A stretch of DNA of 64,000 nucleotides from Thermoplasmata archaeon (GTDB lineage: Archaea > Thermoplasmatota > Thermoplasmata > Lutacidiplasmatales > UBA184), in assembly GCA_035532555.1 (NCBI GenBank), contig DATKQS010000017.1, forward strand, positions 1-64,000, given 5' to 3'. The notes below the pieces were generated by a model. That model had not been told where the DNA came from. It searched no databases and worked only from the letters and a program-made list of their open reading frames with translations. The translations under genes were made by a program, and so were the position numbers. Below, one piece after another: positions 1 through 64,000 of the stretch; position 1 is the first letter of the stretch; each line of letters begins with the position of its first letter.

Positions 1-1
1 G

Positions 2-466
2 TTCCTCCTTGCGACGGCGGTCTCGAAGGCGCGGAGTTTCAGCGAGACTCGCCTTCCATTCGAGAAGGCAAAGCTGGCGACGCCGGTCCGGCCCACCGAG
101 GTCCGCTCGGATGGGATGAACGCCTACCCTTGGGCGGTCAAGGTCGAGTTCGGGGAGGGGATTCACCGGAGGGTTCCGTCGATTAGGGCCAAGGACTCGA
201 ACAACCGAATCGAGCGGATGCACGGGAGCCAGAAGGACCGGACCAAGACCATGAGGGCCTACGACAACGACGGTGGCGCGGAGGCGCTATCCGAGGGGTG
301 GCGGGTTCACTACGACATGGTGAAAACCCACCTGACACTCGGGACCACCCCCGGGATCGCGGCGGGACTTCCCGACCTGGGGACGTTCCGGTGGCGGACC
401 CTCCTCGACCTTGCCACCAGCCGAATTGTTACACCCGTCGCGGAGGGGGTCGGACCGGACGATTAG
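2..466 (+). CDS. IS6-like DDE transposase, C-terminal part (cut by left edge)
   Basis: The reading frame is open from the first bases of the window to a TAG at 464-466, so the 5' end lies outside. The visible 154 residues match the C-terminal half of an IS6/IS240-type DDE transposase. A second catalytic Asp sits in a SDGMNAYP motif and the catalytic Glu in NNRIERMHGSQKDR. An HYDMVKTHLTLG segment then corresponds to the usual N-x-(V/I)-R/K-x-H-x-x-L-x-x-TP tail of the family. The first Asp and the N-terminal HTH must be upstream. No terminal inverted repeat could be recognised between 467 and 535, so the element's right end is not defined. It could be intact or a relic; only the left-flanking sequence would tell. 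Confidence 0.75.
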   Translation, partial: FLLATAVSKARSFSETRLPFEKAKLATPVRPTEVRSDGMNAYPWAVKVEFGEGIHRRVPSIRAKDSNNRIERMHGSQKDRTKTMRAYDNDGGAEALSEGWRVHYDMVKTHLTLGTTPGIAAGLPDLGTFRWRTLLDLATSRIVTPVAEGVGPDD

Positions 467-495
467 GTTACAGAACCCAGAAGCACGTAGGCCTC

Positions 496-504
496 TTTTA
501 TATA
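496..504 (+). promoter_or_regulatory. TATA box (box A) of the regulator gene at 535
   Basis: TTTTATATA lies about 35 bp upstream of the ATG at 535. This places the expected archaeal transcription start only a few bases before the start codon, so the mRNA would be nearly leaderless. It is one of the clearest TATA boxes in the window. Confidence 0.65.
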
Positions 505-534
505 CAAGAACTCACTTTTTTAACCGAGCCACCG

Positions 535-1569
535 ATGGAGAGGACCCGCGAACGATCGATCCGGCGCATCCGTGAGATGCTCGAGCGTGCCGGGTTCTTC
601 GTCTCGGATGCCCACGGGGTCCGCCCCTCCAGCTTCGATCTTGCCGCCCGGCGAGACTCGCTGCTCCTCCTCGTCAAGGTACTCAAGAACATCGACACCC
701 TCAACCGCAACGAAGCCACCCGACTGCTCGAGCTCGGCCGACTGTTCCCGGCCGTGGCGGTCGTGGTCGGGGAGACCTCCGGGGCCTCGGAACTCGAGCC
801 CGGGGTCGTCTACACGCGCTACGAGGCTCCCATCATCCGGGAGGAAACGCTGCAGGAGTACGTGGAGAAGGCCCTCTCCCCCTTCCTCCTGTCGAGCCCG
901 GGCGGAGTGTTCGCACGCATCGATGGAGGCCATCTCCGGGAGCTGCGCGAGGCCCGAGCGCTGTCGCTCGGCGCGATGGCCGCGATCGCGGGGGTCTCGC
1001 GCCATTCCGTCCAGCTCTACGAGGACGGATCCGGCGCCGAGATGAGCGTGGTCGCGCGGATCGAGGAGTACTTCGGCGAACCGATCGCGGTGCCGATCGC
1101 GGTGTTCGATATTCCGATGGTGCCGAGAGGCGCCCGAGTCGGGTCGAACGAGGCGCGACGGACCTCCGCGGCTGAAGAGGGACGAGGGGAGCCGAACGTC
1201 CCGGAGCCGACCCGCGCCCGAACCGGCGACCCGCTGCGGGACGGCGTCTTCCGCCAGCTCGATGGCATGGGTTGGGAGGTCGCGCCGACGACCCGTGCTC
1301 CCTTCGATGCGTTCACGCGCACGCCGCCCAGCGACGCCGAACGCGAGATCATCCTGACCGCCATCGGGAGCTTGCGTACCGCGATCCACCGAGCCGAGGT
1401 CCTGCACCAGCTCGCGCGCGTGGCCGAAGGCCACGCGATGTTCGTCGTCCGGGAGTCCATCCACCGCAACTCGATCGGGGGCCTCCCCATCCTCTCGGTC
1501 TCCGAACTCAAGCGGCACCGCGACCGCGACGACCTGATCGACGCGATCACCGAGCGGGAACGATCGTGA
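535..1569 (+). CDS. Archaeal XRE-family transcriptional regulator (COG1395-like)
   Basis: A 344-residue protein. The N-terminal ~115 residues resemble a small nuclease-fold-like domain with FDLAARR...LLLVKV strands, typical of archaeal COG1395 predicted regulators. Around residues 125-180 there is a helix-turn-helix of the Xre/Cro type (LREARALSLGAMAAIAGVSR followed by a tyrosine-containing recognition helix). The C-terminal half carries a second alpha/beta domain ending near residue 340. The start at ATG 535 follows a TATA box at 496-504; a longer in-frame extension upstream would run through the promoter and is rejected. The stop overlaps the next gene in a GTGA junction, which suggests co-translation. 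Targets are unknown. Family assignment is from pattern recognition only. Confidence 0.7.
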   Translation: MERTRERSIRRIREMLERAGFFVSDAHGVRPSSFDLAARRDSLLLLVKVLKNIDTLNRNEATRLLELGRLFPAVAVVVGETSGASELEPGVVYTRYEAPIIREETLQEYVEKALSPFLLSSPGGVFARIDGGHLRELREARALSLGAMAAIAGVSRHSVQLYEDGSGAEMSVVARIEEYFGEPIAVPIAVFDIPMVPRGARVGSNEARRTSAAEEGRGEPNVPEPTRARTGDPLRDGVFRQLDGMGWEVAPTTRAPFDAFTRTPPSDAEREIILTAIGSLRTAIHRAEVLHQLARVAEGHAMFVVRESIHRNSIGGLPILSVSELKRHRDRDDLIDAITERERS

Positions 1570-2213
1570 TCGCCACCGGGATCCCGGGCCGGCCGGAGAT
1601 CCTGCTGGTCGGAACGGTCCGCGGGTACGCGCCCGAGGTCCCGGACGTGCTCGCCGCTCTGGACCGGTTCGGGCCGGATGTGATCGGAGTCGGGTTGTCC
1701 GAGGAGGAACTCCAGGGTCTCGTCGAGTACTTTGCCAGTGCCGATGCCGAGGAGGTCGTCCCGCTGACCCAGGTCGAGCGCCAGGAGGTCGCGGGGCTCA
1801 CGCGCTACGGAGAGGTCCGGGTGCCGAGCCCGGCGTTCATCGCGATCCTCGAATGGGCCCAGGCGCGGAAGATCCCCGTGGCGCCCCTCGATGCGTCCGA
1901 CATCGGCGCGGCGGACATGTTCACGCGGCACATAGGCTACATCGAGCTCGTGCGGCGGACGCTGCGCGAGCATCGGCTCGGCCGCTCTCCACCGCCCGCC
2001 GACGGACCGGACGAGTACGCGCTCGCGTGGGACCGAACCCTCTCCTCCGGACGAGGTTCCCGCGCGTTCCTCGCCGAGCGCGATACCTTCCTCGCGGCCG
2101 CGGCTCTCGAGCTCGCGGGGACGCACGATCGGGTCGGCATCGTCGTCGACCGGGAGCGGTTCGCGCTCGTCGCCCGGGGAATGGGCGCGGACGAAGCGCG
2201 TCCGTCGCGCTAG
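1566..2213 (+). CDS. TraB/PrgY-like protein, short and divergent
   Basis: A 215-residue protein whose GTG start overlaps the preceding TGA by 4 bp (GTGA), so it is probably translationally coupled to the regulator upstream. The N-terminus reads EILLVGTVRGY followed by a region ending RFGPDVIGVGLSEEE. This is similar in layout to TraB/PrgY-type proteins, where a beta strand ending in GT is followed by a helix and a PDVVAVELDE strand. The acidic ELDE is weakened to GLSE here and no membrane segment is visible, so any enzymatic role is doubtful. TraB-like proteins are thought to be peptidases or signal-peptide inactivators. The assignment is tentative, and an uncharacterised partner of the regulator is equally possible. 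Confidence 0.45.
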   Translation: MIATGIPGRPEILLVGTVRGYAPEVPDVLAALDRFGPDVIGVGLSEEELQGLVEYFASADAEEVVPLTQVERQEVAGLTRYGEVRVPSPAFIAILEWAQARKIPVAPLDASDIGAADMFTRHIGYIELVRRTLREHRLGRSPPPADGPDEYALAWDRTLSSGRGSRAFLAERDTFLAAAALELAGTHDRVGIVVDRERFALVARGMGADEARPSR

Positions 2214-2223
2214 GCCGGGCGGC

Positions 2224-2772
2224 TCAGCCGTCGTCCTCGCGTCGGAGGATATGCTCGAGGGTCGCGCGAGCGGCGCGGCGGAACTCGTCGAGCGATCCTT
2301 CGTTCACCAGCATCCCATCCGCCAGGACGAAGGCGTTGCCGATCCCCCACTTCATCTCGCGACGGTCCCGGTCGTAGAACTCCTGCAGGTCCGCGCCGTC
2401 GTCCTTGCGCCCGCGCCGCTCCAGACGGTCGTACCGGGTCTCGGGGGAGGAGTAGATCCCGAGGACGAAGAGGTCCCCGAAATGGTGGCGGAAGACGGTG
2501 ACCTCGGCGTCCGACCGGCAGCCGTCCACGAGCATCCGGGTCTCGGTGAGCTTCGGGAGGGCCCGCTGGGCCCATACTCCGGGTCCGTGCTTGTCGCGCT
2601 CCTCCGAAGCGATCCGGCCGACGTTCGCGTTGTTGAGGGCGAGGCCGCGCCGGCGCGTCTCGTCGCGCACGAGGTCTCCCATCTTCAGCGTGGCGAGCCC
2701 GACCGAGTGCGCGACCTCCACTAGCTCGTCCTTGCCCGACCCGGGCATGCCGACGGTCACGACCAGGATCAT
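2224..2772 (-). CDS. UPF0200-type P-loop nucleotide kinase
   Basis: A 182-residue P-loop protein. Walker A is GMPGSGKDEL at residues 8-17, followed by the MGDLVRDETRRRG segment of adenylate/dephospho-CoA-kinase-like folds and a lid-like stretch with DGCRSDAEV. Length and order fit the archaeal UPF0200 family (dephospho-CoA kinase-like, function not established). Its ATG overlaps the stop of the upstream coiled-coil gene by 4 bp (ATGA), so both are probably on one mRNA. It converges on the TraB-like gene across a 10-bp gap. The substrate is unknown; a nucleoside monophosphate is the conservative guess. Confidence 0.7.
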   Translation of the reverse strand: MILVVTVGMPGSGKDELVEVAHSVGLATLKMGDLVRDETRRRGLALNNANVGRIASEERDKHGPGVWAQRALPKLTETRMLVDGCRSDAEVTVFRHHFGDLFVLGIYSSPETRYDRLERRGRKDDGADLQEFYDRDRREMKWGIGNAFVLADGMLVNEGSLDEFRRAARATLEHILRREDDG

Positions 2773-3350
2773 GGTAGGCGGGGCGCGTCGCCCGAGGTCC
2801 CTTGCCTCGTGAGTTGAAGTTGATCGGCGCGTTGCTGGTAGCTCGTCGCTTCCGCACCGGCGGCCCGCTGGGTCTCGGTGAACTTGTCGGCCTTGACCCG
2901 GAGCTCGGCCGCTTTCTGGGACTTGGCCGCGGCGCGGGCCTCCATCCGGGAAGCACGGGCCTCGCGGTTGGCGACCTTCTGCTCGAGCTTGCGTGCGCGG
3001 TACTGCAGCTTCGTCACATCGGTTCCGTGAGCGGCCTTCGGGTCGCCTGAGGTCGCGGTCTTGACCTGGAGACGCAGAGAGTCGATGTCGGCATGGAGCT
3101 TCGGGATGGGCGTGCGGATGTCGAGCGCCTTCTCCCTCAGCGTCGCCGCCTGGTGGCGCAGCTTGTCGACGTGCGTGTTGTAGCGGGCGGCCCGCTGGCC
3201 GGCGCGAGCGGAGATGCGGGCGTGCTTCGCGGAAATCTCCCTGAGCTTGGTCTCGTCGCCGTACTCCTGGGAGTTCCAGCGCGCTTGGCGGGTCGCGGCA
3301 ACCGTCTGGGCCCGATCACCCGAGGGAGGGGGAGCCCCGCCGCTTGCCAT
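2769..3350 (-). CDS. Coiled-coil protein of unknown function
   Basis: A 193-residue, highly charged protein with almost continuous heptad-like spacing of hydrophobic residues from about residue 35 to 170 (blocks such as LREKALDIRT, LQYRARKLEQKVANREARAS, ELRVKADKFTET). No signal peptide or membrane segment is seen. The N-terminal 25 residues are low-complexity and rich in G, P, A and S. The ATG start at 3350 gives the full coiled coil. It overlaps the UPF0200 kinase gene by 4 bp. No family was recognised; a structural or DNA-associated role would be a guess. Confidence 0.6.
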   Translation of the reverse strand: MASGGAPPPSGDRAQTVAATRQARWNSQEYGDETKLREISAKHARISARAGQRAARYNTHVDKLRHQAATLREKALDIRTPIPKLHADIDSLRLQVKTATSGDPKAAHGTDVTKLQYRARKLEQKVANREARASRMEARAAAKSQKAAELRVKADKFTETQRAAGAEATSYQQRADQLQLTRQGTSGDAPRLP

Positions 3351-3407
3351 CGACCGGTGGACCCGGATTCGCCATATATCCGTTGTGTAGCACTCGCGAG
3401 CTCGTCC

Positions 3408-4226
3408 CTACCCAGCTCCACCGGAGCCCGGGCCACTACCGCCTCGCAGGCGGCTGCGGATCTGGGCGGCCCCCAGGTAGTTCAGGAGCATCCCGATCCA
3501 GTTGATGTACGGGAAGATCGATAGGACGGCTCCGATCCGGGGAAGATCGGTCCGGTAGCGGACGCCGACCCGCCAGACCCCGATGAGGACCCCGACGAGC
3601 CCGATGAAGAACACGATCGCCGCGACCCCAACGAGACCGAGGGAGGCCACGACCGCCCCTCCGCCGGCACAGCTCCCCGTGGTAGCTCCCGGCTGGTTCA
3701 GGCAGTGGATGAGCCCGACCGTGTACTGTACCTCGACGAACGAGCCCACGATGAGAAGCGCGGCGCCGACCATCGCGAGCACTGCGAGGGCCGCGGGGGT
3801 CGAGAACGTAGGGGCGCGATCGCGAAGGCCGACGAACACCTGGCGGTAGTAGTAGAGGCTCCCGATCAGGATCGCGAGGGAGACCGCCTCGACGCCCGCC
3901 GAGAACCAGAGCAGCGGGATGATGTTCGAGCTGATCGTCACGGTGTTGTTCGCAGTGTTGATGAGGATCGCTCCGCGCAGGTAGACGATCATCACCACTC
4001 CGGAGGCGGTCGAGGCCAGGAAGGCGAGCAGGCCGAGGAGCGAGGCCGTGCCAAACCGTTCCATCGACGGCAGTTCGTCCGCAGAGGGGGGCGGCGACGA
4101 GGGCATCTGGTAGACGTAAACGGCGGCGGGCGACGCCGCGGCAGAGACCGGCAACGGCTTACCACAGCGGGGGCAGAACGCATCGGTGTTCTCCGCGACC
4201 TGACCGCAGGATAGGCAGACCTTCAT
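3408..4226 (-). CDS. Zinc-ribbon multi-pass membrane protein (DUF973-like)
   Basis: A 272-residue protein. The N-terminus carries a zinc ribbon, CLSCGQ...CPRCG (residues 4-22), then a Pro/Ser linker. Four to six hydrophobic segments follow (around residues 60-85, 95-125, 140-165, 190-220 and 225-250). The arrangement fits DUF973-type membrane proteins found in Thermoplasmata and Sulfolobales. The Cys-x2-Cys pairs should bind one zinc in the cytoplasm. It stands alone on the minus strand, with 57 bp to the coiled-coil gene and 84 bp to glyS. Function is unknown. Confidence 0.6.
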   Translation of the reverse strand: MKVCLSCGQVAENTDAFCPRCGKPLPVSAAASPAAVYVYQMPSSPPPSADELPSMERFGTASLLGLLAFLASTASGVVMIVYLRGAILINTANNTVTISSNIIPLLWFSAGVEAVSLAILIGSLYYYRQVFVGLRDRAPTFSTPAALAVLAMVGAALLIVGSFVEVQYTVGLIHCLNQPGATTGSCAGGGAVVASLGLVGVAAIVFFIGLVGVLIGVWRVGVRYRTDLPRIGAVLSIFPYINWIGMLLNYLGAAQIRSRLRGGSGPGSGGAG

Positions 4227-4310
4227 CGGGATCCTCCCAGGTGGGACGGGCGTCGAGCGGAAAACCCTGGCACCTTCGATGGAAAGGCTGCGGAGCGAGC
4301 GAACCGGCGC

Positions 4311-5813
4311 TCAACCCGAGGGTCGCGGTGGGTGGAGCGAGGGCCGAATGCGGGAAGCGAGGCCGTTGCGGGCGACGCGCTCCTGGGCCTTCGTGTCCCG
4401 GAGGCGGACGGTAACGGTGTCCTGCTCGGGCCCTTCCGACGCGACGGTCCCCCCGTCGACCGTCACGCAGTACGGCGTGCCCGCTTCGTCCATCCGAGCG
4501 TAGCGCTTCCCGATCGTGCCCGCGTCGTCGAACTCGACCGATATTCCGTCGCGCGCGAGCTCGTCGGTAAGCGCGCGGGCGTACGCGGTGTGCTCCTTGC
4601 GGAGCAGCGGGAAGACGCCCACCGCGACCGGAGCGAGGTAGGGAGGCAGCTTCCAGACGGAGCGATCCCCGTCGTGGACGAGATGGGTGTCGGCGAGCGC
4701 CCAAAGGTTACGGTCGACCCCGAACGTCAGCTCGAGCACGTGGGGAAGCACGCGGTGCCCATCCTTGGTCGTCACGCTCAGGTCCTTGGTCGAGCCCTTC
4801 CCGTGCCGGGTCAGATCGTAATCTCCACGGTAATGAACGGCCCCGAGCTCCTTGTAGCCGCCCAGGCTCTCCAGGTGGACCTCGATGTCGAACTGGATCC
4901 GATTGTAGAACGCTCGCTCGGCGTCGGACTTCTCGAACAGCCGGATGCGATCGGCCGGATACTTCAGTACGTCCCGGTAGAACCAGTAGGATTGCACCAT
5001 GTGGTAGACGTAGAACTCGGGCAACCCCGATTCGACGAGCTTCTCTGCGCTCACCCGTTCGGGAGACTCCTCCCCCCGTTCTCGGGCCGGGACGCGGAGC
5101 ACGGGGAGCTCCTCTTGGCGGACGCGGTCAAATGGGACCGGGAACGCCGCCGGGTCGAAGAAGATCTGGAGCTCCGCTTGCGTGAACGCTCGCATACGGA
5201 ACAGGACCTGCCGGGGGGCGATCTCGTTGCGGTAGGCCTTGCCGATGACGGCGATCCCGAGGGGGAGCGCGTGGCGTCCCACGTCCCACATCCGGGCGAA
5301 AGCGAGGTAGCTTCCCTGGGCGGTCTCCGGCTGTAGGTAGGCCCGCTCGTCGCCGGTGACACCGAAGTCGAGCCCGAACATCATGTTGAACGGACGCGGC
5401 ACGCTGAGCGTGCGCTTCCCGCAGCTCGGGCAGGAGACCGCGGACTCCGCCAGGATCGTTCCGATCTGGGCGGCGGAGAGACCGTCCACACCTTCGGGGC
5501 GGACCTTTTCGAGAAGCGTGTCGGCCCGGAAGACCGAGTGGCAGGAGTCGCAGCTCACCTCGGGATCGGTGAAGTTCTCGAGGTGTCCCGAGGCGCGCAC
5601 CACCGCTTCCGGGAGGATCTCGGCCGGTTCGATGAGATGGTAGTCCTCGGAGAGACCCAGGAACCATGCGCTCCAGGTGTCCTCGATACGACGCTTGAGC
5701 GCGGTCCCGAGGGGACCATAGTCGTAGAGTCCCTGGGCCCCGCCGTAGATCTCGGCGGAGGGCCAGAGCACCCCTCGACGGCGCAACAGCGCGAACAGCT
5801 CGTCGCTCTTCAT
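4311..5813 (-). CDS. glyS: Glycyl-tRNA synthetase
   Basis: A 500-residue alpha2-type class II synthetase that charges tRNA-Gly. Diagnostic segments are the N-terminal GGAQGLYDYGPLG, a four-cysteine zinc site (CDSCHS ... CPSCGKRT), motif 2 with YRNEIAPRQ, the FTQAELQIFFDP segment, and the C-terminal anticodon-binding domain from about residue 400. The ATG at 5813 lies in an ATGA overlap with the stop of the amidohydrolase upstream; a longer in-frame N-terminus is basic, lacks homology and is rejected. The amidohydrolase and glyS are probably co-transcribed. All class II hallmarks are intact. Confidence 0.95.
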   Translation of the reverse strand: MKSDELFALLRRRGVLWPSAEIYGGAQGLYDYGPLGTALKRRIEDTWSAWFLGLSEDYHLIEPAEILPEAVVRASGHLENFTDPEVSCDSCHSVFRADTLLEKVRPEGVDGLSAAQIGTILAESAVSCPSCGKRTLSVPRPFNMMFGLDFGVTGDERAYLQPETAQGSYLAFARMWDVGRHALPLGIAVIGKAYRNEIAPRQVLFRMRAFTQAELQIFFDPAAFPVPFDRVRQEELPVLRVPARERGEESPERVSAEKLVESGLPEFYVYHMVQSYWFYRDVLKYPADRIRLFEKSDAERAFYNRIQFDIEVHLESLGGYKELGAVHYRGDYDLTRHGKGSTKDLSVTTKDGHRVLPHVLELTFGVDRNLWALADTHLVHDGDRSVWKLPPYLAPVAVGVFPLLRKEHTAYARALTDELARDGISVEFDDAGTIGKRYARMDEAGTPYCVTVDGGTVASEGPEQDTVTVRLRDTKAQERVARNGLASRIRPSLHPPRPSG

Positions 5814-6898
5814 GCCCCGCGCCCTCGTCTCCCCGACCGGAGGATAACCTGTTCGGTCACCCGGGTCACGATCTGGTAGGCGGGATCGTCCGCGGGCAGG
5901 CGCAATACGAGCGGCGGAACCGCGCCCTCGAGATCGATGCGGGCCGCGCGCGGCATACCGAGCCAGTTCCACGGTTCGACCAGAGCGGCGCGCGCGAGGA
6001 AGCCGCTCGACACTCGCTCCCCGGAGAGCCGGCTCGACACGTAGGCGAACTCGAGCTCCCGCCAGATTGAGGGGGCATGGAGCATCGCATTGTCCGTCCC
6101 GAGCAGGACGGAGAGCCCGAGCTTCTCCATCGTCGCGAGCGCCGGCCGCCGACCGAACAAGGCGTTGGAGCGTGGGCAGACCGCGACGCTCGTTCCCGCG
6201 TCCCGAACGGTCTCGAAATCCCCCCGCGTAGCGTAGGTCATGTGAACCAGCAGGTCGGGTCTCGGATCGAGGTAGGCGTCGACCCGCTCGCGCCGCTCCT
6301 CGCTGGCGTGCAGGGCATAGCGCTTCTTCGCGACGCGGCAGGCACGAGCTACCGTGCGTCGGGTCTCGGTCGCTTCCTCCCGTGCCGAGGCGAGGCCCAC
6401 TCCGTCGGCGATCGCGAGCAACTCGGAGAGTTCGGCGCGCTCGATCGGGCGCGCGAGCGGTCGACCCAGCGCGACGACCCGGATCCCGAGGCCCTGAGCG
6501 GCGCGACGAAGCATCCGCACCCCGGCCACGCCCTCCTCGCGGAAGTCGACGACCGCCCGGATCCCTTCCTCGACCATCCGACCGAGCGCGAGGCGCACCG
6601 CCTCGCGCTTCTCCCTCGGGCCGGCCGCCGCGAGCAGGCGGAACTTGAACCCGTTCGGAGGTCCCACCATCTCCCGGAACGAGATGGCAGGCGGTTCGCG
6701 AGAGGAGACGGCGTCCCCGAGATGCGTGTGGGAGTTGACGGGAGGAGGGGCCACGATCCCCCGGATCCGACGGACCCGCCCACGCGTCGAGTCCGTCCCG
6801 ATCTGGCCGATCTCGGCGATCCGTTCCCCCTCGAACCGAACGTATGCGGCGCGCGCGCCGTCGACGTCGAAGATCGAACCCTCCACGATCAGGGACAT
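5810..6898 (-). CDS. Amidohydrolase of the chlorohydrolase/deaminase superfamily
   Basis: A 362-residue TIM-barrel metal hydrolase. The first metal motif NSHTHLGD (His57, His59) is followed by an ALHASEE histidine motif near residue 210, a histidine in HMTYATRG and the catalytic Asp in GTDNAML. These define a COG0402-type amidohydrolase such as those deaminating nucleobases or S-adenosylhomocysteine-like compounds. The substrate cannot be read from sequence. The ATG at 6898 lies about 25 bp downstream of a TATA-like element on the minus strand (6918-6928), so the message is probably leaderless. It overlaps glyS by 4 bp and diverges from the PfkB kinase gene. Confidence 0.8.
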   Translation of the reverse strand: MSLIVEGSIFDVDGARAAYVRFEGERIAEIGQIGTDSTRGRVRRIRGIVAPPPVNSHTHLGDAVSSREPPAISFREMVGPPNGFKFRLLAAAGPREKREAVRLALGRMVEEGIRAVVDFREEGVAGVRMLRRAAQGLGIRVVALGRPLARPIERAELSELLAIADGVGLASAREEATETRRTVARACRVAKKRYALHASEERRERVDAYLDPRPDLLVHMTYATRGDFETVRDAGTSVAVCPRSNALFGRRPALATMEKLGLSVLLGTDNAMLHAPSIWRELEFAYVSSRLSGERVSSGFLARAALVEPWNWLGMPRAARIDLEGAVPPLVLRLPADDPAYQIVTRVTEQVILRSGRRGRGA

Positions 6899-6917
6899 GT
6901 TCGCGCCACGGAGCCGC

Positions 6918-6928
6918 GTGATATGAAG
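6918..6928 (-). promoter_or_regulatory. TATA-like box of the amidohydrolase-glyS operon
   Basis: On the minus strand the element reads CTTCATATCAC. Its centre is about 25 bp upstream of the ATG at 6898, which fits a leaderless transcript. It sits in the 84-bp divergent gap shared with the PfkB kinase gene. Confidence 0.5.
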
Positions 6929-6982
6929 CCCTCCTCGGGGCAAACGGCTTTGGCCCGAGCGCTTTCCCCCGGCCGAGCGCGC

Positions 6983-7888
6983 ATGGCCGTCCAACACCGC
7001 CCGATCGACCGAGACCTCCTCGTCGTGGGCCACGTCAACGTGGACCGTATCCTCTCCGTGAGTGCGTTCCCCGACCGCGATCGCACCGTACCCGTACTTG
7101 CGAGCCAGATCCGACTGGGAGGTACGGCGAGCAACATCGCCCGTGTCGCCGCGAGCTATGGGGTGCGAACGAGCCTGTGGAGCCGGCTCGGGGACGGCTT
7201 TCCCGTCGACTTCTGGAACCGCCTCCGTACGGATGGGATCGATCTGTCGATGACGGAGCGGATCCGAGGCGCTCCGACCCCGGCGTGCTACATCGTGGAG
7301 GATTCCCACCACGGTCAGCGGACCTTCATCGAGCAGGGCGTGATGGGAGCCGAGGCGGCGAGGGCCAAGGTCCCCTCTTCCGCGATCGCCCGGCACACCT
7401 GGATGCACCTGACGACCGGCGAGCCGGATTGGTATCTGCGGATCGCCTCGGCCGCACGAGCGGCCCACGTCCGCATCTCCTTCGATCCCGCCCAGGAGAT
7501 CCATTACCGATGGGATCGCCGAAGGCTGCGCGCCCTCCTCAAGCAAAGCGAGATCCTCTTCGGGAACGTCTCCGAGATCGAGCGGGCCGGAAGGATCTTG
7601 GGGCTCTCCCGGGTCGAGCGTCTGATCGAATTCGTCCCGCTCGTGATCCGGACCGAGGGCCGCAAGGGGGCGAGCGCGTTCTCCCGCGCGGGACGCGTCC
7701 ACGTCGCCGCTGCCCGCCCGCACCGCAGGGTTACGCTCGTGGGTGCCGGGGACGCATTCCGCGGGGGATTCTACACGGCGTGGTTCGCGGGGGCCGATCT
7801 CGGTCGGTGCGTCGGGGCCGGCACTCGGGCGGCGGCTCGCTGGATCGAGGGAAGCTGGACGGACGGGTCGCACCGGCGACACGACTAG
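6983..7888 (+). CDS. PfkB-family carbohydrate/nucleoside kinase
   Basis: A 301-residue ribokinase-fold kinase. It shows the N-terminal GHVNVDRI strand, the glycine-rich substrate motif LGGTASNIARVAA (about residues 48-60) and the C-terminal signature GAGDAFRGGF with the catalytic Asp. Such archaeal enzymes phosphorylate sugars or nucleosides (for example adenosine or cytidine); the substrate is not determinable here. The start at ATG 6983 is preferred because the family's first beta strand begins about ten residues later; an ATG about 60 bp upstream would add a non-homologous tail. It is followed after 13 bp by moeA, probably on one transcript. Confidence 0.85.
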   Translation: MAVQHRPIDRDLLVVGHVNVDRILSVSAFPDRDRTVPVLASQIRLGGTASNIARVAASYGVRTSLWSRLGDGFPVDFWNRLRTDGIDLSMTERIRGAPTPACYIVEDSHHGQRTFIEQGVMGAEAARAKVPSSAIARHTWMHLTTGEPDWYLRIASAARAAHVRISFDPAQEIHYRWDRRRLRALLKQSEILFGNVSEIERAGRILGLSRVERLIEFVPLVIRTEGRKGASAFSRAGRVHVAAARPHRRVTLVGAGDAFRGGFYTAWFAGADLGRCVGAGTRAAARWIEGSWTDGSHRRHD

Positions 7889-7901
7889 GGAGGACGCGGC
7901 G

Positions 7902-9140
7902 GTGGAGATGCGCGCGTTCCGGCACTTGCTCCCGATCGGGGTCGCCCAGAGTCGTCTCCTACGCGAGGCGCGCCCGATCGATCGAACGGAGCGAGTCCCA
8001 TTGGCCGCGGCGATCGGGCGGGTGGCGGCTCGAACGGTTCGTGCCCCACGACCGATCCCCGCGTTCCCGCGCGCCACCTGGGACGGCTACGCCTTTCGAA
8101 GTGCCGATGTGGCACGAGCGAGCCGGGCGAGCCCGGTACGCTTGTCCATCGTGGGAGAGGTGTTCGCGGAGGGACGGTTCGGCCGCCGCGTGAAGGCCGG
8201 AGAGTGCGTCGCGATCGCCACCGGCGGTCGCCTTCCCACGGGCGCCGACTCTATCGAGATCTTCGAACGGGTCCGCCGTGCCGGTGCGAATATCGTCGTG
8301 AACCACCCCGTGGCCGCGGGATCGCGGATCGCCGACCGGGGGGAGGACATCGCCCTCGGAGCGCAGGTCGTGGGGGCCGGAGAAGTGCTGACCCCCGCCG
8401 CGATCGGCGGGATCGCCGCGATCGGGCGAGACCGGGCCGAAGTGTACGCCCGACCGGTCGTCACGATCGTTCCCAACGGCAACGAGCTCCTCGCCCCGGG
8501 AGAGCCCTGGAAGGACGGCGGGATCTACGACTGCAACAATGCGACGCTGAGCGCGGTCATCCACGCCACCGGTGGGGTCCCGCGCTCCGAGCTTCCCGTC
8601 GCCGATGATCCCCGAGCCATCGAGCGAGCCATCCGGTCGGCGCTCCGCCGTAGCGATCTCGTTCTCGTCACCGGCGGCAGCTCGGTCGGCGAGCGTGATT
8701 ACCTTCCCCAGATCCTTCCGCGAGTGGGGCGCGTGTTGTTCCGTGGCATCGCCGTGCGTCCGGGCAAGCCCACCCTCGCTGCCGTTCGGGGCGGTAAGCT
8801 CGTCGTTGCCATGCCCGGCCATCCCACTTCCTGCCTGTCGAATGCCTACTGGCTGTTGCTGCCGATGCTCCGACGGCTCGCGAGACTCCCGGGCCCAGGG
8901 TGGGAGGAGATCCGGGTGAAGCTGGCCGGGTCCCCGGACCGCCCGAGCCCCGACCTGACCACGGTCGTGCCTCTGCGCCTCGAAGGCGGGCTCGGCTACC
9001 CCACGTTCCACGACTCCCACGCGATCACGAGCCTCTCGGGGGTCGGCGCCTTCGCGATCGTGCCGCCGGGAGGCGCTCCCTTGCGGCGCGGATCCATCGT
9101 CGGCGCCCACCGACTGCTCCCGCCCCTAGGCCCGGCGTAG
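7902..9140 (+). CDS. moeA: Molybdopterin molybdenumtransferase MoeA
   Basis: A protein of about 412 residues that inserts molybdate (or tungstate) into adenylylated molybdopterin to form the cofactor. Visible marks are PAFPRATWDGYAFRSAD near residue 60, PTGADSIE, the MogA-like subdomain with TGGSSVGERDY, and the PGKPT...AMPGHPTS signature. A C-terminal beta domain follows. GTG 7902 is chosen because GGAGG at 7889-7893 is 8 bp upstream; ATG 7908 two codons later is an alternative. The gene follows the PfkB kinase closely. No other molybdopterin genes are in the window. Confidence 0.93.
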   Translation: MEMRAFRHLLPIGVAQSRLLREARPIDRTERVPLAAAIGRVAARTVRAPRPIPAFPRATWDGYAFRSADVARASRASPVRLSIVGEVFAEGRFGRRVKAGECVAIATGGRLPTGADSIEIFERVRRAGANIVVNHPVAAGSRIADRGEDIALGAQVVGAGEVLTPAAIGGIAAIGRDRAEVYARPVVTIVPNGNELLAPGEPWKDGGIYDCNNATLSAVIHATGGVPRSELPVADDPRAIERAIRSALRRSDLVLVTGGSSVGERDYLPQILPRVGRVLFRGIAVRPGKPTLAAVRGGKLVVAMPGHPTSCLSNAYWLLLPMLRRLARLPGPGWEEIRVKLAGSPDRPSPDLTTVVPLRLEGGLGYPTFHDSHAITSLSGVGAFAIVPPGGAPLRRGSIVGAHRLLPPLGPA

Positions 9141-9174
9141 GGACGTTCCTACGTCCCCGGCCACCGGCGCGAAC

Positions 9175-9182
9175 GGTTATGC
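9175..9182 (+). promoter_or_regulatory. TATA-like box of purQ
   Basis: GGTTATGC is centred about 26 bp before the GTG start of purQ at 9205. This position fits a leaderless archaeal transcript and supports that start. Confidence 0.5.
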
Positions 9183-9204
9183 CCCGCCGTCCGCTCGGGG
9201 GATC

Positions 9205-10035
9205 GTGTCCCGGAAGGACCTTCGGATCGCTCTCGTATCCATCGAGGGAACCAATTGCGATCACGAGCTCCGGGTGGCGTTCGAACATCTCGGCGCCTCC
9301 CCCGAGATCGTCCATCTCAAGCAGCTCGAACGCCGTGACGTGGAAGCCTCCGAACGCCGCACGCTCTCCGACTTCCAGATGGTCCTGTTCCCCGGAGGAT
9401 TCTCCGCAGGAGACTACGTTCGGGCCGGCGCGATCTTCGCAGCCCGGATCCGCGCATCGATCGGAAGCGACCTCGAAGCGTTCACGCAGAGCGGCCGGAT
9501 CGTGGGCGGGATCTGCAACGGCTTCCAGATCCTGACGGAGCTCGGAGTCCTTCCCGGTCGCCCTTCCGGAAAGCTCGGGACCCCCGAGGCGGCGCTCATC
9601 ACGAACGACTCCGGTCATTACGAGTGTCGTCCGACCTTCGTGGCCTGGGAGGGGGGCGCATTCCCCCCGCTGCGGGACACCCCGCGAGGGGAACGATTCC
9701 TCTTTCCGTCCGGTCACGGCGAAGGTAAGCTCGTGCTCGCGGGCCGGCCCGGGGAACGCCTACGGGCCCTGGAAGAGGCGGGGCAGGTCCTGTTCCGCTG
9801 GGTCGCGCCGGACGGCCGCACGGCGAGCTACCCGTGGAATCCGAACGGTTCGGAAGGCAACGTGGCCGGCCTCGTGAGCCCTCGAGGCAACGTGTTCGGA
9901 CTGATGCCCCACCCGGAGCGGGCCTTCTTCCGCGCGCAAGCTCCCGATTGGACTCGCAGCGAGGGCGCCGAGGGATTTGGGGACGGCCACCGATTCCTCG
10001 AGGCCGTGGTCGATTACGCGGATCGCCACGGCTGA
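9205..10035 (+). CDS. purQ: Phosphoribosylformylglycinamidine synthase, glutaminase subunit PurQ
   Basis: A 276-residue class I glutamine amidotransferase. It supplies ammonia to PurL for conversion of FGAR to FGAM in purine synthesis. Cys104 lies in the nucleophile elbow GGICNGFQIL, and the His/Glu of the triad are His236 and Glu238 in MPHPERAF. The oxyanion strand PGGFSAGDY is present near residue 63. The GTG start is supported by a TATA-like box 26 bp upstream and by the family's N-terminal strand (IALVSIEGTNCD). purL and purS are not adjacent, so the purine genes are dispersed. Confidence 0.95.
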   Translation: MSRKDLRIALVSIEGTNCDHELRVAFEHLGASPEIVHLKQLERRDVEASERRTLSDFQMVLFPGGFSAGDYVRAGAIFAARIRASIGSDLEAFTQSGRIVGGICNGFQILTELGVLPGRPSGKLGTPEAALITNDSGHYECRPTFVAWEGGAFPPLRDTPRGERFLFPSGHGEGKLVLAGRPGERLRALEEAGQVLFRWVAPDGRTASYPWNPNGSEGNVAGLVSPRGNVFGLMPHPERAFFRAQAPDWTRSEGAEGFGDGHRFLEAVVDYADRHG

Positions 10036-10063
10036 GCCGGCCGGAACCACGACGCACGAGCCG

Positions 10064-10669
10064 CTAGCGTCCGAGCTCGCGGCGTGGCTCCGAAGGGATG
10101 GAGAACCGTCGCACCTCGAGGGTTTCTCCCTCCATGCGGTGGGAGACGAGGAGCTCCTCGCGCCCCCCACGCGCGCGCCACCGATCGAGGAGCCGGCGCA
10201 TGCTCGCGGGGCTCTGGAGCGAGGACCCCACGAGGTACGCACTTCCCTGCGGCGCGAGGTGCTCGGGCAGTTCAGCGAGGATCCGTTCGGTCGTGCTCGT
10301 TCCGTCCGGCCCCCCGTCCAGGGCGAGGTTCTGCCACGGGTCGGGATCCCGATCCTCGGCGCGCGTGGGGAGGTAGGGCGGATTCGCGAGGATGCGGTCG
10401 AATCGGCCGAGTCCGCGCGCGAGGTCCGTGCGGACCGGCTCCAGATCGAGATGCTCGACCTTCGCCGATCGTCGTAGACGCCAGAGGGCGTGCGGATTCC
10501 GATCGGTCGCGACGACCCGGGCTCCGCACCGGGCCGCGGTCAGCGCGGCGACCCCGCTCCCCGTCCCAATCTCTAGAACGGATGTGCCGCGGGAGACCCG
10601 GGCGTAGGGTAGAAGGAGCCCGGAGTCCTCCCGAGGAGGGTAGATGCGGTCGGAAGCGGCCACGTCCAT
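10064..10669 (-). CDS. HemK/PrmC-like class I methyltransferase (NPPY type)
   Basis: A 201-residue SAM-dependent methyltransferase. Motif I is LEIGTGSGVAALTAA (about residues 34-48), acidic motif II is ATDRNPHA, and the catalytic NPPYLPTR follows near residue 88. Archaeal and eukaryotic relatives of this size methylate the glutamine of the GGQ motif of release factor aRF1 (Mtq2/HemK2 group), so that is the likeliest role. The start at ATG 10669 gives the conserved YPPREDSGLLL segment at the N-terminus, characteristic of this subgroup. It is divergent from the NTPase gene. Confidence 0.85.
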   Translation of the reverse strand: MDVAASDRIYPPREDSGLLLPYARVSRGTSVLEIGTGSGVAALTAARCGARVVATDRNPHALWRLRRSAKVEHLDLEPVRTDLARGLGRFDRILANPPYLPTRAEDRDPDPWQNLALDGGPDGTSTTERILAELPEHLAPQGSAYLVGSSLQSPASMRRLLDRWRARGGREELLVSHRMEGETLEVRRFSIPSEPRRELGR

Positions 10670-10709
10670 GTTCTCCGAGCGCGTGTCGCTGTGTGACGGC
10701 CCACGATGG

Positions 10710-10718
10710 CTTATTATC
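10710..10718 (+). promoter_or_regulatory. TATA-like box of the NTPase-trm1 unit
   Basis: CTTATTATC is the only AT-rich stretch in the gap between the divergent methyltransferase and NTPase genes. It lies about 43 bp upstream of the GTG at 10758, which would leave a short leader carrying GGAG. Confidence 0.5.
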
Positions 10719-10757
10719 CGATTGACTGGTACCGGGGTGTTTGTGGAGTTATTGTCC

Positions 10758-11315
10758 GTGCCTCGGCGTCTCGCTGCTCCCGTAAAAATCGGTATTACCG
10801 GACTACCGGGTTCGGGGAAGACCCAGACCCTATTGCGGATCATCCAGCTGCTCGAGCAGGAGGGGATCAAGGTCGGCGGCGTCGTGACCGAGCCGATCGT
10901 GGAGAAGAACCGCCGCAGAGGCTTCCAGATCACGGACTGGATGACGAAGGACCACGAGGTCTTCGCGCACGAGGACCTGAAATCCCGCGTCCGCTCCGGC
11001 CGCTACGGCATCAACGTCGCGGCACTCGAGGGGCTGGGCACCCGGGCCCTCGCCGAGGCGCGCGAATCGGCGGACGTCATCGTCATCGACGAGGTCGGCA
11101 AAATGGAGGTCGAGAGCGAAGTGTTCACCCAGGCGATCGTCGATACGCTCGGGACGAACAAATCGATCGTGATGACCCTGCACAAGAAGTCGCGCAACCC
11201 GCTCCTCCAGGACATTCGGCGGCGCGACGAGCTCCGCCTGCTCGAGGTGACCCCCGTGAACAAGAACCTGCTCGCGTTCAAGGTCGTCCATCTCCTGACC
11301 GGACGCGCGCACTGA
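10758..11315 (+). CDS. THEP1-type nucleoside-triphosphatase
   Basis: A 185-residue P-loop NTPase of the NTPase_1/THEP1 family. Walker A is GITGLPGSGKTQTLLRI at about residues 9-25, and a Walker B-like strand ends VIVIDEVGKMEVES. Archaeal THEP1 enzymes hydrolyse several NTPs in vitro and their cellular role is unresolved. GTG 10758 is preferred: the fold begins immediately after it, length matches the family (about 180 residues), and a GGAG lies about 10 bp upstream. A TATA-like TTATTAT is further upstream. trm1 follows after 38 bp. Confidence 0.85.
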   Translation: MPRRLAAPVKIGITGLPGSGKTQTLLRIIQLLEQEGIKVGGVVTEPIVEKNRRRGFQITDWMTKDHEVFAHEDLKSRVRSGRYGINVAALEGLGTRALAEARESADVIVIDEVGKMEVESEVFTQAIVDTLGTNKSIVMTLHKKSRNPLLQDIRRRDELRLLEVTPVNKNLLAFKVVHLLTGRAH

Positions 11316-11353
11316 TCCGGCGCGTCCTCCCGCACGGTCGGCTCGGCGGAAGC

Positions 11354-12481
11354 ATGGCGGAAGAGTTCGGGACGGTCCCGTCGCGCGAAGGGGGGACCGA
11401 GCTCGCGCTTCCCCGAACGGAGCCGCACCGCGGTCCCGCGCCGCGTCAGGCGGTCTTCTACAACCCCGCGATGGCGCTCGATCGAGACATCGGGGTCGCC
11501 TTCGCGAACGCGCTCGCCGATCGGCGAGGCGCACCGATACGGGGCTGGGAGATGCTCTCGGCGACCGGGGTGCGGGGGCTGCGAATGGCCAACGAATCCG
11601 GGCTCTTTTCCTTCTTGCTTCAGACCGAGGCTCACCCCGAGGCAGCGGCCGTTCTCGAGGTCAACGCGGAGCGCTTCCGCGCCCGGGGCGTGCTCGCGCG
11701 GGCCGGCGACGCCCGGGAGGTCCCCCCAGAAGCGCCGTTCGACTACGTCGATCTCGACCCGTACGGAACCCCGGTGCCCTTCCTCGCGACCGCGCTCGGA
11801 GCGCTCGCCCCGGGGGGGATCCTGGCGGTGACCGCCACCGACATGATGGTGCTCGCGGGAGTGCAACCCAAGGTCTGCGCGCTCCGATACGGCGCGCGGC
11901 CGGTCCGTGGCCGGCTCGGCCCCGAGGGCGGTCTGCGGATCCTGATCAAGCACGTCGCAGAAGTGGCCCGGGCCCGGGGCCGTGTGCTCCGGCCGCTGCT
12001 CGGCTATCTTCACGACCACCACGTCCGTGCGTACGTCGAGATCGCTCCGCAACTTCCCACGACGGGCCCGGACCCCATCTCGATGATCGATCCGGCCTCG
12101 TGGGCGGGTCCTTCGCTCGGGAGCTCCGGGCCGGTCGGTCCGATGTGGGTGGGCCCGCTCTTCGACGCCGCGCTCGTGCGCTCATTGAGAGCGCCCGCCC
12201 ACGCCGAGCGGCCTCGGGAGATCGCCGCGTTCCTCGCCCGGCTCGCCGAAGAGGCCGAGGTTGACCGTCCGTTCTACTACGAGTGCAACGAGCTCGCTCG
12301 AGCGTTGGGCCTCGCGCGGCCACCGTCGTACGCTGCGATGCGCGACGGTCTCATCGAGGCGGGCGCGCGGTGTGCGCGGACGCATGCGCGCTCGGGCGCG
12401 TTCCGATCCGATGCTCCGCGCGCCCTCGTCGAGCGTGTCGCGGCCGAGGCCGGCGCGCGTCCTCCCGGGCCGAGCGACTAA
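11354..12481 (+). CDS. trm1: tRNA (guanine(26)-N2)-dimethyltransferase Trm1
   Basis: A 375-residue methyltransferase that forms m2,2G26 in tRNA. Diagnostic features are the N-terminal QAVFYNPAMALDRD segment, the SAM-binding LSATGVRGLRMANES, the catalytic DLDPYGTPVPF and the ALRYGARPV block followed by the C-terminal alpha/beta domain with the PFYYECNELAR motif. The ATG start at 11354 gives the expected length. The stop overlaps the stop of the Lhr helicase gene convergently by 4 bp. Confidence 0.93.
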   Translation: MAEEFGTVPSREGGTELALPRTEPHRGPAPRQAVFYNPAMALDRDIGVAFANALADRRGAPIRGWEMLSATGVRGLRMANESGLFSFLLQTEAHPEAAAVLEVNAERFRARGVLARAGDAREVPPEAPFDYVDLDPYGTPVPFLATALGALAPGGILAVTATDMMVLAGVQPKVCALRYGARPVRGRLGPEGGLRILIKHVAEVARARGRVLRPLLGYLHDHHVRAYVEIAPQLPTTGPDPISMIDPASWAGPSLGSSGPVGPMWVGPLFDAALVRSLRAPAHAERPREIAAFLARLAEEAEVDRPFYYECNELARALGLARPPSYAAMRDGLIEAGARCARTHARSGAFRSDAPRALVERVAAEAGARPPGPSD

Positions 12482-15333
12482 TCCCAGAACGTCCGGGTCC
12501 GCGCGTAGTTCCGTTCCGCTCGGACGAGCTCGGTGATGAACTCGTCGTCGCTGCGGTACAGCCGCAGGAGCAGCCGGCGGGCTGTGTCCGGCCCGACCCC
12601 CCGAGCGGCGAGCGCCCAGAGCGCGCGCTGCCCGTAGTGGGCGACGAGTTCCGCCGAGGTGTAGGCGGCGCGAACGAGGACCTCCGTGTCGTGCGGAGTC
12701 GCCTTCACTCCGCCCTTTCCCCGCGCGCGCGGCGAACCCTCGCCGGTCGCGCGCCACTTGCGCTTCGCGTATCGCACCAGGCGATCGATATCCTCCGTCC
12801 GGCGTGGGGAGAGCACCGCGGAGAGCGCGCCCTTGCACAGTCGGCAAATGCTCCCTCCCTCCGTACGGTAGCGCGCCGGCGTGGTCGTGCGGATGAATCC
12901 GCAACGCAGGCAGACGAGGGTGAGGGGTTCCTGATCGAGGCGTTGACGCAACGCCTTGAGCAGCGTTGGGGGCGGAGTGTCGCTCATCACCCGCCAGCGC
13001 AGCCGCGCGATCGGCCCGTCCGAGAACGGCGAGGACGGCGCGGCCTCGATCCGGATCTTCCCATCTCGGACCCCCTCGAGGATCGTCCGTGCGTGCTCGA
13101 TGTCGTACCGATCGTGCAGCGTCTTCTCCAGCGTCTCCTCTCCCAGCGGGTTCGTGCGCGACGCTTCGAGCAGCGGGTCGAGGGTCCGGAGGTTGCGCGG
13201 ATCGGCCGACCGGGGGATGACGCCGAACTTGCGCGCGACCGTGACGAACACCCAGCGGTAGTCGAGTCCCGAGGGAACGATCCGCTCGATCAACGGCGCG
13301 AGCGCCTCGGGCGGTAGCGCGAAGGCATCCCGCAGGGTTGCCGGATCGACGGCGACCGGCATCTCCAGGACGAACCACGTCGGTTCGACCGATGCGACCT
13401 CGACCCGAGCTCCGAGCCGGTCGGTCAGCGTTGCGGCCGTCGCGACGGCGAGGGTCTCGTTCGTGCGCGTACCAAAGCACGCGCCGAACAGCGCGACACG
13501 GGCCCGGGAGGTCACCGTCACGCGCGTATCGTCCGGGATCGCATCGAGCGCGGCGGCGCCTTCCCGACGAACGGCGAGCCCCACCCGGTCTCGCGGGGAT
13601 ATCGGGTACTCCTCGAAGTTGCCGACGCGCCGCAGGCGACCGATCTCCTGGGCCACGTCGAACGGTACGGGGATGTCCTCTCCCGCCCAGCGGGGCTCCT
13701 GACCGATCTCGTTGACGGACTCCACGAGCAGCTCTCCTTCGCGGTGCTCGACGACCTTCCACGTTCGGCCGTGGAGCAGGAATATCTCCGCCGGCTGAGC
13801 CAGGATCTGGGTCAGGACGAACCGCTCGTCGAGCGTACCGATGAGCTTGCGGGTCGCGAGGTCGCGGAGGCGGTACGTCCGCTCGTCCGGGATCAGGGAG
13901 AGGGTGGAGTAGAACCGATCGAGGGTGCCGCGGCCGGGCCGGAGCTGCGTGCCGGCCTCGCGGGCGAGGCCGAGGCCCTCCAGGTAGACGATGAGCGTCT
14001 CCCATTCGACGTCCGAGAGTTCGGAGGCCGGAGCGGCCCGGCGTAGGAGCGCGATCAGTTGGGCCTTGTCGACCGCTCCGTCGGCCCGAAGTGCAGCGAC
14101 CAGCTGTTGCGCGACGGCCAGGCGGTTGCGGGTTCGCCATCGGGTCGGTTCGACCATCCCCGCCCGTGCCCGGCGTGCGAGGATCGCGGCCTCCTCCAGA
14201 TCGTCGAGATCCAGGCACAGGACGGTTCCATGGATCGTCCGATCGAGCCGATGGCCCGAGCGACCGACCCGCTGAACGAGCCGGCCGGCCTGGTGGGGCG
14301 AGCCGAACTGGACCACATGGTCGACCTCGCCGACATCGATGCCGAGCTCGAGGGAAGAGGTGGCGACGAGCGCGCGAAGCTCGCCGGCGCGGAACTGGCG
14401 CTCCGCCTCCTCGCGGACCTCGCGCGAGAGCGAGCCGTGGTGCACGGAGATGGCGAGGTCCGGGGCGAGGCGGTTCAACCGAGCCCCGAGCCCCTCCGCG
14501 GTCGGGCGCGTGTTGACGAAGACGAGCGTGGTCCGGTGCGCCCGGATCTCCTCTTCCAGGGCTCGTAGCGCGGGCAGGAGCACGTCGTCGGCCTTCAACT
14601 CCTCGACCAGCGCCGCATCGAGCGGAGGGAGATCCGTGCGCGGACGTCGGGCCTCGAGCACGAGCTCGCGTGGACGCCCCGCGGACCGCACCTCGACCCG
14701 GCGCGGGGCGGGGGAGAGGAACCGCGCGACCTCCTCCGGATTGCCGATCGTAGCGGAGAGGCCGACCCGTCGAACGGGGCGACCGACCCAGGCGTCGAGC
14801 CGTTCGAGCGTCAAGGCCAGTTGCGCCCCTCGATCGGATGGAGCGAGCTCGTGGACCTCGTCGATGACGACCGTGCGAACCTGCTTCAGGGTCTGGCGCA
14901 GTCGGCTGCCGACCAACAGGAGCTGGAGCGTCTCGGGGGTCGTGAGCAGTAGGTCCGGCGGCTTGTGGGATTGGGCCGTGCGTTGCGAGGTCGACGTGTC
15001 GCCGTGACGCACGGCGGCGCGCAGGCCGACATCCCCCGCGAGCCCCACGAGCCGGTGCTCGAGGTCCCGGTTGAGGGCGCGCAGCGGCGTGACGTACAAC
15101 AGGCTCACCGGAGGGGACGGATCGCGAAGCTGGAGCGAGAGCAGAGGCAGCAACGCCGCCTCGGTCTTGCCGCTCCCGGTCGGAGAGAGGAGGAGGGCGT
15201 CGGAGTCGGTGTGCAGTAGCGGCAGGGCGAGGCGCTGGATCTCGGTGAGTTCCCGAATGCCCCGCCGCGCGGCGGCCTCGACCAAGCGGGGGTCGAGAAG
15301 GTCCAGCGTGGAGAGGATCTCGGAGGCGTTCAT
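12478..15333 (-). CDS. lhr: Lhr-family DEAD/DEAH superfamily 2 helicase
   Basis: A 951-residue helicase. Motif I is SPTGSGKTEAA near residue 50, motif II is VVIDEVHEL, motif III a LSATIGN, and motif VI QRVGRSGHR. The winged-helix and Lhr-core regions follow. A C-terminal zinc knuckle CLRCG...CRLC lies near residue 820. Archaeal Lhr proteins unwind branched DNA and RNA-DNA hybrids and are linked to replication-coupled repair. The ATG at 15333 begins a conserved N-terminal helix. No other frame in this region is credible, although a very long antisense-like open frame overlaps it. Confidence 0.9.
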   Translation of the reverse strand: MNASEILSTLDLLDPRLVEAAARRGIRELTEIQRLALPLLHTDSDALLLSPTGSGKTEAALLPLLSLQLRDPSPPVSLLYVTPLRALNRDLEHRLVGLAGDVGLRAAVRHGDTSTSQRTAQSHKPPDLLLTTPETLQLLLVGSRLRQTLKQVRTVVIDEVHELAPSDRGAQLALTLERLDAWVGRPVRRVGLSATIGNPEEVARFLSPAPRRVEVRSAGRPRELVLEARRPRTDLPPLDAALVEELKADDVLLPALRALEEEIRAHRTTLVFVNTRPTAEGLGARLNRLAPDLAISVHHGSLSREVREEAERQFRAGELRALVATSSLELGIDVGEVDHVVQFGSPHQAGRLVQRVGRSGHRLDRTIHGTVLCLDLDDLEEAAILARRARAGMVEPTRWRTRNRLAVAQQLVAALRADGAVDKAQLIALLRRAAPASELSDVEWETLIVYLEGLGLAREAGTQLRPGRGTLDRFYSTLSLIPDERTYRLRDLATRKLIGTLDERFVLTQILAQPAEIFLLHGRTWKVVEHREGELLVESVNEIGQEPRWAGEDIPVPFDVAQEIGRLRRVGNFEEYPISPRDRVGLAVRREGAAALDAIPDDTRVTVTSRARVALFGACFGTRTNETLAVATAATLTDRLGARVEVASVEPTWFVLEMPVAVDPATLRDAFALPPEALAPLIERIVPSGLDYRWVFVTVARKFGVIPRSADPRNLRTLDPLLEASRTNPLGEETLEKTLHDRYDIEHARTILEGVRDGKIRIEAAPSSPFSDGPIARLRWRVMSDTPPPTLLKALRQRLDQEPLTLVCLRCGFIRTTTPARYRTEGGSICRLCKGALSAVLSPRRTEDIDRLVRYAKRKWRATGEGSPRARGKGGVKATPHDTEVLVRAAYTSAELVAHYGQRALWALAARGVGPDTARRLLLRLYRSDDEFITELVRAERNYARTRTFWD

Positions 15334-15440
15334 AGCCGATTGGGATCGAAGGAGGCGTACGGGGAAAGGCGTGGCGGGGGGACCGGAGCGTCGGGCCTGG
15401 CAACCGTTTTTGCGGTCGGCGGCTTCCGCCTCCTCCTTCG

Positions 15441-16271
15441 ATGTCCGAACTTGGCGCAGATGACTTCCTTACCGCGCGTACCGAAGAGGTGGTCCGACGC
15501 ATCGCCGACGGCGGCGGTCCGATCGTGATCGCGATGTCCGGCGGGGTCGACTCCTCGGTGGTGGCGGCGCTCGCGTTCGAGGCCCTCGGAGAGCAAGCGG
15601 TCGCGGTGACCCTGACCGGGCCCGCCGTCGCGCGTCGGGAGGTCGAACGGGCCGCGCAGGTCGCCCGGGCGATCGGCATCGAACATCGACCGATCTCGGT
15701 CGATCCTCTCGCGGTCGCGTCGTACCGCGAGAATCCATCGAACCGCTGCTTCTTCTGCCGTTCGATCGAGGCCGAAGCCCTGACGGCCGAGGGTGTGAAG
15801 CGCGGAGCTCGCCAATACGTCGACGGGATCCACCGGGACGATCTCGGGGAGGATCGCCCCGGCATCGCGGCGATGGAGCGGGCGGGGTTCCGCCACCCCC
15901 TCGCCGATGCGGGGTGGCGCAAGGCGGACGTCCGCCTCGAGGCCCGCCGTCGCGCGCTCCCCAACTGGGACGAGCCGTCGGACGCCTGCCTCGCCTCGAG
16001 GATCGCGCACGGTGAGCCGATCGATCGGGAACTGCTCTCCCGCATCGAGCGCGCGGAGGAGATCGTCCGCGCGCTCGGCTTTCGGCAGGTGCGCGTTCGG
16101 GTCCGTGCCGGAGCCGCCCGGATCGAGGTCGAGCCGGAGGGCGTCGGGCGGCTCTCGGTCCCGAGCGTCACGATCCCGCTGACCGAGCGGTTGACCCGGC
16201 TCGGATTCGCCCAGGTGACGATCGACCCTGCGGGGTATCACGGGCTCCTCCCCCCCGTCGGCGCGCGATGA
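15441..16271 (+). CDS. larE: ATP-dependent sulfur transferase LarE-like PP-loop protein
   Basis: A 276-residue PP-loop ATPase. The motif SGGVDSS is at residues 33-39. Two cysteines form NRCFFCR (Cys103, Cys106) and a third lies in DACLASR (Cys183), the position of the sacrificial cysteine of lactobacillar LarE. LarE adds sulfur to a nicotinate-derived dinucleotide for the nickel-pincer cofactor. The three-cysteine pattern suggests the Fe-S-dependent type. larB and larC are absent here, so another thiolation substrate is possible. Its stop overlaps uvrB in an ATGA junction. Confidence 0.85.
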   Translation: MSELGADDFLTARTEEVVRRIADGGGPIVIAMSGGVDSSVVAALAFEALGEQAVAVTLTGPAVARREVERAAQVARAIGIEHRPISVDPLAVASYRENPSNRCFFCRSIEAEALTAEGVKRGARQYVDGIHRDDLGEDRPGIAAMERAGFRHPLADAGWRKADVRLEARRRALPNWDEPSDACLASRIAHGEPIDRELLSRIERAEEIVRALGFRQVRVRVRAGAARIEVEPEGVGRLSVPSVTIPLTERLTRLGFAQVTIDPAGYHGLLPPVGAR

Positions 16272-18304
16272 GCACCGCTCCCCCGACACACCCCGAGCTC
16301 ACGGGGCAGTTCCAACTGGAGACCGAGCTGGTCCCTCAGGGCGATCAGCCGGCCGCGATCGCCGAGCTCGTCGAGCGGATCGAGCGGAAGGAGAAGTACG
16401 TCACGCTCCTCGGAGTCACGGGCAGCGGCAAGACGTTCACGATGGCCCACGTGGTCCAACGCCTCCAGCGGCCGACCCTCGTCATCTCCCCCAACAAGAC
16501 GCTCGCGGCCCAGCTCGTTAGCGAGTTCCGGGCGCTCTTTCCGCACAACGCCGTCGAGTACTTCGTCAGCTACTACGACTACTACCAGCCCGAGGCCTAC
16601 GTTCCCCAGATCGATCTGTTCGTCGAGAAGGACGCGTCGATCAACGAGGAGATCGACCGGCTGCGGCACCGGGCGACCCAGGCGCTCCTGACCCGTCGGG
16701 ACGTCCTCATCGTGGCGTCGGTTAGCTGCATCTACGGATTGGGTTCGCCGGAGGACTACCGAGCGTCCGTGGTCGATCTGACCGTTGGGCAGGAGATTGG
16801 ACGGCAGGACCTGCTCGAGCATCTCGTCCGGATGAAGTATGCCCGCAACGACTACGAGCTCAAGCGCGGCCGCTTCCGCGTGCGGGGAGGTACGATCGAC
16901 GTGATGGGTGCCGGCGAGACCATCCACCGGATATCGCTCGAGGGACGCACGGTGGGATCGATCGCCGAGCTCGATCCCGTGACCCAGGAAGAGGTCCGGG
17001 AGATCTCGAACCTCGCGATCTTCCCCGCCACGCACTTCATGACGGTCGACGAGCGCCTGCGGGGCATCCTCGAGGAGATCAACGTTGAGAAGGACGCGCG
17101 CGTACAGGAGTTCGTCCGGGCCGAGAAGATCGTGGAGGCGCAGCGCCTGAAAGGACGGACCGACTACGATCTCGAGATGATCCGGGAGACCGGCTACTGC
17201 TCCGGGGTCGAGAACTACTCGCGGTACTTCTCCGGCCGGAAAGCCGGGGATCCGCCGTACACGCTGCTCGACTTCTTCCCCGAGAACTTCCTCGTGTTCA
17301 TGGACGAGTCCCACGTTTCGGTCCCCCAGCTCCAAGGGATGTACAAGGGAGACCGCAGTCGCAAGGACAATCTCGTCGAGTTCGGATGGAGGCTTCCCTC
17401 GTGCCGGGACAATCGCCCCTTGAAGTTCCCGGAGTTCCTGACGCATGTGCCGCAGCTCGTCTTCGTCTCGGCCACCCCCGGACCGTTCGAGCGGAAGGCC
17501 TCGAGCGGCATCGTGGAGCAGATCATCCGGCCGACCGGCCTGGTCGACCCCCCCATCGAGGTCCGCCCCATCGAGGGCCACATCGCGGATCTCGTGCGCG
17601 AGCTCGAGGCTACGGTCGCGCGCGGGGACCGCGCCCTCGTCACGACCTTGACCAAGGCGACCTCCGAGGAGCTCGCGAGCTATCTCGCGAACCGCGGAAT
17701 GAAGGTCCGCTATCTGCACTCGGAGATCGAGACGCTCAAGCGCATCGAGATCCTGCGCGATCTTCGCCTGGGACGATTCGACGTACTGGTCGGGATCAAC
17801 CTCCTGCGGGAGGGTCTCGATCTCCCCGAGGTTAGCTTCGTCGCGATCCTGGACGCGGACAAGGAAGGTTACCTCCGAAGCGAGACCTCGCTCATCCAGA
17901 CGGCCGGCCGCGCGAGCCGCAACGTCGACGGTCGTGTGGTCCTCTACGCCGATCGAGTGACGGGCTCGATGGCACGCGCGATCTCCGAGATGAAGCGCCG
18001 GAGGGAGACGCAGGTCGCCTACAACCGCGAGCACGGCATCGTGCCCGAGTCGATCCGTAAGGAGGTCCGCGCGCTCCTCGCCACGGACGAGGAAGCTCCG
18101 TCCGGAGAGCTGTCGATCTCGGGTCTCGGCAAAAAGTGGAAGGAACAACTGCCGCTCCTGCTGGCCAACTTGGAGGAGGAGATGCGCCTCTCCGCGGAAC
18201 GGCTCGACTTTGAGGAAGCGGCCCGCATCCGCGACCGCCTGCGGACCCTCCAGCGGGAGGCGCGAGACCCGAAGCGCCGGGGCTCCCGCGTTCCCGCCAA
18301 ATAA
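16268..18304 (+). CDS. uvrB: Excinuclease ABC subunit B (UvrB)
   Basis: A 678-residue superfamily 2 helicase of bacterial nucleotide excision repair. It loads damaged DNA and recruits UvrC. Walker A GVTGSGKTFT is near residue 50, and the damage-probing beta-hairpin follows (YYDYYQPEAYVPQ, DASINEEIDRLRHRAT). Domain 3 helicase motifs include GINLLREGLDLPEV and QTAGRASRN. The C-terminal UVR motif (LEEEMRLSAERLDFEEAARIRD) is intact. UvrABC is a bacterial import in archaea. uvrA and uvrC are not in the window. It overlaps larE by 4 bp. Confidence 0.96.
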   Translation: MSTAPPTHPELTGQFQLETELVPQGDQPAAIAELVERIERKEKYVTLLGVTGSGKTFTMAHVVQRLQRPTLVISPNKTLAAQLVSEFRALFPHNAVEYFVSYYDYYQPEAYVPQIDLFVEKDASINEEIDRLRHRATQALLTRRDVLIVASVSCIYGLGSPEDYRASVVDLTVGQEIGRQDLLEHLVRMKYARNDYELKRGRFRVRGGTIDVMGAGETIHRISLEGRTVGSIAELDPVTQEEVREISNLAIFPATHFMTVDERLRGILEEINVEKDARVQEFVRAEKIVEAQRLKGRTDYDLEMIRETGYCSGVENYSRYFSGRKAGDPPYTLLDFFPENFLVFMDESHVSVPQLQGMYKGDRSRKDNLVEFGWRLPSCRDNRPLKFPEFLTHVPQLVFVSATPGPFERKASSGIVEQIIRPTGLVDPPIEVRPIEGHIADLVRELEATVARGDRALVTTLTKATSEELASYLANRGMKVRYLHSEIETLKRIEILRDLRLGRFDVLVGINLLREGLDLPEVSFVAILDADKEGYLRSETSLIQTAGRASRNVDGRVVLYADRVTGSMARAISEMKRRRETQVAYNREHGIVPESIRKEVRALLATDEEAPSGELSISGLGKKWKEQLPLLLANLEEEMRLSAERLDFEEAARIRDRLRTLQREARDPKRRGSRVPAK

Positions 18305-18359
18305 ACCCTGTTTGCCCCGGGGCGAAAGGGTGTTTTAGGAGGGCCGACTGGTCTCTCCC

Positions 18360-19205
18360 ATGCCGACCGCACCCGGCGAGGTTCGGGCCGGAGGGCTGGC
18401 CGGCCTGCGTCGCGGGGGTTCGATGACCGAGCTGTTGTTCCTCTACGAATGCGAGACGCTTCATCCGACCCAGCTCCGCCCGGTCGCCGAACGCCTCGGA
18501 CTGACGGTCCAGGCGGCCTCCCACACCTACCGCCAGCTCGCACGACGCGGACTGGTCGCCTTGCGCGATGGTCGCTACCGCCCGACGTTCGAGGGGGTCG
18601 CGTGGCTGCACGAGACCCTCGGCCGTCTCGAGGACGATGTCCGGCGAAGGCTGGCGCATCTGCACGTGATCCGCTCCACGCGCGCCATCGCGCTCGCCGA
18701 TCTTCGCACGAACGACCCCGTCTCCCTCGAGATCCGAGACGGGCTCCTCTCCGCCCGCCCGGGTTCTTCGGGGACCTCCCGGGGTCGCGTCTCGCGCGGA
18801 GCCGCCAAGGGCCGGATCGTCGAGGTCGCGAATCTCGAGGGCATCGTCACCCTCGAGCCATCGACGGTCTCGATCCGCACCCTGGCGGAGTCCGATCTGT
18901 CGGATCCTCACTTACCGGACCGGCTTCGCGCGCTCGTCGGCACGGAGGATGAGTATCTCGCGGCCGAAGGGCTCGAGGCGTTCGAGGCGCTGCGTCGAGC
19001 GACCGGCCACCGCGTCCACCGATTTGCGGTCGGCGCCGCAGCTCGGGAGGCGGCGCGGCTCGGAGTACCCGGGACCATCGTCGTCATGGACCGTGACCTA
19101 CCCCGACTCCTGGCAGAGTTCTCGGGGCAAGACCCTCCACCGCTCGATGTGCTGCCGCTTCCGAAGGCCGCGCACCGCCTACGCGGAGGGCGTCGGCGGG
19201 CCTGA
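18360..19205 (+). CDS. Archaeal winged-helix transcriptional regulator
   Basis: A 281-residue protein. Residues ~22-80 form a MarR-like winged helix (LLFLYECETLHPTQLRPVA, then a recognition helix in LTVQAASHTYRQLARRGLV and a wing with RDGRYRPTFEG). The C-terminal 200 residues form an uncharacterised domain, probably ligand-binding. ATG 18360 is about 25 bp after a GTTTTAG box at 18331-18337, so the transcript may be leaderless. The last 27 bp overlap convergently with the ABC ATPase gene. It could regulate that importer, but convergence gives only weak support. Confidence 0.65.
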   Translation: MPTAPGEVRAGGLAGLRRGGSMTELLFLYECETLHPTQLRPVAERLGLTVQAASHTYRQLARRGLVALRDGRYRPTFEGVAWLHETLGRLEDDVRRRLAHLHVIRSTRAIALADLRTNDPVSLEIRDGLLSARPGSSGTSRGRVSRGAAKGRIVEVANLEGIVTLEPSTVSIRTLAESDLSDPHLPDRLRALVGTEDEYLAAEGLEAFEALRRATGHRVHRFAVGAAAREAARLGVPGTIVVMDRDLPRLLAEFSGQDPPPLDVLPLPKAAHRLRGGRRRA

Positions 19206-20489
19206 GCTGAGCGCCCGAAGCTCCCGAACGATCTCCTCCATGCCCGTCACCTCGCGGGCACCGGCCTCGCGAAGCTGCTGATAGACCTGGGTGGCGCGCC
19301 CTCCCGTGAAGTCTCGCTCGGTGATGGACGGGCGACTCACCAGGAAGCTCGGAGTGGTCCGGACGTAGGGGCGCAGGTCCTCGAGGTTTGCGAGATTCGA
19401 CGGTCCCACCACGAACGGGGCGACCACGATTGCTCTCGCCGCGGCGAGCAGCGCCCGGTGCCGCTCGCGGACCTCGGGGCCGAGAGGAGCGAACGGAGCT
19501 TCGATTGGCCCGCGGATCAGGAGAGCTTCGGCTACCTCGGCATCGGTGTCGAGCAGGTGGAGCGCCCCGACGCTCAGGGAGTAGCCATCGTCCGCGAAGG
19601 TCCGCAGGTATGGGGCCGCCGCTCCGCCCCCGCCCACCACGTGCACCGGGCCGAAGCCCGTCCCGGATCCGGGCCCCCTCGGGGCCGTGGTCAGGTGGTG
19701 CGCTATGAGGTAGGGCATGCCGGTCCGAGGCTCCCGGCGGAGGTCCGCTACCACGCCCCATACCTGGGCGAGCAACCCCTCGGAAAGGATCTCGGCCGGG
19801 GGCCCATCCGCGACGCATCGACCCCGAGATAGGACCACGATGCGGTCTGCGAACCTGGCGGCGAGGTTGAGGTCGTGGAGGGCGGCAACGACGGTGACCC
19901 CTCGGCGGTGCGCGAGGTCCCGGACGCGGGCGAGCAGGTCCAGCTGGTGACCGATATCGAGATGGGAAGTCGGCTCGTCCAGGAGCAGCAGCGGGGTCGT
20001 CTGGGCGAGGGCTCGTGCGAGCACCGCCCGCTGACGCTCTCCACCGCTGATCGATAGGAGGCCATCGTCGGCTCGATCGGCGAGCCCGACCTGCTCGAGA
20101 ATCGAATGCCCGAGTCGGTAGTCTTCCTCCGAGTCGCCCTCCAACAGGCCGTGGAAGGCGTATCGACCGTAGAGGACGTAATCGATGAGTCGAACATCGT
20201 CTCGCGGGCTCTCCTCCTGAGGGAGCCACGCCACTCGACGCGCCCGCTCGAGTATCGAGAGCGACTCCAAGGCGTCGCCGAAGAGTTCCACGCGACCGGC
20301 GCTCGGGGTTACGAATCCTAGGACGGTGCGTAACAGGGTCGTTTTCCCCGAGCCATTCGGACCGGCCAGCGCGACAAACTCCCCCGACCGTACGGAGAGA
20401 TCGATCTTGCGGAGGGCCGTGCGCGCACCGTAGCTGACGCTGACGCCCACGAGCCGGAGGGGCGGAGCGGTCGCCGGGGTCCCGCTCAC
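19179..20489 (-). CDS. Cobalamin/iron-chelate ABC importer ATPase with extra C-terminal domain
   Basis: A 436-residue ATPase of the BtuD/FecE type. Walker A GPNGSGKTTLL is near residue 43, the signature SISGGERQRA and Walker B LLLLDEPTSHLD follow, and the switch His is in AALHDLNLAA. The ATPase domain ends near residue 250. The remaining ~180 residues are an additional alpha/beta domain starting with a glycine-rich HVVGGGGAAAPY turn and a GALHLLDTD strand. It forms an operon with the FecCD permease (4-bp overlap) and the binding protein. Substrate is cobalamin, heme or a siderophore; sequence alone does not decide. Confidence 0.85.
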   Translation of the reverse strand: MSGTPATAPPLRLVGVSVSYGARTALRKIDLSVRSGEFVALAGPNGSGKTTLLRTVLGFVTPSAGRVELFGDALESLSILERARRVAWLPQEESPRDDVRLIDYVLYGRYAFHGLLEGDSEEDYRLGHSILEQVGLADRADDGLLSISGGERQRAVLARALAQTTPLLLLDEPTSHLDIGHQLDLLARVRDLAHRRGVTVVAALHDLNLAARFADRIVVLSRGRCVADGPPAEILSEGLLAQVWGVVADLRREPRTGMPYLIAHHLTTAPRGPGSGTGFGPVHVVGGGGAAAPYLRTFADDGYSLSVGALHLLDTDAEVAEALLIRGPIEAPFAPLGPEVRERHRALLAAARAIVVAPFVVGPSNLANLEDLRPYVRTTPSFLVSRPSITERDFTGGRATQVYQQLREAGAREVTGMEEIVRELRALSSGPPTPSA

Positions 20490-21589
20490 AGGCTCCCCAT
20501 CGGACTGCCGACCCGCCGGCGGAAGAGCAGGTAGATGAAGAACGGGGCTCCGAAGAACGCGGTGAAGATCCCGATCGGCAGCAAGGAGGTGGGGTACACG
20601 AGGAGGGCGAAGTCCCGGGCGCCCAGCAGGAACACCGCTCCGACGAGGGCCGAGCCGGGCAGGACGTACCGATAGTCGGTCCCGGCGATACGACGGACCA
20701 CGTGCGGCGAGACGAGACCGACGAACCCGATGATCCCGGTGAACGCGACCGCGACGCCCGTCGTCAACGACGCGAGGAGGATCAGCCGTATCCGAACCCG
20801 GCGTACGTCGACTCCGGCGCTCCGCGCGACGTCGCCCCCGAGTTGCATCAGGTTGAGCTCTCGCCCGAAGAGGCTGAGGAGAGTGCCGGTGATCAGGAGC
20901 ACTCCCAAGGCGATCCCATCGACCGGCCAGGATGCGTTGCCGAGGCTACCGAGGAGCCAGTAGGAGACCTGCTGGCTTCCGGATGGGTTGTACAGGAGCA
21001 ACAGGGCGAGAACCGCCGAGAGCAGGCTCGCGAGAGCGACCCCCGTCAATAGAAGTGTTTCGACCGTGCCGTAGCGGCTCACCGCCACCGCGAGGATCGC
21101 GACTCCGGTCGCGATCGCACCGATGAAGGCGAACAGAGGCAGAAACAGGTCCGGCGCGACCTGGCCGACGTGGAAGTCGAAGACGATCGCAGCGCCGATG
21201 GTCCCGCCGCTCGAGATGCCGAGCAGGAACGGGTCCGCGAGCGGGTTGCGGAACGTCCCCTGGAGGGTCGCGCCCGAGATTCCGAGGGCTGCGCCCGCGA
21301 TCACGGCGAGGACGATCTCGGGGAGCCGAGCCTGCCAGATGATCTCGCCCCATCTCGTGCAGAGATCCGGCGACACAGAGGTTCCCGCGCAGGCGTTCGG
21401 CAACCCGAACAGCAGTCGAAGGGTGGTGAGGGGTGGGATGAAGACGGTGCCGAGAAGCGAGGAAAGCGCCACGGCCACCGCGACGATCGCTACGATGGCG
21501 CCGAGAAGGGCCCAGGGACTCGAACGGCGTAGGCGCATCGCCCCCGAGGGAGTCGCCTCGCCTACCGCCGGCGGAGCGCGCTCCTCCAC
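20486..21589 (-). CDS. FecCD-family ABC importer permease
   Basis: A 367-residue membrane protein with about ten hydrophobic helices. The BtuC/FecCD hallmarks are GAALGISGATLQGTFRNPLADPF segments read in parts around residues 100-120 and the cytoplasmic coupling-helix region near GVDVRRVR, then the GLVSPHVVR motif near residue 300. It would pair with the ATPase downstream (4-bp overlap) and the lipoprotein-like binding protein upstream (4-bp gap). A cytoplasmic N-terminal tail precedes the first helix. Confidence 0.92.
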   Translation of the reverse strand: MEERAPPAVGEATPSGAMRLRRSSPWALLGAIVAIVAVAVALSSLLGTVFIPPLTTLRLLFGLPNACAGTSVSPDLCTRWGEIIWQARLPEIVLAVIAGAALGISGATLQGTFRNPLADPFLLGISSGGTIGAAIVFDFHVGQVAPDLFLPLFAFIGAIATGVAILAVAVSRYGTVETLLLTGVALASLLSAVLALLLLYNPSGSQQVSYWLLGSLGNASWPVDGIALGVLLITGTLLSLFGRELNLMQLGGDVARSAGVDVRRVRIRLILLASLTTGVAVAFTGIIGFVGLVSPHVVRRIAGTDYRYVLPGSALVGAVFLLGARDFALLVYPTSLLPIGIFTAFFGAPFFIYLLFRRRVGSPMGSL

Positions 21590-21593
21590 GGGC

Positions 21594-22610
21594 CTAGGAA
21601 AGGCTCGAAGGATGGAAGAATGCGAGGAGCGCGGGCAACCCGGAGAGGATCATCGTGGGATCGGCCTCGGTCAGCCAGTTCGAATCCATCCCCGTCAGGT
21701 TCCCACTTTGCACCGCGGAGAGCTGGCCCCAGAACGGCGCGCTCGTGTAGGCGCTCTCATTCAGACCGAAGCCGGTCGCGTAGACGAGGTAGTGCGGGTT
21801 GGCGACCAGTACCTGCTCGCCGGACAGCTCGGGATACTCGAAGGTCGCATTCGCGGCGATGCTACTCCCACCCGCAAGCTCGATCAAGGACTGTCCGAAC
21901 GTGCCCGGCCCAAAGGTCCAGTACCCATTCGAGTCCACGTAGTAGGTGACCAGGACGGTCGGGAAGCTCGATGCGTTCGCCACCACGGCGGTCGCGTTGT
22001 ATAGCTCGGTCGCGAGCTGGGTGTTCAGCGCGTTCGCACCCGCCGTGACCCCGAAGATCCGAGCGAGGAGCGAGACGTCGATCTCGATCCCGCTCAGGGT
22101 CGGGGGCTGCAACACCACGACCGGGATATGGAAGGTGTCCGTGATCTCCTGGAGTGCCGCGGCCGGCACGAACGTAGCAGCGAGAACGACCTGAGGCGTG
22201 GCCGCCAGCAACGCCTCGAAGTCGAACGTCGGTTCGGCTTGAATGCACATTGACGAGGAGAGATTCCACAGCGCGATCTGGTCGGGAGAGTAATCCGCGG
22301 AGAGCCCGCCGAATGCCGGTGCATAGCAATCGACCCCGACGACGTGGGATCGCAGGCCCAGCCGATACATCGAGTCCATGATGTTGGGCCCGAGAACGAC
22401 GACCCGAGCCGGGTCGTACGGAAGGGTCACGCGGTGCCCCAGATCGTCTGTGATCGTAAGGTTCCCCGAGGTGGTACCGCTCGCGGTCGTGGCGAAGTAG
22501 ACGGCGGCACTCGCGATGCCGATGCCACTGACGACCAGGATCACGACCACGAGCCAGGTCAGGGGGACCATGCGACGCGGGGGAACCGCGGAGGACCCAT
22601 TCAACGACAT
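21594..22610 (-). CDS. ABC importer substrate-binding protein (BtuF/FepB type), membrane-anchored
   Basis: A 338-residue class III binding protein. A single hydrophobic N-terminal helix (about residues 15-40, VVILVVSGIGIASAAVYF) is an uncleaved signal anchor or signal peptide. Two lobes follow, beginning ITDDLGHRVTLP and PARVVVLGPN. The ATG at 22610 is chosen because a minus-strand TATA box (22631-22640) is centred about 26 bp upstream, giving a leaderless mRNA; a GTG six codons earlier is less likely. First gene of the importer operon. Confidence 0.88.
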   Translation of the reverse strand: MSLNGSSAVPPRRMVPLTWLVVVILVVSGIGIASAAVYFATTASGTTSGNLTITDDLGHRVTLPYDPARVVVLGPNIMDSMYRLGLRSHVVGVDCYAPAFGGLSADYSPDQIALWNLSSSMCIQAEPTFDFEALLAATPQVVLAATFVPAAALQEITDTFHIPVVVLQPPTLSGIEIDVSLLARIFGVTAGANALNTQLATELYNATAVVANASSFPTVLVTYYVDSNGYWTFGPGTFGQSLIELAGGSSIAANATFEYPELSGEQVLVANPHYLVYATGFGLNESAYTSAPFWGQLSAVQSGNLTGMDSNWLTEADPTMILSGLPALLAFFHPSSLS

Positions 22611-22630
22611 TGGATTGTGGGCAAACACTC

Positions 22631-22640
22631 TTTAACATAA
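22631..22640 (-). promoter_or_regulatory. TATA box of the ABC importer operon
   Basis: Minus-strand TTATGTTAAA, centred about 26 bp upstream of the ATG at 22610. It is the only AT-rich stretch in the gap and supports leaderless transcription of the binding-protein gene. Confidence 0.6.
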
Positions 22641-22687
22641 GGGTTGCCCCGGGAAGATCCCCCGGAGCCGGCCGGGGTTCCGACCGA

Positions 22688-22698
22688 CAAAGGATATC
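22688..22698 (+). promoter_or_regulatory. Box A of tRNA-Trp
   Basis: AAAGGATATCT lies about 30 bp before the 5' end of the tRNA gene at 22725, in the expected TATA position for an archaeal tRNA promoter. Confidence 0.5.
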
Positions 22699-22724
22699 TC
22701 TCCCCGCCGTCCCGGGCGCTCGGA

Positions 22725-22887
22725 GGGAGCATAGGCTAATCTGGTAGACCAGCGGGCTCCAGTCAGGGGGAACCATCGGTCCTCCTGTGAAGTTGGGTCT
22801 GCGGAGGGATGCGAACGCATCCCGATGACGAGTGACTGGAGCGCGCGGAGAGACCCGCATATCGGGGTTCAAATCCCCGTGCTCCCA
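22725..22887 (+). tRNA. tRNA-Trp (CCA) with a 90-nt intron
   Basis: The acceptor stem GGGAGCA (22725-22731) pairs perfectly with TGCTCCC (22880-22886), with discriminator A at 22887. The T arm is CGGGG-TTCAAAT-CCCCG (22863-22879). The anticodon stem is GCGGG (22752-22756) with CCCGC (22854-22858), and the loop is CTCCAG plus A38, giving anticodon CCA at 22759-22761. The intron is 22763-22852, at the canonical 37/38 site. CTCC (22757-22760) pairs with GGAG (22847-22850), leaving three-base bulges AG^T and AG^A at the two splice sites, as in a bulge-helix-bulge. The mature tRNA is 73 nt. The D stem has one weak pair. CCA is not encoded. Confidence 0.93.
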
Positions 22888-22957
22888 TCCCCTGGGCTCT
22901 CCGCATCGCCCGCCCGCGTGCTCCCGGCCCAAGATCCACCGATCCAAGTGGTTTGGG

Positions 22958-22989
22958 ACTTGAATAATTTAAGTATCGAAGTAATTTCG
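22958..22989 (+). promoter_or_regulatory. Paired palindromes over the MFS promoter, candidate MarR operator
   Basis: A 17-bp near-palindrome ACTTGAATAATTTAAGT (22958-22974, 14 of 17 positions symmetric) is followed at 22977-22989 by a second one, CGAAGTAATTTCG. Both lie in the only AT-rich segment before the MFS gene and overlap its TATA region. The exporter's co-transcribed MarR-type gene makes autoregulation through this site likely; binding itself is inferred. Confidence 0.5.
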
Positions 22990-23032
22990 GGTTGCGGTCG
23001 AGAGTCCGACCGACTCCGAACCTGCGACGCAC

Positions 23033-24583
23033 ATGTCCGAGCCCTCCGCTCCCGCATCGATCCCTGCGGTCGCCGCCTCCTCCGATCCACCCGCGCCGCT
23101 GGAGATCGGGCGGTTCGATCGACGCTACGCCAACCGGGCTATGCTCCTCCTGGCCGGGCTCGTGATCGTGGTCCTCTACATCGAGGCGATGCTCACGCCG
23201 TCCCTCCCCTCCATCGCAGCCCAGTTCAACGTCAGCGAGGCCCAGGTGAGCCTGGTACTCGCTGTCTACCTCGTATCCGGGTGTGCGCTCGCCCCGATCA
23301 TCGGAAAGCTCGGTGACATCTATGGGAAGAAGCGGGTCCTGGTCTACGTTCTGATCATCTACGCGGCCTCGGTCTCGGTCACGGGGTTCTCCCCGAACTT
23401 CGCGTTCCTCGTCGCCGCGCGTACGGTGCAGGGGATCGGCCTCGGGATCTTTCCGCTCGCCATGACCCTCGTGCGGGAGGAGTTCCCACGCGAACTCGTA
23501 CCCCGATCCCAAGGTCTCCTCAGCGGGATGTTCGGGGTGGGCCTGGCGATCAGCCTGCCGCTCGGGGCGTTCATCTCGAACGGGTACGGCTGGCAGGTGA
23601 CGTACCACACCGCAATCCCGTTCGTCGTTCTCTTGACGGTCCTCTCGGCCATCGTCCTCCGGGAATCCCGTTACCGGCGCCCCCAGGCGAAGGTCGATTA
23701 CATCGGCGCGACCGGCCTCGGCTGTTCGCTCGCCCTCATCGTTCTCGGTCTCTCCCTCGCTCCGAGTTGGGGATGGGCCGCGGTCGGCACCTGGACCTTG
23801 ATGGGGCTGGGGATCTCCATCCTCATCCCGGTCGGCCTGTACGAGCGCTGGGCCACCGAGCCGATCCTCAACTACCGGATGCTGAAGGAACGGAACCTGA
23901 TGGTCACGAACCTCGTCGTGACGCTCACCGGGCTCGGCTACTTCCTGGCCCTTCAGGCGATGACGTTCCGATTCCAGAGCCCTCCGGGATCCGGGTTCTC
24001 CTATTCGATCTTCAGCACGGGGGTCGCGCTCGTGCCGTTCGCGATCGCCCAGCTGATCTTCGCACCGCTCGCCGGCCACTTCGTCTCGCGGACGGGGATC
24101 CGGCCGATGGTCTTCCTCGGCTCGACCATCGGCTGCATCGGCTTCGTGCTCGCCGCGCTTTCCAACAGCCCGGCCTCACTGATGGTGAGCGAGTTCGTGG
24201 CGAGCGCAGGGCTCGCCATCGCGATCGCGTCGATCATCAATCTCATGGTGCTCACCGTGGAACCGAAGGACCTCAGCCTCGCCACCGCGCTCAACACCGT
24301 GTTCCGCCTGGTCGGTTCCAGCGTGGGCGCCCCGATCGCCGGCACGATCATGACCACCTATGCGATCTCGGTGGCGACGCCCGGCGGCTCGATCTTGGTG
24401 CCGTCCCCGCTCGCCTACGAGATCATCTTTGCGATCGCGGCGGCGAGCTTTGTCCTTATCGCCGTCCTCGCTATCTTCGCCCGGGAGATGCTCGGGCGCC
24501 GGAGGAACGTCTCCCATGTCCTCACGACCGACTCGAGGGACCCGGCGTCGCCCGCGGTCGCCTCGATCTCCACGGAGAGCTAG
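23033..24583 (+). CDS. MFS multidrug exporter, DHA2 (EmrB/QacA) type
   Basis: A 516-residue drug:proton antiporter with about 14 hydrophobic helices. The family's motif A appears as GKLGDIYGKKRVL near residue 100 and motif C-like glycine/proline residues follow in the fifth helix. The N-terminus is a 40-residue low-complexity cytoplasmic tail. The closest layout is EmrB/QacA-type efflux of lipophilic compounds. A MarR-type regulator starts 6 bp after the stop, and palindromes cover the promoter, so expression is probably inducible by a substrate. Confidence 0.9.
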   Translation: MSEPSAPASIPAVAASSDPPAPLEIGRFDRRYANRAMLLLAGLVIVVLYIEAMLTPSLPSIAAQFNVSEAQVSLVLAVYLVSGCALAPIIGKLGDIYGKKRVLVYVLIIYAASVSVTGFSPNFAFLVAARTVQGIGLGIFPLAMTLVREEFPRELVPRSQGLLSGMFGVGLAISLPLGAFISNGYGWQVTYHTAIPFVVLLTVLSAIVLRESRYRRPQAKVDYIGATGLGCSLALIVLGLSLAPSWGWAAVGTWTLMGLGISILIPVGLYERWATEPILNYRMLKERNLMVTNLVVTLTGLGYFLALQAMTFRFQSPPGSGFSYSIFSTGVALVPFAIAQLIFAPLAGHFVSRTGIRPMVFLGSTIGCIGFVLAALSNSPASLMVSEFVASAGLAIAIASIINLMVLTVEPKDLSLATALNTVFRLVGSSVGAPIAGTIMTTYAISVATPGGSILVPSPLAYEIIFAIAAASFVLIAVLAIFAREMLGRRRNVSHVLTTDSRDPASPAVASISTES

Positions 24584-24588
24584 TAGCG

Positions 24589-25140
24589 ATGCCGGCCTCC
24601 CGATCGAACTCGCCATCCGATCCGGCCGCGGGCGAAGTGTGGCGAGCCTTGTGGGGTCTCTTCCGAGCCTTCGGGCCGGAGCTCCGGCGGATCGCTCACT
24701 CTGTGGGTATCACCCTTCCGCAACTCGCCATGCTGAAGGCGTGCGAGCAGGGCTCCGTCACCGCGACCGAGCTCGCACGACGGTCCGATCGAACCGCGCC
24801 CGCGATCACCTACGTGACTCGGGAGCTCGAAACGTCGGGGCTCCTGCGGCGCATGCCCTCCACCCGCGATCGCCGCCGGGTGGTGTTCTCCCTCACAGCG
24901 AAAGGCCGAGCGACCCTCGAGCGGGTCCACATGGAGGGAGAGCGGTGGGACCGGGACCTGTCGGCCTCACTTTCCCGAGAGGAATGGCGTTCGCTCGCCC
25001 GGGCGATCGAGGAACTTGCCGACCAGGTAGAGTCACACACCCATACGCGCGACGGCGCGTTCGCGCCCCGTGCCGGTCGACGCTTACGCTCGAACTCTCG
25101 CTCCGGATCCCGATTGGAGAGTCGAGCGACGCACATATGA
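24589..25140 (+). CDS. MarR-family transcriptional regulator
   Basis: A 183-residue winged-helix protein. The DNA-binding domain runs from about residue 40 to 110: PQLAMLKACEQGSVTATELA, a recognition helix in RSDRTAPAITYVTREL, and the wing DRRRVVFSLTAKGR with the conserved Asp-Arg-Arg. The C-terminal ~40 residues are basic and low in complexity. ATG 24589 lies 6 bp downstream of the MFS stop, so both are probably one operon. It is expected to repress that operon by binding the palindromes at 22958-22989 and to release on a phenolic-type ligand, by analogy with MarR. Confidence 0.88.
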   Translation: MPASRSNSPSDPAAGEVWRALWGLFRAFGPELRRIAHSVGITLPQLAMLKACEQGSVTATELARRSDRTAPAITYVTRELETSGLLRRMPSTRDRRRVVFSLTAKGRATLERVHMEGERWDRDLSASLSREEWRSLARAIEELADQVESHTHTRDGAFAPRAGRRLRSNSRSGSRLESRATHI

Positions 25141-25171
25141 GCGGGGGCCCGAGTGGCCACCTCCAAGGCTG

Positions 25172-26881
25172 ATGGCGAATCCTCCGGGCGTGCCCTTCTC
25201 CGGGCAGGTCCCCGTCTCGGAAGAACTCCCGCCTCGGGCCTACTCGCTGACGGTCAATTCCGCCGGCGTCTTCCTGGCGGCAATCGCGATCCAGTTCATC
25301 GGGTTCATCGGGAGCCTGGTGCTGTACAAGTACGTCGGGATTACGGCGTCTCTCCAGGCGCTCCTCGGGCTGGTCCAGCTATTCCTCGGGATCGGCTCCG
25401 CGATCAACAGCCTCGGCGACTTCGGTCTCGGGGGTGGGTATCGGTTCTTCATCGCTCGGGGGAAGAGCGCCACCGACAACACCGGGACGTACCTCCTCAT
25501 CCGCCTCTTGGTCTGCGGTCTCGCGGCCGCGCTGATGCTCACGCTCGCGCCGATCTCCTTCGCGGGAGCGACGCTCGCCTCGAACGGTCCCGAACTCATC
25601 GCGCTCGGGCTCTTCCTCCTGCTCCCGATTATCTGGACAGGCGAGCAGATCTACCAGAGCTACTACATCGGGGTCGGCAACTCCGTCAAGGCGCAGTACC
25701 CGTACCTGGTCGAAGTGCTCGTGCGCACGCCGCTGATCATCGTGGCGGCGTTCCTTTCCCCGACGCTCTTCGGTCTGACGATCGCCTACTTCGTCGGGGC
25801 CATCGCGTCTGCGATCTATTGCCTGCCGTTCCTTCGGGCCTTCGTCCGACGGTACAAAAAGTCCGAAGCGGTTCTCCTGCTGAAGTTCTCCTGGCCGCTG
25901 CTCGGCGCGCTCGGCCTGTCGTACGTCGCCTCGAACGCGATGCCATTCGTCGTCAACGCGACCCTCGGCCTGCAGGCCGTCAACAACTTCCTCGTCGCGA
26001 ACGGCTTCCGCATCCTCGTGCTCGCGCTTCCCTCGGCGGTGGCCGCTCCCCTCTTCCCGTACTTAGCGAAGCTGCACAAACGAGAGCAGTACGAGGCGAT
26101 CCGCGAGGGGACGTGGCAGGCGATCCGCTACACGTCGATGCTCGTCGTCCCGGCGGTCCTTGCGCTCGTCATCTACCGGGTGAACGTACTCAACATCCTG
26201 ACCAATTCGCTCTACGCCCAGACCGCAGCGACGCCGCTCGCCATCCTCGTAGCGAGCACGATCCCGGCGGCGATCACCGGGCTCATCGCTGCCGGGCTCA
26301 GCGCCATCGGTTGGCGTCGACTCGAGCTGTACCTGACCGCCTTCCAGGTCCTCGCGATGTTCGCGATCGCGTTCGTGCTCCTCCCCCCGTACGGCATCCT
26401 TCCGGCGAGCGATGGGCTCATCGCCGCATCCCTCGCGGTGCTCGCGAGCTCCGTCGCGGCGTTCATCTGGAACGCGATCGCCATGCACCGTCTCATGGAC
26501 GTCCAGGTCCACCCCAAGGCGATCGGCATGATCGCGTTGAGCGCGCTCCTCGCGTTCGTCGCCGTGGGTCGGCTCAACAGCGTGCTGGCGATCAGCCGCT
26601 ACTACGAGCTCGCCGTGGGGGTCCTCCTCGGATTCGCGGTGTACTTCATCGTGCTCGCGCTCGTCGGCGAGCTCACCAAGGAGGATGTGCTCCGAGTGGG
26701 CCGATCGATCGGTCTACCGGATCGCCTTCTCGGCCCGCTCTCCCGGATGTGCTGGCGCCCCCTCACCCCCCGTCTCGAGCCCGTACGACCCGGCCGGGGA
26801 CTCGGATTCACGAGTGGAGATATCCCCGAGATGGAACGCGAGGAAGAGGTCGCCTCCGAAGGCGGCCCTCCGCTCTCCTAG
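25172..26881 (+). CDS. Polysaccharide flippase-like membrane protein (MOP superfamily)
   Basis: A 569-residue protein with 12-14 hydrophobic helices, a short cytoplasmic N-terminus and a ~60-residue hydrophilic C-terminal tail. Layout fits Wzx/MurJ-like exporters that flip lipid-linked glycans for surface polysaccharide or protein glycosylation. ATG 25172 is preferred; a GTG at 25070 would overlap the MarR gene. No glycosyltransferases are nearby, which is unusual for a Wzx gene. Its stop overlaps by 4 bp the end of a truncated hemH on the other strand, suggesting a rearrangement junction. Confidence 0.8.
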   Translation: MANPPGVPFSGQVPVSEELPPRAYSLTVNSAGVFLAAIAIQFIGFIGSLVLYKYVGITASLQALLGLVQLFLGIGSAINSLGDFGLGGGYRFFIARGKSATDNTGTYLLIRLLVCGLAAALMLTLAPISFAGATLASNGPELIALGLFLLLPIIWTGEQIYQSYYIGVGNSVKAQYPYLVEVLVRTPLIIVAAFLSPTLFGLTIAYFVGAIASAIYCLPFLRAFVRRYKKSEAVLLLKFSWPLLGALGLSYVASNAMPFVVNATLGLQAVNNFLVANGFRILVLALPSAVAAPLFPYLAKLHKREQYEAIREGTWQAIRYTSMLVVPAVLALVIYRVNVLNILTNSLYAQTAATPLAILVASTIPAAITGLIAAGLSAIGWRRLELYLTAFQVLAMFAIAFVLLPPYGILPASDGLIAASLAVLASSVAAFIWNAIAMHRLMDVQVHPKAIGMIALSALLAFVAVGRLNSVLAISRYYELAVGVLLGFAVYFIVLALVGELTKEDVLRVGRSIGLPDRLLGPLSRMCWRPLTPRLEPVRPGRGLGFTSGDIPEMEREEEVASEGGPPLS

Positions 26882-27032
26882 GGGCGAACGGGTGCCGAAA
26901 GCTCGGTGCGCGCGAGCGCCGGGCTCGGCGTGGCCCCATGCATCATCTCCGCGAGGTACTCCTTCAGATCCTGCGGACCGCTCGGGCTGCCGTGGGCCGT
27001 GAGGAGGACGCCGATCGGCTCTTCGCGCTCAT
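26878..27032 (-). pseudogene. hemH: Truncated, frameshifted ferrochelatase (hemH remnant)
   Basis: After hemE, the minus strand encodes IGVLLTAHGSPSGPQDLKEY then LAEMMHGATPSPALARTEL. This is the N-terminus of a HemH/CpfC-type ferrochelatase (compare the G-L-L-x-M-A-Y-G-T-P and D-I-x-x-Y motifs of the bacterial enzyme). The frame stops after only about 45 homologous residues, where a normal enzyme has about 310. No start codon exists in this frame. The ATG that overlaps the hemE stop (27030-27032) is one base out of phase; one extra G after AAG would restore M-S-A-K-E-P-I-G. The 3' break coincides with the end of the flippase gene. Confidence 0.75.
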
Positions 27033-28066
27033 GGAGACGATCCGAGCGGCTCCGGGTGGTGGACGAACTCGACGAGCTCCTCCACTCGGGCAGGATCGGT
27101 GGTGGGAAGGACCCCATGGCCCAGATTGAAGACGTGCGAACGGCCGTCCGGGATCTCGTTCAGGACCCGCCGAGCGGCCGCCCTCAGCGTCCCCGCGTCG
27201 CCGAGGAGGGCACCGGGATCGAGGTTGCCCTGGAGGGCGAGATCCGCGCCGATCCGACGTCGCACCCGGCCGAGCGATTCGCGCCAATCGACCCCCAGCG
27301 CCGTCGCGCCGAGATCGGCGAGCTGTTCGAGCAGGTGCGAGGAGCCCGTCGAGAAGTAGATCGTGGGGAGCTTCAACGGCTGGAGCGCCTCGAACAGTCG
27401 CTTGAGGCGGTCGGCGAGGTGCTCGGCGAAGACCCGATCGCTCACCGTCCCGACCCAGGTGTCGAACAGCTGGAGGGCCGCGGCCCCGGCCCGAGCCTGC
27501 ATCCGCAGGTACTCCACGGTCATGTCGGTGAGGCGGTCGAGAAGGAGATCGAATCCCGCGGGGTCCCGGTAGAGGAAGCGCTTGGTCTCGGCGTACTCCC
27601 GCGAGGCTCCTCCTTCGATGAGATAGGAGGCGAGCGTGAAGGGGCCGCCGGCGAATCCGATGATCGGCCGTTCGGTCTCGAGCTCCCGGTACCGTCGGAT
27701 CGTTCCTCCCACGAACCCCACGCTCTTCTCGGCATCGAACGCGGTGAGCCCCTCGACCTGGGCGCGGGTCCGGATCGGCTTCGGGATCACCGGCCCCACC
27801 CCCGGGTCGATCGAGAAATCGATCCCGAGGCCGGCGTACGGCAGCGTGATGTCGGCGTAGACGATCGCCGCATCCAGGTCGAATCGCCGCAGCGGCTCCA
27901 GCGTCACCTCGACCGCGAGTTCGGGCGTCCGCGCGAGCTCGAGGATCGGGTGGCGCTCGCGAAGGGCCCGGTAGCCGGGCAGGTACCGGCCGGCTTGGCG
28001 CATCAGCCAGATCGGTCGCCGGTCGACCTCCTCCCCTCGGAGGGCGCGAAGGACCCGATCGCGCAT
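27029..28066 (-). CDS. hemE: Uroporphyrinogen decarboxylase
   Basis: A 345-residue TIM-barrel enzyme that decarboxylates the four acetates of uroporphyrinogen III to give coproporphyrinogen III. The N-terminal signature RPIWLMRQAGRYLPGYR and the catalytic Asp region in VYADITLPYAGLG are present. GFAGGPFTLASYLIEGG and the C-terminal FNLGHGVLPTTDP complete the family pattern. The start overlaps the hemL stop at one base. The hemE stop TGA is inside an ATGA junction with the decayed hemH start. Confidence 0.96.
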   Translation of the reverse strand: MRDRVLRALRGEEVDRRPIWLMRQAGRYLPGYRALRERHPILELARTPELAVEVTLEPLRRFDLDAAIVYADITLPYAGLGIDFSIDPGVGPVIPKPIRTRAQVEGLTAFDAEKSVGFVGGTIRRYRELETERPIIGFAGGPFTLASYLIEGGASREYAETKRFLYRDPAGFDLLLDRLTDMTVEYLRMQARAGAAALQLFDTWVGTVSDRVFAEHLADRLKRLFEALQPLKLPTIYFSTGSSHLLEQLADLGATALGVDWRESLGRVRRRIGADLALQGNLDPGALLGDAGTLRAAARRVLNEIPDGRSHVFNLGHGVLPTTDPARVEELVEFVHHPEPLGSSP

Positions 28067-29373
28067 CAGCCTCCGCTCCGTGCGACGCGGGCGAACGCCT
28101 CGGCGAAGCGGGGCCGGGCCCAGGCGATCTCGCGAGCACCGACCGCGGTGGAGAGGAAGGTCGTCTCGAAGGCGGACGGAGGGAGCGCGATCCTCCGGTC
28201 CAGGGCGGCGTGGAAGAACCGGGCGTAGCGTTTCCGGTCGAGCCCGCGGGTGTCGGCGAAGTTCCGGATCGGACCCGGTCCGAAGGAGAGGCCCAGCATC
28301 GAGCCGACCCGTTGGATCGTGAACGGGGCGACGCCGGCGCCGTCCGCGGTCTCCCGAAGCGCCCGCTCCAGGGCGCGACCGGACCGTTCGAGCGAGCGGT
28401 AGGTGGATGCGGTCAGTGCGTCGAGCGTGGCGATCCCGGCGGCCATGGCGACGGGGTTACCCGCGAGGGTCCCGGCCTGGTAGACCGGGCCGAGGGGGGC
28501 GACCGCTTCCATGACGTCGCGTCGGCCCCCGTACGCTCCGACCGGCATCCCTCCGCCGATGATCTTGCCGAGCGTGACGAGGTCCGGGGTGAGTCCGAGG
28601 GTGGGGGCCGCCAGCCCTCGGCGCAACCGGAAGCCGGTGATTACCTCGTCCGCGATCGACAGCGCGCCCGACCGATGGCAATGACGACCGATCGCGGCGA
28701 GGAACCCCGGTTCGGGGGGTACGACTCCCATGTTGGCGGCGACCGGCTCGACGATGACGGCGGCGGTTTGGGTCCCCCAGCGTTCGAACCAGGCGTGGAG
28801 CGCCGGCACGTCGTTGTACGGGAGCACGTGGGTTTCCGCGACGATCGATCGAGGAACTCCCGCCGAATCCGGCTGGGCCGCGCTTGCGAGACCGGAGCCG
28901 GCCCGGGCGAGCAGACCATCGGAGTGGCCGTGGTACCCGCCCTCGAACTTCACGATGCGGTTGCGACCCGTGAATCCACGGGCGACCCGCAAGGCGCTCA
29001 TGGTGGCCTCGGTTCCCGAGGAGACGAACCGGATGCGCTCGATCGCCGGGGCCGCACGCCGGATCCGCTCGCCGAGCTCGTGCTCGAGGGGCGATGGGGC
29101 CCCGAAGGAGAGGCCCCGCGCAGCGGTCTCGCGGACCGATCGAACGACCGAGGGGGGAGACGCACCGAGGATGTTGGCTCCCCACGAGCCGACGAGGTCG
29201 AGGTAGCGAGCTCCGTCCACGTCCGTCAGCCATGCGCCCCGGCCCCGGGCGTAGAAGACCGGGGTGCCTCCGACCGAGGTGAACGCGCGGACCGGGCTAT
29301 CGACCCCTCCGACGAGGGTCCGCTGGGCCCGCCGGAACAGGGCCCGGGAACGCGGCCCGGGCGCGGGGCTCAC
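28066..29373 (-). CDS. hemL: Glutamate-1-semialdehyde 2,1-aminomutase
   Basis: A 435-residue PLP enzyme that makes 5-aminolevulinate from glutamate-1-semialdehyde in the C5 pathway. The PLP lysine is Lys270 in DLVTLGKIIGGGMPVGAYGG (read in parts), with FVSSGTEATMSALR binding the phosphate and SIADEVITGFR carrying the PLP aspartate. The N-terminal GGVDSPVRAF and the YHGHSDG block match the family. The GTG start lies in a 4-bp overlap with the upstream hemQ gene. It is a normal full-length enzyme. Confidence 0.96.
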   Translation of the reverse strand: MSPAPGPRSRALFRRAQRTLVGGVDSPVRAFTSVGGTPVFYARGRGAWLTDVDGARYLDLVGSWGANILGASPPSVVRSVRETAARGLSFGAPSPLEHELGERIRRAAPAIERIRFVSSGTEATMSALRVARGFTGRNRIVKFEGGYHGHSDGLLARAGSGLASAAQPDSAGVPRSIVAETHVLPYNDVPALHAWFERWGTQTAAVIVEPVAANMGVVPPEPGFLAAIGRHCHRSGALSIADEVITGFRLRRGLAAPTLGLTPDLVTLGKIIGGGMPVGAYGGRRDVMEAVAPLGPVYQAGTLAGNPVAMAAGIATLDALTASTYRSLERSGRALERALRETADGAGVAPFTIQRVGSMLGLSFGPGPIRNFADTRGLDRKRYARFFHAALDRRIALPPSAFETTFLSTAVGAREIAWARPRFAEAFARVARSGG

Positions 29374-30092
29374 GGGATTCCCTCGGCGAGCTCGATCATC
29401 CGCTTCGGGCGGACCCGGAGCGCGGTGAAGATCGGCGTCTCGAGCTGCGTGTAACGGCTCGCCTCGGTCGGGCGGAGATCGGACACGAGGTCCAGGAACT
29501 CCGCGGGGGATTCGGCTTCGAAGGAGAGGATGAACTCCATGTCATCGAGGCCGAAGGAGTAGGCGGTGTGGATCAGCACGTTCGGATACTTGTGGCCGAT
29601 CCGGAAGTGCTCGCCCATGATGCGTCGGCGTTCCTCGAACGGGAGGCCGTACCAGTCCCGTCGCTTGACGAATGGATAGAGGAACAGGTAGGGAAGATCG
29701 GCGGGCCGACGCTGGGACGATCCGCCCTCTTGCCCCGCGTGCGCGTGCTCGCCCAGGTACTCGGAACGGCGGGCCATCCCGAGGTAGGAGTACCGTGTTT
29801 CGAGATAGCCCCCCATCTCGGTTCCGAAGAGCCGGGCGTGCCACTGCTGGATCTGCTCGAGGTCCGGGGAGATCATCCACAGGAGCATCTCGACATCGGC
29901 CTTCGTGCCGACCAGAGAGAACGTTCGAACGATCGCTCCGGCGGGCGGGGATTCGAGGACCCGCTCGAGCTGCGCGCTCCCGCGGTGGCGCAGGTGCGTG
30001 GCCCGTCGCCGCCACTTTGGGCTCAGGCGCAGGAGGGTATACTTGACGAAATCGCGCGGCTCGGAGTCTCCCTCGGCTGCCGGCTCGGTCAT
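29370..30092 (-). CDS. hemQ: HemQ/chlorite dismutase-family coproheme decarboxylase
   Basis: A 240-residue heme-dependent peroxidase-fold protein. In the HemQ route it oxidatively decarboxylates coproheme III to heme b. Tyr139 in LYPFVKRRDWY aligns with the catalytic tyrosine and His167 in GHKYP with the proximal histidine, 28 residues later as in Firmicute HemQ. The C-terminal YSFGLDDMEFILSFEAE is a clear family signature. Catalytic chlorite dismutases carry a distal Arg in place; the Tyr and context favour HemQ. It overlaps hemL and hemB by 4 bp each. Confidence 0.88.
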   Translation of the reverse strand: MTEPAAEGDSEPRDFVKYTLLRLSPKWRRRATHLRHRGSAQLERVLESPPAGAIVRTFSLVGTKADVEMLLWMISPDLEQIQQWHARLFGTEMGGYLETRYSYLGMARRSEYLGEHAHAGQEGGSSQRRPADLPYLFLYPFVKRRDWYGLPFEERRRIMGEHFRIGHKYPNVLIHTAYSFGLDDMEFILSFEAESPAEFLDLVSDLRPTEASRYTQLETPIFTALRVRPKRMIELAEGIP

Positions 30093-31108
30093 CGTCCCTC
30101 CTGAGACCACCGGGCCAGATCGCGGGCGAAGTAGGAGATCACGAGGTCGGCGCCGGCGCGGTGCATCGCATTCGTCGCCTCGATTACCGCAGCACGTTCG
30201 TCGAGCCACCCGCGCTCGGCCGCGGCACGGATCATGGCGTACTCCCCGCTGACCTGGTAGGCGGCGATCGGGTGGGGGAACTGCGCCCGGGCGCGCGCGA
30301 TCACATCCAGGGAAGGGAGAGCGGGCTTGACCATGAGGACGTCCGCTCCCTCGGCAGCGTCCAGCGCGAGCTCGCGGAGCGCTTCCCGTCCGTTCCGAGG
30401 GTCCATCTGGTAGGAGCGGCGGTCCCCGAACGAGGGGGTCGAATCGGCAGCGTCGCGGAACGGTCCGTAGAACGACGAGGCGAACTTCGCCGCGTACGCG
30501 ACGATGCCCGTGGTTTCGAATCCGGCCCCATCCAGCGCGGCCCGGATGCCGGCGACCTGGTGGTCCATCATGGCGCTCGGAGCGACGAAGTGGGCTCCCG
30601 CGCGCGCGTGGGCGACCGCGATCCGACCGAGTCGATCGACGGTGGCGTCGTTGTCGATCTCCGAGCCTCGGAGGATCCCGCAATGCCCGTGCCGAGTGTA
30701 CGAGCACAAGCAGACGTCCGTCCAGATCACCAGATCCGGAGCCGCGCGCCGGATCGAGCGGATCGCACGGACGACGCTTGAGTTCGAGCTCCACGCCTCG
30801 TGGCCATCGATCTCTTTTCGCTTCGGCAGGCCAAAGAGGAGCACCGCCGGTATCCTTTCGCGGAGGAGGTCCCGGGCGAGCGTTCCCACCGTGTCCGTAC
30901 CGTAGCGCAGGACCCCGGGGAGCGACGGGATCGCCTCGGGGCGTCCCTCCGAAGGGCGTAGGAACACGGGATACACGAGGCGGGAGGGAGCGGCGCGGAC
31001 CTCGGCGAAGAGCTCGCGGATCGCCGGGGTCGTACGAAGTCGTCGCATGCGTTCGGAGGAGGTCGCGCCCGATCGGGATCCGATGCGGGAAGAGTCAGTC
31101 CGTTGCAT
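30089..31108 (-). CDS. hemB: Porphobilinogen synthase (5-aminolevulinate dehydratase)
   Basis: A 339-residue TIM-barrel enzyme joining two ALA molecules into porphobilinogen. The zinc cysteines are Cys133, Cys135 and Cys143 in DVCLCSYTRHGHCG, so it is the zinc-dependent type. The two Schiff-base lysines are Lys208 (YAAKFAS) and Lys261 (MVKPALP). The N-terminus has RRLRTTPAIREL. ATG 31108 overlaps hemD by 14 bp; an internal ATG 20 codons later is also possible. It overlaps hemQ by 4 bp. Confidence 0.95.
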   Translation of the reverse strand: MQRTDSSRIGSRSGATSSERMRRLRTTPAIRELFAEVRAAPSRLVYPVFLRPSEGRPEAIPSLPGVLRYGTDTVGTLARDLLRERIPAVLLFGLPKRKEIDGHEAWSSNSSVVRAIRSIRRAAPDLVIWTDVCLCSYTRHGHCGILRGSEIDNDATVDRLGRIAVAHARAGAHFVAPSAMMDHQVAGIRAALDGAGFETTGIVAYAAKFASSFYGPFRDAADSTPSFGDRRSYQMDPRNGREALRELALDAAEGADVLMVKPALPSLDVIARARAQFPHPIAAYQVSGEYAMIRAAAERGWLDERAAVIEATNAMHRAGADLVISYFARDLARWSQEGR

Positions 31109-31856
31109 GGGCGAGCACTCCAAGAAGGTAGGGGGTAAAGCGTTGTACCGAGGCGGACGGAGCGACACCCACTTCGCGAAGACCGTGACCCCGCGCCGCC
31201 TTCGCGGTGCGGGGACCGAGCACGACCCAGCGGGCCGACCGGGCCAGATGGCGAAAGGTGCCGAGACCCACCATCCGGCGGAAGTGCGAGATCGCCGAGG
31301 GGCTCGCGGCGACCACGACCCGTGCCGCACGCGCCGACCGTTGCGCATCCGCGTCGAGCCGGGGACCCGGGCGGGTCCGATACACCAGCAAATCCAGCAC
31401 CGCGTGCCCGCTTGCCGCGAGTTCTCGGCCGAAGCGGGGTCCCGCTCGATCCGATCGTGGAAGGACGATGCGTCGCCGACGCCCGGCGAGCGCGCGGCGC
31501 ACGGGCTCGGCGCCTTCCCCGTTCGCACGCCGGACCCGAGCTACCCCGGCCTTTTTCAGCGCCCGTTCGGTCTCGGTCCCGACGGCCCAGAACTCTACGG
31601 ATGCGGATCGGAACCCGGCGTGTCGCAGCAGGGGGCGCACGAACGCCTCGACCGCTGCCTTGCTGGAGACCGCCACGGTATCGAACGGGCCGAACCGCTC
31701 GAGCCGTCGGGCGATGTTCGCGCGGGCGGCCGGGGACGGGACTACGGTCTCGACCCTCTGGAGCCGAATGCCGTTGCGGGCCAGTTCAGCACCGAGAGTG
31801 GGCAGGGTCGTTCGAGAGGAAAGGAGCAGTACCGCAGGCGGCCGTCGGTCGGGCAC
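31095..31856 (-). CDS. hemD: Uroporphyrinogen-III synthase
   Basis: A 253-residue protein with the two-lobed HemD layout. It cyclises hydroxymethylbilane with inversion of ring D. Conservation in HemD is low and identification rests on the pattern of short strands (AVSSKAAVEAFV, EFWAVGTETERAL, IVLPRSDRAG, VVAASPSAISHF, RWVVLGPRTAKAA) and on its place between hemC and hemB. GTG 31856 is preferred, 7 bp after the hemC stop; an ATG at 31904 would overlap hemC by 41 bp. Confidence 0.9.
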   Translation of the reverse strand: MPDRRPPAVLLLSSRTTLPTLGAELARNGIRLQRVETVVPSPAARANIARRLERFGPFDTVAVSSKAAVEAFVRPLLRHAGFRSASVEFWAVGTETERALKKAGVARVRRANGEGAEPVRRALAGRRRRIVLPRSDRAGPRFGRELAASGHAVLDLLVYRTRPGPRLDADAQRSARAARVVVAASPSAISHFRRMVGLGTFRHLARSARWVVLGPRTAKAARGHGLREVGVAPSASVQRFTPYLLGVLAHATD

Positions 31857-31863
31857 GATCTTC

Positions 31864-32772
31864 CTACCGGGCCACCTGCGCGAGGAGCTCCCGCGCCCCC
31901 GCATCGTTCAGCGCCTTCCCTACGCGTCGCCCGAGGCTTGCGGCCCGGCCGAGAGAGTCACTCCCACGCGCGGCGAGTGTGATCGTTCCATCGGGAGACA
32001 GGACCTCCGCCCTCAGAACCAGTCCACCGGAGCGAACCGTGGCCAGTGCCCCGAGAGGCAGGTTGCAGTCGCCGCCCACCGCGGCGGCGAGTTCCCTCTC
32101 GGCGGTCACCGCCGCACGGACCGCGGGAGCGTCGAGTCGGGCGGCGATTCGGGCGACCCGCCGGTCCCCCCGTCTCGCCTCGAGCGCGAGGGCCCCTTGT
32201 CCGGGGGCCGGAAGGAAACGGGTGCTCGGGAGGATGCCGGAGATCTCCGATTGCCGACCCAGCCGGGCGATCCCCGCCACCGCGACGAGGATGGCGTCGA
32301 TCCTTCGGGTGCGGACGAGGCCGATGCGTGTGTCGACATTGCCTCGTACCTCTTGGACGCGGAGATCGGGACGCCATCGGAGCAGCTGAGCTCTCCGTCG
32401 TAGGCTGCTCGATCCGACCCGGGCTCGCGGTGGGAGCCGCATCGCGTTCAGGCCCTTGCGTGCGACGAGGCAGTCGCGGGCATCGGCCCGGGGCGGATAG
32501 GCCACGATCGTGAACGGGAGTAGGGTTCGTGCGGGGAGGTCCTTCGCGCTGTGAACGGCGAGATCGATCCGATGACGATTGAGCATCCGTTCGAAGATGC
32601 CCGTGAAGTCCGGGGAGGAACCTCCGGAGCGGTCCCGGTCTCCCGCGCTCTCGACCGCGACCACCTCGAAGGTGGCGCTTGGATCTGCCCGACGCAGGCG
32701 ACGCACCACGAGTTCGGTCTGTGCGCGCGCGAGCGGGCTTCGGCGCGTTCCGACCCGGATCGGGTCGCTCAC
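31864..32772 (-). CDS. hemC: Hydroxymethylbilane synthase (porphobilinogen deaminase)
   Basis: A 302-residue enzyme polymerising four porphobilinogens. The dipyrromethane cofactor attaches to Cys236 in AAVGGDCNLPLGA. The catalytic Asp is in HSAKDLP (residues 74-80), and GTRRSPLARAQT and RVGSSSLRRRAQL give the cofactor- and substrate-binding arginines. The GTG start overlaps the hemA stop by 4 bp. It is a typical full-length enzyme. Confidence 0.96.
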   Translation of the reverse strand: MSDPIRVGTRRSPLARAQTELVVRRLRRADPSATFEVVAVESAGDRDRSGGSSPDFTGIFERMLNRHRIDLAVHSAKDLPARTLLPFTIVAYPPRADARDCLVARKGLNAMRLPPRARVGSSSLRRRAQLLRWRPDLRVQEVRGNVDTRIGLVRTRRIDAILVAVAGIARLGRQSEISGILPSTRFLPAPGQGALALEARRGDRRVARIAARLDAPAVRAAVTAERELAAAVGGDCNLPLGALATVRSGGLVLRAEVLSPDGTITLAARGSDSLGRAASLGRRVGKALNDAGARELLAQVAR

Positions 32773-34070
32773 AGTCCGTCGGGATCGATTCGGTACAGGG
32801 CGAGCGCGAAACGACGCAGCCGATCGGCCTCGGCTCCCGGGGGAAGCTCGCGCACGCGTTCGGTCGGCTCGCGGAGCAGTTGTGCGACCAGCCGGCGGGT
32901 CATCCGATCGACGGCCATCCGCTGCTCCGGGGTCAGCGCGCCGAGGAACCTATCGGCGGTCTCGAGCTCGGCGGTACGGATCGCCTCCCCGTGCCGCCAC
33001 ACGGCGTCGATCCAAGGCTCGAGCAGCGTGCGCTCCAGTTCGATCCACGAGGCCCGAGCGCGATCGGCGACGTGCCGTTCGAGCGTGTCGGTCTCTCCGC
33101 CTCCCACCGCACCGACGCGGAGGTCTTCGAGGTCGAGGAGCCGGATCCGCGGATCGGCGCGGACCTGGGGATCCACGTTGCGTGGGACGCCCAGATCGAT
33201 GAGGAGGAGCGGACCGGTCGGATCTCCGAGGTCCGCGAGGCCGATGATCCGTCCACCGGACTTCGCGGCCGTCACGACCGCATCGGAGAGATGGATCTCC
33301 TGGGAGAGATGGGAGACGCTCGCCGCGCGCGCCCCCGTGGCCCGAAGGAAGTCCTCGGAAGGAGGTGCGGAGCGGTACAGCAAGGTCACCCGGGCGTACG
33401 AGGCGAGCGCCTCGGCCAGCTGGCGGCCGACAACCCCCGCCCCGACCACCACCACTCGGGGGAACGGTCGCGCGACCTCCTCCAGCAGCCGGGTGGCCGC
33501 CACGGCGGCGATCGATCGATGGGACGGAACGTCCGGCGCGATCGACTCCGCGGCCTCGACCGCGGAGTTCAGCACCCCACGCAACACCGGCCGCGGGTAG
33601 CGGCTCCGGACGCTGTGAGCGGCCCGGCGCACCTGCTCGCGCACCTCGCGCTCGCCGACCGCGAGCGACTCGAGCCCCGCGCTGACCCGGTAGACGTGGT
33701 TCACCGCCTCCGGGCCGACCCGGACGGTCCAGGCGGCCGGCGGACCGGGGAGGAGTTCCTGCCAACGTCGAGTGGCCTCGGGCGTTCGTACCAACACGAT
33801 GAGCTCGACGCGGTGGCAGGTGCGCAGTACTCCGATCTCCTCGGTGCCGGGGATCGACGCCCAGGCGCCCTCGACCCACTCCCAGGTGATCGCCCGGGCG
33901 ACGGTCTCGAGTTCGTCGATCGATGCCCGGCCCAGGCTCATCCCGAGCACCGCCACATTCAGGGGCGGTCCCTCGTGCTCGGACAGGGCGGGGTGGCCCT
34001 CCGCGGGTGCGGTGCGGGGAGGTTCATCTCCGCGATTCCGCGTTCCAACTGACCGAGAGCTCGACGGCAC
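32769..34070 (-). CDS. hemA: Glutamyl-tRNA reductase
   Basis: A 433-residue NADPH-dependent enzyme reducing glutamyl-tRNA to glutamate-1-semialdehyde, the first step of the C5 heme route. The catalytic Cys85 is in GVLRTCHRVEL, and the NADPH fold is VVVVGAGVVGRQLAEAL near residue 200. The C-terminal dimerisation helices follow. The GTG at 34070 gives a ~36-residue low-complexity N-terminal extension before the usual strand LNVAVLGMSL. A TATA-like box on the minus strand (34112-34122) supports transcription starting just upstream. First gene of the heme operon. Confidence 0.93.
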   Translation of the reverse strand: MPSSSRSVGTRNRGDEPPRTAPAEGHPALSEHEGPPLNVAVLGMSLGRASIDELETVARAITWEWVEGAWASIPGTEEIGVLRTCHRVELIVLVRTPEATRRWQELLPGPPAAWTVRVGPEAVNHVYRVSAGLESLAVGEREVREQVRRAAHSVRSRYPRPVLRGVLNSAVEAAESIAPDVPSHRSIAAVAATRLLEEVARPFPRVVVVGAGVVGRQLAEALASYARVTLLYRSAPPSEDFLRATGARAASVSHLSQEIHLSDAVVTAAKSGGRIIGLADLGDPTGPLLLIDLGVPRNVDPQVRADPRIRLLDLEDLRVGAVGGGETDTLERHVADRARASWIELERTLLEPWIDAVWRHGEAIRTAELETADRFLGALTPEQRMAVDRMTRRLVAQLLREPTERVRELPPGAEADRLRRFALALYRIDPDGL

Positions 34071-34087
34071 TACGACCTCGGGGCACG

Positions 34088-34122
34088 GGGCCCAAAGGGC
34101 CCAGCTATCTGGGCTTTATGGG
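34088..34122 (-). promoter_or_regulatory. hemA promoter with two overlapping hairpins
   Basis: Minus-strand CCCATAAAGCC (34112-34122) is a TATA-like box. Just downstream, GGGCCC-AAA-GGGCCC (34088-34102) can fold into a 6-bp stem. GCCCAG-CTAT-CTGGGC (34099-34114) forms another 6-bp stem that shares bases 34099-34102, so the two hairpins exclude each other. The symmetry sits between the TATA box and the hemA start and may be an operator or an attenuating leader. Confidence 0.45.
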
Positions 34123-34200
34123 CGTGGGTACAAACTATCGAGGAGCTCGCGGTCCGGCCCCGCCGCGGGCCGGTTACTGTCGCTACCGCGGCTTCGCAGA

Positions 34201-34209
34201 GCTTAAACC
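34201..34209 (+). promoter_or_regulatory. TATA box of the A-type Fe-S gene
   Basis: GCTTAAACC is centred about 25 bp before the GTG at 34230, fitting a leaderless transcript and supporting the GTG start. Confidence 0.5.
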
Positions 34210-34229
34210 ATGAGGCGTGGTGATTACCC

Positions 34230-34631
34230 GTGGAGACAACGACCGTGATCGCGATCGAGATGAAGCCGGCAGCCGCCGACCAGGTCAAGCAACTGATCCG
34301 TGGACAGAAGCCCGAGATTGCCGTGCGGGTCTACGCCCAGCCCGGCGGTGGGGGATGCGGGGGTGGATCGCACGTGCAGTTCGGGATGGCGTTCGCCAAG
34401 CCCCGCGCCGATGACGAGGTCATCACCCTCGGCGATCTTCGAGTGATCATCGACCCGTCGTCCGTCAAGTACGTCAACGGAGCGGTCATCGACTACGTCG
34501 AGAATCTCAACGAATCCGGTTTCAAGATCACCAACCCCAGCCTCCCCGATGCCGACGCGGCGGGCGAGGCGGGCGGATGCGGGTCCTGCGGATCGAACTC
34601 TGCCAACGGTGGCGGGTGCGGCTGCGGCTGA
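34230..34631 (+). CDS. HesB/IscA-like A-type iron-sulfur carrier, cysteine-rich tail
   Basis: A 133-residue protein. Residues ~1-100 follow the A-type carrier fold, with the first ligand cysteine in GGGGCGGGSHVQFGM (about residue 43) and the YVNGAVIDYVENLNESGF segment typical of IscA/ErpA. The usual C-terminal CxC is replaced by a longer Gly-Cys tail (GGCGSCGS ... GGGCGCG) with four cysteines. It would bind or deliver Fe-S clusters. It is divergent from the heme operon, sharing a ~160-bp control region. The GTG start is supported by a TATA box. Confidence 0.85.
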   Translation: METTTVIAIEMKPAAADQVKQLIRGQKPEIAVRVYAQPGGGGCGGGSHVQFGMAFAKPRADDEVITLGDLRVIIDPSSVKYVNGAVIDYVENLNESGFKITNPSLPDADAAGEAGGCGSCGSNSANGGGCGCG

Positions 34632-34725
34632 ACGGAACCCTGACGAGCGGAAGCGGTCCGACCCGCACCCGAAGCGCGCCCCTCGCGGGGAACGGTAGGG
34701 TCCCTCGATATCGAACCACGGGCGG

Positions 34726-35676
34726 ATGCCCGGCCCGGCGGCCGATGTGAGCGCCGAACCGCTCGTAGCACGCGATCTCCGCAAGGTCTACACGACCCGC
34801 GGCTCGCCGCCGGTCGAGGCGCTCTCGGGAGTCTCTATCGAGGTCCGAGCCCGCGAACGGATCGCGCTCCTCGGAAGGAACGGGGCCGGGAAGACGACGT
34901 TCCTGAAGATCGCCTCCACGCTCCTCCGTCCGACCTCGGGCACGATCGAGATCTTCGGGCACGACGCCGACCGCAATCCGGACCGCGCCCGGCCGCTGAT
35001 CGCGGTCGTCCCGCAGGAGGGTAAGCCGTTCTTCCACCTCACCCCGCGCGAGCAGATCTACACGTACCTGCGGACCCGGGGGCTGAGCCGGGAGGTGGCC
35101 CAGACGCGCACCGCGACCGCGCTGGACCAGATGGGGCTCGAGGAGGTCCAGGACCGCCTCGCGATCACGCTCTCGGGCGGACAGCGCCAGAGGACGATGG
35201 TGGCGACCGTGATCGCCACGCACGCGCCGCTGCTCTTCCTGGACGAGCCGACGATCGGGATGGATCCCTTCGCGCGCCGGGCCGTCTGGGCCGCGCTACG
35301 CGAACTGACGCGGATGGGCTCGACGATGCTGCTGACGACCCACTACCTCGACGAGGCGGACGCGCTCAGCGATCGCCTGTACATCATCGAGCGGGGACGG
35401 GTGCTGATGGAAGGGACCGCCGAGGAGCTCAAACGCTCGGTCGGTGGGACCCTGAAGGTCACGATCGCCGGGCAGACCCAGCATATGGACCTGTTCCGTT
35501 CCTTCGGCACGGTGATGACGGACGGCACCTCCCTTACGGTCATCGTTCAGCCGGATTCCCTCGGCGAACTGATGGCGATCGCGGTCCGGGAGCGCCTGAC
35601 GACGACCGTCGGGCCCGTGACCCTGGAAGAGGCGTTCATGCGCGCGGTGGGGCGCTCGATCAATGAGGACGAGTGA
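34726..35676 (+). CDS. ABC-2 exporter ATPase (DrrA/CcmA type)
   Basis: A 316-residue ATPase. Walker A is GRNGAGKTTFL near residue 47, the signature LSGGQRQRTMV, Walker B LLFLDEPTIGMD and the switch His in TTHYLDEADALSDR. The ~80-residue C-terminal extension is the one seen in DrrA-type drug or polysaccharide exporters. The downstream permease starts 14 bp inside this gene. Substrate is unknown. An upstream AT-poor gap of 94 bp has a possible promoter near CGATATCG at 34707-34714. Confidence 0.92.
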   Translation: MPGPAADVSAEPLVARDLRKVYTTRGSPPVEALSGVSIEVRARERIALLGRNGAGKTTFLKIASTLLRPTSGTIEIFGHDADRNPDRARPLIAVVPQEGKPFFHLTPREQIYTYLRTRGLSREVAQTRTATALDQMGLEEVQDRLAITLSGGQRQRTMVATVIATHAPLLFLDEPTIGMDPFARRAVWAALRELTRMGSTMLLTTHYLDEADALSDRLYIIERGRVLMEGTAEELKRSVGGTLKVTIAGQTQHMDLFRSFGTVMTDGTSLTVIVQPDSLGELMAIAVRERLTTTVGPVTLEEAFMRAVGRSINEDE

Positions 35677-36427
35677 GTCCCCCGCCCCGTACCGGGCCTT
35701 CCGGGGGCTGTCCGCGTTCTTCTGGACGGAGGTGCGGGTCCAGTCGCACGAATCGACCGCGATGGCGACCTCGATGGTCGTCCAGGGAGTGCTCCTCGTC
35801 TTCGTCTTCATCCTCGATCGCAGCCTCCTTCCCGTCGCTTTCCTCGGCGCGATCATCTTCTCGATGTTCACGATGGGCCAGCGCCTCCTCAACGAGGCCG
35901 CCTACGTGCGGATCGACCACAAGGCCACCGATCTCTACCTCGCCTCCCCCCTGACCCCCGAGGCGTTCTTCCTGGGGATGGCGGCGGGCGTGATGCTCGT
36001 CTATCTCACTCCGGTCATCCTCCTGTTCGTCTTCGCCGAGATCGTCGTCGGCTACTCCGTGCCGACGGTCCTCCTGCTGGCCGGCACCGGCGCCCTCGTC
36101 TGGCTGTTCTCGGCATCGTTCGGATACGTCATCTCGACGTTCTTCCGCGATAACCGCGCAATCTGGGCGTACGCGAGCCTCATTTTCAACGGGTTCGGCG
36201 TGCTGCCGCCCGTCTTCTACCCGCTGTCTTACTTCCCGGTGGCGTTGCAGCCCATCGCTCTGATGCTCCCCCCGAGCGCCGCGACCGCACTCCTCCAAGT
36301 CTCGATCGGCGTCACGAGCCTCTCGACCGGCGCGATCGCCCTCGCCGCGAGCGCGCTCGTTGCGGAAACGCTCGCGATGTTCCTGTTCACGATCTACTGG
36401 GCCCGCCGCAAGGTCCGGGAGGACTAG
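35663..36427 (+). CDS. ABC-2 type exporter permease 1
   Basis: A 254-residue membrane protein with six hydrophobic helices. The ATG overlaps the ATPase gene by 14 bp. The pattern (FFWTEVRVQ entry, a long cytoplasmic stretch near residues 80-95, then YVISTFFRDNRAIW and a PPVFYPLSYFP loop) matches ABC-2 permeases of the DrrB group. It should form a heterodimer with the permease encoded next. Confidence 0.88.
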   Translation: MRTSESPAPYRAFRGLSAFFWTEVRVQSHESTAMATSMVVQGVLLVFVFILDRSLLPVAFLGAIIFSMFTMGQRLLNEAAYVRIDHKATDLYLASPLTPEAFFLGMAAGVMLVYLTPVILLFVFAEIVVGYSVPTVLLLAGTGALVWLFSASFGYVISTFFRDNRAIWAYASLIFNGFGVLPPVFYPLSYFPVALQPIALMLPPSAATALLQVSIGVTSLSTGAIALAASALVAETLAMFLFTIYWARRKVRED

Positions 36428-36429
36428 GC

Positions 36430-37209
36430 ATGGCCACCGCGACGGGGGAGCCGGTCGTCGCCCAGCGAGGCCGCGCGCTGCCCGCGTTCGCCATCATCGG
36501 CTGGAGGTGGATCGGCCGGAGCCCGGCGGTCGCCATCGCGCCGATCCTCCTCCCGTTCATCTTCCTGTACTTCCTGAGCCTGATCTCCCCTCCGTCCCTC
36601 CTCCCCCTCGAGATTGTGGGGGCGATGCTGTTCACGATGCAGAACATCGGCAGCTGGGTCCTCGGGGACAGCGCGATCTGGCGGATCGAGTGCTCGCTTC
36701 AGGACATGTTCGTGGCGAGTCCGCTGGGCCGGATCCGCTACCTGTTCGGGATTGCGTTCTCGAACCTGATCGCGATGGTCCCGGCGCTCGTCGTGCTCGT
36801 GGCCCTCCTCTACTTCGAGCTCGGCCGCAACGGGATGGCGTTCACCCCGTTCGCCGGCCTCGTCCTAGTGGGCGCGCTCGCGGTGATGTGGGCATTGTTC
36901 AGCGCGGTCGGCATCAGCGTGTCGAGCCGCGTCAAGACCCAGCGCGCCATCTACCCCGTGGGGAATCTCACGTTCACGATCCTCGGGATGCTCTCCCCCT
37001 TGTACTACCCGCTCACTTCGCTGCCGCCGGTTTGGCAGGACATGGCGCGGTTCCTGCCCACCACCTACGCGGCGCTCCTGGTCCAGGGGGCCTTCGGCAT
37101 CACCCCGGCGACGCCCCCGGAGATGGCCCTCTACGCCGGCCTGTTGCTCCTGAGCGCGACCGTGGGGATCGTGCTCGCGCTGAGGATGTACAAGTGGGGG
37201 ACGGAGTGA
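36430..37209 (+). CDS. ABC-2 type exporter permease 2
   Basis: A 259-residue, six-helix permease that starts 2 bp after permease 1. Similar landmarks are visible: an N-terminal WRWIGRSP amphipathic segment and, near residue 185, LSPLYYPLTSLPPVW, the ABC-2 loop. Two distinct permease genes with one ATPase suggest a heterodimeric exporter. The 161 bp that follow (37210-37370) hold no supported gene. Confidence 0.88.
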   Translation: MATATGEPVVAQRGRALPAFAIIGWRWIGRSPAVAIAPILLPFIFLYFLSLISPPSLLPLEIVGAMLFTMQNIGSWVLGDSAIWRIECSLQDMFVASPLGRIRYLFGIAFSNLIAMVPALVVLVALLYFELGRNGMAFTPFAGLVLVGALAVMWALFSAVGISVSSRVKTQRAIYPVGNLTFTILGMLSPLYYPLTSLPPVWQDMARFLPTTYAALLVQGAFGITPATPPEMALYAGLLLLSATVGIVLALRMYKWGTE

Positions 37210-37370
37210 GCCGTGGAACCCAAATGTTCATGCCCCCGCGCGCCATGCACCCTGCGGTGCGTCCCGAGCAGCAACACCTCCGACATCTTTCGCTCCGACG
37301 CTCCCGACGGCTCGGCCGGCCGTTTCCTCTCCGTTCCCCTCGGGGGTATGGAAGGTAGGAGCACCGATCG

Positions 37371-37688
37371 ATGAGTCCCGACGAGTTCGACGAGATTCTC
37401 TCCGCGCTCGATCGCGAGACGGCCCGGATACGCGTGCGAGCCGAGCCGCGACGCTACAACAAACCCGCGACCGTGATCTCGGGGTTCCCCCCAGGGGTGG
37501 ACCTCGCCGAGACGACGCGGGCCCTGAAGAACCGGCTGGCCACGGGGGGGAGCGTCGTCGATGGGGAGGTCTACCTGCAGGGGGACCACCGAGCACGGAT
37601 CCGGGACGAGCTGGCCCGCCTCGGCTTCGATCCGGAGACGATCGAGATTTCGGACGCCGCTCTGCCGAAACGCGGACGGCGCGGCTAG
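37371..37688 (+). CDS. Translation initiation factor aIF1 (SUI1 family)
   Basis: A 105-residue SUI1-domain protein. Archaeal aIF1 binds the 30S subunit and checks start-codon selection. The core reads RYNKPATVISGFPPGVDLAET, with ALKNRLATGGSVVDGEVYLQGDHR (read in parts) carrying the conserved basic loop and the glycine-rich turn, then a final helix with LARLGFDPETIEI. The N-terminus is a ~30-residue acidic helix. ATG 37371 gives a length typical for the family. A strong hairpin follows the stop. Confidence 0.92.
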   Translation: MSPDEFDEILSALDRETARIRVRAEPRRYNKPATVISGFPPGVDLAETTRALKNRLATGGSVVDGEVYLQGDHRARIRDELARLGFDPETIEISDAALPKRGRRG

Positions 37689-37706
37689 GCCCGGGGAGTC
37701 CCGCCC

Positions 37707-37746
37707 GGGGGCGATGGCGGGGCCGATCCGGCCGCGGATCGCCCCC
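37707..37746 (+). terminator. Strong GC hairpin after aIF1
   Basis: GGGGGCGAT (37707-37715) pairs with ATCGCCCCC (37738-37746), and the loop contains a second perfect stem GGCCG-ATC-CGGCC (37721-37733). It lies between the aIF1 stop and the rhodanese promoter. No T-run follows, so it may stabilise the 3' end or regulate rather than terminate. Confidence 0.4.
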
Positions 37747-37766
37747 GCCCGGGGCAACCGCTTGCC

Positions 37767-37776
37767 CTAATATCCC
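37767..37776 (+). promoter_or_regulatory. TATA box and GGAGG of the rhodanese gene
   Basis: CCTAATATCC lies about 30 bp upstream of the ATG at 37803. A GGGAGGAGCT Shine-Dalgarno stretch at about 37790-37799 lies immediately before the ATG, so this gene is both promoter-proximal and SD-led. Confidence 0.5.
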
Positions 37777-37802
37777 CCCGCGCTCGGCTGGGAGGAGCTC
37801 GT

Positions 37803-38660
37803 ATGGCGAACTATGCACACCCTGACGTCTTGGTCGACACGGAATGGGTGCTCGCGCACCACAAGGACCCGAAGGTCCGCGTCGCGGAGGTCGATTACGA
37901 CCCTTCGGCGAACTACGAACAGGGGCACGTCCCCGGCGCGGTCCTCTTCGACTGGCGCAAGGACATCAATGACCCCGTAGCGCGCGACATCCTCTCCCAG
38001 CAGGCCCTGACGGAGCTGTTCCGTCGGGCGGGGATCGACGACGACACGACGGTCGTCCTGTACGGGGACTTCAACAACTGGTTCGCCGCGTTTGCCTTCT
38101 GGGTGTTCGCCTACTACGGGACGAAGCACGTCAAGATCCTGAACGGTGGCCGCAAGAAGTGGATCGCCGAGGACAAACCGCTCAGCAAGGACCCCCCGAA
38201 GCACCCCGCGGGTCACTTCACGGCGGCGGCGCCCAACCCGAAGCTGCGTGCCTACATGGACGATGTGCGCACGTCGCTGCCCGAGGTCAAGGCGGGGAAG
38301 TTCATCCTCATCGACGTGCGCGGACCGAAGGAGTTCTCCGGGGAGATCACCGCGCCGCCGGAGTACCCGACGGAGCACGCGCAGCGCGGGGGCCACATCC
38401 CCGGCGCGAAGAACATCCCGTGGGCCCAGGCGGTCAACGAGGACGGCACGTTCAAGTCCCGCGAGCAGCTCGAGGAGCTCTACGGCTCGAAGGGCGTCAA
38501 GTCCGAGACCCCCGTGGTCACGTACTGCCGGATCGGCGAGCGGTCGAGCCACACCTGGTTCGTCCTGACCTACCTGCTCGGGTACCCGAACGTGCGGAAC
38601 TACGACGGCTCGTGGACCGAGTGGGGCAATCTCATCCGAACGCCGATCGAGAAGCCGTAA
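37803..38660 (+). CDS. Two-domain thiosulfate sulfurtransferase (rhodanese)
   Basis: A 285-residue protein with an inactive N-terminal rhodanese domain (about 1-135) and a catalytic C-terminal one. The nucleophile is Cys242 in YCRIGERSSH, a loop typical of CysA-type/TST enzymes of actinobacteria and archaea. It transfers sulfane sulfur from thiosulfate or a similar donor to a thiol acceptor. CRIGERS motifs often act in assimilation rather than cyanide detoxification. A convergent GcvH/TusA-like fusion ends 4 bp away. Confidence 0.93.
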   Translation: MANYAHPDVLVDTEWVLAHHKDPKVRVAEVDYDPSANYEQGHVPGAVLFDWRKDINDPVARDILSQQALTELFRRAGIDDDTTVVLYGDFNNWFAAFAFWVFAYYGTKHVKILNGGRKKWIAEDKPLSKDPPKHPAGHFTAAAPNPKLRAYMDDVRTSLPEVKAGKFILIDVRGPKEFSGEITAPPEYPTEHAQRGGHIPGAKNIPWAQAVNEDGTFKSREQLEELYGSKGVKSETPVVTYCRIGERSSHTWFVLTYLLGYPNVRNYDGSWTEWGNLIRTPIEKP

Positions 38661-38664
38661 TGCG

Positions 38665-39357
38665 CTAGCCGCGTCGGGGCACCCGGGGGACCGGGTGCTC
38701 CTCCTTCCGGACGAGGAACTGGTGGAGATCGCCCTCGCGTCGGCGGGCGAGCAGTCCATGGCCCGCCTGATCGGACCAGCGCTCCATCTCGATCGGGCTC
38801 GTCGGATCGTCCGTCACAAGGAGGATCGCCGTGCCCGGCGGCCGGGCGGCGAGCTCTTCGTTGAGCTTGGTCAGGATCGCCGAGCATTCGATCCCGATCT
38901 CGAACATCTCGAGATCCGGTGTCGCCGGCCAGCAGTGGATGCGCTGGGCGTGGATCCGCTCGAGGAGCCGCTCCCGGATCGCGTGCGCGCCCTCCAGGGG
39001 GGGTCCATCGACCCGATCGGGACGGAAGCGCACGATCCACCCCGCGTCGTACGGGGAGTCGTTGACGAGCCGCGGCCGTTGGAAGAGCGCCGGGTTGCGC
39101 TCCGTGACGGTCCCATCGACGGGCAGGCGAACGGCCCCGGTGTAGCGGACGGTTTCGATCATCCCGACGCTCCGGCCCGCGGCGATCGCGCCCGGGAGGG
39201 GCCGGTAGGTCACGGCGGTGACGGGCCCGATGAATGCGGCGAAGGCCGAGATGATCCCGATCTTCGCCGAGGCGCCGCCCGGCTCGACGAGCATCCAGAC
39301 GTTGTTCTCGAGGTCATAGAGCCGATCCTCGGGCAGAGGGCAGCCTTCGAGATCCAC
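38665..39357 (-). CDS. GcvH-like (lipoyl lysine lost) and TusA-like fusion protein
   Basis: A 230-residue fusion. Residues ~10-115 align over their length with glycine cleavage H protein: VWMLVEPGGASAKIG, then ETVRYTGAVRLPVDGTV and the PRLVNDSPYDAGWI block. At the lipoylated lysine position the protein has Arg71, so lipoylation is not possible at the usual site. Residues ~140-230 resemble a TusA/SirA sulfur carrier: the cysteine (Cys158 in IGIECSAIL), PPGTAILLVTDDP and GHGLLARRREGDLHQFLVRK. The CPxP motif is degenerate. GTG 39357 has a TAAAG box ~26 bp upstream. The neighbouring rhodanese fits sulfur relay. Confidence 0.7.
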   Translation of the reverse strand: MDLEGCPLPEDRLYDLENNVWMLVEPGGASAKIGIISAFAAFIGPVTAVTYRPLPGAIAAGRSVGMIETVRYTGAVRLPVDGTVTERNPALFQRPRLVNDSPYDAGWIVRFRPDRVDGPPLEGAHAIRERLLERIHAQRIHCWPATPDLEMFEIGIECSAILTKLNEELAARPPGTAILLVTDDPTSPIEMERWSDQAGHGLLARRREGDLHQFLVRKEEHPVPRVPRRG

Positions 39358-39444
39358 GTGGAGGGGAGCGGTCCCCGGCCCTTTACCGCTTCGTGGGGTC
39401 CCCGAGACGGAACCTTTTTCGCGGGTCGAGTCCCTCGCTCCGCG

Positions 39445-39630
39445 ATGCCGGCGTCGACCCACGCTTCCCGCTCGCCGCGCCGGTTCCGCTGCCGCTGCGG
39501 CCACCTGCTCACGAACCACATGCAGGTCGAGGGGATTCCGGGCTCGGCCAGCTTCCGTCTCGAGCCGACGGGGCCCTGCGCCCTCTGCGGAGAAGGGATC
39601 TGCCGGAAGTTCTCGCCGGGGACCGCGTGA
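39445..39630 (+). CDS. Small zinc-binding protein
   Basis: A 61-residue protein. Four to five cysteines and a histidine are arranged as CRCGH ... CALCGEGIC, which could bind one zinc. The N-terminal 15 residues are basic. ATG 39445 is preceded by a TTTTTCG stretch. It sits between the GcvH/TusA-like gene (divergent) and the SRPBCC gene (convergent). No named family was recognised. Confidence 0.6.
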   Translation: MPASTHASRSPRRFRCRCGHLLTNHMQVEGIPGSASFRLEPTGPCALCGEGICRKFSPGTA

Positions 39631-39643
39631 GCCGGCCGCGAGC

Positions 39644-40102
39644 TCAGCCGTAGGCCGTGCGCAGGAGGTATTCCTTGAACTGGCGCAGGCGCTCGTCCCA
39701 GAAGTGGAAGTGCCAGGACCGGGCCGCCTCCCACGCTTCCCCGGCTCCCCAGCCGGTGTGCTCGAGGGTCACGTCGATCCCTTCGGGGGATTCTTGCAGG
39801 CGGATGTAGACGGAGGTGCGCGCTTTGGGCTCGTTCATCCAGCGGCCGAACTCGGGCGGTCCGGTCCACGAGAACTGCAGATCGACGTCGGGGTGGATCG
39901 TCTCGATCACCCCGGCGCTGGTGAATCCCTTGGGGTCCTTCCACGTGAGCACGTACTCGCCCCCGACCTCGGGCGTGACGCGCGCGGAATCGCACAGCCA
40001 GCTCTCCAGCGCCTTGGGCTCCAGCAGCGCCGAAAAGACCATGGGAATCGGAAGCGGGATGGTGACCTGGATCAGGATCGGGTCCAGCGCTTCCTCGACC
40101 AT
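39644..40102 (-). CDS. SRPBCC/AHSA1-domain protein
   Basis: A 152-residue protein of the START/SRPBCC fold: IQVTIPLPIPMVFSALLEPKALESW at the N-terminus, the GGEYVLTWKDPKG hairpin, FSWTGPPEF and a final helix with WHFHFWDERLRQFKEYL. Bacterial AHSA1-like proteins bind hydrophobic ligands or act in stress responses; the archaeal role is unknown. ATG 40102 is the only good start. Confidence 0.85.
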   Translation of the reverse strand: MVEEALDPILIQVTIPLPIPMVFSALLEPKALESWLCDSARVTPEVGGEYVLTWKDPKGFTSAGVIETIHPDVDLQFSWTGPPEFGRWMNEPKARTSVYIRLQESPEGIDVTLEHTGWGAGEAWEAARSWHFHFWDERLRQFKEYLLRTAYG

Positions 40103-40199
40103 GGGGCACGGTTCGCATCGGCGCGTAAAGGGTTTGCGCAGTTCCGCGGTGGTCGTTCCGCATCGATGGGGAGACGCACCGACGGCTCGCCCGTTCTAG

Positions 40200-40208
40200 C
40201 CATATATT
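40200..40208 (+). promoter_or_regulatory. TATA box of the S53 peptidase
   Basis: CCATATATT is centred about 27 bp upstream of the GTG at 40232, giving a leaderless transcript and deciding the start of the peptidase. Confidence 0.65.
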
Positions 40209-40231
40209 CCCGTGGGCCCCATGGCCACGCC

Positions 40232-43200
40232 GTGCAGCATGGATCGACGAACCTCGGACCCCGACGCGCGCTCGCCATCGGGATCGTCCTCCTGCTCGTG
40301 CTGCTCGGCGCCGCGTTCGTCGTCCCCGCGGCGACCGCGCACGGATCCCCGGTCGCCCCGCTCTCGACGCCTACGCTCTCCGATCTGGCACTCGGTCCGC
40401 GCGTCGCCGTCCCCCTCGCGGGGAAACTGCCGCCAGCCCCCGTGTCGGGCATACCGTACGTGGGCTCGGTCTCCGTCTTCGTTACGCTGAGCCTGCAGAA
40501 TCAGAGCCGGCTCGCGGCGCTCCTCACCGGTCTTTCCAACCCATCGAGCCCGGAGTACCACCAGTACCTGTCCGCCCGCGAGTTCACGGCGGAGTTCTCG
40601 CCTTCCGCATCGGCCTACCAGCTCGCGATCACCTACCTCAGCGGAGCCTCGGGAGTCCGCTTGACGTCCTACCCGAATCGCATCGGCCTCCTGCTCGAGG
40701 GCCCCGGACCGGCGGTCGGCGCGCTGTTCGGAGTATCGTTCGCGCGCGGCGGCGCGTCGACGAGCTCGTACTATTCTCCGGTGGGCACACCGACCCTGCC
40801 GGCGCGCCTCGTCGCAGAGATCGGATCGGTAGACGGTCTTTCGAGCTACGGAACGGCGACCCCGGCGACGATCCGTACGATCGCGAGCGGACCGGCCGCG
40901 GCTCCGAACGCGAAGGCGGCGGGCTATCCGGCGCCTACTCCGTGCGGGTCGAGTGGGGAGCAGTGCGTCTGGGGCTCGGATCTCCAGGTCGCCTACAACG
41001 AGCAGTCCCTGCTGTCGATCACGTACCCGACCCACGAGGTGGTCGCGACGATCCTCTGGGCCGGGCAGAACAGCCAAGGGCAGCCCGTAGGCCCGTACGT
41101 CCCGAACGACATCTACGATTACTTCAACCTCACGCTACCGGCGGGGGAGCCTCACTCGACGGTGGTTCCCGTTCCCTACGACGGCGCTCCGATGCCCGGG
41201 ATCTCCGCGAGCAACGACACGACAGGGTCGACCGGGGAGAACACGCTCGACCTCGAGATGGTCGGGAGCACCGCGCCCGGAGCGTCGATCTACAATGTCT
41301 ACGGGAACGGTCCGGGGAGCGCCGAGACCGACGGAGCGCTCGCCTTCATCCTGAGCCCGACCGGATACCCCGGCCTCGCGAACGTCAGCGTGATCTCCAA
41401 CTCCTGGGGCTCGCTGGACTCGAACGACTCGTCGTGGGTCCCGATGCTGCAAGAGGCCCAAGCACGGGGGATCACGGTCCTCGCCGCGACCGGGGACGCC
41501 GGGAGCAACCCCTCCAGCAACTACTCGGTGGGCTCGCAGGTCGAATTCCCATCCGTGATGGCCTACAACTCCTTCGGAGTGACGGCGGTGGGAGGCACGG
41601 CCCTCACCCTGAACGCCGACCCGAGCTCTTCCGCATTCCTATCGATCATCTCCCAGCCGGCATGGTACGAGCCCCAGTCGGGGAGCGGTCCCATCGGTAG
41701 TTCCGGAGGAGTGAGCAAGTACTTCGCCGAGCCGTCGTGGCAGCGCACCTCCGAGGCGAACGCGGTGATCGCGGCTACGGGCTCGAGCGGGCGGGGAGTA
41801 CCGGACGTTGCGGCCATCGCGCAGGACATGTTCGTGCTCGCGACGACCTCGGGGACCCAACTGACGTACCGCGACTTCGGGACCTCGGTGGCGACGCCCG
41901 TGGTCGCGGGACTCGTCGCAGAGGCCGATGCGGTCCTCGTGCGATACCACCAGCCGAACCTGGGATTCCTAAACCCCGCGATGTACGCATGGGCCGACCG
42001 GATGGTCCAACCGCCTCCGGCCGGCTCGGAGAACGGATCGGTCGTGTACGGCACGTACGACTCGTCGCTCCCGATGCTCCCACTCTACGACGTGACGCGG
42101 GGCGGGAACTACGTGTACCCAGCGCTGCCCGGCTACGACCTCGTAACGGGCTGGGGTTCGCTCAACGACTACAACTTCACGGCGTTCGTCCTCTCCTTCA
42201 ACTACGCGGGTTCCTCCTTCGCGCTCGATGGGGTGAAGGACGTGGTGAACCTGAGCGCGCTCACGGCGACCTCCGTGTTCCAGAACTCCACGGTGAACAC
42301 GCAGTACAACGCGTCGATCGAGCAAACGCTCTTCCTCGCCAACAGTCTCGGGTCCCCGATCTACTGGGTCCAGAACGCGGTTTCCCTCCAGCGCACCTCG
42401 TCGTCCGCGTGGCAGGTCACCGAGACGGGTTCCATCTACTACCCGTTCTACGGGCTGTACCCGGGCCAGACGATCTGGGTTTACCGGACCTCGAGCGGCG
42501 GATCCGCCACGCTTCCGACCACCTGGACGATCACCACGAGCCTCGTGCGACCGACCGGTTCCTCTCCGGAGATCGTATTCGATGTGAACGGGCGGGCGGT
42601 CTCGACGCCCGTCCCCGGGGCCGAGTTCATCATCGGTGGCTCGGGATATCGGTACTTCTGGCAGGGAATCGAATACACGGACGGCCCGTATCCGAACACC
42701 GCCGTCCCGAGCGGTCTCGCGCCCCAGTTCGGGCTTCTGGGAGGTCCGTCCGGCAGCGCGGGCGTCTTCGCCGCACCCACCTCCGCGGCCGTCACTCCGA
42801 CGTATCTCCCCACGGGTGGAAGCGCCTACGTGGCCCCCGTCGGAGGCGGGGTCGTCCGCACCCCGATCGCCCAGGCGCCGGAATCTGCCCAGAACCTCCG
42901 ATGGACTCCGTCCGGCGGGAGCTGGGAGGCCTCGGTCGTGAGCGGGAGCGTCGATCAGGGATTCTTCGTGTATTCGACCGCCGACGCGGGCAACCCCGTC
43001 AACTTCCAGCTGGTCACGTTCGCCGTGGTGTTCAACGAGACCGGGCTCGGGAGCGGAGCGGTCTGGTCGGTGACGCTCGGCGGGATCACCGAGAGCTCGT
43101 CGGCCACGACGATCACCTTCGAGATGCTCAACGGGACCTATGCCTTCTCCGTCCCATCGGTCGCCGGCTCGAACCCTTCGCCCGGATCGGGGAGCGTGAC

Positions 43201-43447
43201 CGTGCTCGGGAACTTGTCGTACGTCGTGCTCTCCTTCGCGGCTTCCTGCACGGGACTCAATTGCGCCTACGCGTACATCCCCGGTGGGTGGGAGATCTAC
43301 GCGATCCTCGCGCTCGTTGCGGTGATGGTCATCGCGCTGATAGCGCTCGTGGCCGTCCGACGGCCGCGTCGGCCGGTCTCGACTCCCGGCCCGGACGGTG
43401 CCAGCGGGCCGGTCGAGCCGATGGTGCCCCCGTACAATCCGCGCTAG
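40232..43447 (+). CDS. Secreted, membrane-anchored S53 (sedolisin/kumamolisin-like) peptidase
   Basis: A 1071-residue serine-carboxyl peptidase. Residues ~12-35 are a signal peptide (ALAIGIVLLLVLLGAAFVVP). The pro-kumamolisin activation domain follows to about 220. The catalytic domain has Glu336 and Asp340 in GENTLDLE, and Ser552 in GTSVATPVVAG. After a beta-rich middle region, a domain with FNETGLGSGAVWSVTLGG comes near residue 930. The end is a transmembrane helix (about 1020-1040) and a short Pro-rich cytoplasmic tail. Peptidases of this family act in acidic surroundings. GTG 40232 is supported by the TATA box. Confidence 0.92.
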   Translation: MQHGSTNLGPRRALAIGIVLLLVLLGAAFVVPAATAHGSPVAPLSTPTLSDLALGPRVAVPLAGKLPPAPVSGIPYVGSVSVFVTLSLQNQSRLAALLTGLSNPSSPEYHQYLSAREFTAEFSPSASAYQLAITYLSGASGVRLTSYPNRIGLLLEGPGPAVGALFGVSFARGGASTSSYYSPVGTPTLPARLVAEIGSVDGLSSYGTATPATIRTIASGPAAAPNAKAAGYPAPTPCGSSGEQCVWGSDLQVAYNEQSLLSITYPTHEVVATILWAGQNSQGQPVGPYVPNDIYDYFNLTLPAGEPHSTVVPVPYDGAPMPGISASNDTTGSTGENTLDLEMVGSTAPGASIYNVYGNGPGSAETDGALAFILSPTGYPGLANVSVISNSWGSLDSNDSSWVPMLQEAQARGITVLAATGDAGSNPSSNYSVGSQVEFPSVMAYNSFGVTAVGGTALTLNADPSSSAFLSIISQPAWYEPQSGSGPIGSSGGVSKYFAEPSWQRTSEANAVIAATGSSGRGVPDVAAIAQDMFVLATTSGTQLTYRDFGTSVATPVVAGLVAEADAVLVRYHQPNLGFLNPAMYAWADRMVQPPPAGSENGSVVYGTYDSSLPMLPLYDVTRGGNYVYPALPGYDLVTGWGSLNDYNFTAFVLSFNYAGSSFALDGVKDVVNLSALTATSVFQNSTVNTQYNASIEQTLFLANSLGSPIYWVQNAVSLQRTSSSAWQVTETGSIYYPFYGLYPGQTIWVYRTSSGGSATLPTTWTITTSLVRPTGSSPEIVFDVNGRAVSTPVPGAEFIIGGSGYRYFWQGIEYTDGPYPNTAVPSGLAPQFGLLGGPSGSAGVFAAPTSAAVTPTYLPTGGSAYVAPVGGGVVRTPIAQAPESAQNLRWTPSGGSWEASVVSGSVDQGFFVYSTADAGNPVNFQLVTFAVVFNETGLGSGAVWSVTLGGITESSSATTITFEMLNGTYAFSVPSVAGSNPSPGSGSVTVLGNLSYVVLSFAASCTGLNCAYAYIPGGWEIYAILALVAVMVIALIALVAVRRPRRPVSTPGPDGASGPVEPMVPPYNPR

Positions 43448-43482
43448 GCCCGATCGGGATCGGCCCGACCCGAGGGCGGAAG

Positions 43483-43556
43483 TGGACTGGTCGGGATTTG
43501 AACCCGAGGCCTCCGGTTTGCAAAACCGGCGATCTTCCGAGCTGATCTACCAGCCC
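43483..43556 (-). tRNA. tRNA-Ala (TGC)
   Basis: A 74-nt cloverleaf on the minus strand. Acceptor GGGCTGG pairs with CCAGTCC with one G-T pair. The anticodon arm is CCGGT-TTTGCAA-ACCGG with anticodon TGC. The T arm is CGGGTTCAAATCCCG. Discriminator A is at 43483. There is no intron and CCA is not encoded. A GCTATGAATCC box on the minus strand near 43580-43590 is its likely promoter. Confidence 0.95.
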
Positions 43557-43654
43557 TCGGCCCTTGAGGGGCGCTCCGGATTCATAGCCTTTCGTCTGGA
43601 GCGCGCGCCGGGCCGGGATAAGGAAATCTACTCCTGACGCCCACCCCGAGTCGC

Positions 43655-44656
43655 ATGCGGCTGAGCGCGTTCTCGATTGTCGACGGCTTCGGCCCGTTCC
43701 AGAGCGAGGGTCGGGATCGCCACCGCGAGGTGGTCGCGCTCGCGGAGGCGGCGGAAGCGGGTGGGCTGGACGCGATCTGGATCGCCGAGCACCACTTCCA
43801 GGGAGGCGGCATGTGTCCCTCTCCGCCGATCCTCCTCGCGGCGTGCGCCGAGCGGACGCGTCGCCTCCGGCTCGGATCGATGGTCAGCGTTCTGCCGTTC
43901 CACGAGCCGGTCGCCCTCGCGGAGGAGTACGCGCTCCTCGACCGTCTCAGCGGCGGTCGCCTGAACCTCGGTGTGGGCAGCGGCTACCTCGCGAGCGAGT
44001 TCGAAGGCTTCGGCATCGACCCGGCGGGCAAGCGCGAACGGTTCGACCGTGCGCTCGACACCCTGCTCCGAGCCTTCGCGGGCGAAGAGGTGAGCGTGGA
44101 CCGCCCCGGGTCGCGACCGGTGCGGCTCAGCGTACGACCCATCCAGCATCCCCATCCTCCCATTTGGATCGCGGTCCAGCGCCGGGAGGCCCTGCCGTTC
44201 GTCGCGGCGCGTGGAGTGTCGGCGGCGTTGATCCCCTACGCGACGGTCGGAGGGATCGAGGAGCTCCGGACCCAAATCGCCGAGTACCGCTCCCACCTCC
44301 CGCCGGGGAGCCGCGCCGGGGTATCGGTGGGCCTCCACCTCTATGCCGGCGATCGGCCCGATCTCGCGCGCGCGGCCCTGCAGCGCTATCTCGATGGCCG
44401 ACTCGCGACCCAGAGCACGTTCTACGTGGAGAAGGTCCGAAACCATCCGGAGCACGCGAGCGCGGAGTCGATCGAGCGCAGCGGGTTCGCCCTCTTCGGC
44501 ACCCCGGGGGAAGTCGCCGAAGGGCTCGAACGGTTCCGCGGGATCGGAGTCGATGAGGTCCTCGGGATCTTCGACTTCGGTGGACTGGAGGCGAGAGAAG
44601 CGCAGTCTTCCGCTCGGGCCCTGGGAAGCGCGCGGGCGCCGTTCGCGACGGCGTAG
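43655..44656 (+). CDS. Luciferase-like (LLM class) flavin-dependent oxidoreductase
   Basis: A 333-residue TIM-barrel flavoprotein. Marks are the N-terminal strand LSAFSIVDG, AGGLDAIWIAEHHFQ, the GGRLNLGVGSGY loop and the PPIWIAVQRREALPFVA segment. LLM enzymes use FMN or coenzyme F420 for monooxygenation or hydride transfer. Which cofactor is used here cannot be told. ATG 43655 follows a GGATAAGG box at about -36. Confidence 0.88.
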   Translation: MRLSAFSIVDGFGPFQSEGRDRHREVVALAEAAEAGGLDAIWIAEHHFQGGGMCPSPPILLAACAERTRRLRLGSMVSVLPFHEPVALAEEYALLDRLSGGRLNLGVGSGYLASEFEGFGIDPAGKRERFDRALDTLLRAFAGEEVSVDRPGSRPVRLSVRPIQHPHPPIWIAVQRREALPFVAARGVSAALIPYATVGGIEELRTQIAEYRSHLPPGSRAGVSVGLHLYAGDRPDLARAALQRYLDGRLATQSTFYVEKVRNHPEHASAESIERSGFALFGTPGEVAEGLERFRGIGVDEVLGIFDFGGLEAREAQSSARALGSARAPFATA

Positions 44657-44711
44657 GGCGCTCGGAGCTCCTCCCTGCAGCCCTATGTAGAACCGGAATC
44701 ATGGATGGCCG

Positions 44712-45485
44712 ATGAAGGTCGGACGGCGACCTGGGCCGAAGCCGAAACATCTCTACGTCCGGGTCGTGCGCGCCGGGAGCGAGGGCGAGGTCGACTTTCC
44801 GACGCCGGGAATCGTTCGCCCGTTCCTCGAGCACCTCGAACACGTGGGCCGCCTCGTGGCCCACGGTCCGCTGCGAACCCCCAAGGGCGATCTGCTTGTT
44901 TTTCGCGCGACGGACGTCGCCGAGGCCCGACGCGTGCTGCGCACCGACCCTTTCGCGGGGATCCACCGGACGTCCTACGAGTTCCTCGAATGGTCCCCGG
45001 CCGAGCGGGGAAGCGGGGTCAATCTCGACCCGCCACCGCCGCGGGGCTCCGGCCGCCTGACGTCCTTGCAGCGGGTGGCGGTCGTGGTCCGGGACCAGAA
45101 GCGGGCCATCGCATGGTACCAGGACGTCCTCGGTCTCGCGATCCGAACCCAGGACCCGGACACCGGGTACGTCGAGCTCGCGCTCGGTCTGGGCACGAGC
45201 GCGATCTCGCTCATCGCGCCCCGCGCCGATTGGGGGGAACCGTACTTCTCCGAGGCCCTCGGCCGCATCGGGGCCGCGACGGGGATCGTCTTCCAAACCG
45301 ATAGCGTTCGGGCCCTCGAGCTGCGGTTGCTCAACGCCCACGCCACCGTCACGCAGTCCGTGCGGGAGGAGCCGTGGGGAGGGAGCACGATCCGCTTCGC
45401 GGATCCGGACGGCAACGAGTTCCTGGCCTTCGAGGCCCTCTTCCCGAAGAGTCGAACGGCCGTGTCCGCTCGCCGTCGTTCCTGA
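44712..45485 (+). CDS. Fusion of YCII-like and VOC (glyoxalase-fold) domains
   Basis: A 257-residue protein. Residues ~10-95 resemble the YCII fold (LYVRVVRAG ... FLEHLEHVGRLVAHGPL, ARRVLRTDPFAGI). Residues ~115-250 are a vicinal-oxygen-chelate domain: RVAVVVRDQKRAIAWYQDVLGLA and FADPDGNEFLAFEALF, whose conserved Glu could bind a metal. The first expected VOC metal ligand (His in the first strand) is replaced by Ala in the RVAVVV strand. The function could be ring cleavage, resistance to a metabolite, or ligand binding. It is followed 79 bp later by an MBL hydrolase. Confidence 0.75.
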   Translation: MKVGRRPGPKPKHLYVRVVRAGSEGEVDFPTPGIVRPFLEHLEHVGRLVAHGPLRTPKGDLLVFRATDVAEARRVLRTDPFAGIHRTSYEFLEWSPAERGSGVNLDPPPPRGSGRLTSLQRVAVVVRDQKRAIAWYQDVLGLAIRTQDPDTGYVELALGLGTSAISLIAPRADWGEPYFSEALGRIGAATGIVFQTDSVRALELRLLNAHATVTQSVREEPWGGSTIRFADPDGNEFLAFEALFPKSRTAVSARRRS

Positions 45486-45564
45486 GGGCGGGGTCTGGAT
45501 CGGGCCCGGGCTCAGGCGCGACGAGCTTTATCCCGCGAGGTCTGCAGGACCCCGGAGAACGCCC

Positions 45565-46233
45565 ATGGTCGAGATACTACCCGGAGTGCACCTCGTGGAC
45601 GGCATCGACCCCTCCCCGGACTTCACCACCCACGTCTACCTCTTGAAGGACCGCGGGAACACCTGGACCCTGATCGATTCCGGGCTCCCGGGCTCGGACG
45701 TGGCGATCGGCGCCTACCTGGCCCACATGAAGATCCCGCCGACCTCCGTCAAGAAGATCCTCATCACCCATCTTCACCGCGATCACGTCGGCGGTCTCGC
45801 GCGAATGATCGAACGGACGAGGGCCCGGACGTTCTCCCATTGGATCGAGGCGGCCTACATCAATTGCAAGCCCGCCTATGACGGACCCGGCGCGCCTCCG
45901 GCCGAGCCCGTGGTCATCGACGAAGTGCTCAAGGATGGCGACTCGGTCGACGCCGCAGGCGGCCTCGTCGCCTACCACACCCCGGGACACACCCCAGGAC
46001 ACATGGCCTACTACCAGCCCGAGCGCAAGCTACTGTTCAGCGGGGATCTGTTCTTCGGCGAAAAGGACGGGCTCATCCTCACGGTGCCGGACTATACCCA
46101 CCACACACCGACCGCACGGATCTCCGCGCATCGGATGTCCCAACTCTCGGTGGAGTCAGTCCTCTCCTATCACGGGGGGCCCGTGCTGAAGAACGGCGCG
46201 AGCGCGCTCCGCAAGTTCGCCCGGCTCGACTGA
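45565..46233 (+). CDS. Metallo-beta-lactamase-fold hydrolase
   Basis: A 222-residue MBL protein. The metal motif is ILITHLHRDHVGGL (HxHxDH) near residue 75, the second His in HTPGHTPGHMAYY and the bridging Asp in LLFSGDLFFGE, then a terminal His in SYHGGPVL. The family covers glyoxalase II, lactonase and other hydrolases. The strand order at the N-terminus (VHLVDGIDPSPDFTTHVYLLKD) fits a stand-alone hydrolase. The substrate is unknown; it may act with the VOC fusion gene upstream. Confidence 0.88.
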   Translation: MVEILPGVHLVDGIDPSPDFTTHVYLLKDRGNTWTLIDSGLPGSDVAIGAYLAHMKIPPTSVKKILITHLHRDHVGGLARMIERTRARTFSHWIEAAYINCKPAYDGPGAPPAEPVVIDEVLKDGDSVDAAGGLVAYHTPGHTPGHMAYYQPERKLLFSGDLFFGEKDGLILTVPDYTHHTPTARISAHRMSQLSVESVLSYHGGPVLKNGASALRKFARLD

Positions 46234-46274
46234 TCCGGCGAGGCGTCCTTCCGGGCCGGGAAACCGAGGCCGAG

Positions 46275-46349
46275 TGGGACTGGCCAGATTTGAACTGGCG
46301 TCTCGGAGTCCCGAACCCCGAAGGATGGACCAAGCTACCCCACAGTCCC
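46275..46349 (-). tRNA. tRNA-Pro (CGG)
   Basis: A 75-nt cloverleaf. Acceptor GGGACTG pairs with CAGTCCC, discriminator A at 46275. Anticodon arm CGGGG-TTCGGGA-CTCCG has anticodon CGG and one G-T pair. T arm GCCAGTTCAAATCTGGC. No intron is present and CCA is not encoded. Confidence 0.93.
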
Positions 46350-46382
46350 ACGTTGACGGGTTGCGAGGCGGCCACGAGCGCG

Positions 46383-46391
46383 CGATATATG
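46383..46391 (-). promoter_or_regulatory. TATA box of tRNA-Pro
   Basis: The minus strand reads CTCATATATCGC around 46382-46393, about 35 bp upstream of the tRNA 5' end at 46349. Confidence 0.55.
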
Positions 46392-46496
46392 AGAGGGAGG
46401 GCGAGGGGATCCGTGTACCCGGCTCGGGGCGCTCCCTCGTGAGCGTTTCGTGATCCCTCCCTCCTCTTTCTAATCCCCACCCCCCTTTCCTATCCC

Positions 46497-47819
46497 ATGC
46501 CTGCCTTGGGAGAGCCTCCGCCCTTTCCCTTGCCGGGAGGCCCCGCTCCCGGCTCCCTTACCTACACCATCCCCGGGCTGCGGGACGACCCTACGTTGTG
46601 CCTGCGGTGCCGCTCGGCCCAGCTGCTCTGCGGCAAGCCGGTCTGTCCCATCCTCGTGCGGTACGGAGGCCTCTCTCGGACCCTGCCGATGGTGCAAGGT
46701 ATCGAACTCTCGGGTTCCTCGCCCCCGGGAGTCTTCGTGGGCCGGTTCGGCTACCCGAAGGTATCGGTGGGGCCACTCCTCAGTCCGATCCACGGGGACA
46801 CGATGCTCTACGACACCCCGGAGGACTGGGTCGGACGTTCGGTCCAGGAGGTCGTCGGCTTCCGAACGGGTCTCGTCCGCGGGACCCGATCGATGCGGGT
46901 CACCGAAGCGGACCGTCCCGCGGGCCTCCTCGAGGATCTCCAGCTTCTGTCGCTCTCGGCCGAATCGCCCGAGGCCGAGGCGACGTTCCGCCGCCCGCCC
47001 CGGGGGCATCTTGCGCTGTCGGACTCTTCTCCTCCGTTCGGCCCCACCGCCGCGATCGAGGGATTCCGACTCGACGTCCGCCGGGTCGACCAGCATCTGG
47101 ACCGGCTCGCATCCGATACCGACGCCAACGCCCGAACCGCCGTCGACGAGCTGTACCACCGGGGCGTGCGGGTCAGTCGGATCCAGCGCGCGTTCAGCGT
47201 CGGCACTCTAGGCCGCCGGGGCCGCCGCAAGCTCGTGCCGACGCGATGGAGCATCACCGCGGTGGACGACCTTCTCTCGAAAGGCAATCTCGCGAAGATT
47301 CGCCATCTCCCCGAGCTCTCGGAGATCCTCCTCTACCGGTACACGGCCCTCGACAACCGTTGGTTCCTCGCCTTCCTTCCGGGAACCTACCGGTACGAAT
47401 CCATCGAGACATGGTACCCGAACACACTGTGGAATCCCAACACCGAGCGGGTCGTCATGATGGGGGACCACGAGGGTTTCCACGGCCGCACGACGTACGC
47501 ATCGATCGGGGGCTGCTACTACGCGGCCCGGCTCGCGACCTCGGAGGCGTTGCTTCGTCTGCAGCGCCAGGCCGGAGTGCTCGTGTTCCGGGAGGTCCAC
47601 CCCGGAGAGATCCTACCGCTGGGTGTCTGGAACGTCCGCGAGCACGTCCGAGAGGCGCTCGCCCGGCCTCCCGAGCGTCTCGCCTCCCTCGCCGAACTCA
47701 CCGCACGGATGGTCGAGACCTTCGCCATCCCGATCGAGCGCTGGCTGCGGCAGAGCGCGGTGCTCCACGACGTGCGGACCCAGCGTCGGCTCGAGGAGTT
47801 CGACCGCGCGGCGTCGTGA
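46497..47819 (+). CDS. nreA: Archaeal DNA repair protein NreA
   Basis: A 440-residue protein of the archaeal Nre family. The N-terminal zinc motif is CLRCRSAQLLCGKPVCP (residues ~35-51). The conserved cores include GFRTGLVRGTRSMRV, SVGTLGRRGRRKLVPTRWSITAVDD (read in parts) and the C-terminal GGCYYAARLATSEAL. Haloarchaeal NreA acts with the mitomycin-repair pathway and binds PCNA. The last residues contain QRRLEEF, a PCNA-interacting (PIP-type) motif at about 430-436. ATG 46497 is the only good start. It stands alone. Confidence 0.9.
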   Translation: MPALGEPPPFPLPGGPAPGSLTYTIPGLRDDPTLCLRCRSAQLLCGKPVCPILVRYGGLSRTLPMVQGIELSGSSPPGVFVGRFGYPKVSVGPLLSPIHGDTMLYDTPEDWVGRSVQEVVGFRTGLVRGTRSMRVTEADRPAGLLEDLQLLSLSAESPEAEATFRRPPRGHLALSDSSPPFGPTAAIEGFRLDVRRVDQHLDRLASDTDANARTAVDELYHRGVRVSRIQRAFSVGTLGRRGRRKLVPTRWSITAVDDLLSKGNLAKIRHLPELSEILLYRYTALDNRWFLAFLPGTYRYESIETWYPNTLWNPNTERVVMMGDHEGFHGRTTYASIGGCYYAARLATSEALLRLQRQAGVLVFREVHPGEILPLGVWNVREHVREALARPPERLASLAELTARMVETFAIPIERWLRQSAVLHDVRTQRRLEEFDRAAS

Positions 47820-47854
47820 AACGTCGCGAGCGCAGGGTCCTTGCGGAAGGCCGT

Positions 47855-49051
47855 CTAGAAAACGGTGATCTTCCCGGTCAGGAGCTTCTGGGGGATCGAC
47901 GGGATCTCGTCGAACCAATGCTGCGCGACCGCCTCGGCCTTGCCCTTGACCTGGGCGAGCTTGACCCCATCCGCCGGCAGGATCTGCAGGCTCGCGACCT
48001 GCGGCTCGTCGACCGGCTTGCCGATCTGGGAGAGGATCCGCACGTGGACCTCCTTGACGTTGCCGCCGGTCTCCTTGATGATGTCGTTCGCGATCTGATT
48101 GCCGACGATGTTGTAGATCTTCCCGACGTGGTTGATCGGGTTCTTCCCGGCGGACGCCTCGAGGCTCATCGGCCGGCACGGCGTGATGAGGCCGTTCGCG
48201 CGGTTGCCGCGTCCGACGGATCCGTCATCCCCGGCTTCCATCGATAGGCCCGTGCAGGTGAGGTAGAACCGACCGAGCTCGGGATCGTCGGCCGTGTTGA
48301 CGTCGATGACGACCTCGCGGCGGGTCAGCTTCGTGGCCTGGTCCGCGAGCTTGTCACGGATCTGTGCGCAGACGTTCGCGTACTCGTCCGCGTCCTCGAT
48401 CTCCGAGTCGACGAGCGCGGCCGCGACCGTGAGCCGGATCTTGTCGCCGGAGCGGAATCCCATCACCTTGACGTCCTCGCCGAGCGCCGGGAGCTTCCGC
48501 TTGAGCTTGAGCGTGAGGAACTTCTCGCTTTCGAGGACGAGCTTCTCGGTGTCGGAGAACGGAGCGAAGCCGACCCCGAAGCTGGTATCGTTGGAGAGGA
48601 CCGACTTCTGGTCGAAGACGCCCCTCAGGTCGATCGACCCCTGCCCGATCTTGCAGTCGAACTCGACGTTCTTGTCGACATCGAGGTGCGCGGCGATCGA
48701 GCCGACGTACTTCTTCCCGGCATCGATTGCGGTCTGGCGGAACGGGAGCTTCTCTCCGTTGACCTCGGTCGTGGCGCGCCCGACCAGGAGGATGTAGATC
48801 GGGCTCGTGACCCGCCCTCCGCCGAACTTCGGTTCGGACCCCCCGCCGACGATCTGGGTCTCGTCAGTGTTGTGGTGGAGGATGCGGTTGTACTCATCGA
48901 GGTACATCCGGGAGAGCGCTTGACTGACGGACTCGGAGATCCCATCGGCCATCGAGTCGGGGTGGCCGAGACCCTTGCGCTCGACCAGCTCGACGGTCTG
49001 GTCCTCGATATGCATCGTCCGCAGCGGTTCCACCTGGATGTTCCGGGCCAT
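47855..49051 (-). CDS. mat: S-adenosylmethionine synthetase, archaeal type
   Basis: A 398-residue archaeal MAT that makes SAM from methionine and ATP. It differs from the bacterial enzyme; the signature regions are ELVERKGLGHPDSMADG, GGRVTSPIYILLVGRAT, DTSFGVGFAPFS and GSVGRGNRANGLITPCRPMSLE (read in parts). A minus-strand TTAAA box near 49088 lies about 38 bp upstream of the ATG. It supplies SAM for Trm1, Elp3 and the methyltransferases in the region. Confidence 0.96.
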   Translation of the reverse strand: MARNIQVEPLRTMHIEDQTVELVERKGLGHPDSMADGISESVSQALSRMYLDEYNRILHHNTDETQIVGGGSEPKFGGGRVTSPIYILLVGRATTEVNGEKLPFRQTAIDAGKKYVGSIAAHLDVDKNVEFDCKIGQGSIDLRGVFDQKSVLSNDTSFGVGFAPFSDTEKLVLESEKFLTLKLKRKLPALGEDVKVMGFRSGDKIRLTVAAALVDSEIEDADEYANVCAQIRDKLADQATKLTRREVVIDVNTADDPELGRFYLTCTGLSMEAGDDGSVGRGNRANGLITPCRPMSLEASAGKNPINHVGKIYNIVGNQIANDIIKETGGNVKEVHVRILSQIGKPVDEPQVASLQILPADGVKLAQVKGKAEAVAQHWFDEIPSIPQKLLTGKITVF

Positions 49052-49116
49052 GGGGGTTCACTCGGGGCCGGCGGAGTCGGGGGTCGGTTTAAGGGTTGCG
49101 ACGCTTAGGGCCGACG

Positions 49117-50679
49117 CTAGGCGTTGCGTCCGGCGAAAAGGGCCTTCCTCAGGTGGGAACCGGCGGGAACGTACCCCCGGGCGCGGTAGTAGGGGCGGGT
49201 CCCGACGGCGCTGGTGACGTAGATACCGCGGAACCCGGCTTCCTCGGCTCTCGCTTCCGCGCGCTCGAGCAGCGCGTGGCCGAGCCCTCGGTGCTGGTAG
49301 TCGGATCGGCCTCCACCGGGCGTCCCGATCGCCACCTCCGTTCCCAAGACCTTCAACTCCCGTATCACCGGTTCGGTGAGCGTCCCCTCGAGTGACTCGG
49401 AAGGGATGCGGAGCCTCAGGAACCCGGCGACGGCATCGGAGCGTGCGTCCTCCCACGACAGGAACAGTTCCCTCCCTCCGACCGTGGGGTACTCCGTCTC
49501 GGTGAGGGCGAGGTCGTCGATCGGCGGGCTCGCCCGCCGGCCCACCTCGCGGCAGCGCAGGCAGCGGCAATGGGCCCCGCTCTCCGCCAGCCGAGCGAGC
49601 GCGCGTTCTCTCAAGTTGCTGACCCGGACGCCGCCTGCGATCAGCCGCGCCGGGATGTCGCGCTGGATGCGCTGGATCCGGACCCAGGGAGGCAGAGAGC
49701 CCTTGATGCGCGCCAGCACCTCGATCGCGGTGGGAGTGTCGTAGGGAACGAACCGACCGGCCTTCCAGTCGTCGTAGAGCGGGGTCCCGGGGATCACGAG
49801 GGTGGGGTAGATCTTCAGCATGTCCGGCCGCAACGCAGGATCGTCGAGCACGCGGAGGGCATCGCGGTAGTCCTCCTCGGGGGTCATCCCCGGAAGCCCG
49901 AGCATCAGATGGTAGCAGATCTTCAGGCCCTGGCCGCGAGCGGCGGTAGTGGCCCGGCGGACGTCCTCCGTTCCGTGGGCCCGCCCGACCGCTTGCAGAA
50001 CCTCCTCGTGCAGGCATTCGACGCCGATCTCGATGCGCGTGACCCCTGCGCCGAGGAGGAAGGGAAGGACGCGCGCGTCGCACCAATCCGGTCGAGTTTC
50101 GACCGTGAGCCCGACCATTCGCCGTGCCGCCGATTCATTCGCGAGCTGCGCCTCCGCGAGCGAAGTTGCCGGCGCGCCGTTGAGACCCTCGTACACCCCG
50201 CGGAGCACGCTCTCCTGGTACGACACCGGCCGCGACGGGAACGTCCCCCCCATCACGATCACTTCCACCTTGGAGGTCGGGTGCCCGGTCTCCTCGAGTG
50301 AGGCCAGGCGCTCGGCAGCGATCCGGCGGGAGTCCCAATGAAACTGGGCCCCCCGCAGAGCGGAGGGCTCCTCCCCCGTGTAACTCTGAGGGCTGTTGTT
50401 CTCGACCCCGCCGGGGCAGTACGTGCACCGGCCGTGCGGGCAGCGCGCCGGCGCGGTCATCACGGCGACCACCGCGACCCCCGAGAGGGTTCGGGAAGGC
50501 CTTCGCAGGATCGCTCCGTCAAAGCGCGCCCGCTCCTCGGGAGGTAGGCTGGCGAGCCAGTCGACGTTCGAAGGAAGGGTGCGGGCGCCACTGGCCCGCA
50601 CCTGCTTGAGCTTGATCCGGTGGATATCCTCCGGCCCCATGGGGCCGGGAGCCGCCGTCGCTCTCAGCGCTGGAGCCAC
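49117..50679 (-). CDS. elp3: tRNA uridine(34) acetyltransferase Elp3
   Basis: A 520-residue radical-SAM/GNAT enzyme that begins the cm5U34 wobble modification. The Fe-S motif is CPHGRCTYCPGG (CxxxxCxxC) near residue 80. The following TIM-barrel carries MGGTFPSRP and LKIYPTLVIPGTPL. The C-terminal acetyltransferase (about 400-520) has YQHRGLGHALLERAE and YRARGYVPAG. It starts 16 bp inside the IDI2 gene, so they are co-transcribed. Confidence 0.95.
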   Translation of the reverse strand: MAPALRATAAPGPMGPEDIHRIKLKQVRASGARTLPSNVDWLASLPPEERARFDGAILRRPSRTLSGVAVVAVMTAPARCPHGRCTYCPGGVENNSPQSYTGEEPSALRGAQFHWDSRRIAAERLASLEETGHPTSKVEVIVMGGTFPSRPVSYQESVLRGVYEGLNGAPATSLAEAQLANESAARRMVGLTVETRPDWCDARVLPFLLGAGVTRIEIGVECLHEEVLQAVGRAHGTEDVRRATTAARGQGLKICYHLMLGLPGMTPEEDYRDALRVLDDPALRPDMLKIYPTLVIPGTPLYDDWKAGRFVPYDTPTAIEVLARIKGSLPPWVRIQRIQRDIPARLIAGGVRVSNLRERALARLAESGAHCRCLRCREVGRRASPPIDDLALTETEYPTVGGRELFLSWEDARSDAVAGFLRLRIPSESLEGTLTEPVIRELKVLGTEVAIGTPGGGRSDYQHRGLGHALLERAEARAEEAGFRGIYVTSAVGTRPYYRARGYVPAGSHLRKALFAGRNA

Positions 50680-51779
50680 GCCCGGGTCTCTCCCGTCACC
50701 ACGTACGGGGCCCTCTGCAGGTCCGCGATCGTGCGCGAACCTGTCAGGAACATCGCGACCCGGACCTCGTGGATGATCTGTTCGAGCTCGCGCCGCGTCT
50801 CCTCGTAGCTCGAGGCGGCGACCCGCAGCACGCCGCCGGCGATCCCCGCGGCGGTCGCCCCCAACGCAACGGCACGCGCGACGTCGAGTCCTGAGCGGAC
50901 TCCGCCGCTCGCGACCACGGGCAGACCGACCGGGAGGACCTCTCGAACGGCCGCGGGCGATGGGATCCCCCAGTCCCAGAAGGTCCGTCCCAGCCGAGCC
51001 TCGCGCTCGGCGCCCTGGTCGACGGCCCTCCAGTGCTCGACGGCGGCGAACGAGGTCCCACCGGTCCCGCTCACATCCAGTGCCCGCACCCCATGGTCGC
51101 GCAGCCGCTCGGCGACCGAGCGCGAGAGTCCGGCCCCTGTCTCCTTCACGAGCACCGGGAAGGTGGCCGCGAGCTCTCCGATGCGAGCGAGGGCGCCTCG
51201 GGCCCGCCGATCGCCTTCGGGCTGGACCATCTCCTGGAGGAAGTTCAGATGGATCGCGAGGGCATCGGCCCCGATCAGCTCCATCGCCGCCCGGGCGTCG
51301 TCGGACGTGATGATCCTATCGCCGGGGGACTGCGCGATGATCTGCGGGGCGCCGATGTTCGCGAACTTGAGCGGAACGGGGTGCCGCGCGACGACCGAGT
51401 AGCTGTCGGGGTACTGGCCCTTGAGGATCGCGGCGCGCTCGCTCCCGACGCCCATCGCGACCCCGACGTCGGCGGCGGCATGCGCGAGATTCTCGTTGAT
51501 CTTGGCCGCGTCCGGGAACCCCCCAGTCATCCCCGTGATCATGAGCGGGGCCCGGAGCTTCTTGCCGAACAGGGTCGTCGACGCATCGACCTCCTCGAAG
51601 TCGATCTCGGGCAGGGCGTTGTGGACGAGCTGGATGTCGTTCCAGTAGCGGTACCGCCCCTCGACCTCCCGGCCGAGGACGACCTTGACGTGCTCGGCCT
51701 TGCGGTGGCTCAAGTCCAGCCCATCCGCGCCGGGGTCCTTAGCGTCCCGCGGCTCGCGCCCAGCTCCCGTAGTAGACAT
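50664..51779 (-). CDS. fni: Type-2 isopentenyl-diphosphate delta-isomerase
   Basis: A 371-residue FMN enzyme that interconverts IPP and DMAPP. FMN-binding and active-site segments are HRKAEHVKVVL, PLMITGMTGGFP, LKFANIGAPQI, HLNFLQEMVQPEGDR, and VSGTGGTSFAAVEHWR. The glycine loops VVASGGVRSG and GATAAGIAGGVLR bind the phosphate. ATG 51779 overlaps IPK by 41 bp. It follows IPK in an isoprenoid operon. Confidence 0.95.
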   Translation of the reverse strand: MSTTGAGREPRDAKDPGADGLDLSHRKAEHVKVVLGREVEGRYRYWNDIQLVHNALPEIDFEEVDASTTLFGKKLRAPLMITGMTGGFPDAAKINENLAHAAADVGVAMGVGSERAAILKGQYPDSYSVVARHPVPLKFANIGAPQIIAQSPGDRIITSDDARAAMELIGADALAIHLNFLQEMVQPEGDRRARGALARIGELAATFPVLVKETGAGLSRSVAERLRDHGVRALDVSGTGGTSFAAVEHWRAVDQGAEREARLGRTFWDWGIPSPAAVREVLPVGLPVVASGGVRSGLDVARAVALGATAAGIAGGVLRVAASSYEETRRELEQIIHEVRVAMFLTGSRTIADLQRAPYVVTGETRAWLQR

Positions 51780-52566
51780 TCGTGTGGATCGCTCCCGAAA
51801 GCGCCCCATCCCGGAGTCCGCTAATAATCCCTGCGTCGGATCCCGCCTCGGCGATTTGGAGCGCAACGTTCGATTTGGCCCGGATCCCCCCGGTGACATC
51901 CGGAGCTCCCGAGGGAGGAGCGAGGGTCGCGATCGACTCGGCGGTGATGGCCGGGAGGACCGCCCGTCGTCCCCCGTCGATCGGGCCGAGGATCCCTTCG
52001 ACGTCGCTGACGAAGACCACCCGCTCCGGGTGGATCGCGCGCGCGATCTCGAGGGCGATCGTGTCGGCCGACAGGATGGAGAACCCCCACGCCGAATCGG
52101 GTACGACGTCTCCGAACGAGACGGGCATGTGACCCCGGGCGAGGGTGGCCGCGAATGGGGCGAGGTCGACCCGCTCCACGCGACCCTCATGCTGCAGCAC
52201 GTGGTGGGCGATCGGGATCGACCACGGGGACGCGCCCGCCTCCACGAGCGCTCGGAGGACGGCGAGGTGGAGGCGGCGTACCTCGGCGCTCACGATGGCA
52301 GCTCCGCGCGCCCGTTCCCGGGGCGCGACGCCGGGGGCCGGCGGCCGGTTCAGCCCGAAGCGCGCGGCGGTCCGGTGGCCGAACCCTCCGGCTCCGTGCA
52401 AGACGATCAGGCGCCGGTCGGTGATCGACGCGAGTTCGCCGGCGAGCCGGGCCAGCACCTTCGCTCGCAGCTTCTCGATTTCGCGCTTGCGCGTGATGAC
52501 GCTCCCGCCCAGTTTCACGACGACGATCGGCAGCAGCGCTGCGGTCTCTGGGGGCCGGACGGCCAT
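51739..52566 (-). CDS. ipk: Isopentenyl phosphate kinase
   Basis: A 275-residue amino-acid-kinase-fold enzyme of the archaeal mevalonate pathway, phosphorylating isopentenyl phosphate to IPP. N-terminal VVKLGGSVIT, the catalytic-His motif VLHGAGGFGH, the ADTIALEIARA strand, FVSDVEGI and the VTGGIRAKSNVALQIA loop are present. It lies between a small membrane-protein gene and IDI2. Confidence 0.94.
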   Translation of the reverse strand: MAVRPPETAALLPIVVVKLGGSVITRKREIEKLRAKVLARLAGELASITDRRLIVLHGAGGFGHRTAARFGLNRPPAPGVAPRERARGAAIVSAEVRRLHLAVLRALVEAGASPWSIPIAHHVLQHEGRVERVDLAPFAATLARGHMPVSFGDVVPDSAWGFSILSADTIALEIARAIHPERVVFVSDVEGILGPIDGGRRAVLPAITAESIATLAPPSGAPDVTGGIRAKSNVALQIAEAGSDAGIISGLRDGALSGAIHTNVYYGSWARAAGR

Positions 52567-52578
52567 CGCTCGACCACC

Positions 52579-52812
52579 TTAGGCGCGGTCGAGCCCCGTC
52601 CGACGGTTGAACAGCAGGAACGCTCCCGCGAGCACGAAGGCCACTCCGGAGAATGCCGGCCAGTCAAAGTAGATGAGCCAGTAGATGAGCAGAAAGATGC
52701 CGATGCCGCACAGCACCGCCGCGAGTACCACCCACGGGACGGAGACGTGCGAGGTCTCCGCGGTGGAGAGCTCGCTCCCTTCCCCTAGATGCTCGTGCCC
52801 GGTGCCCGACAT
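52579..52812 (-). CDS. Small two-helix membrane protein
   Basis: A 77-residue protein with two hydrophobic helices (about 23-44 and 47-65). The N-terminal 20 residues are hydrophilic and acidic. ATG 52812 is preferred over an upstream extension since a minus-strand GATTTAGAG box is centred about 25 bp upstream. It precedes IPK by 12 bp. No family was recognised. As it opens an isoprenoid operon, a membrane role near lipid synthesis is possible. Confidence 0.6.
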   Translation of the reverse strand: MSGTGHEHLGEGSELSTAETSHVSVPWVVLAAVLCGIGIFLLIYWLIYFDWPAFSGVAFVLAGAFLLFNRRTGLDRA

Positions 52813-52984
52813 CGAGACCGGCACGATGTCCCCCTCTAAATCGGTTCGGTGCGAAGCGCGAGGGCCCGGCCGTGGAAGAACCGTCTCGACGCGGCCCTCG
52901 CCTTGCGCGGTCGAGGCGGGCGGGCCGAGGGAGGCGGGCCGCCCCGATGGGAGTGGGCCGCGGGATCGCCCAAACAACGAGAAG

Positions 52985-53127
52985 TTTCCCGGCGGAGGGA
53001 AAAGGTAGATATGGCTCGCTACCCTCCGACGCCCTGCCCGAGGTCCGGGTAGGCGTGAACGGTGCCATCACTCACACCCGACAGTCGGCCGGCGGAAACG
53101 CCGAGCCGACCCTCCAGTAGCCATATC
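52985..53127 (+). repeat. Inverted repeats around the cdc6 start
   Basis: TTTCCC (52985-52990) and GGGAAA (52997-53002) form a perfect inverted repeat separated by 6 bp. GATATGGCT (53008-53016) is repeated inverted as AGCCATATC at 53119-53127, bracketing the cdc6 start. Such symmetry upstream of cdc6 could be an initiator-binding site or autoregulation. No full origin-recognition-box consensus was found. Confidence 0.4.
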
Positions 53128-54492
53128 GCCAACGAGGCGGTCTCGCAGGTCCGAGACCCGCCTCGAGGCGGAACCGCTGCGTCGGCCCCCGCGGCCGAGA
53201 GGGAGGCCCCCCGACCAACCAGCGATGCGTCGGCCGTCTTCGATTCGCTGCTCGAGGTCAAGGGCGAGCTCTTCAAGGGCCGGCGAGAGGTCCTGCGGGA
53301 TTCCTACGTCCCGAGCCGGCTACCGCACCGCGAGCACCAGATCCACCAGGTCGCCGAGGTGCTCGCCCCGGCGTTGCGCGGCGATCTCCCGTCCAACCTG
53401 TTGATCTACGGCAAGATCGGTACGGGCAAGACGGCCGTCGTGGCCCAGGTCCGTCGGGATATCGAGCGGCGCGACGAGATCTCCGATCACATCAAGTTCA
53501 TCTACATCAACTGCGGGAACATCGACACTCCCTACAGCCTGCTGCAGATGGCCGGCAACACCTTCGCCGTCAAGGAGTCCGATCGGATCCCGACCGGCTG
53601 GTCCCTCGACCGGGTGCAGGCGGGGATGCGCCGCCTCATGGACACTAAGGCGCGCACGGTGATCCTCGTGCTGGACGAGATCGACCGGCTCGTCGTCCGG
53701 AGCGGGGACGGCGTCCTCTACACGTTGAGCCAGATCAACACGGAGCTCGCGAACGCGCGCCTCGTGATCGTGGGGATCTCCAACGATCTCAAGTTCACCA
53801 ACAACCTCGACGCCCGCGTCCGCAGCCGCCTCAACGAGGAGAAGATCCTCTTCCCACCGTACGACGCCCTCCAGCTCCAGGACATCCTGCGCGAACGCGC
53901 CAAGGAGGCGTTCCGCGACGGGGTCGTCGATCCGGGGGTCATCGAGCGGTGCGCGGCATACGCGGCCCTCGAGCACGGGGACGCTCGCCGGGCGCTCGCG
54001 CTCCTGCGCCTCGGCGCCGAGATGTCTGAGCGCGATCGCGCGAAGCGGATCACGCCGGACCATATCGTCAAGGCGAAGAACCGACTCGAGCAGGACGTCA
54101 TCATCGATTGCTGCCGGACGCTCCCGACGCACTGCAAGATCCTCCTCTATGCGATCCTACAGGCCTACGAGCGACGCAGGACGGGCGTGCTCACCGGGGA
54201 CGTCTACGAGGGGTACGCGAAGCTCGCTCAGAAGCTCGGCCTGCAGCCGTTGCACGCCCGAAGCGTATCGAACCATCTCTCGGACCTCGAGGCGCTCGGG
54301 CTAATCCGCGCCACGATCGTCTCGCGGGGCCGCGGTGGACGGACCCGGGAGATCATCGTCGATGTGCCGATCGCCGAGACCCTCCCCGCCCTCGAAGAGG
54401 ACCCGCTACTCGCCCCGCTCGGCCGACCCCGCAACCGCGGGCAGCTGCTGCTGACGAACTTCGACAACCCGGCGCGGACGACCCCTTACTGA
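53062..54492 (+). CDS. cdc6: Orc1/Cdc6 replication initiator
   Basis: A 476-residue AAA+ protein. Walker A is YGKIGTGKTAVVAQV near residue 120, Walker B LVLDEIDRL, sensor 1 IVGISNDLKF, sensor 2 HGDARRALALLR, and a C-terminal winged helix. It binds origin DNA and loads MCM. The N-terminal ~60 residues are low-complexity. GTG 53062 is the only start after an in-frame stop at 53056. The stop overlaps a small gene on the opposite strand by 7 bp. Confidence 0.93.
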   Translation: MPSLTPDSRPAETPSRPSSSHIANEAVSQVRDPPRGGTAASAPAAEREAPRPTSDASAVFDSLLEVKGELFKGRREVLRDSYVPSRLPHREHQIHQVAEVLAPALRGDLPSNLLIYGKIGTGKTAVVAQVRRDIERRDEISDHIKFIYINCGNIDTPYSLLQMAGNTFAVKESDRIPTGWSLDRVQAGMRRLMDTKARTVILVLDEIDRLVVRSGDGVLYTLSQINTELANARLVIVGISNDLKFTNNLDARVRSRLNEEKILFPPYDALQLQDILRERAKEAFRDGVVDPGVIERCAAYAALEHGDARRALALLRLGAEMSERDRAKRITPDHIVKAKNRLEQDVIIDCCRTLPTHCKILLYAILQAYERRRTGVLTGDVYEGYAKLAQKLGLQPLHARSVSNHLSDLEALGLIRATIVSRGRGGRTREIIVDVPIAETLPALEEDPLLAPLGRPRNRGQLLLTNFDNPARTTPY

Positions 54493-54698
54493 GTCGACTC
54501 AACCGCCGTCCGTTCGGCCTCGCTCGCGAGCTCGCCCGCGTTCGCGCGACGCCGCGCGCGCTCCCGCCGCATCTCGGAGAGGTCCCGGTCGAGATCTCGC
54601 ATCTCCCGGGCGTAGCGGCGCAGGCGCACATGCGAGATCGCCTCGAGCGTGGCGATCTCCCGGTCGAGCGTGTCGTCCGAGGCCCGGTAGCGGCTCAT
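54486..54698 (-). CDS. Small coiled-coil protein
   Basis: A 70-residue, charged, alpha-helical protein (LDREIATLEAISHVRLRRYA, MRDLDRDLSEMRRERARRR). It starts in an ATGA overlap with the stop of the aldehyde dehydrogenase gene and so is likely co-translated with it. Its end overlaps the cdc6 stop region convergently. No family was recognised. Confidence 0.55.
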   Translation of the reverse strand: MSRYRASDDTLDREIATLEAISHVRLRRYAREMRDLDRDLSEMRRERARRRANAGELASEAERTAVESTQ

Positions 54699-56191
54699 GG
54701 GGACGGGCCGACGTCGATCTGGGCCTTCTGGAGCTTGGAGGAGAAGTCGACGAAGACCGTCTTGATCTCGGTGAACTCCTCGATCGCGACGCTGCCGGCT
54801 TCGCGCCCGCCGTTGCCCGTGTTCTTCACTCCCCCGAACGGGAGCTGAACCTCGGCGCCGATCGTCGGGGCGTTGATGTAGGTGATCCCGGCCTCGAGCT
54901 CCTGCATTGCCCGGAAGGCGCGGTTCACGTCCCGCGTGTAGATCGACGAGGAGAGCCCGTAGCTGACATCGTTCGCCACGCGCACCGCCTCCTCGTAGTC
55001 GCGCACCCCTAGGACGGACAGGACCGGCCCGAAGATCTCCTCCTTGGAGATCCGGGTCCCATGGGCGGTCTCGAAGATCGTCGGCTCGATGAAGAACCCG
55101 CGATCGTACTCACCGCCCTGGAGCTTCCGGCCCCCGATCCGGAGCTTCGCCTCCTTCTTGCCGATCTCAATGAACTCGAGGATCTTGCGTTCCTGGTCCT
55201 CGGAGGCGACCGGACCCATCTCGATCTTCGCATCGAGCGGGTTGCCGACGGGGAAGTGCTTCAGTCGTTCGAGCAGCATGCCGAGGAACTCGTCGTAGAT
55301 CTTCTCGTGCAGGATGAGCCGGCTCGTGGCGGTGCAGCGCTGTCCGGAAGTGCCGAACGCGCCGAAGAGGACGCCGTCGAGCGCGAGGCGGAGGTCCGCG
55401 TCCTCCATCAGGATGACCGGGTTCTTTCCCCCGAGCTCAAGGTGGACCATCTTCAGGCCCTGCGCGCCCTTGACATAGACATCGCGACCGGCATCGACCC
55501 CGCCGGTGAAGGAGATCGCGCGAATCCGAGGCTCGGTCACGAGCGCGTTGCCGACGACCCCGCCGGATCCCGTGACGAGATTGAGGACTCCCGAGGGGAG
55601 CCCCGCCTCCTCGTAGGCCTTCACGACCTCCGCCGCGCAGCCGGCGGTGTTCGAGGCCGGCTTGAAGACGATCGTATTGCCCGAGATCAGGGCCGCCGCG
55701 ATCTTCCAGTTCGGGATCGCGGTCGGGAAGTTCCACGGCGTGATGCATGCGACGATTCCCTTCGGCTGGCGGATCGTCATGCAGAACTTCGAGCGCAGCT
55801 CGGACGGGACGGTCTCGCCGGCCAGCCGACGGCCCTCGCCCGCCATGTACTCCACGAAGTCGATCGACTCCTGCACGTCGCCCCGGCCCTCCGCGATGAC
55901 CTTCCCCATCTCCTGGGTCACGATCCGACCGAGCTCCTCCTTGCGTCGCTTGAGGATCTCGGCGACCCGGAGCAGAAGATCCCCGCGATGCGGAGCGGGA
56001 GTGTCGCGCCACTTCGGGAACGCCGCGTGCGCGGCGTCGATCGCCGCCGTGACATCCTGCGGGGTTCCCGAGATGAACGAACCGACTGGCTCTCGGGTGG
56101 CCGGGTTGATCGTCTGGAATCGGGTCCGTCCCGCGGGAGAGACCCACTTCCCGCCGATGAAGAGTCCGTATTCCGGAGCCCTCGCCGCCAT
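54695..56191 (-). CDS. NAD(P)-dependent aldehyde dehydrogenase
   Basis: A 498-residue [23 protein letters not shown] binds the cofactor, Glu in HLELGGKNP is the general base and the catalytic Cys is in [12 protein letters not shown]. The C-terminal motif [11 protein letters not shown] is intact. Overall similarity in the IPNWK segment recalls ALDHs acting on semialdehydes, but the substrate is not determinable. ATG 56191 is chosen; a start nine codons earlier is possible. TTAAAG near 56228-56233 is the likely promoter. Confidence 0.93.
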
Positions 56192-56257
56192 GTTTGCGTC
56201 CCTCGATCCAGCCGACACGGCCCGGGTCTTTAAGGGTACCCGGACGACCCCGGAACG

Positions 56258-57604
56258 TCAACGCGGAGAGGGCTCGGTTCGGGTCCGTTTGGGGTGCTTG
56301 CCCTGCGAGAGCGCCTTTTCCCCGATGAACGGCAACGGCCGCAGATGGCGTTCTCCTCCCATCTCCTCGCGGAGCGCCTCCGGGATCTCGATGCGGCCGT
56401 CGGGCCCTTGGTAGTTCTCGAGGATCGCGATCATCAGCCGGGGGAGCGCCACTCCGGAGCCGTTCAGGGTGTGCAGGTACTCCGGCTTCTGAGCCTGGGC
56501 CCGACGAAGGCGGATGTTCGTCCGGACGGATTGGTACGCTTCGAAGTTGGAGACCGAGCTGACCTCGAGCCAGCGGGAGACCCCCGGGGCCCAGAGCTCG
56601 AGATCGTAGCACTTGGCGGCCTTCTCGGGGAGGTCGCCCGCGCACAGGTCGAGTACGCGGTACGGAAGGTCGAGCCCCTGGAGGACCGCCTCCGCCTCGC
56701 CCCGGAGCGTCTCGAGCTGCGCGTAGGAATCCTCGGGCGCGCTGAAGTTGACGAGCTCGACCTTGTCGAACTGATGGACGCGAGCGATCCCTCGGGTCTC
56801 GACCCCGTGGCCCCCCGCTTCTCGGCGGAAGCACGGTGTATACGCCATGACCTTGTACGGTAGATCCTCCGGGAGCAGCACCTCGTCCCGGAACAGGTTC
56901 GTGACGGGGACTTCCGCGGTCGGGGCCAACCACAGGTCATCGAGCCGGACCTGATAGGAGTCCTCGGCGAACTTCGGAAGCTGCCCCGTCCCCTGCATCG
57001 AGGTCGAGTTGATCAGGATGGGCGGGACGACCTCGACGTATCCGTGGGAGAGATGGAGCCGACGCATGTAGCGGATGAGGGCGTGTTCGAGGCGCGCGAG
57101 ATCGCCCCAGAGGACGTAGAACCCTTCCCCGGCGACCTTGACACCCCGCTCCTCGTCCAGGAGGTTGAGCTCGTGGCCCACATCGAAGTGCGGGCGCGGG
57201 GCCGCGGGAGCCGCACGACGCATCGCATGCTCCGCGACGACGACGTTCTCCTTCGCGTCCCGGCCCGGTGGGACGGAGGAGTGGGGGATCTGAGGGAGTC
57301 CGAGCAGGCCGGCTCGAAGGCTCTCTTCCATCGACTCGCTCTTCGTTTCGAGTTCCCGGATCCGTTCCCGCAGCTGCCCGAACTCGGCGCGTCCGGCTTC
57401 CGCGACGCTCGCGGGGGCCGCGGGATCCGGTCGGCGGGCCGCCGCGTTCCGCTGCGCGCGGAGCCGGTTGATGTCCTCTCCGAGCGATCGCCGCTCGCGG
57501 TCGAGCTCAAGCAGGCGGTCGATCTCGCCGGGGTCTCGGCCCCGGGCCACCAAACCGGCGCGCAGTAGGTCCGGGTGTTCGCGGACGTAGGCCATCGGGT
57601 ACAT
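56258..57604 (-). CDS. serS: Seryl-tRNA synthetase
   Basis: A 448-residue class II synthetase of the common (not methanogen-rare) type. An N-terminal coiled coil (about 30-105) is followed by motif 2 (FRREAGGHGVETRGIARVHQF), the ELVN segment and motif 3 (LNGSGVALPRLMIAILENYQ). The final residues are basic. ATG 57604 is preferred because a TTAAT box near 57637 gives a leaderless mRNA; ATG 57595 is an alternative. The 174-bp gap to the Hef-like gene serves both promoters. Confidence 0.95.
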   Translation of the reverse strand: MYPMAYVREHPDLLRAGLVARGRDPGEIDRLLELDRERRSLGEDINRLRAQRNAAARRPDPAAPASVAEAGRAEFGQLRERIRELETKSESMEESLRAGLLGLPQIPHSSVPPGRDAKENVVVAEHAMRRAAPAAPRPHFDVGHELNLLDEERGVKVAGEGFYVLWGDLARLEHALIRYMRRLHLSHGYVEVVPPILINSTSMQGTGQLPKFAEDSYQVRLDDLWLAPTAEVPVTNLFRDEVLLPEDLPYKVMAYTPCFRREAGGHGVETRGIARVHQFDKVELVNFSAPEDSYAQLETLRGEAEAVLQGLDLPYRVLDLCAGDLPEKAAKCYDLELWAPGVSRWLEVSSVSNFEAYQSVRTNIRLRRAQAQKPEYLHTLNGSGVALPRLMIAILENYQGPDGRIEIPEALREEMGGERHLRPLPFIGEKALSQGKHPKRTRTEPSPR

Positions 57605-57757
57605 CGGTTCCACCCCCGTGAGCCCCGGAGCGATTAACGGTTGTCGTCGGCTCCCGCCGGACGATGCGCTCGCACCGCTACGGCCCCGATCTCGGGTCTC
57701 GGCCGGAACGAAGGTGCCGGTCGCGAGAGGCACCACCGCTATCTGAATGGGACCGGT

Positions 57758-57800
57758 AACGATCGCTGGGTTCCACGCGTGAGCCGCCAACGATCGCTGG
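57758..57800 (+). repeat. Direct 12-bp repeat at the Hef-like gene start
   Basis: AACGATCGCTGG occurs at 57758-57769 and 57789-57800, a 31-bp period, with a CGATCG palindrome core. One copy precedes and one lies within the start of the helicase gene. It may be an operator or a chance duplication. Confidence 0.4.
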
Positions 57801-59515
57801 AGGAGTTCAGCAGCGGGCCCGGGCCGCTCGTTCCTCCGGTGGTGGTGCGGCGGCCCAAGTACGACGGGTATCCGGAGATCTGGCGAGTCGAGAACGGGAA
57901 CATCGTCCACCCCTTCGTCCGATCCGGCACGCTTCGCGCGCTGCCCTTCCAGATCGATCTCGCCCGGATCGGTCTCGAGGAAGACCTCCTGGTCGTGCTT
58001 CCGACCGGGCTCGGCAAGACCGTGATCGCCGCCTTGATCGCCGCCGAGGTTCTTCGCCGGACGGACGGCAAGGTTCTCTTGCTCGCCCCGACCCGTCCGC
58101 TCGTCCAACAGCACGCGGACTCCTTTGGGCGGTGGCTGGGCGAGACCCGTCGCGCCCGATTCACGGGTACGGTCAAGCGGCCCATCCGCGAAGGGGCGTG
58201 GGAGAATAGCGACCTGGTCTTCGCGACACCCGAGATCATCCAGAACGATCTTGCGGCCGGCCGGTACGATCTCTCGGACGTCCAGCTGCTCATCTTCGAC
58301 GAAGCCCACCACGCGGTCGGCAAGTACGTCTACGTCCCGATCGCGAAGCGGTACCGGACGGAACGCCCGAAGGAGGGCCGCGTCCTCGGTCTGACCGCGT
58401 CCCCCGGGGGCAAGGACGAGCGGATCGAGGAGGTCGTCGCAGCCCTCGGGGTCGCGAGGATCGAGGCCCGCAGCCGGGAGGACGACGGGGTCCGCGAGTA
58501 CGTGCAGGAGATCGACGTCGAGTACCGTTGGGTCGACCTGACGCCGGAGGTTCGCGAGATCCGGGATCGCCTCCGGGACGCCTCCCACGAGACGGCGCGA
58601 CGACTGCAGCGTCTCGGGTACCTGCGCCAGAAGCCGATCGCTTCGTTGACCGTCAAGGATCTAATCGCCCTGCGGGCCGAGATCTTCGCCCGCCCGGGGC
58701 CGATGGTGCGCAAGTTCGGCCCGCTCTATCACCAGCTCATCCTGCTCCACCTCTTTCACGCCGAAGAGCGACTCGAGACCCAGGGCGTGGGGCCGTTCCT
58801 TCAGTACCTCGAGCGCCTCGCGGCGAAAGAGAAGCCGAGCCGAGGCGACCGTGCGGTGCTGGCGCTCCCCGGCATCGAGAAGGCCCGCCGGGAGGCCGAG
58901 AGCTACCTGCGTAGCGGGCGCGAAGTGTCCCACCCCAAGCTCGACGCGCTCGTCGAGCTCGTCCGCGAACAACTCGCTCGTCCTCAGGAGCACCGGCCCC
59001 GCATCCTCATCTTCGCCCAATACCGCGACACGATCCAAGGGGTGCAGTCGATCCTGGAGGCCCAGAGCTGGAAGGTGGGCCGGTTCGTGGGCCAGGCCAC
59101 GCGGGATGCCGCAGACCCGGGGATGAACCAGGTCGAGCAGGCCCAGATCCTGGGCGCGTTCCGGGCCGGAGCGTTCCCGATCATGGTCGCGAGCAGTGTC
59201 GCGGAAGAGGGACTGGACGTCCCCGACGTCGATCTCGTCGTGTTCTTCGAGTCGGTCCCGAGCGAGATCCGGGCGATCCAACGCCGAGGGCGAACGGGAC
59301 GCACTTCGGCCGGGCGCGTCGTGGTCCTCCTCACGCGGGACACCCGAGATGTCCGACATCAAGCCGCGGAGGTCCGCCGCGAACGATCGATGCGCCGGAT
59401 CGTCCGTAAGCTCTCCGCCGCCTCAAAGATGCGGGGCGCGGCAGGATTGGCCGAGCAGGCGCGCACTCGCCGAGCCCCTCGCCGAAAGCGGGCGGGCACG
59501 CCGCCTGCCTCTTAA
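57779..59515 (+). CDS. Hef/FANCM-type superfamily 2 helicase lacking nuclease domain
   Basis: A 578-residue helicase. Motif I is PTGLGKTVIAAL near residue 79, motif II FDEAHHAVG, motif III LTASPGG, and motif VI IQRRGRTGRTSAGRV. A Hef insert lies between the RecA domains (about 240-370). The XPF nuclease and HhH domains of euryarchaeal Hef are missing; the protein ends with a basic tail. The N-terminus has QRSLEEF, a PIP-type motif at residues 4-10. GTG 57779 is preferred, since earlier starts would extend across the divergent promoter region. Hef processes stalled forks. Confidence 0.85.
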   Translation: MSRQRSLEEFSSGPGPLVPPVVVRRPKYDGYPEIWRVENGNIVHPFVRSGTLRALPFQIDLARIGLEEDLLVVLPTGLGKTVIAALIAAEVLRRTDGKVLLLAPTRPLVQQHADSFGRWLGETRRARFTGTVKRPIREGAWENSDLVFATPEIIQNDLAAGRYDLSDVQLLIFDEAHHAVGKYVYVPIAKRYRTERPKEGRVLGLTASPGGKDERIEEVVAALGVARIEARSREDDGVREYVQEIDVEYRWVDLTPEVREIRDRLRDASHETARRLQRLGYLRQKPIASLTVKDLIALRAEIFARPGPMVRKFGPLYHQLILLHLFHAEERLETQGVGPFLQYLERLAAKEKPSRGDRAVLALPGIEKARREAESYLRSGREVSHPKLDALVELVREQLARPQEHRPRILIFAQYRDTIQGVQSILEAQSWKVGRFVGQATRDAADPGMNQVEQAQILGAFRAGAFPIMVASSVAEEGLDVPDVDLVVFFESVPSEIRAIQRRGRTGRTSAGRVVVLLTRDTRDVRHQAAEVRRERSMRRIVRKLSAASKMRGAAGLAEQARTRRAPRRKRAGTPPAS

Positions 59516-59544
59516 GCTAGGGCCCGGGGCTGGTCGAGTGCTGA

Positions 59545-59553
59545 ATTTATATC
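59545..59553 (+). promoter_or_regulatory. TATA box of kdpFABC
   Basis: ATTTATATC centred about 39 bp upstream of the kdpF ATG at 59588. A short leader of about a dozen bases follows. Confidence 0.6.
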
Positions 59554-59587
59554 GCGCGCCCGGGGTCCCTCGTCCCGGTTGGCGCTC

Positions 59588-59701
59588 ATGGACCTGCTCG
59601 GCGATATCACCGCCAATCTCGGTATGGTGGTCTTCACGGGCCTCTCGTTCCTGCTCATCGCCTATCTCGTCCTCTGGATGATCCATCCAGAGTCGGACTG
59701 A
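59588..59701 (+). CDS. kdpF: KdpF-like small subunit
   Basis: A 37-residue single-helix membrane peptide (hydrophobic from about 13 to 31: VVFTGLSFLLIAYLVLW). It sits immediately upstream of kdpA with 10 bp between. Length, hydrophobicity and the LIAYLVLWMIHPESD tail match KdpF, which stabilises the KdpABC pump. It is shorter than most gene finders report. Confidence 0.8.
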   Translation: MDLLGDITANLGMVVFTGLSFLLIAYLVLWMIHPESD

Positions 59702-59711
59702 TCGGAGTACC

Positions 59712-61418
59712 GTGTTCGATCCGCGGGGTCTGATTGACGTAGTCCTTGTACTCGTAGTCGTCCTCCTCATGGCGCCCTTCTTCGGGCGCTATCTCGGACG
59801 GGTGTTCACCGACCGACCCGCCTTCGGGGACCGGTTCTGGAATCCCATCGAGCATCAGCTCTTCCGGCTTATCGGTACGAATCCTCGGCACTCGATGCGA
59901 TTCAAGGAGTACACGATCGCGCTCCTCGTCACGAGCGCGGCGATCGTGCTGTGGATCTTCGCGCTGATGATCCTCCAGTCCTCCCTGCCTTGGAATCCCA
60001 ACGGGATCCCGGGGATGTCGTGGGACCTCGCACTTCACACGGCCTCCTCCTTCACAACCAACACCGACTTCACCCACTTTGTCGCCGAATCGCAACTGAG
60101 CCTCGGCGGTGCGATCCTGGGGCTTCAGATCGCGCTGTTCCTCTCCGCCGGGACCGGCCTCGCGGTCGTGGTCGCGTTCATCCGGGGGTTCACACGCCAG
60201 GACGGCACGCTCGGCAATTTCTACGTCGATCTCGTTCGCGCCGTCACTCGGGTCCTGCTCCCGATGGCGATCCTCGGTGCGATCGTTCTGATCGCGATGG
60301 GACTCCCCCAGACGTTCACGAGCTCCGTCACCGCGTATCCCATGACGGGCGGCGTCCAGACCATCTACCTCGGTCCGGTCGCATCCTGGACGTCGATCGA
60401 GATGCTGGGCTCGAACGGCGGAGGATGGTACGCGGCCAATGCCGCGAACCAGCTCGCCAACCCGACGGTGCTCTCGATGCTCTTCCAGACGGGGCTGATG
60501 CTCCTCATCCCGTTCTCGCTCCCGTTCATGTTCGGCCAGATGGTCCGCAAGCCGAGCGAGGCGAACCCGTACATCGCGACGATCCTGATCGTTTTCCTGA
60601 TCGCGCTCGGACTGTTCATGTACTTCCAATACCTCGGGAATCCCGCGCTCGGCACGATCCCGGGATTGACGACCTCGGGGAACTACCCGGTCGGCCAGCA
60701 GTCGCTGGGGACCTTACCGGAGACCTCGTTCTTCCAGGTATCCTCGATCTACGCCAACGTGGGCGCCCAGGAGATGGCCCTCGGGTCGATCACCCCCGGC
60801 GCCCAGATGGTGTCGTTCTTCGGCATGTTCACGCAAAGCACCCCCGGTGGGGTGGGGACCGGATTCGGCGTTCTCCTGGTCTTCTCGCTGGTCGCGGTGT
60901 TCATCGGCGGCCTGATGGTCGGCCGGACCCCGGAATACCTCGGCAAGAGGGTCGGCAAGGACCAGATGCGCTGGTCGGCGTTCCTCCTCATCAGTCACCC
61001 GGCGGCGATCCTCGTGCCCGTCGTCGTCGTGTTCTTAGCCGGGCTCTCGATCCCGGCGCTGGGAGCGGTCCGGCCCAATCTGCAGGTGAACGCCCACCAG
61101 TTCTCGGTCCTGCTCTACGAGTTCACGAGCGAGGGCTCGAACAACGGTAGCGCGATGGGCCCGATCATCGACAACACGGTCTTCTTCAATCTCGCCGGCT
61201 CGGCGGTCATGCTCGTCGGCCGGTTCTTCCCCATGATCGCGATGCTCGCGATCGGTTCGCTGTTCTCCCGCGAGGAGCCGATCCCCGCTTCGGCGGGGAC
61301 GCTCCAGACGAACAGCTTCACGTTCACCCTGTACCTCACGCTGCTGCTGATCATCATTGCCGGATTGCTCTTCCTGCCGGTGCTCGCGCTCGGACCTCTC
61401 TCCCAGATAGGAGGCTAG
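59712..61418 (+). CDS. kdpA: K+-transporting ATPase subunit KdpA
   Basis: A 568-residue channel-like subunit of the SKT superfamily that binds K+. Selectivity-loop regions are visible, including SSFTTNTDFTHF and LGSNGGGWYAANAANQLANP. Ten or so hydrophobic helices are present. GTG 59712 is preferred as it is 10 bp after kdpF. kdpB starts 1 bp after its stop. Confidence 0.96.
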   Translation: MFDPRGLIDVVLVLVVVLLMAPFFGRYLGRVFTDRPAFGDRFWNPIEHQLFRLIGTNPRHSMRFKEYTIALLVTSAAIVLWIFALMILQSSLPWNPNGIPGMSWDLALHTASSFTTNTDFTHFVAESQLSLGGAILGLQIALFLSAGTGLAVVVAFIRGFTRQDGTLGNFYVDLVRAVTRVLLPMAILGAIVLIAMGLPQTFTSSVTAYPMTGGVQTIYLGPVASWTSIEMLGSNGGGWYAANAANQLANPTVLSMLFQTGLMLLIPFSLPFMFGQMVRKPSEANPYIATILIVFLIALGLFMYFQYLGNPALGTIPGLTTSGNYPVGQQSLGTLPETSFFQVSSIYANVGAQEMALGSITPGAQMVSFFGMFTQSTPGGVGTGFGVLLVFSLVAVFIGGLMVGRTPEYLGKRVGKDQMRWSAFLLISHPAAILVPVVVVFLAGLSIPALGAVRPNLQVNAHQFSVLLYEFTSEGSNNGSAMGPIIDNTVFFNLAGSAVMLVGRFFPMIAMLAIGSLFSREEPIPASAGTLQTNSFTFTLYLTLLLIIIAGLLFLPVLALGPLSQIGG

Positions 61419-61419
61419 G

Positions 61420-63573
61420 ATGATCGAGCCCACGCTGGAGGAGATCGCGGCGAGCTCCGCCGCGACGGCCGCCCCAGTGGCCCGGAAAGCGCCTCATACC
61501 TCCTGGCGCCGCGTACTGAGCGATTCGTTCCGTTACTTCGATCCCCGACGCGAGATCCGCCACCCGGTCATGTTCGTCGTCTGGGTATTCTTCGTCTTCC
61601 TCGCGATCCTCACGGCCTTCCCGCGAGCGTTCCCGGACGTGGCGGCGACCTACAGCGCGGGCTACTACTTCGCCCTGACCGTCATCCTGTTCCTCACGCT
61701 CTGGTTCGGTCATCTCGCCGAGGCGATCGCCGAGGCGCGGGGCCGCGCCCAGGCGGAGAGCCTGCGCCAGATCCGCAGCGGGATGCGGGCGCGCCAGCTC
61801 CTCCCGGACCAAACGACCCGCTGGGTGCCCTCCGATGCGCTCCACATCGGGGACTTGGTCGTCATCGAGGCCTCCGAGGTCGTCCCCCTGGACGGCGACG
61901 TCGTCCACGGCGCCGCGCTCATCGACGAATCGATGATGACGGGCGAATCGGCGCCCGCGATCCGAGAGAGCGGAGGCGACCGGACGAGCGTGCTCGGGGG
62001 GACCCGCATCATCCAGGGCACGGTGACCGTCCGCATCTCGGCCAGCGTCGGGCACTCGTTCCTCGACCGCTTGATCGGGCTGGTCGAGAACGCCGGTCGC
62101 GAACCGACCCCGAACGAACTCGCGCTCGGCGTCCTCCTCGCCTCGCTCACCGCGGTCCTGCTCGTGGTCATCGTGACGTTCGCGGACCTGTCCGGGTCGT
62201 CCGGGGTCGTGACGATCAGCGTCGCGACGATCCTCGCGCTGTTCGTCGCGCTGATGCCCACGACCATCGGAGCGCTCCTACCAGCCATCGGGATCTCGGG
62301 GATCAACCGGGTCGCGAAGGCGAACGTGATCGCAAAGTCGGGCACGGCCATCGAGGCCGCCGGCGATCTCGACGTCCTGATCCTGGACAAGACCGGGACG
62401 ATCACCGTCGGAAACCGACTCGCGGTCCAGTTCATCCCCGCCCCCGGGGTCGACCCGAGCGAACTGGCTTCCGCGGCGCTCCTCTCCTCGAGCCTCGACG
62501 ACACCCCGGAGGGTCGCTCGATCGTTCGCCTCGCCGCGCGGCGCGGGGCGACGGCCCCTCGCCTCGAGCCCGGAAGCTACCAGGTATTGGTCTTTACGGC
62601 GGAACGCCGCATGAGCGGGCTCACCCTGAAGGGAGGCCAGGAGATCTTCAAGGGCTCGATCGATTCGATGGAGGCCTACGGCGCGGTGATGCCGCCGGAG
62701 CTGCGCGAGGCGGCCCGGGAGCAGTCGCGCTTGGGGATGACCCCGCTCGTCATCTCCGAGAACCGTCGCCCGCTCGGGATCGTCGCGCTCAAGGACGTCG
62801 TCAAGCCCGGCATCAAGGACCGCATCCACGAGCTGAAGACGATGGGGATCCGCACGATCATGTGCACGGGAGACAACCGGATCACCGCCGCGGCGATCGC
62901 CCGAGAGAGCGGGGTCGATGAGTTCATCGCCGAGGCGAAGCCCGAAACGAAGCTGCAGATCATCGAGCGGGAGAAGGCCCAGGGTCGCCTCGTGGCGATG
63001 AGTGGGGACGGCTCGAACGATGCTCCGGCGCTCGCGCGGGCCGACGTGGGCCTCGCGATGAACAGCGGGACGAGCGCGGCCAAGGAAGCCGGCAACATGG
63101 TCGACCTCGACAACGACCCGACCAAGCTCATCGAGATCGTGTCGATCGGCAAACAGCTCCTGATTACCCGCGGCGCCCTGACGACCTTCACGATCACCAA
63201 CGACGTCGCGAAGTACTTCGCGATCCTGCCCGCGATCTTCGTGACCGCGTCGGGCGCCGCGATCGCCGGAGTGGCGTCGCTCAACGTGCTCGGCCTCACC
63301 AACCCGGGCATCGCCGTGATCGCGACGTTGTTCTTCAACGCGATCGTGATCCCCTTGCTGATCCCGCTCGCGCTGTTCGGCGTGGGATTCCGGCCGCGCC
63401 CGGCCATCGATCTCCTGCGCCGGAACCTGCTCATCTACGGCCTCGGAGGCCTCGTGAGCGCGTTCGCGGGGATCTGGCTCGTCTACCAGCTCTTCATCTG
63501 GGCCGCCGCCACCCCGCTCGTCAGCGGGATCGGCGCCGCGCTCTCCCACATCCTGCCACTCGGAGGTCTGTAG
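61420..63573 (+). CDS. kdpB: K+-transporting P-type ATPase subunit KdpB
   Basis: A 717-residue P-type ATPase. The phosphorylated Asp323 is in LDKTGTIT, the actuator has MTGESAP, and the hinge is SGDGSNDAPALARADVGLAM. Seven or so membrane helices surround them. It drives K+ uptake through KdpA. The TGES loop serine that is phosphorylated in E. coli for inhibition is conserved. No kdpD/kdpE sensor genes are in the window. Confidence 0.97.
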   Translation: MIEPTLEEIAASSAATAAPVARKAPHTSWRRVLSDSFRYFDPRREIRHPVMFVVWVFFVFLAILTAFPRAFPDVAATYSAGYYFALTVILFLTLWFGHLAEAIAEARGRAQAESLRQIRSGMRARQLLPDQTTRWVPSDALHIGDLVVIEASEVVPLDGDVVHGAALIDESMMTGESAPAIRESGGDRTSVLGGTRIIQGTVTVRISASVGHSFLDRLIGLVENAGREPTPNELALGVLLASLTAVLLVVIVTFADLSGSSGVVTISVATILALFVALMPTTIGALLPAIGISGINRVAKANVIAKSGTAIEAAGDLDVLILDKTGTITVGNRLAVQFIPAPGVDPSELASAALLSSSLDDTPEGRSIVRLAARRGATAPRLEPGSYQVLVFTAERRMSGLTLKGGQEIFKGSIDSMEAYGAVMPPELREAAREQSRLGMTPLVISENRRPLGIVALKDVVKPGIKDRIHELKTMGIRTIMCTGDNRITAAAIARESGVDEFIAEAKPETKLQIIEREKAQGRLVAMSGDGSNDAPALARADVGLAMNSGTSAAKEAGNMVDLDNDPTKLIEIVSIGKQLLITRGALTTFTITNDVAKYFAILPAIFVTASGAAIAGVASLNVLGLTNPGIAVIATLFFNAIVIPLLIPLALFGVGFRPRPAIDLLRRNLLIYGLGGLVSAFAGIWLVYQLFIWAAATPLVSGIGAALSHILPLGGL

Positions 63574-63576
63574 ATC

Positions 63577-64000
63577 ATGTCCGGAGCTCTCGCGCCGCCC
63601 GCACGACCGAGCGGACCCGCCTCCCCGAGCCGCGGGGCGAATGCGTCCCCGGCCGATGCTCCCCAGCGGATGCGCTCGCACGTTCGAGCGGCGGTGGTGA
63701 TCGTCGTCCTCGCCGTCGTGGTCGTGGGCCTCGGCTACCCGGCGCTGTTGACGGGGGTCGCGGACCTCATCTCCCCCGGGACCGCGGGCGGATCGCTCCT
63801 GCACGCCACGAACGGGACCGTCGTCGGCTCCTCGCTCGTCGGCCAGAACTTCAGCCGCCCGTACCTGTTCTGGGACCGGCCTTCGACGAACGATTACATT
63901 ACGACCCTGGGGTACGAGACCCCGCCCGGGCCGACCGACCCGGCGCTCCGCGCCTTGCTGAACGAAACTATTGCTTACATGGAGAAGTATGGTAACTTCA
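63577..64000 (+). CDS. kdpC: K+-transporting ATPase subunit KdpC (cut by right edge)
   Basis: The first 141 codons of kdpC, open to the window end. After a ~35-residue low-complexity tail comes a single helix (RAAVVIVVLAVVVVGLGYPA), then the family marks GSLLHATNGTVVGSSLVGQNF and FWDRPSTNDY. KdpC stabilises KdpA-KdpB. The start is ATG 63577, 3 bp after the kdpB stop. The extracellular domain continues beyond the edge. Confidence 0.92.
   Translation, partial: MSGALAPPARPSGPASPSRGANASPADAPQRMRSHVRAAVVIVVLAVVVVGLGYPALLTGVADLISPGTAGGSLLHATNGTVVGSSLVGQNFSRPYLFWDRPSTNDYITTLGYETPPGPTDPALRALLNETIAYMEKYGNF

Follow-up and report, generated by a model that had tools for sequence, protein, structure and literature searches.

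What does a protein do that has the fold of a lipoyl carrier with an arginine in place of the lipoyl lysine, is fused to a TusA-like sulfur carrier domain, and is encoded next to a rhodanese? The question is raised by a gene for a protein of 230 residues, running from a GTG start, whose position is shared by close relatives, to a TAG stop, in a stretch of 64,000 nucleotides from an uncultured soil archaeon (the window, by which we mean the whole stretch of DNA analysed; Table 1). A sequence-only reading of the window had proposed a lipoate-independent sulfur relay or scaffold, derived from the systems of sulfur oxidisers and possibly undescribed. The answer that we favour is that the fusion is probably a lipoate-independent relay for sulfane sulfur, which would be fed by the adjoining rhodanese and would work by persulfide transfer.

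Table 1. Features of the window. Codon positions of Arg71 and Cys158 were derived by coordinate arithmetic.
Feature	Position	Strand	Basis
GcvH/LbpA-like + TusA-like fusion	38665..39357	(-)	ORF, Pfam, dN/dS against two close relatives
GcvH-like domain, residues 14-115	39013..39318	(-)	Pfam GCV_H, E 8.7e-20; Foldseek to 1onl, TMt 0.90
TusA-like domain without CPxP, residues 155-218	38704..38895	(-)	Pfam TusA, E 5e-6; Foldseek to 3lvj_C, TMt 0.87
Arg71 codon, lipoyl-lysine position	39145..39147	(-)	Gap-free alignment to solved H proteins
Codon of Cys6, which matches the N-terminal cysteine of LbpA	39340..39342	(-)	101/101; LbpA hallmark
Codon of Cys142, which matches the C-terminal cysteine of LbpA	38932..38934	(-)	102/102
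Codon of Cys158, which matches the active cysteine of TusA	38884..38886	(-)	102/102
Two-domain rhodanese (thiosulfate/3-mercaptopyruvate sulfurtransferase type), loop CRIGERS	37803..38660	(+)	Pfam Rhodanese, E 9e-35, two stretches
ABC transporter ATPase of the rhodanese/fusion block	34726..35676	(+)	Pfam ABC_tran
Two ABC-2 permeases, 35663-36427 and 36430-37209	35663..37209	(+)	Pfam ABC2_membrane

Pfam and two AlphaFold models agree on the architecture, a GcvH-like domain followed by a TusA-like one. At 26.7 bits, the TusA match of the window protein lies slightly under the curated Pfam cut-off of 28.6, and since both families are matched by all 54 rows of our alignment A2 and all 29 of alignment A3, neither half of the fusion is a chance match; for the TusA half this was ruled out by the 83 of 83 scanned rows together with the two structure models. 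AlphaFold2 modelled the window protein with a pLDDT of 95.0 and a pTM of 0.87, and a homologue only ∼25% identical to it (L163) with 93.3 and 0.87, the latter model reaching a Foldseek TMt of 0.87 to the H protein 1onl and of 0.83 to E. coli TusA (3lvj_C). The predicted fold of the C-terminal domain, on which the original proposal hinged, is thus that of TusA in both models, since Foldseek matches E. coli TusA with each. Equally, the gap-free alignment to solved H proteins across the modification site bears out that Arg71 occupies the lysine position, and the TusA cysteine said to be retained, Cys158, is conserved throughout the 102 full-length fusions that we collected from Thermoplasmatota and Thermoproteota. 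Two further cysteines, Cys6 and Cys142, had been overlooked, though they are as invariant as Cys158, and all three are among the only 11 invariant columns of alignment A3, whose sequences are 22–71% identical to its first member. Most lipoyl proteins belong to central carbon metabolism, and LbpA is one of the few exceptions. This lipoate protein of the sHdr sulfur-oxidation pathway has two cysteines absent from GcvH, one near the N-terminus and one near the C-terminal end of the domain, and TusA is a cytoplasmic sulfur carrier (PMC6067878). Comparison with archaeal LbpA (e.g., NGCEFPED...RCMRC in L110) places Cys6 and Cys142 at these two LbpA sites.

The gene is not a decaying singleton, as one might suspect from the altered lipoyl site. 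Two near relatives differ from the window protein by 10 and 14 residues at dN/dS values of 0.12 and 0.15, which indicates purifying selection on the fusion and, with 102 homologues collected, rules out a lone decay or pseudogene. In a single scan of GTDB contigs we met 73 fusion loci, nearly all from entries named Thermoplasmata archaeon; one entry bears the name Candidatus Lutacidiplasma, after which the main lineage is here called Lutacidiplasmatales. Among 390 sampled Thermoplasmatota genomes full-length matches are confined to the family of the window and one other genome (G035). Full-length fusions also occur in 26 of 349 genomes of Thermoproteota (the phylum of L088, Thaumarchaeota, and L100, Thermoprotei), and the order of a set of soil genomes labelled EA_, presumably Angelarchaeales, has 18 genomes with a match out of 37, one match being limited to residues 2–150. 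In a viral collection, none of 29 candidates was confirmed. One genome of Thermoprotei (G416) encodes two divergent copies on separate contigs (L195 and L196 on C54 and C38), one adjoining a rhodanese and the other a glycosyltransferase-like gene. In the literature searched, outside which most subscription journals lie, we found no description of a GcvH-TusA fusion or of an archaeal rhodanese-TusA pair, which is in line with the earlier suggestion that the fusion may be undescribed.

Whether the arginine has a meaning of its own can be judged from the family. Among the 102 fusions, residue 71 is Arg in 77, Lys in 20, Thr in two, and Ile, Val and Asn in one each. When the labels Lys, Arg and other are mapped on a tree of 56 members, 15 changes are required, at least 11 of which are forced for Lys and Arg by well-supported branches, and the two residues interchange between sister sequences (L091/L094, L185/L186, L161/L162). 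In contrast, the LbpA and GcvH proteins from these archaea used for comparison carry Lys at the lipoyl site in 34 of 34 cases, as read by eye, and the lipoyl lysine of LbpA is strictly conserved (95/95) in a published set (Cao et al., 2018; PMC6067878). That the ancestral fusion was lipoylated at Lys71 to serve an Hdr-like pathway, the Arg lineages having lost the cofactor secondarily, would be in keeping with the mostly ESGK-type contexts of the 20 lysines and with the LplA/LipB match in the genomes of 13 of them. We nevertheless consider it very improbable, as Lys and Arg are swapped between near neighbours, the other seven Lys copies come from genomes without a detected ligase (some of these being incomplete), and many fusion genomes lack both LbpA and sHdr. 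Homologues with Lys71, the observation that was to count against the original proposal, hence do exist, but interspersed among Arg relatives, and for some of them no lipoate ligase was detected in the genome. The variation at residue 71, the Lys of all comparators and the Lys71 copies without a ligase together indicate that selection does not maintain the lipoyl lysine in this family. Going by these sequences, the residue is simply unconstrained, so that Lys to Arg is no defined replacement; what stands of the earlier claim is the arginine of the window protein and, at the level of the family, the independence from lipoate. The idea that Arg71 marks rhodanese-linked members held in the first 70 sequences and then failed, because the copies near a rhodanese among the EA_ soil genomes include Lys71 (L224, L225, L227).

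The rhodanese, as had been read, ends 4 bp from the fusion gene. The two genes are convergent in the window, a point that had not been stressed, and for this reason do not form one operon there. The link is nonetheless deep, proximity being kept across two phyla: the distance to a rhodanese is three genes or fewer at 53 of the 54 Lutacidiplasmatales loci whose flanks are long enough (a count that is not independent, as the surrounding block is shared), at both loci of a second Thermoplasmata family, and at 21 of 25 loci in Thermoproteota. By simple arithmetic, chance would bring one specific gene this close to another in about 0.4% of genomes with 1,500 genes. Outside Lutacidiplasmatales, the genes that otherwise surround the pair differ. 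The rhodanese is not an obligate neighbour, since the EA_ soil lineage has it nearby at only 3 of 12 loci. The arrangement varies between convergent with small gaps and operon-like, with the rhodanese co-directional and upstream, as at 11 Thermoproteota loci (gaps of -11 to 318 bp). The CRIGER[SA] loop is present in every one of the 79 linked rhodaneses, and at eleven distant loci the rhodanese is 58–66% identical to that of the window, the fusion merely 24–44%.

Other genes around the fusion were recorded as well. Divergent from it in the window is a 61-residue ORF (39445-39630, plus strand) with CRCGH and CALCG motifs, zinc-ribbon-like in appearance, and small ORFs similar to it adjoin several orthologues of the fusion. 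Next to the ABC/rhodanese block is a series of genes (27029-34070, minus strand) that, judged by eye, resemble those of heme biosynthesis. In L086, L091 and L220, all of the EA_ soil lineage, the gene directly upstream of the fusion encodes a pirin, and at the first two of these loci it shares 4 bp with the fusion gene.

An ABC-2 transporter, in turn, is linked to the fusion in both phyla: at five Thermoproteota loci a homologue of the ATPase is encoded directly downstream of the fusion (E 8e-62 to 8e-70), with a homologous permease adjoining it (E 6e-20 to 2e-24). This linkage would also suit a protein that carries no sulfur and instead controls the rhodanese or the transporter, as a sensor or scaffold with its cysteines as metal ligands or in a disulfide responsive to sulfane sulfur, and a metal site would equally give three absolutely invariant cysteines. 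We regard such a role as rather improbable, because Cys158 occupies the carrier position of TusA within a TusA fold, and Cys6 and Cys142 are the cysteines of LbpA and form no known metal motif.

The genomic background argues for independence from the sulfur pathways in which such domains are known. A general role as an accessory of sHdr was rejected, as the fusion is found in many genomes with neither sHdr nor LbpA, and in several without a detected lipoate ligase; a profile search of the window's genome found no LbpA. Some Lutacidiplasmatales and a related lineage do have sHdr-type clusters, with Hdr-like subunits, LbpA-type proteins, TusA, and DsrE-like and lipoate-ligase-like proteins (L106 in G001, L110/L111 in G021, L107 in G035). 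The 2022 Lutacidiplasmatales paper does not contain the word heterodisulfide (PMC9287336); it reports a thiosulfate sulfurtransferase (TST) and a sulfite oxidase in this group and proposes oxidation of the sulfite derived from thiosulfate, naming, in that part, no sulfur acceptor for TST (Sheridan et al., 2022; PMC9287336). A link to sulfite oxidation was inconsistent: of 28 fusion genomes, only 16 encode sulfite-oxidase-type proteins (PF00174), and this pathway is hence no constant companion.

In seven Lutacidiplasmatales genomes, the TusA domain of the fusion is the only TusA-type domain found. This would be expected if the fusion were the general TusA of these archaea, donating sulfur for tRNA thiolation, molybdenum cofactor or Fe-S assembly with the rhodanese as one of several sources, and its presence with and without PF00174 oxidoreductases, and without sHdr or LbpA, points the same way. 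A housekeeping donor of this kind still seems unlikely to us, for a true TusA with CPxP coexists with the fusion in many genomes and the strong linkage to the rhodanese suggests a dedicated donor. The window's genome also encodes a second TusA-like protein without CPxP (RSCKGAI; L105:8597-8881 on contig C1, minus strand), which adjoins a dihydrodipicolinate-synthase-like gene.

For the relay that we favour speak the fold, the invariant cysteines, the drifting residue 71, the linkage to the rhodanese and the status of sole TusA-type domain in seven genomes; against it stand the convergent genes in the window, the missing CPxP and the presence of a rhodanese at only 3 of 12 EA_ loci. In such a relay, the two-domain rhodanese would take up sulfane sulfur on its CRIGERS cysteine, residue 242, with thiosulfate or a similar compound as the source, and would hand it, presumably in this direction, to Cys158 of the TusA-like domain, from where Cys142 and Cys6 might pass it on or might release a persulfide or disulfide to some acceptor. 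The GcvH-like barrel would serve as carrier body and docking surface, devoid of a lipoyl arm. In vitro, dihydrolipoate accepts sulfur from rhodanese (PMC6067878), and it is this part of sulfur acceptor that the TusA cysteine could take.

The separate contributions of the two cysteines and of lipoate in LbpA were not settled by Cao et al. (PMC6067878). The fusion family keeps both cysteines, drops the requirement for lipoate and adds a TusA cysteine, so that these roles are naturally separated in it. For the thiosulfate sulfurtransferase that others have reported from Lutacidiplasmatales, it offers a candidate acceptor, and with the rhodanese it makes up a two-gene module that spans two archaeal phyla and is open to work with purified proteins. 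We tentatively propose, as a distinct possibility, that rhodanese and three-cysteine GcvH/TusA chimera, often joined by an ABC-2 transporter, represent an undescribed, deeply conserved archaeal module of sulfur trafficking that is independent of the Hdr-like pathway, and where a TusA cysteine would replace the lipoyl arm.

How the fusion relates to known systems follows from what it shares with each. It has the fold and Pfam family of GcvH (TMt 0.90) and differs from it by the absence of a conserved lipoyl lysine, by two extra cysteines and by its place in the GcvH-domain tree, where fusions form one clade (100/99) and GcvH another (100/99); no glycine cleavage genes were recognised among the fusion neighbours examined. 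LbpA types group together (98/82), apart from both. Like LbpA, the fusion combines a GcvH-like fold, both extra cysteines and a context of sulfur metabolism, yet it is no member of that family, because lysine and gene context differ: LbpA strictly requires its lipoyl lysine and is encoded in or near hdr-like clusters, whereas the fusion requires no lysine, has an added TusA domain and lies outside such clusters in the neighbourhoods examined. The derivation from an sHdr system put forward by the sequence-only reading is thus only one possibility: the GcvH-like domain of the fusion forms a separate clade, and the shared cysteines, as far as sequences can tell, fit common ancestry and derivation from LbpA equally. 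With TusA, the fusion has in common the fold, the position of the active cysteine and the DDP motif, and it differs by the covalently attached GcvH-like domain and the absence of CPxP from all members, Cys158 being followed by Ser, Ala, Glu or Gln, and by Pro in two only. Finally, as in the rhodanese-TusA relay of sulfur-oxidising prokaryotes, a rhodanese and a TusA-type carrier are encoded together; unlike in that relay, neither DsrE nor an Hdr-like complex was recognised next to the fusion, and two carrier domains are joined in one chain.
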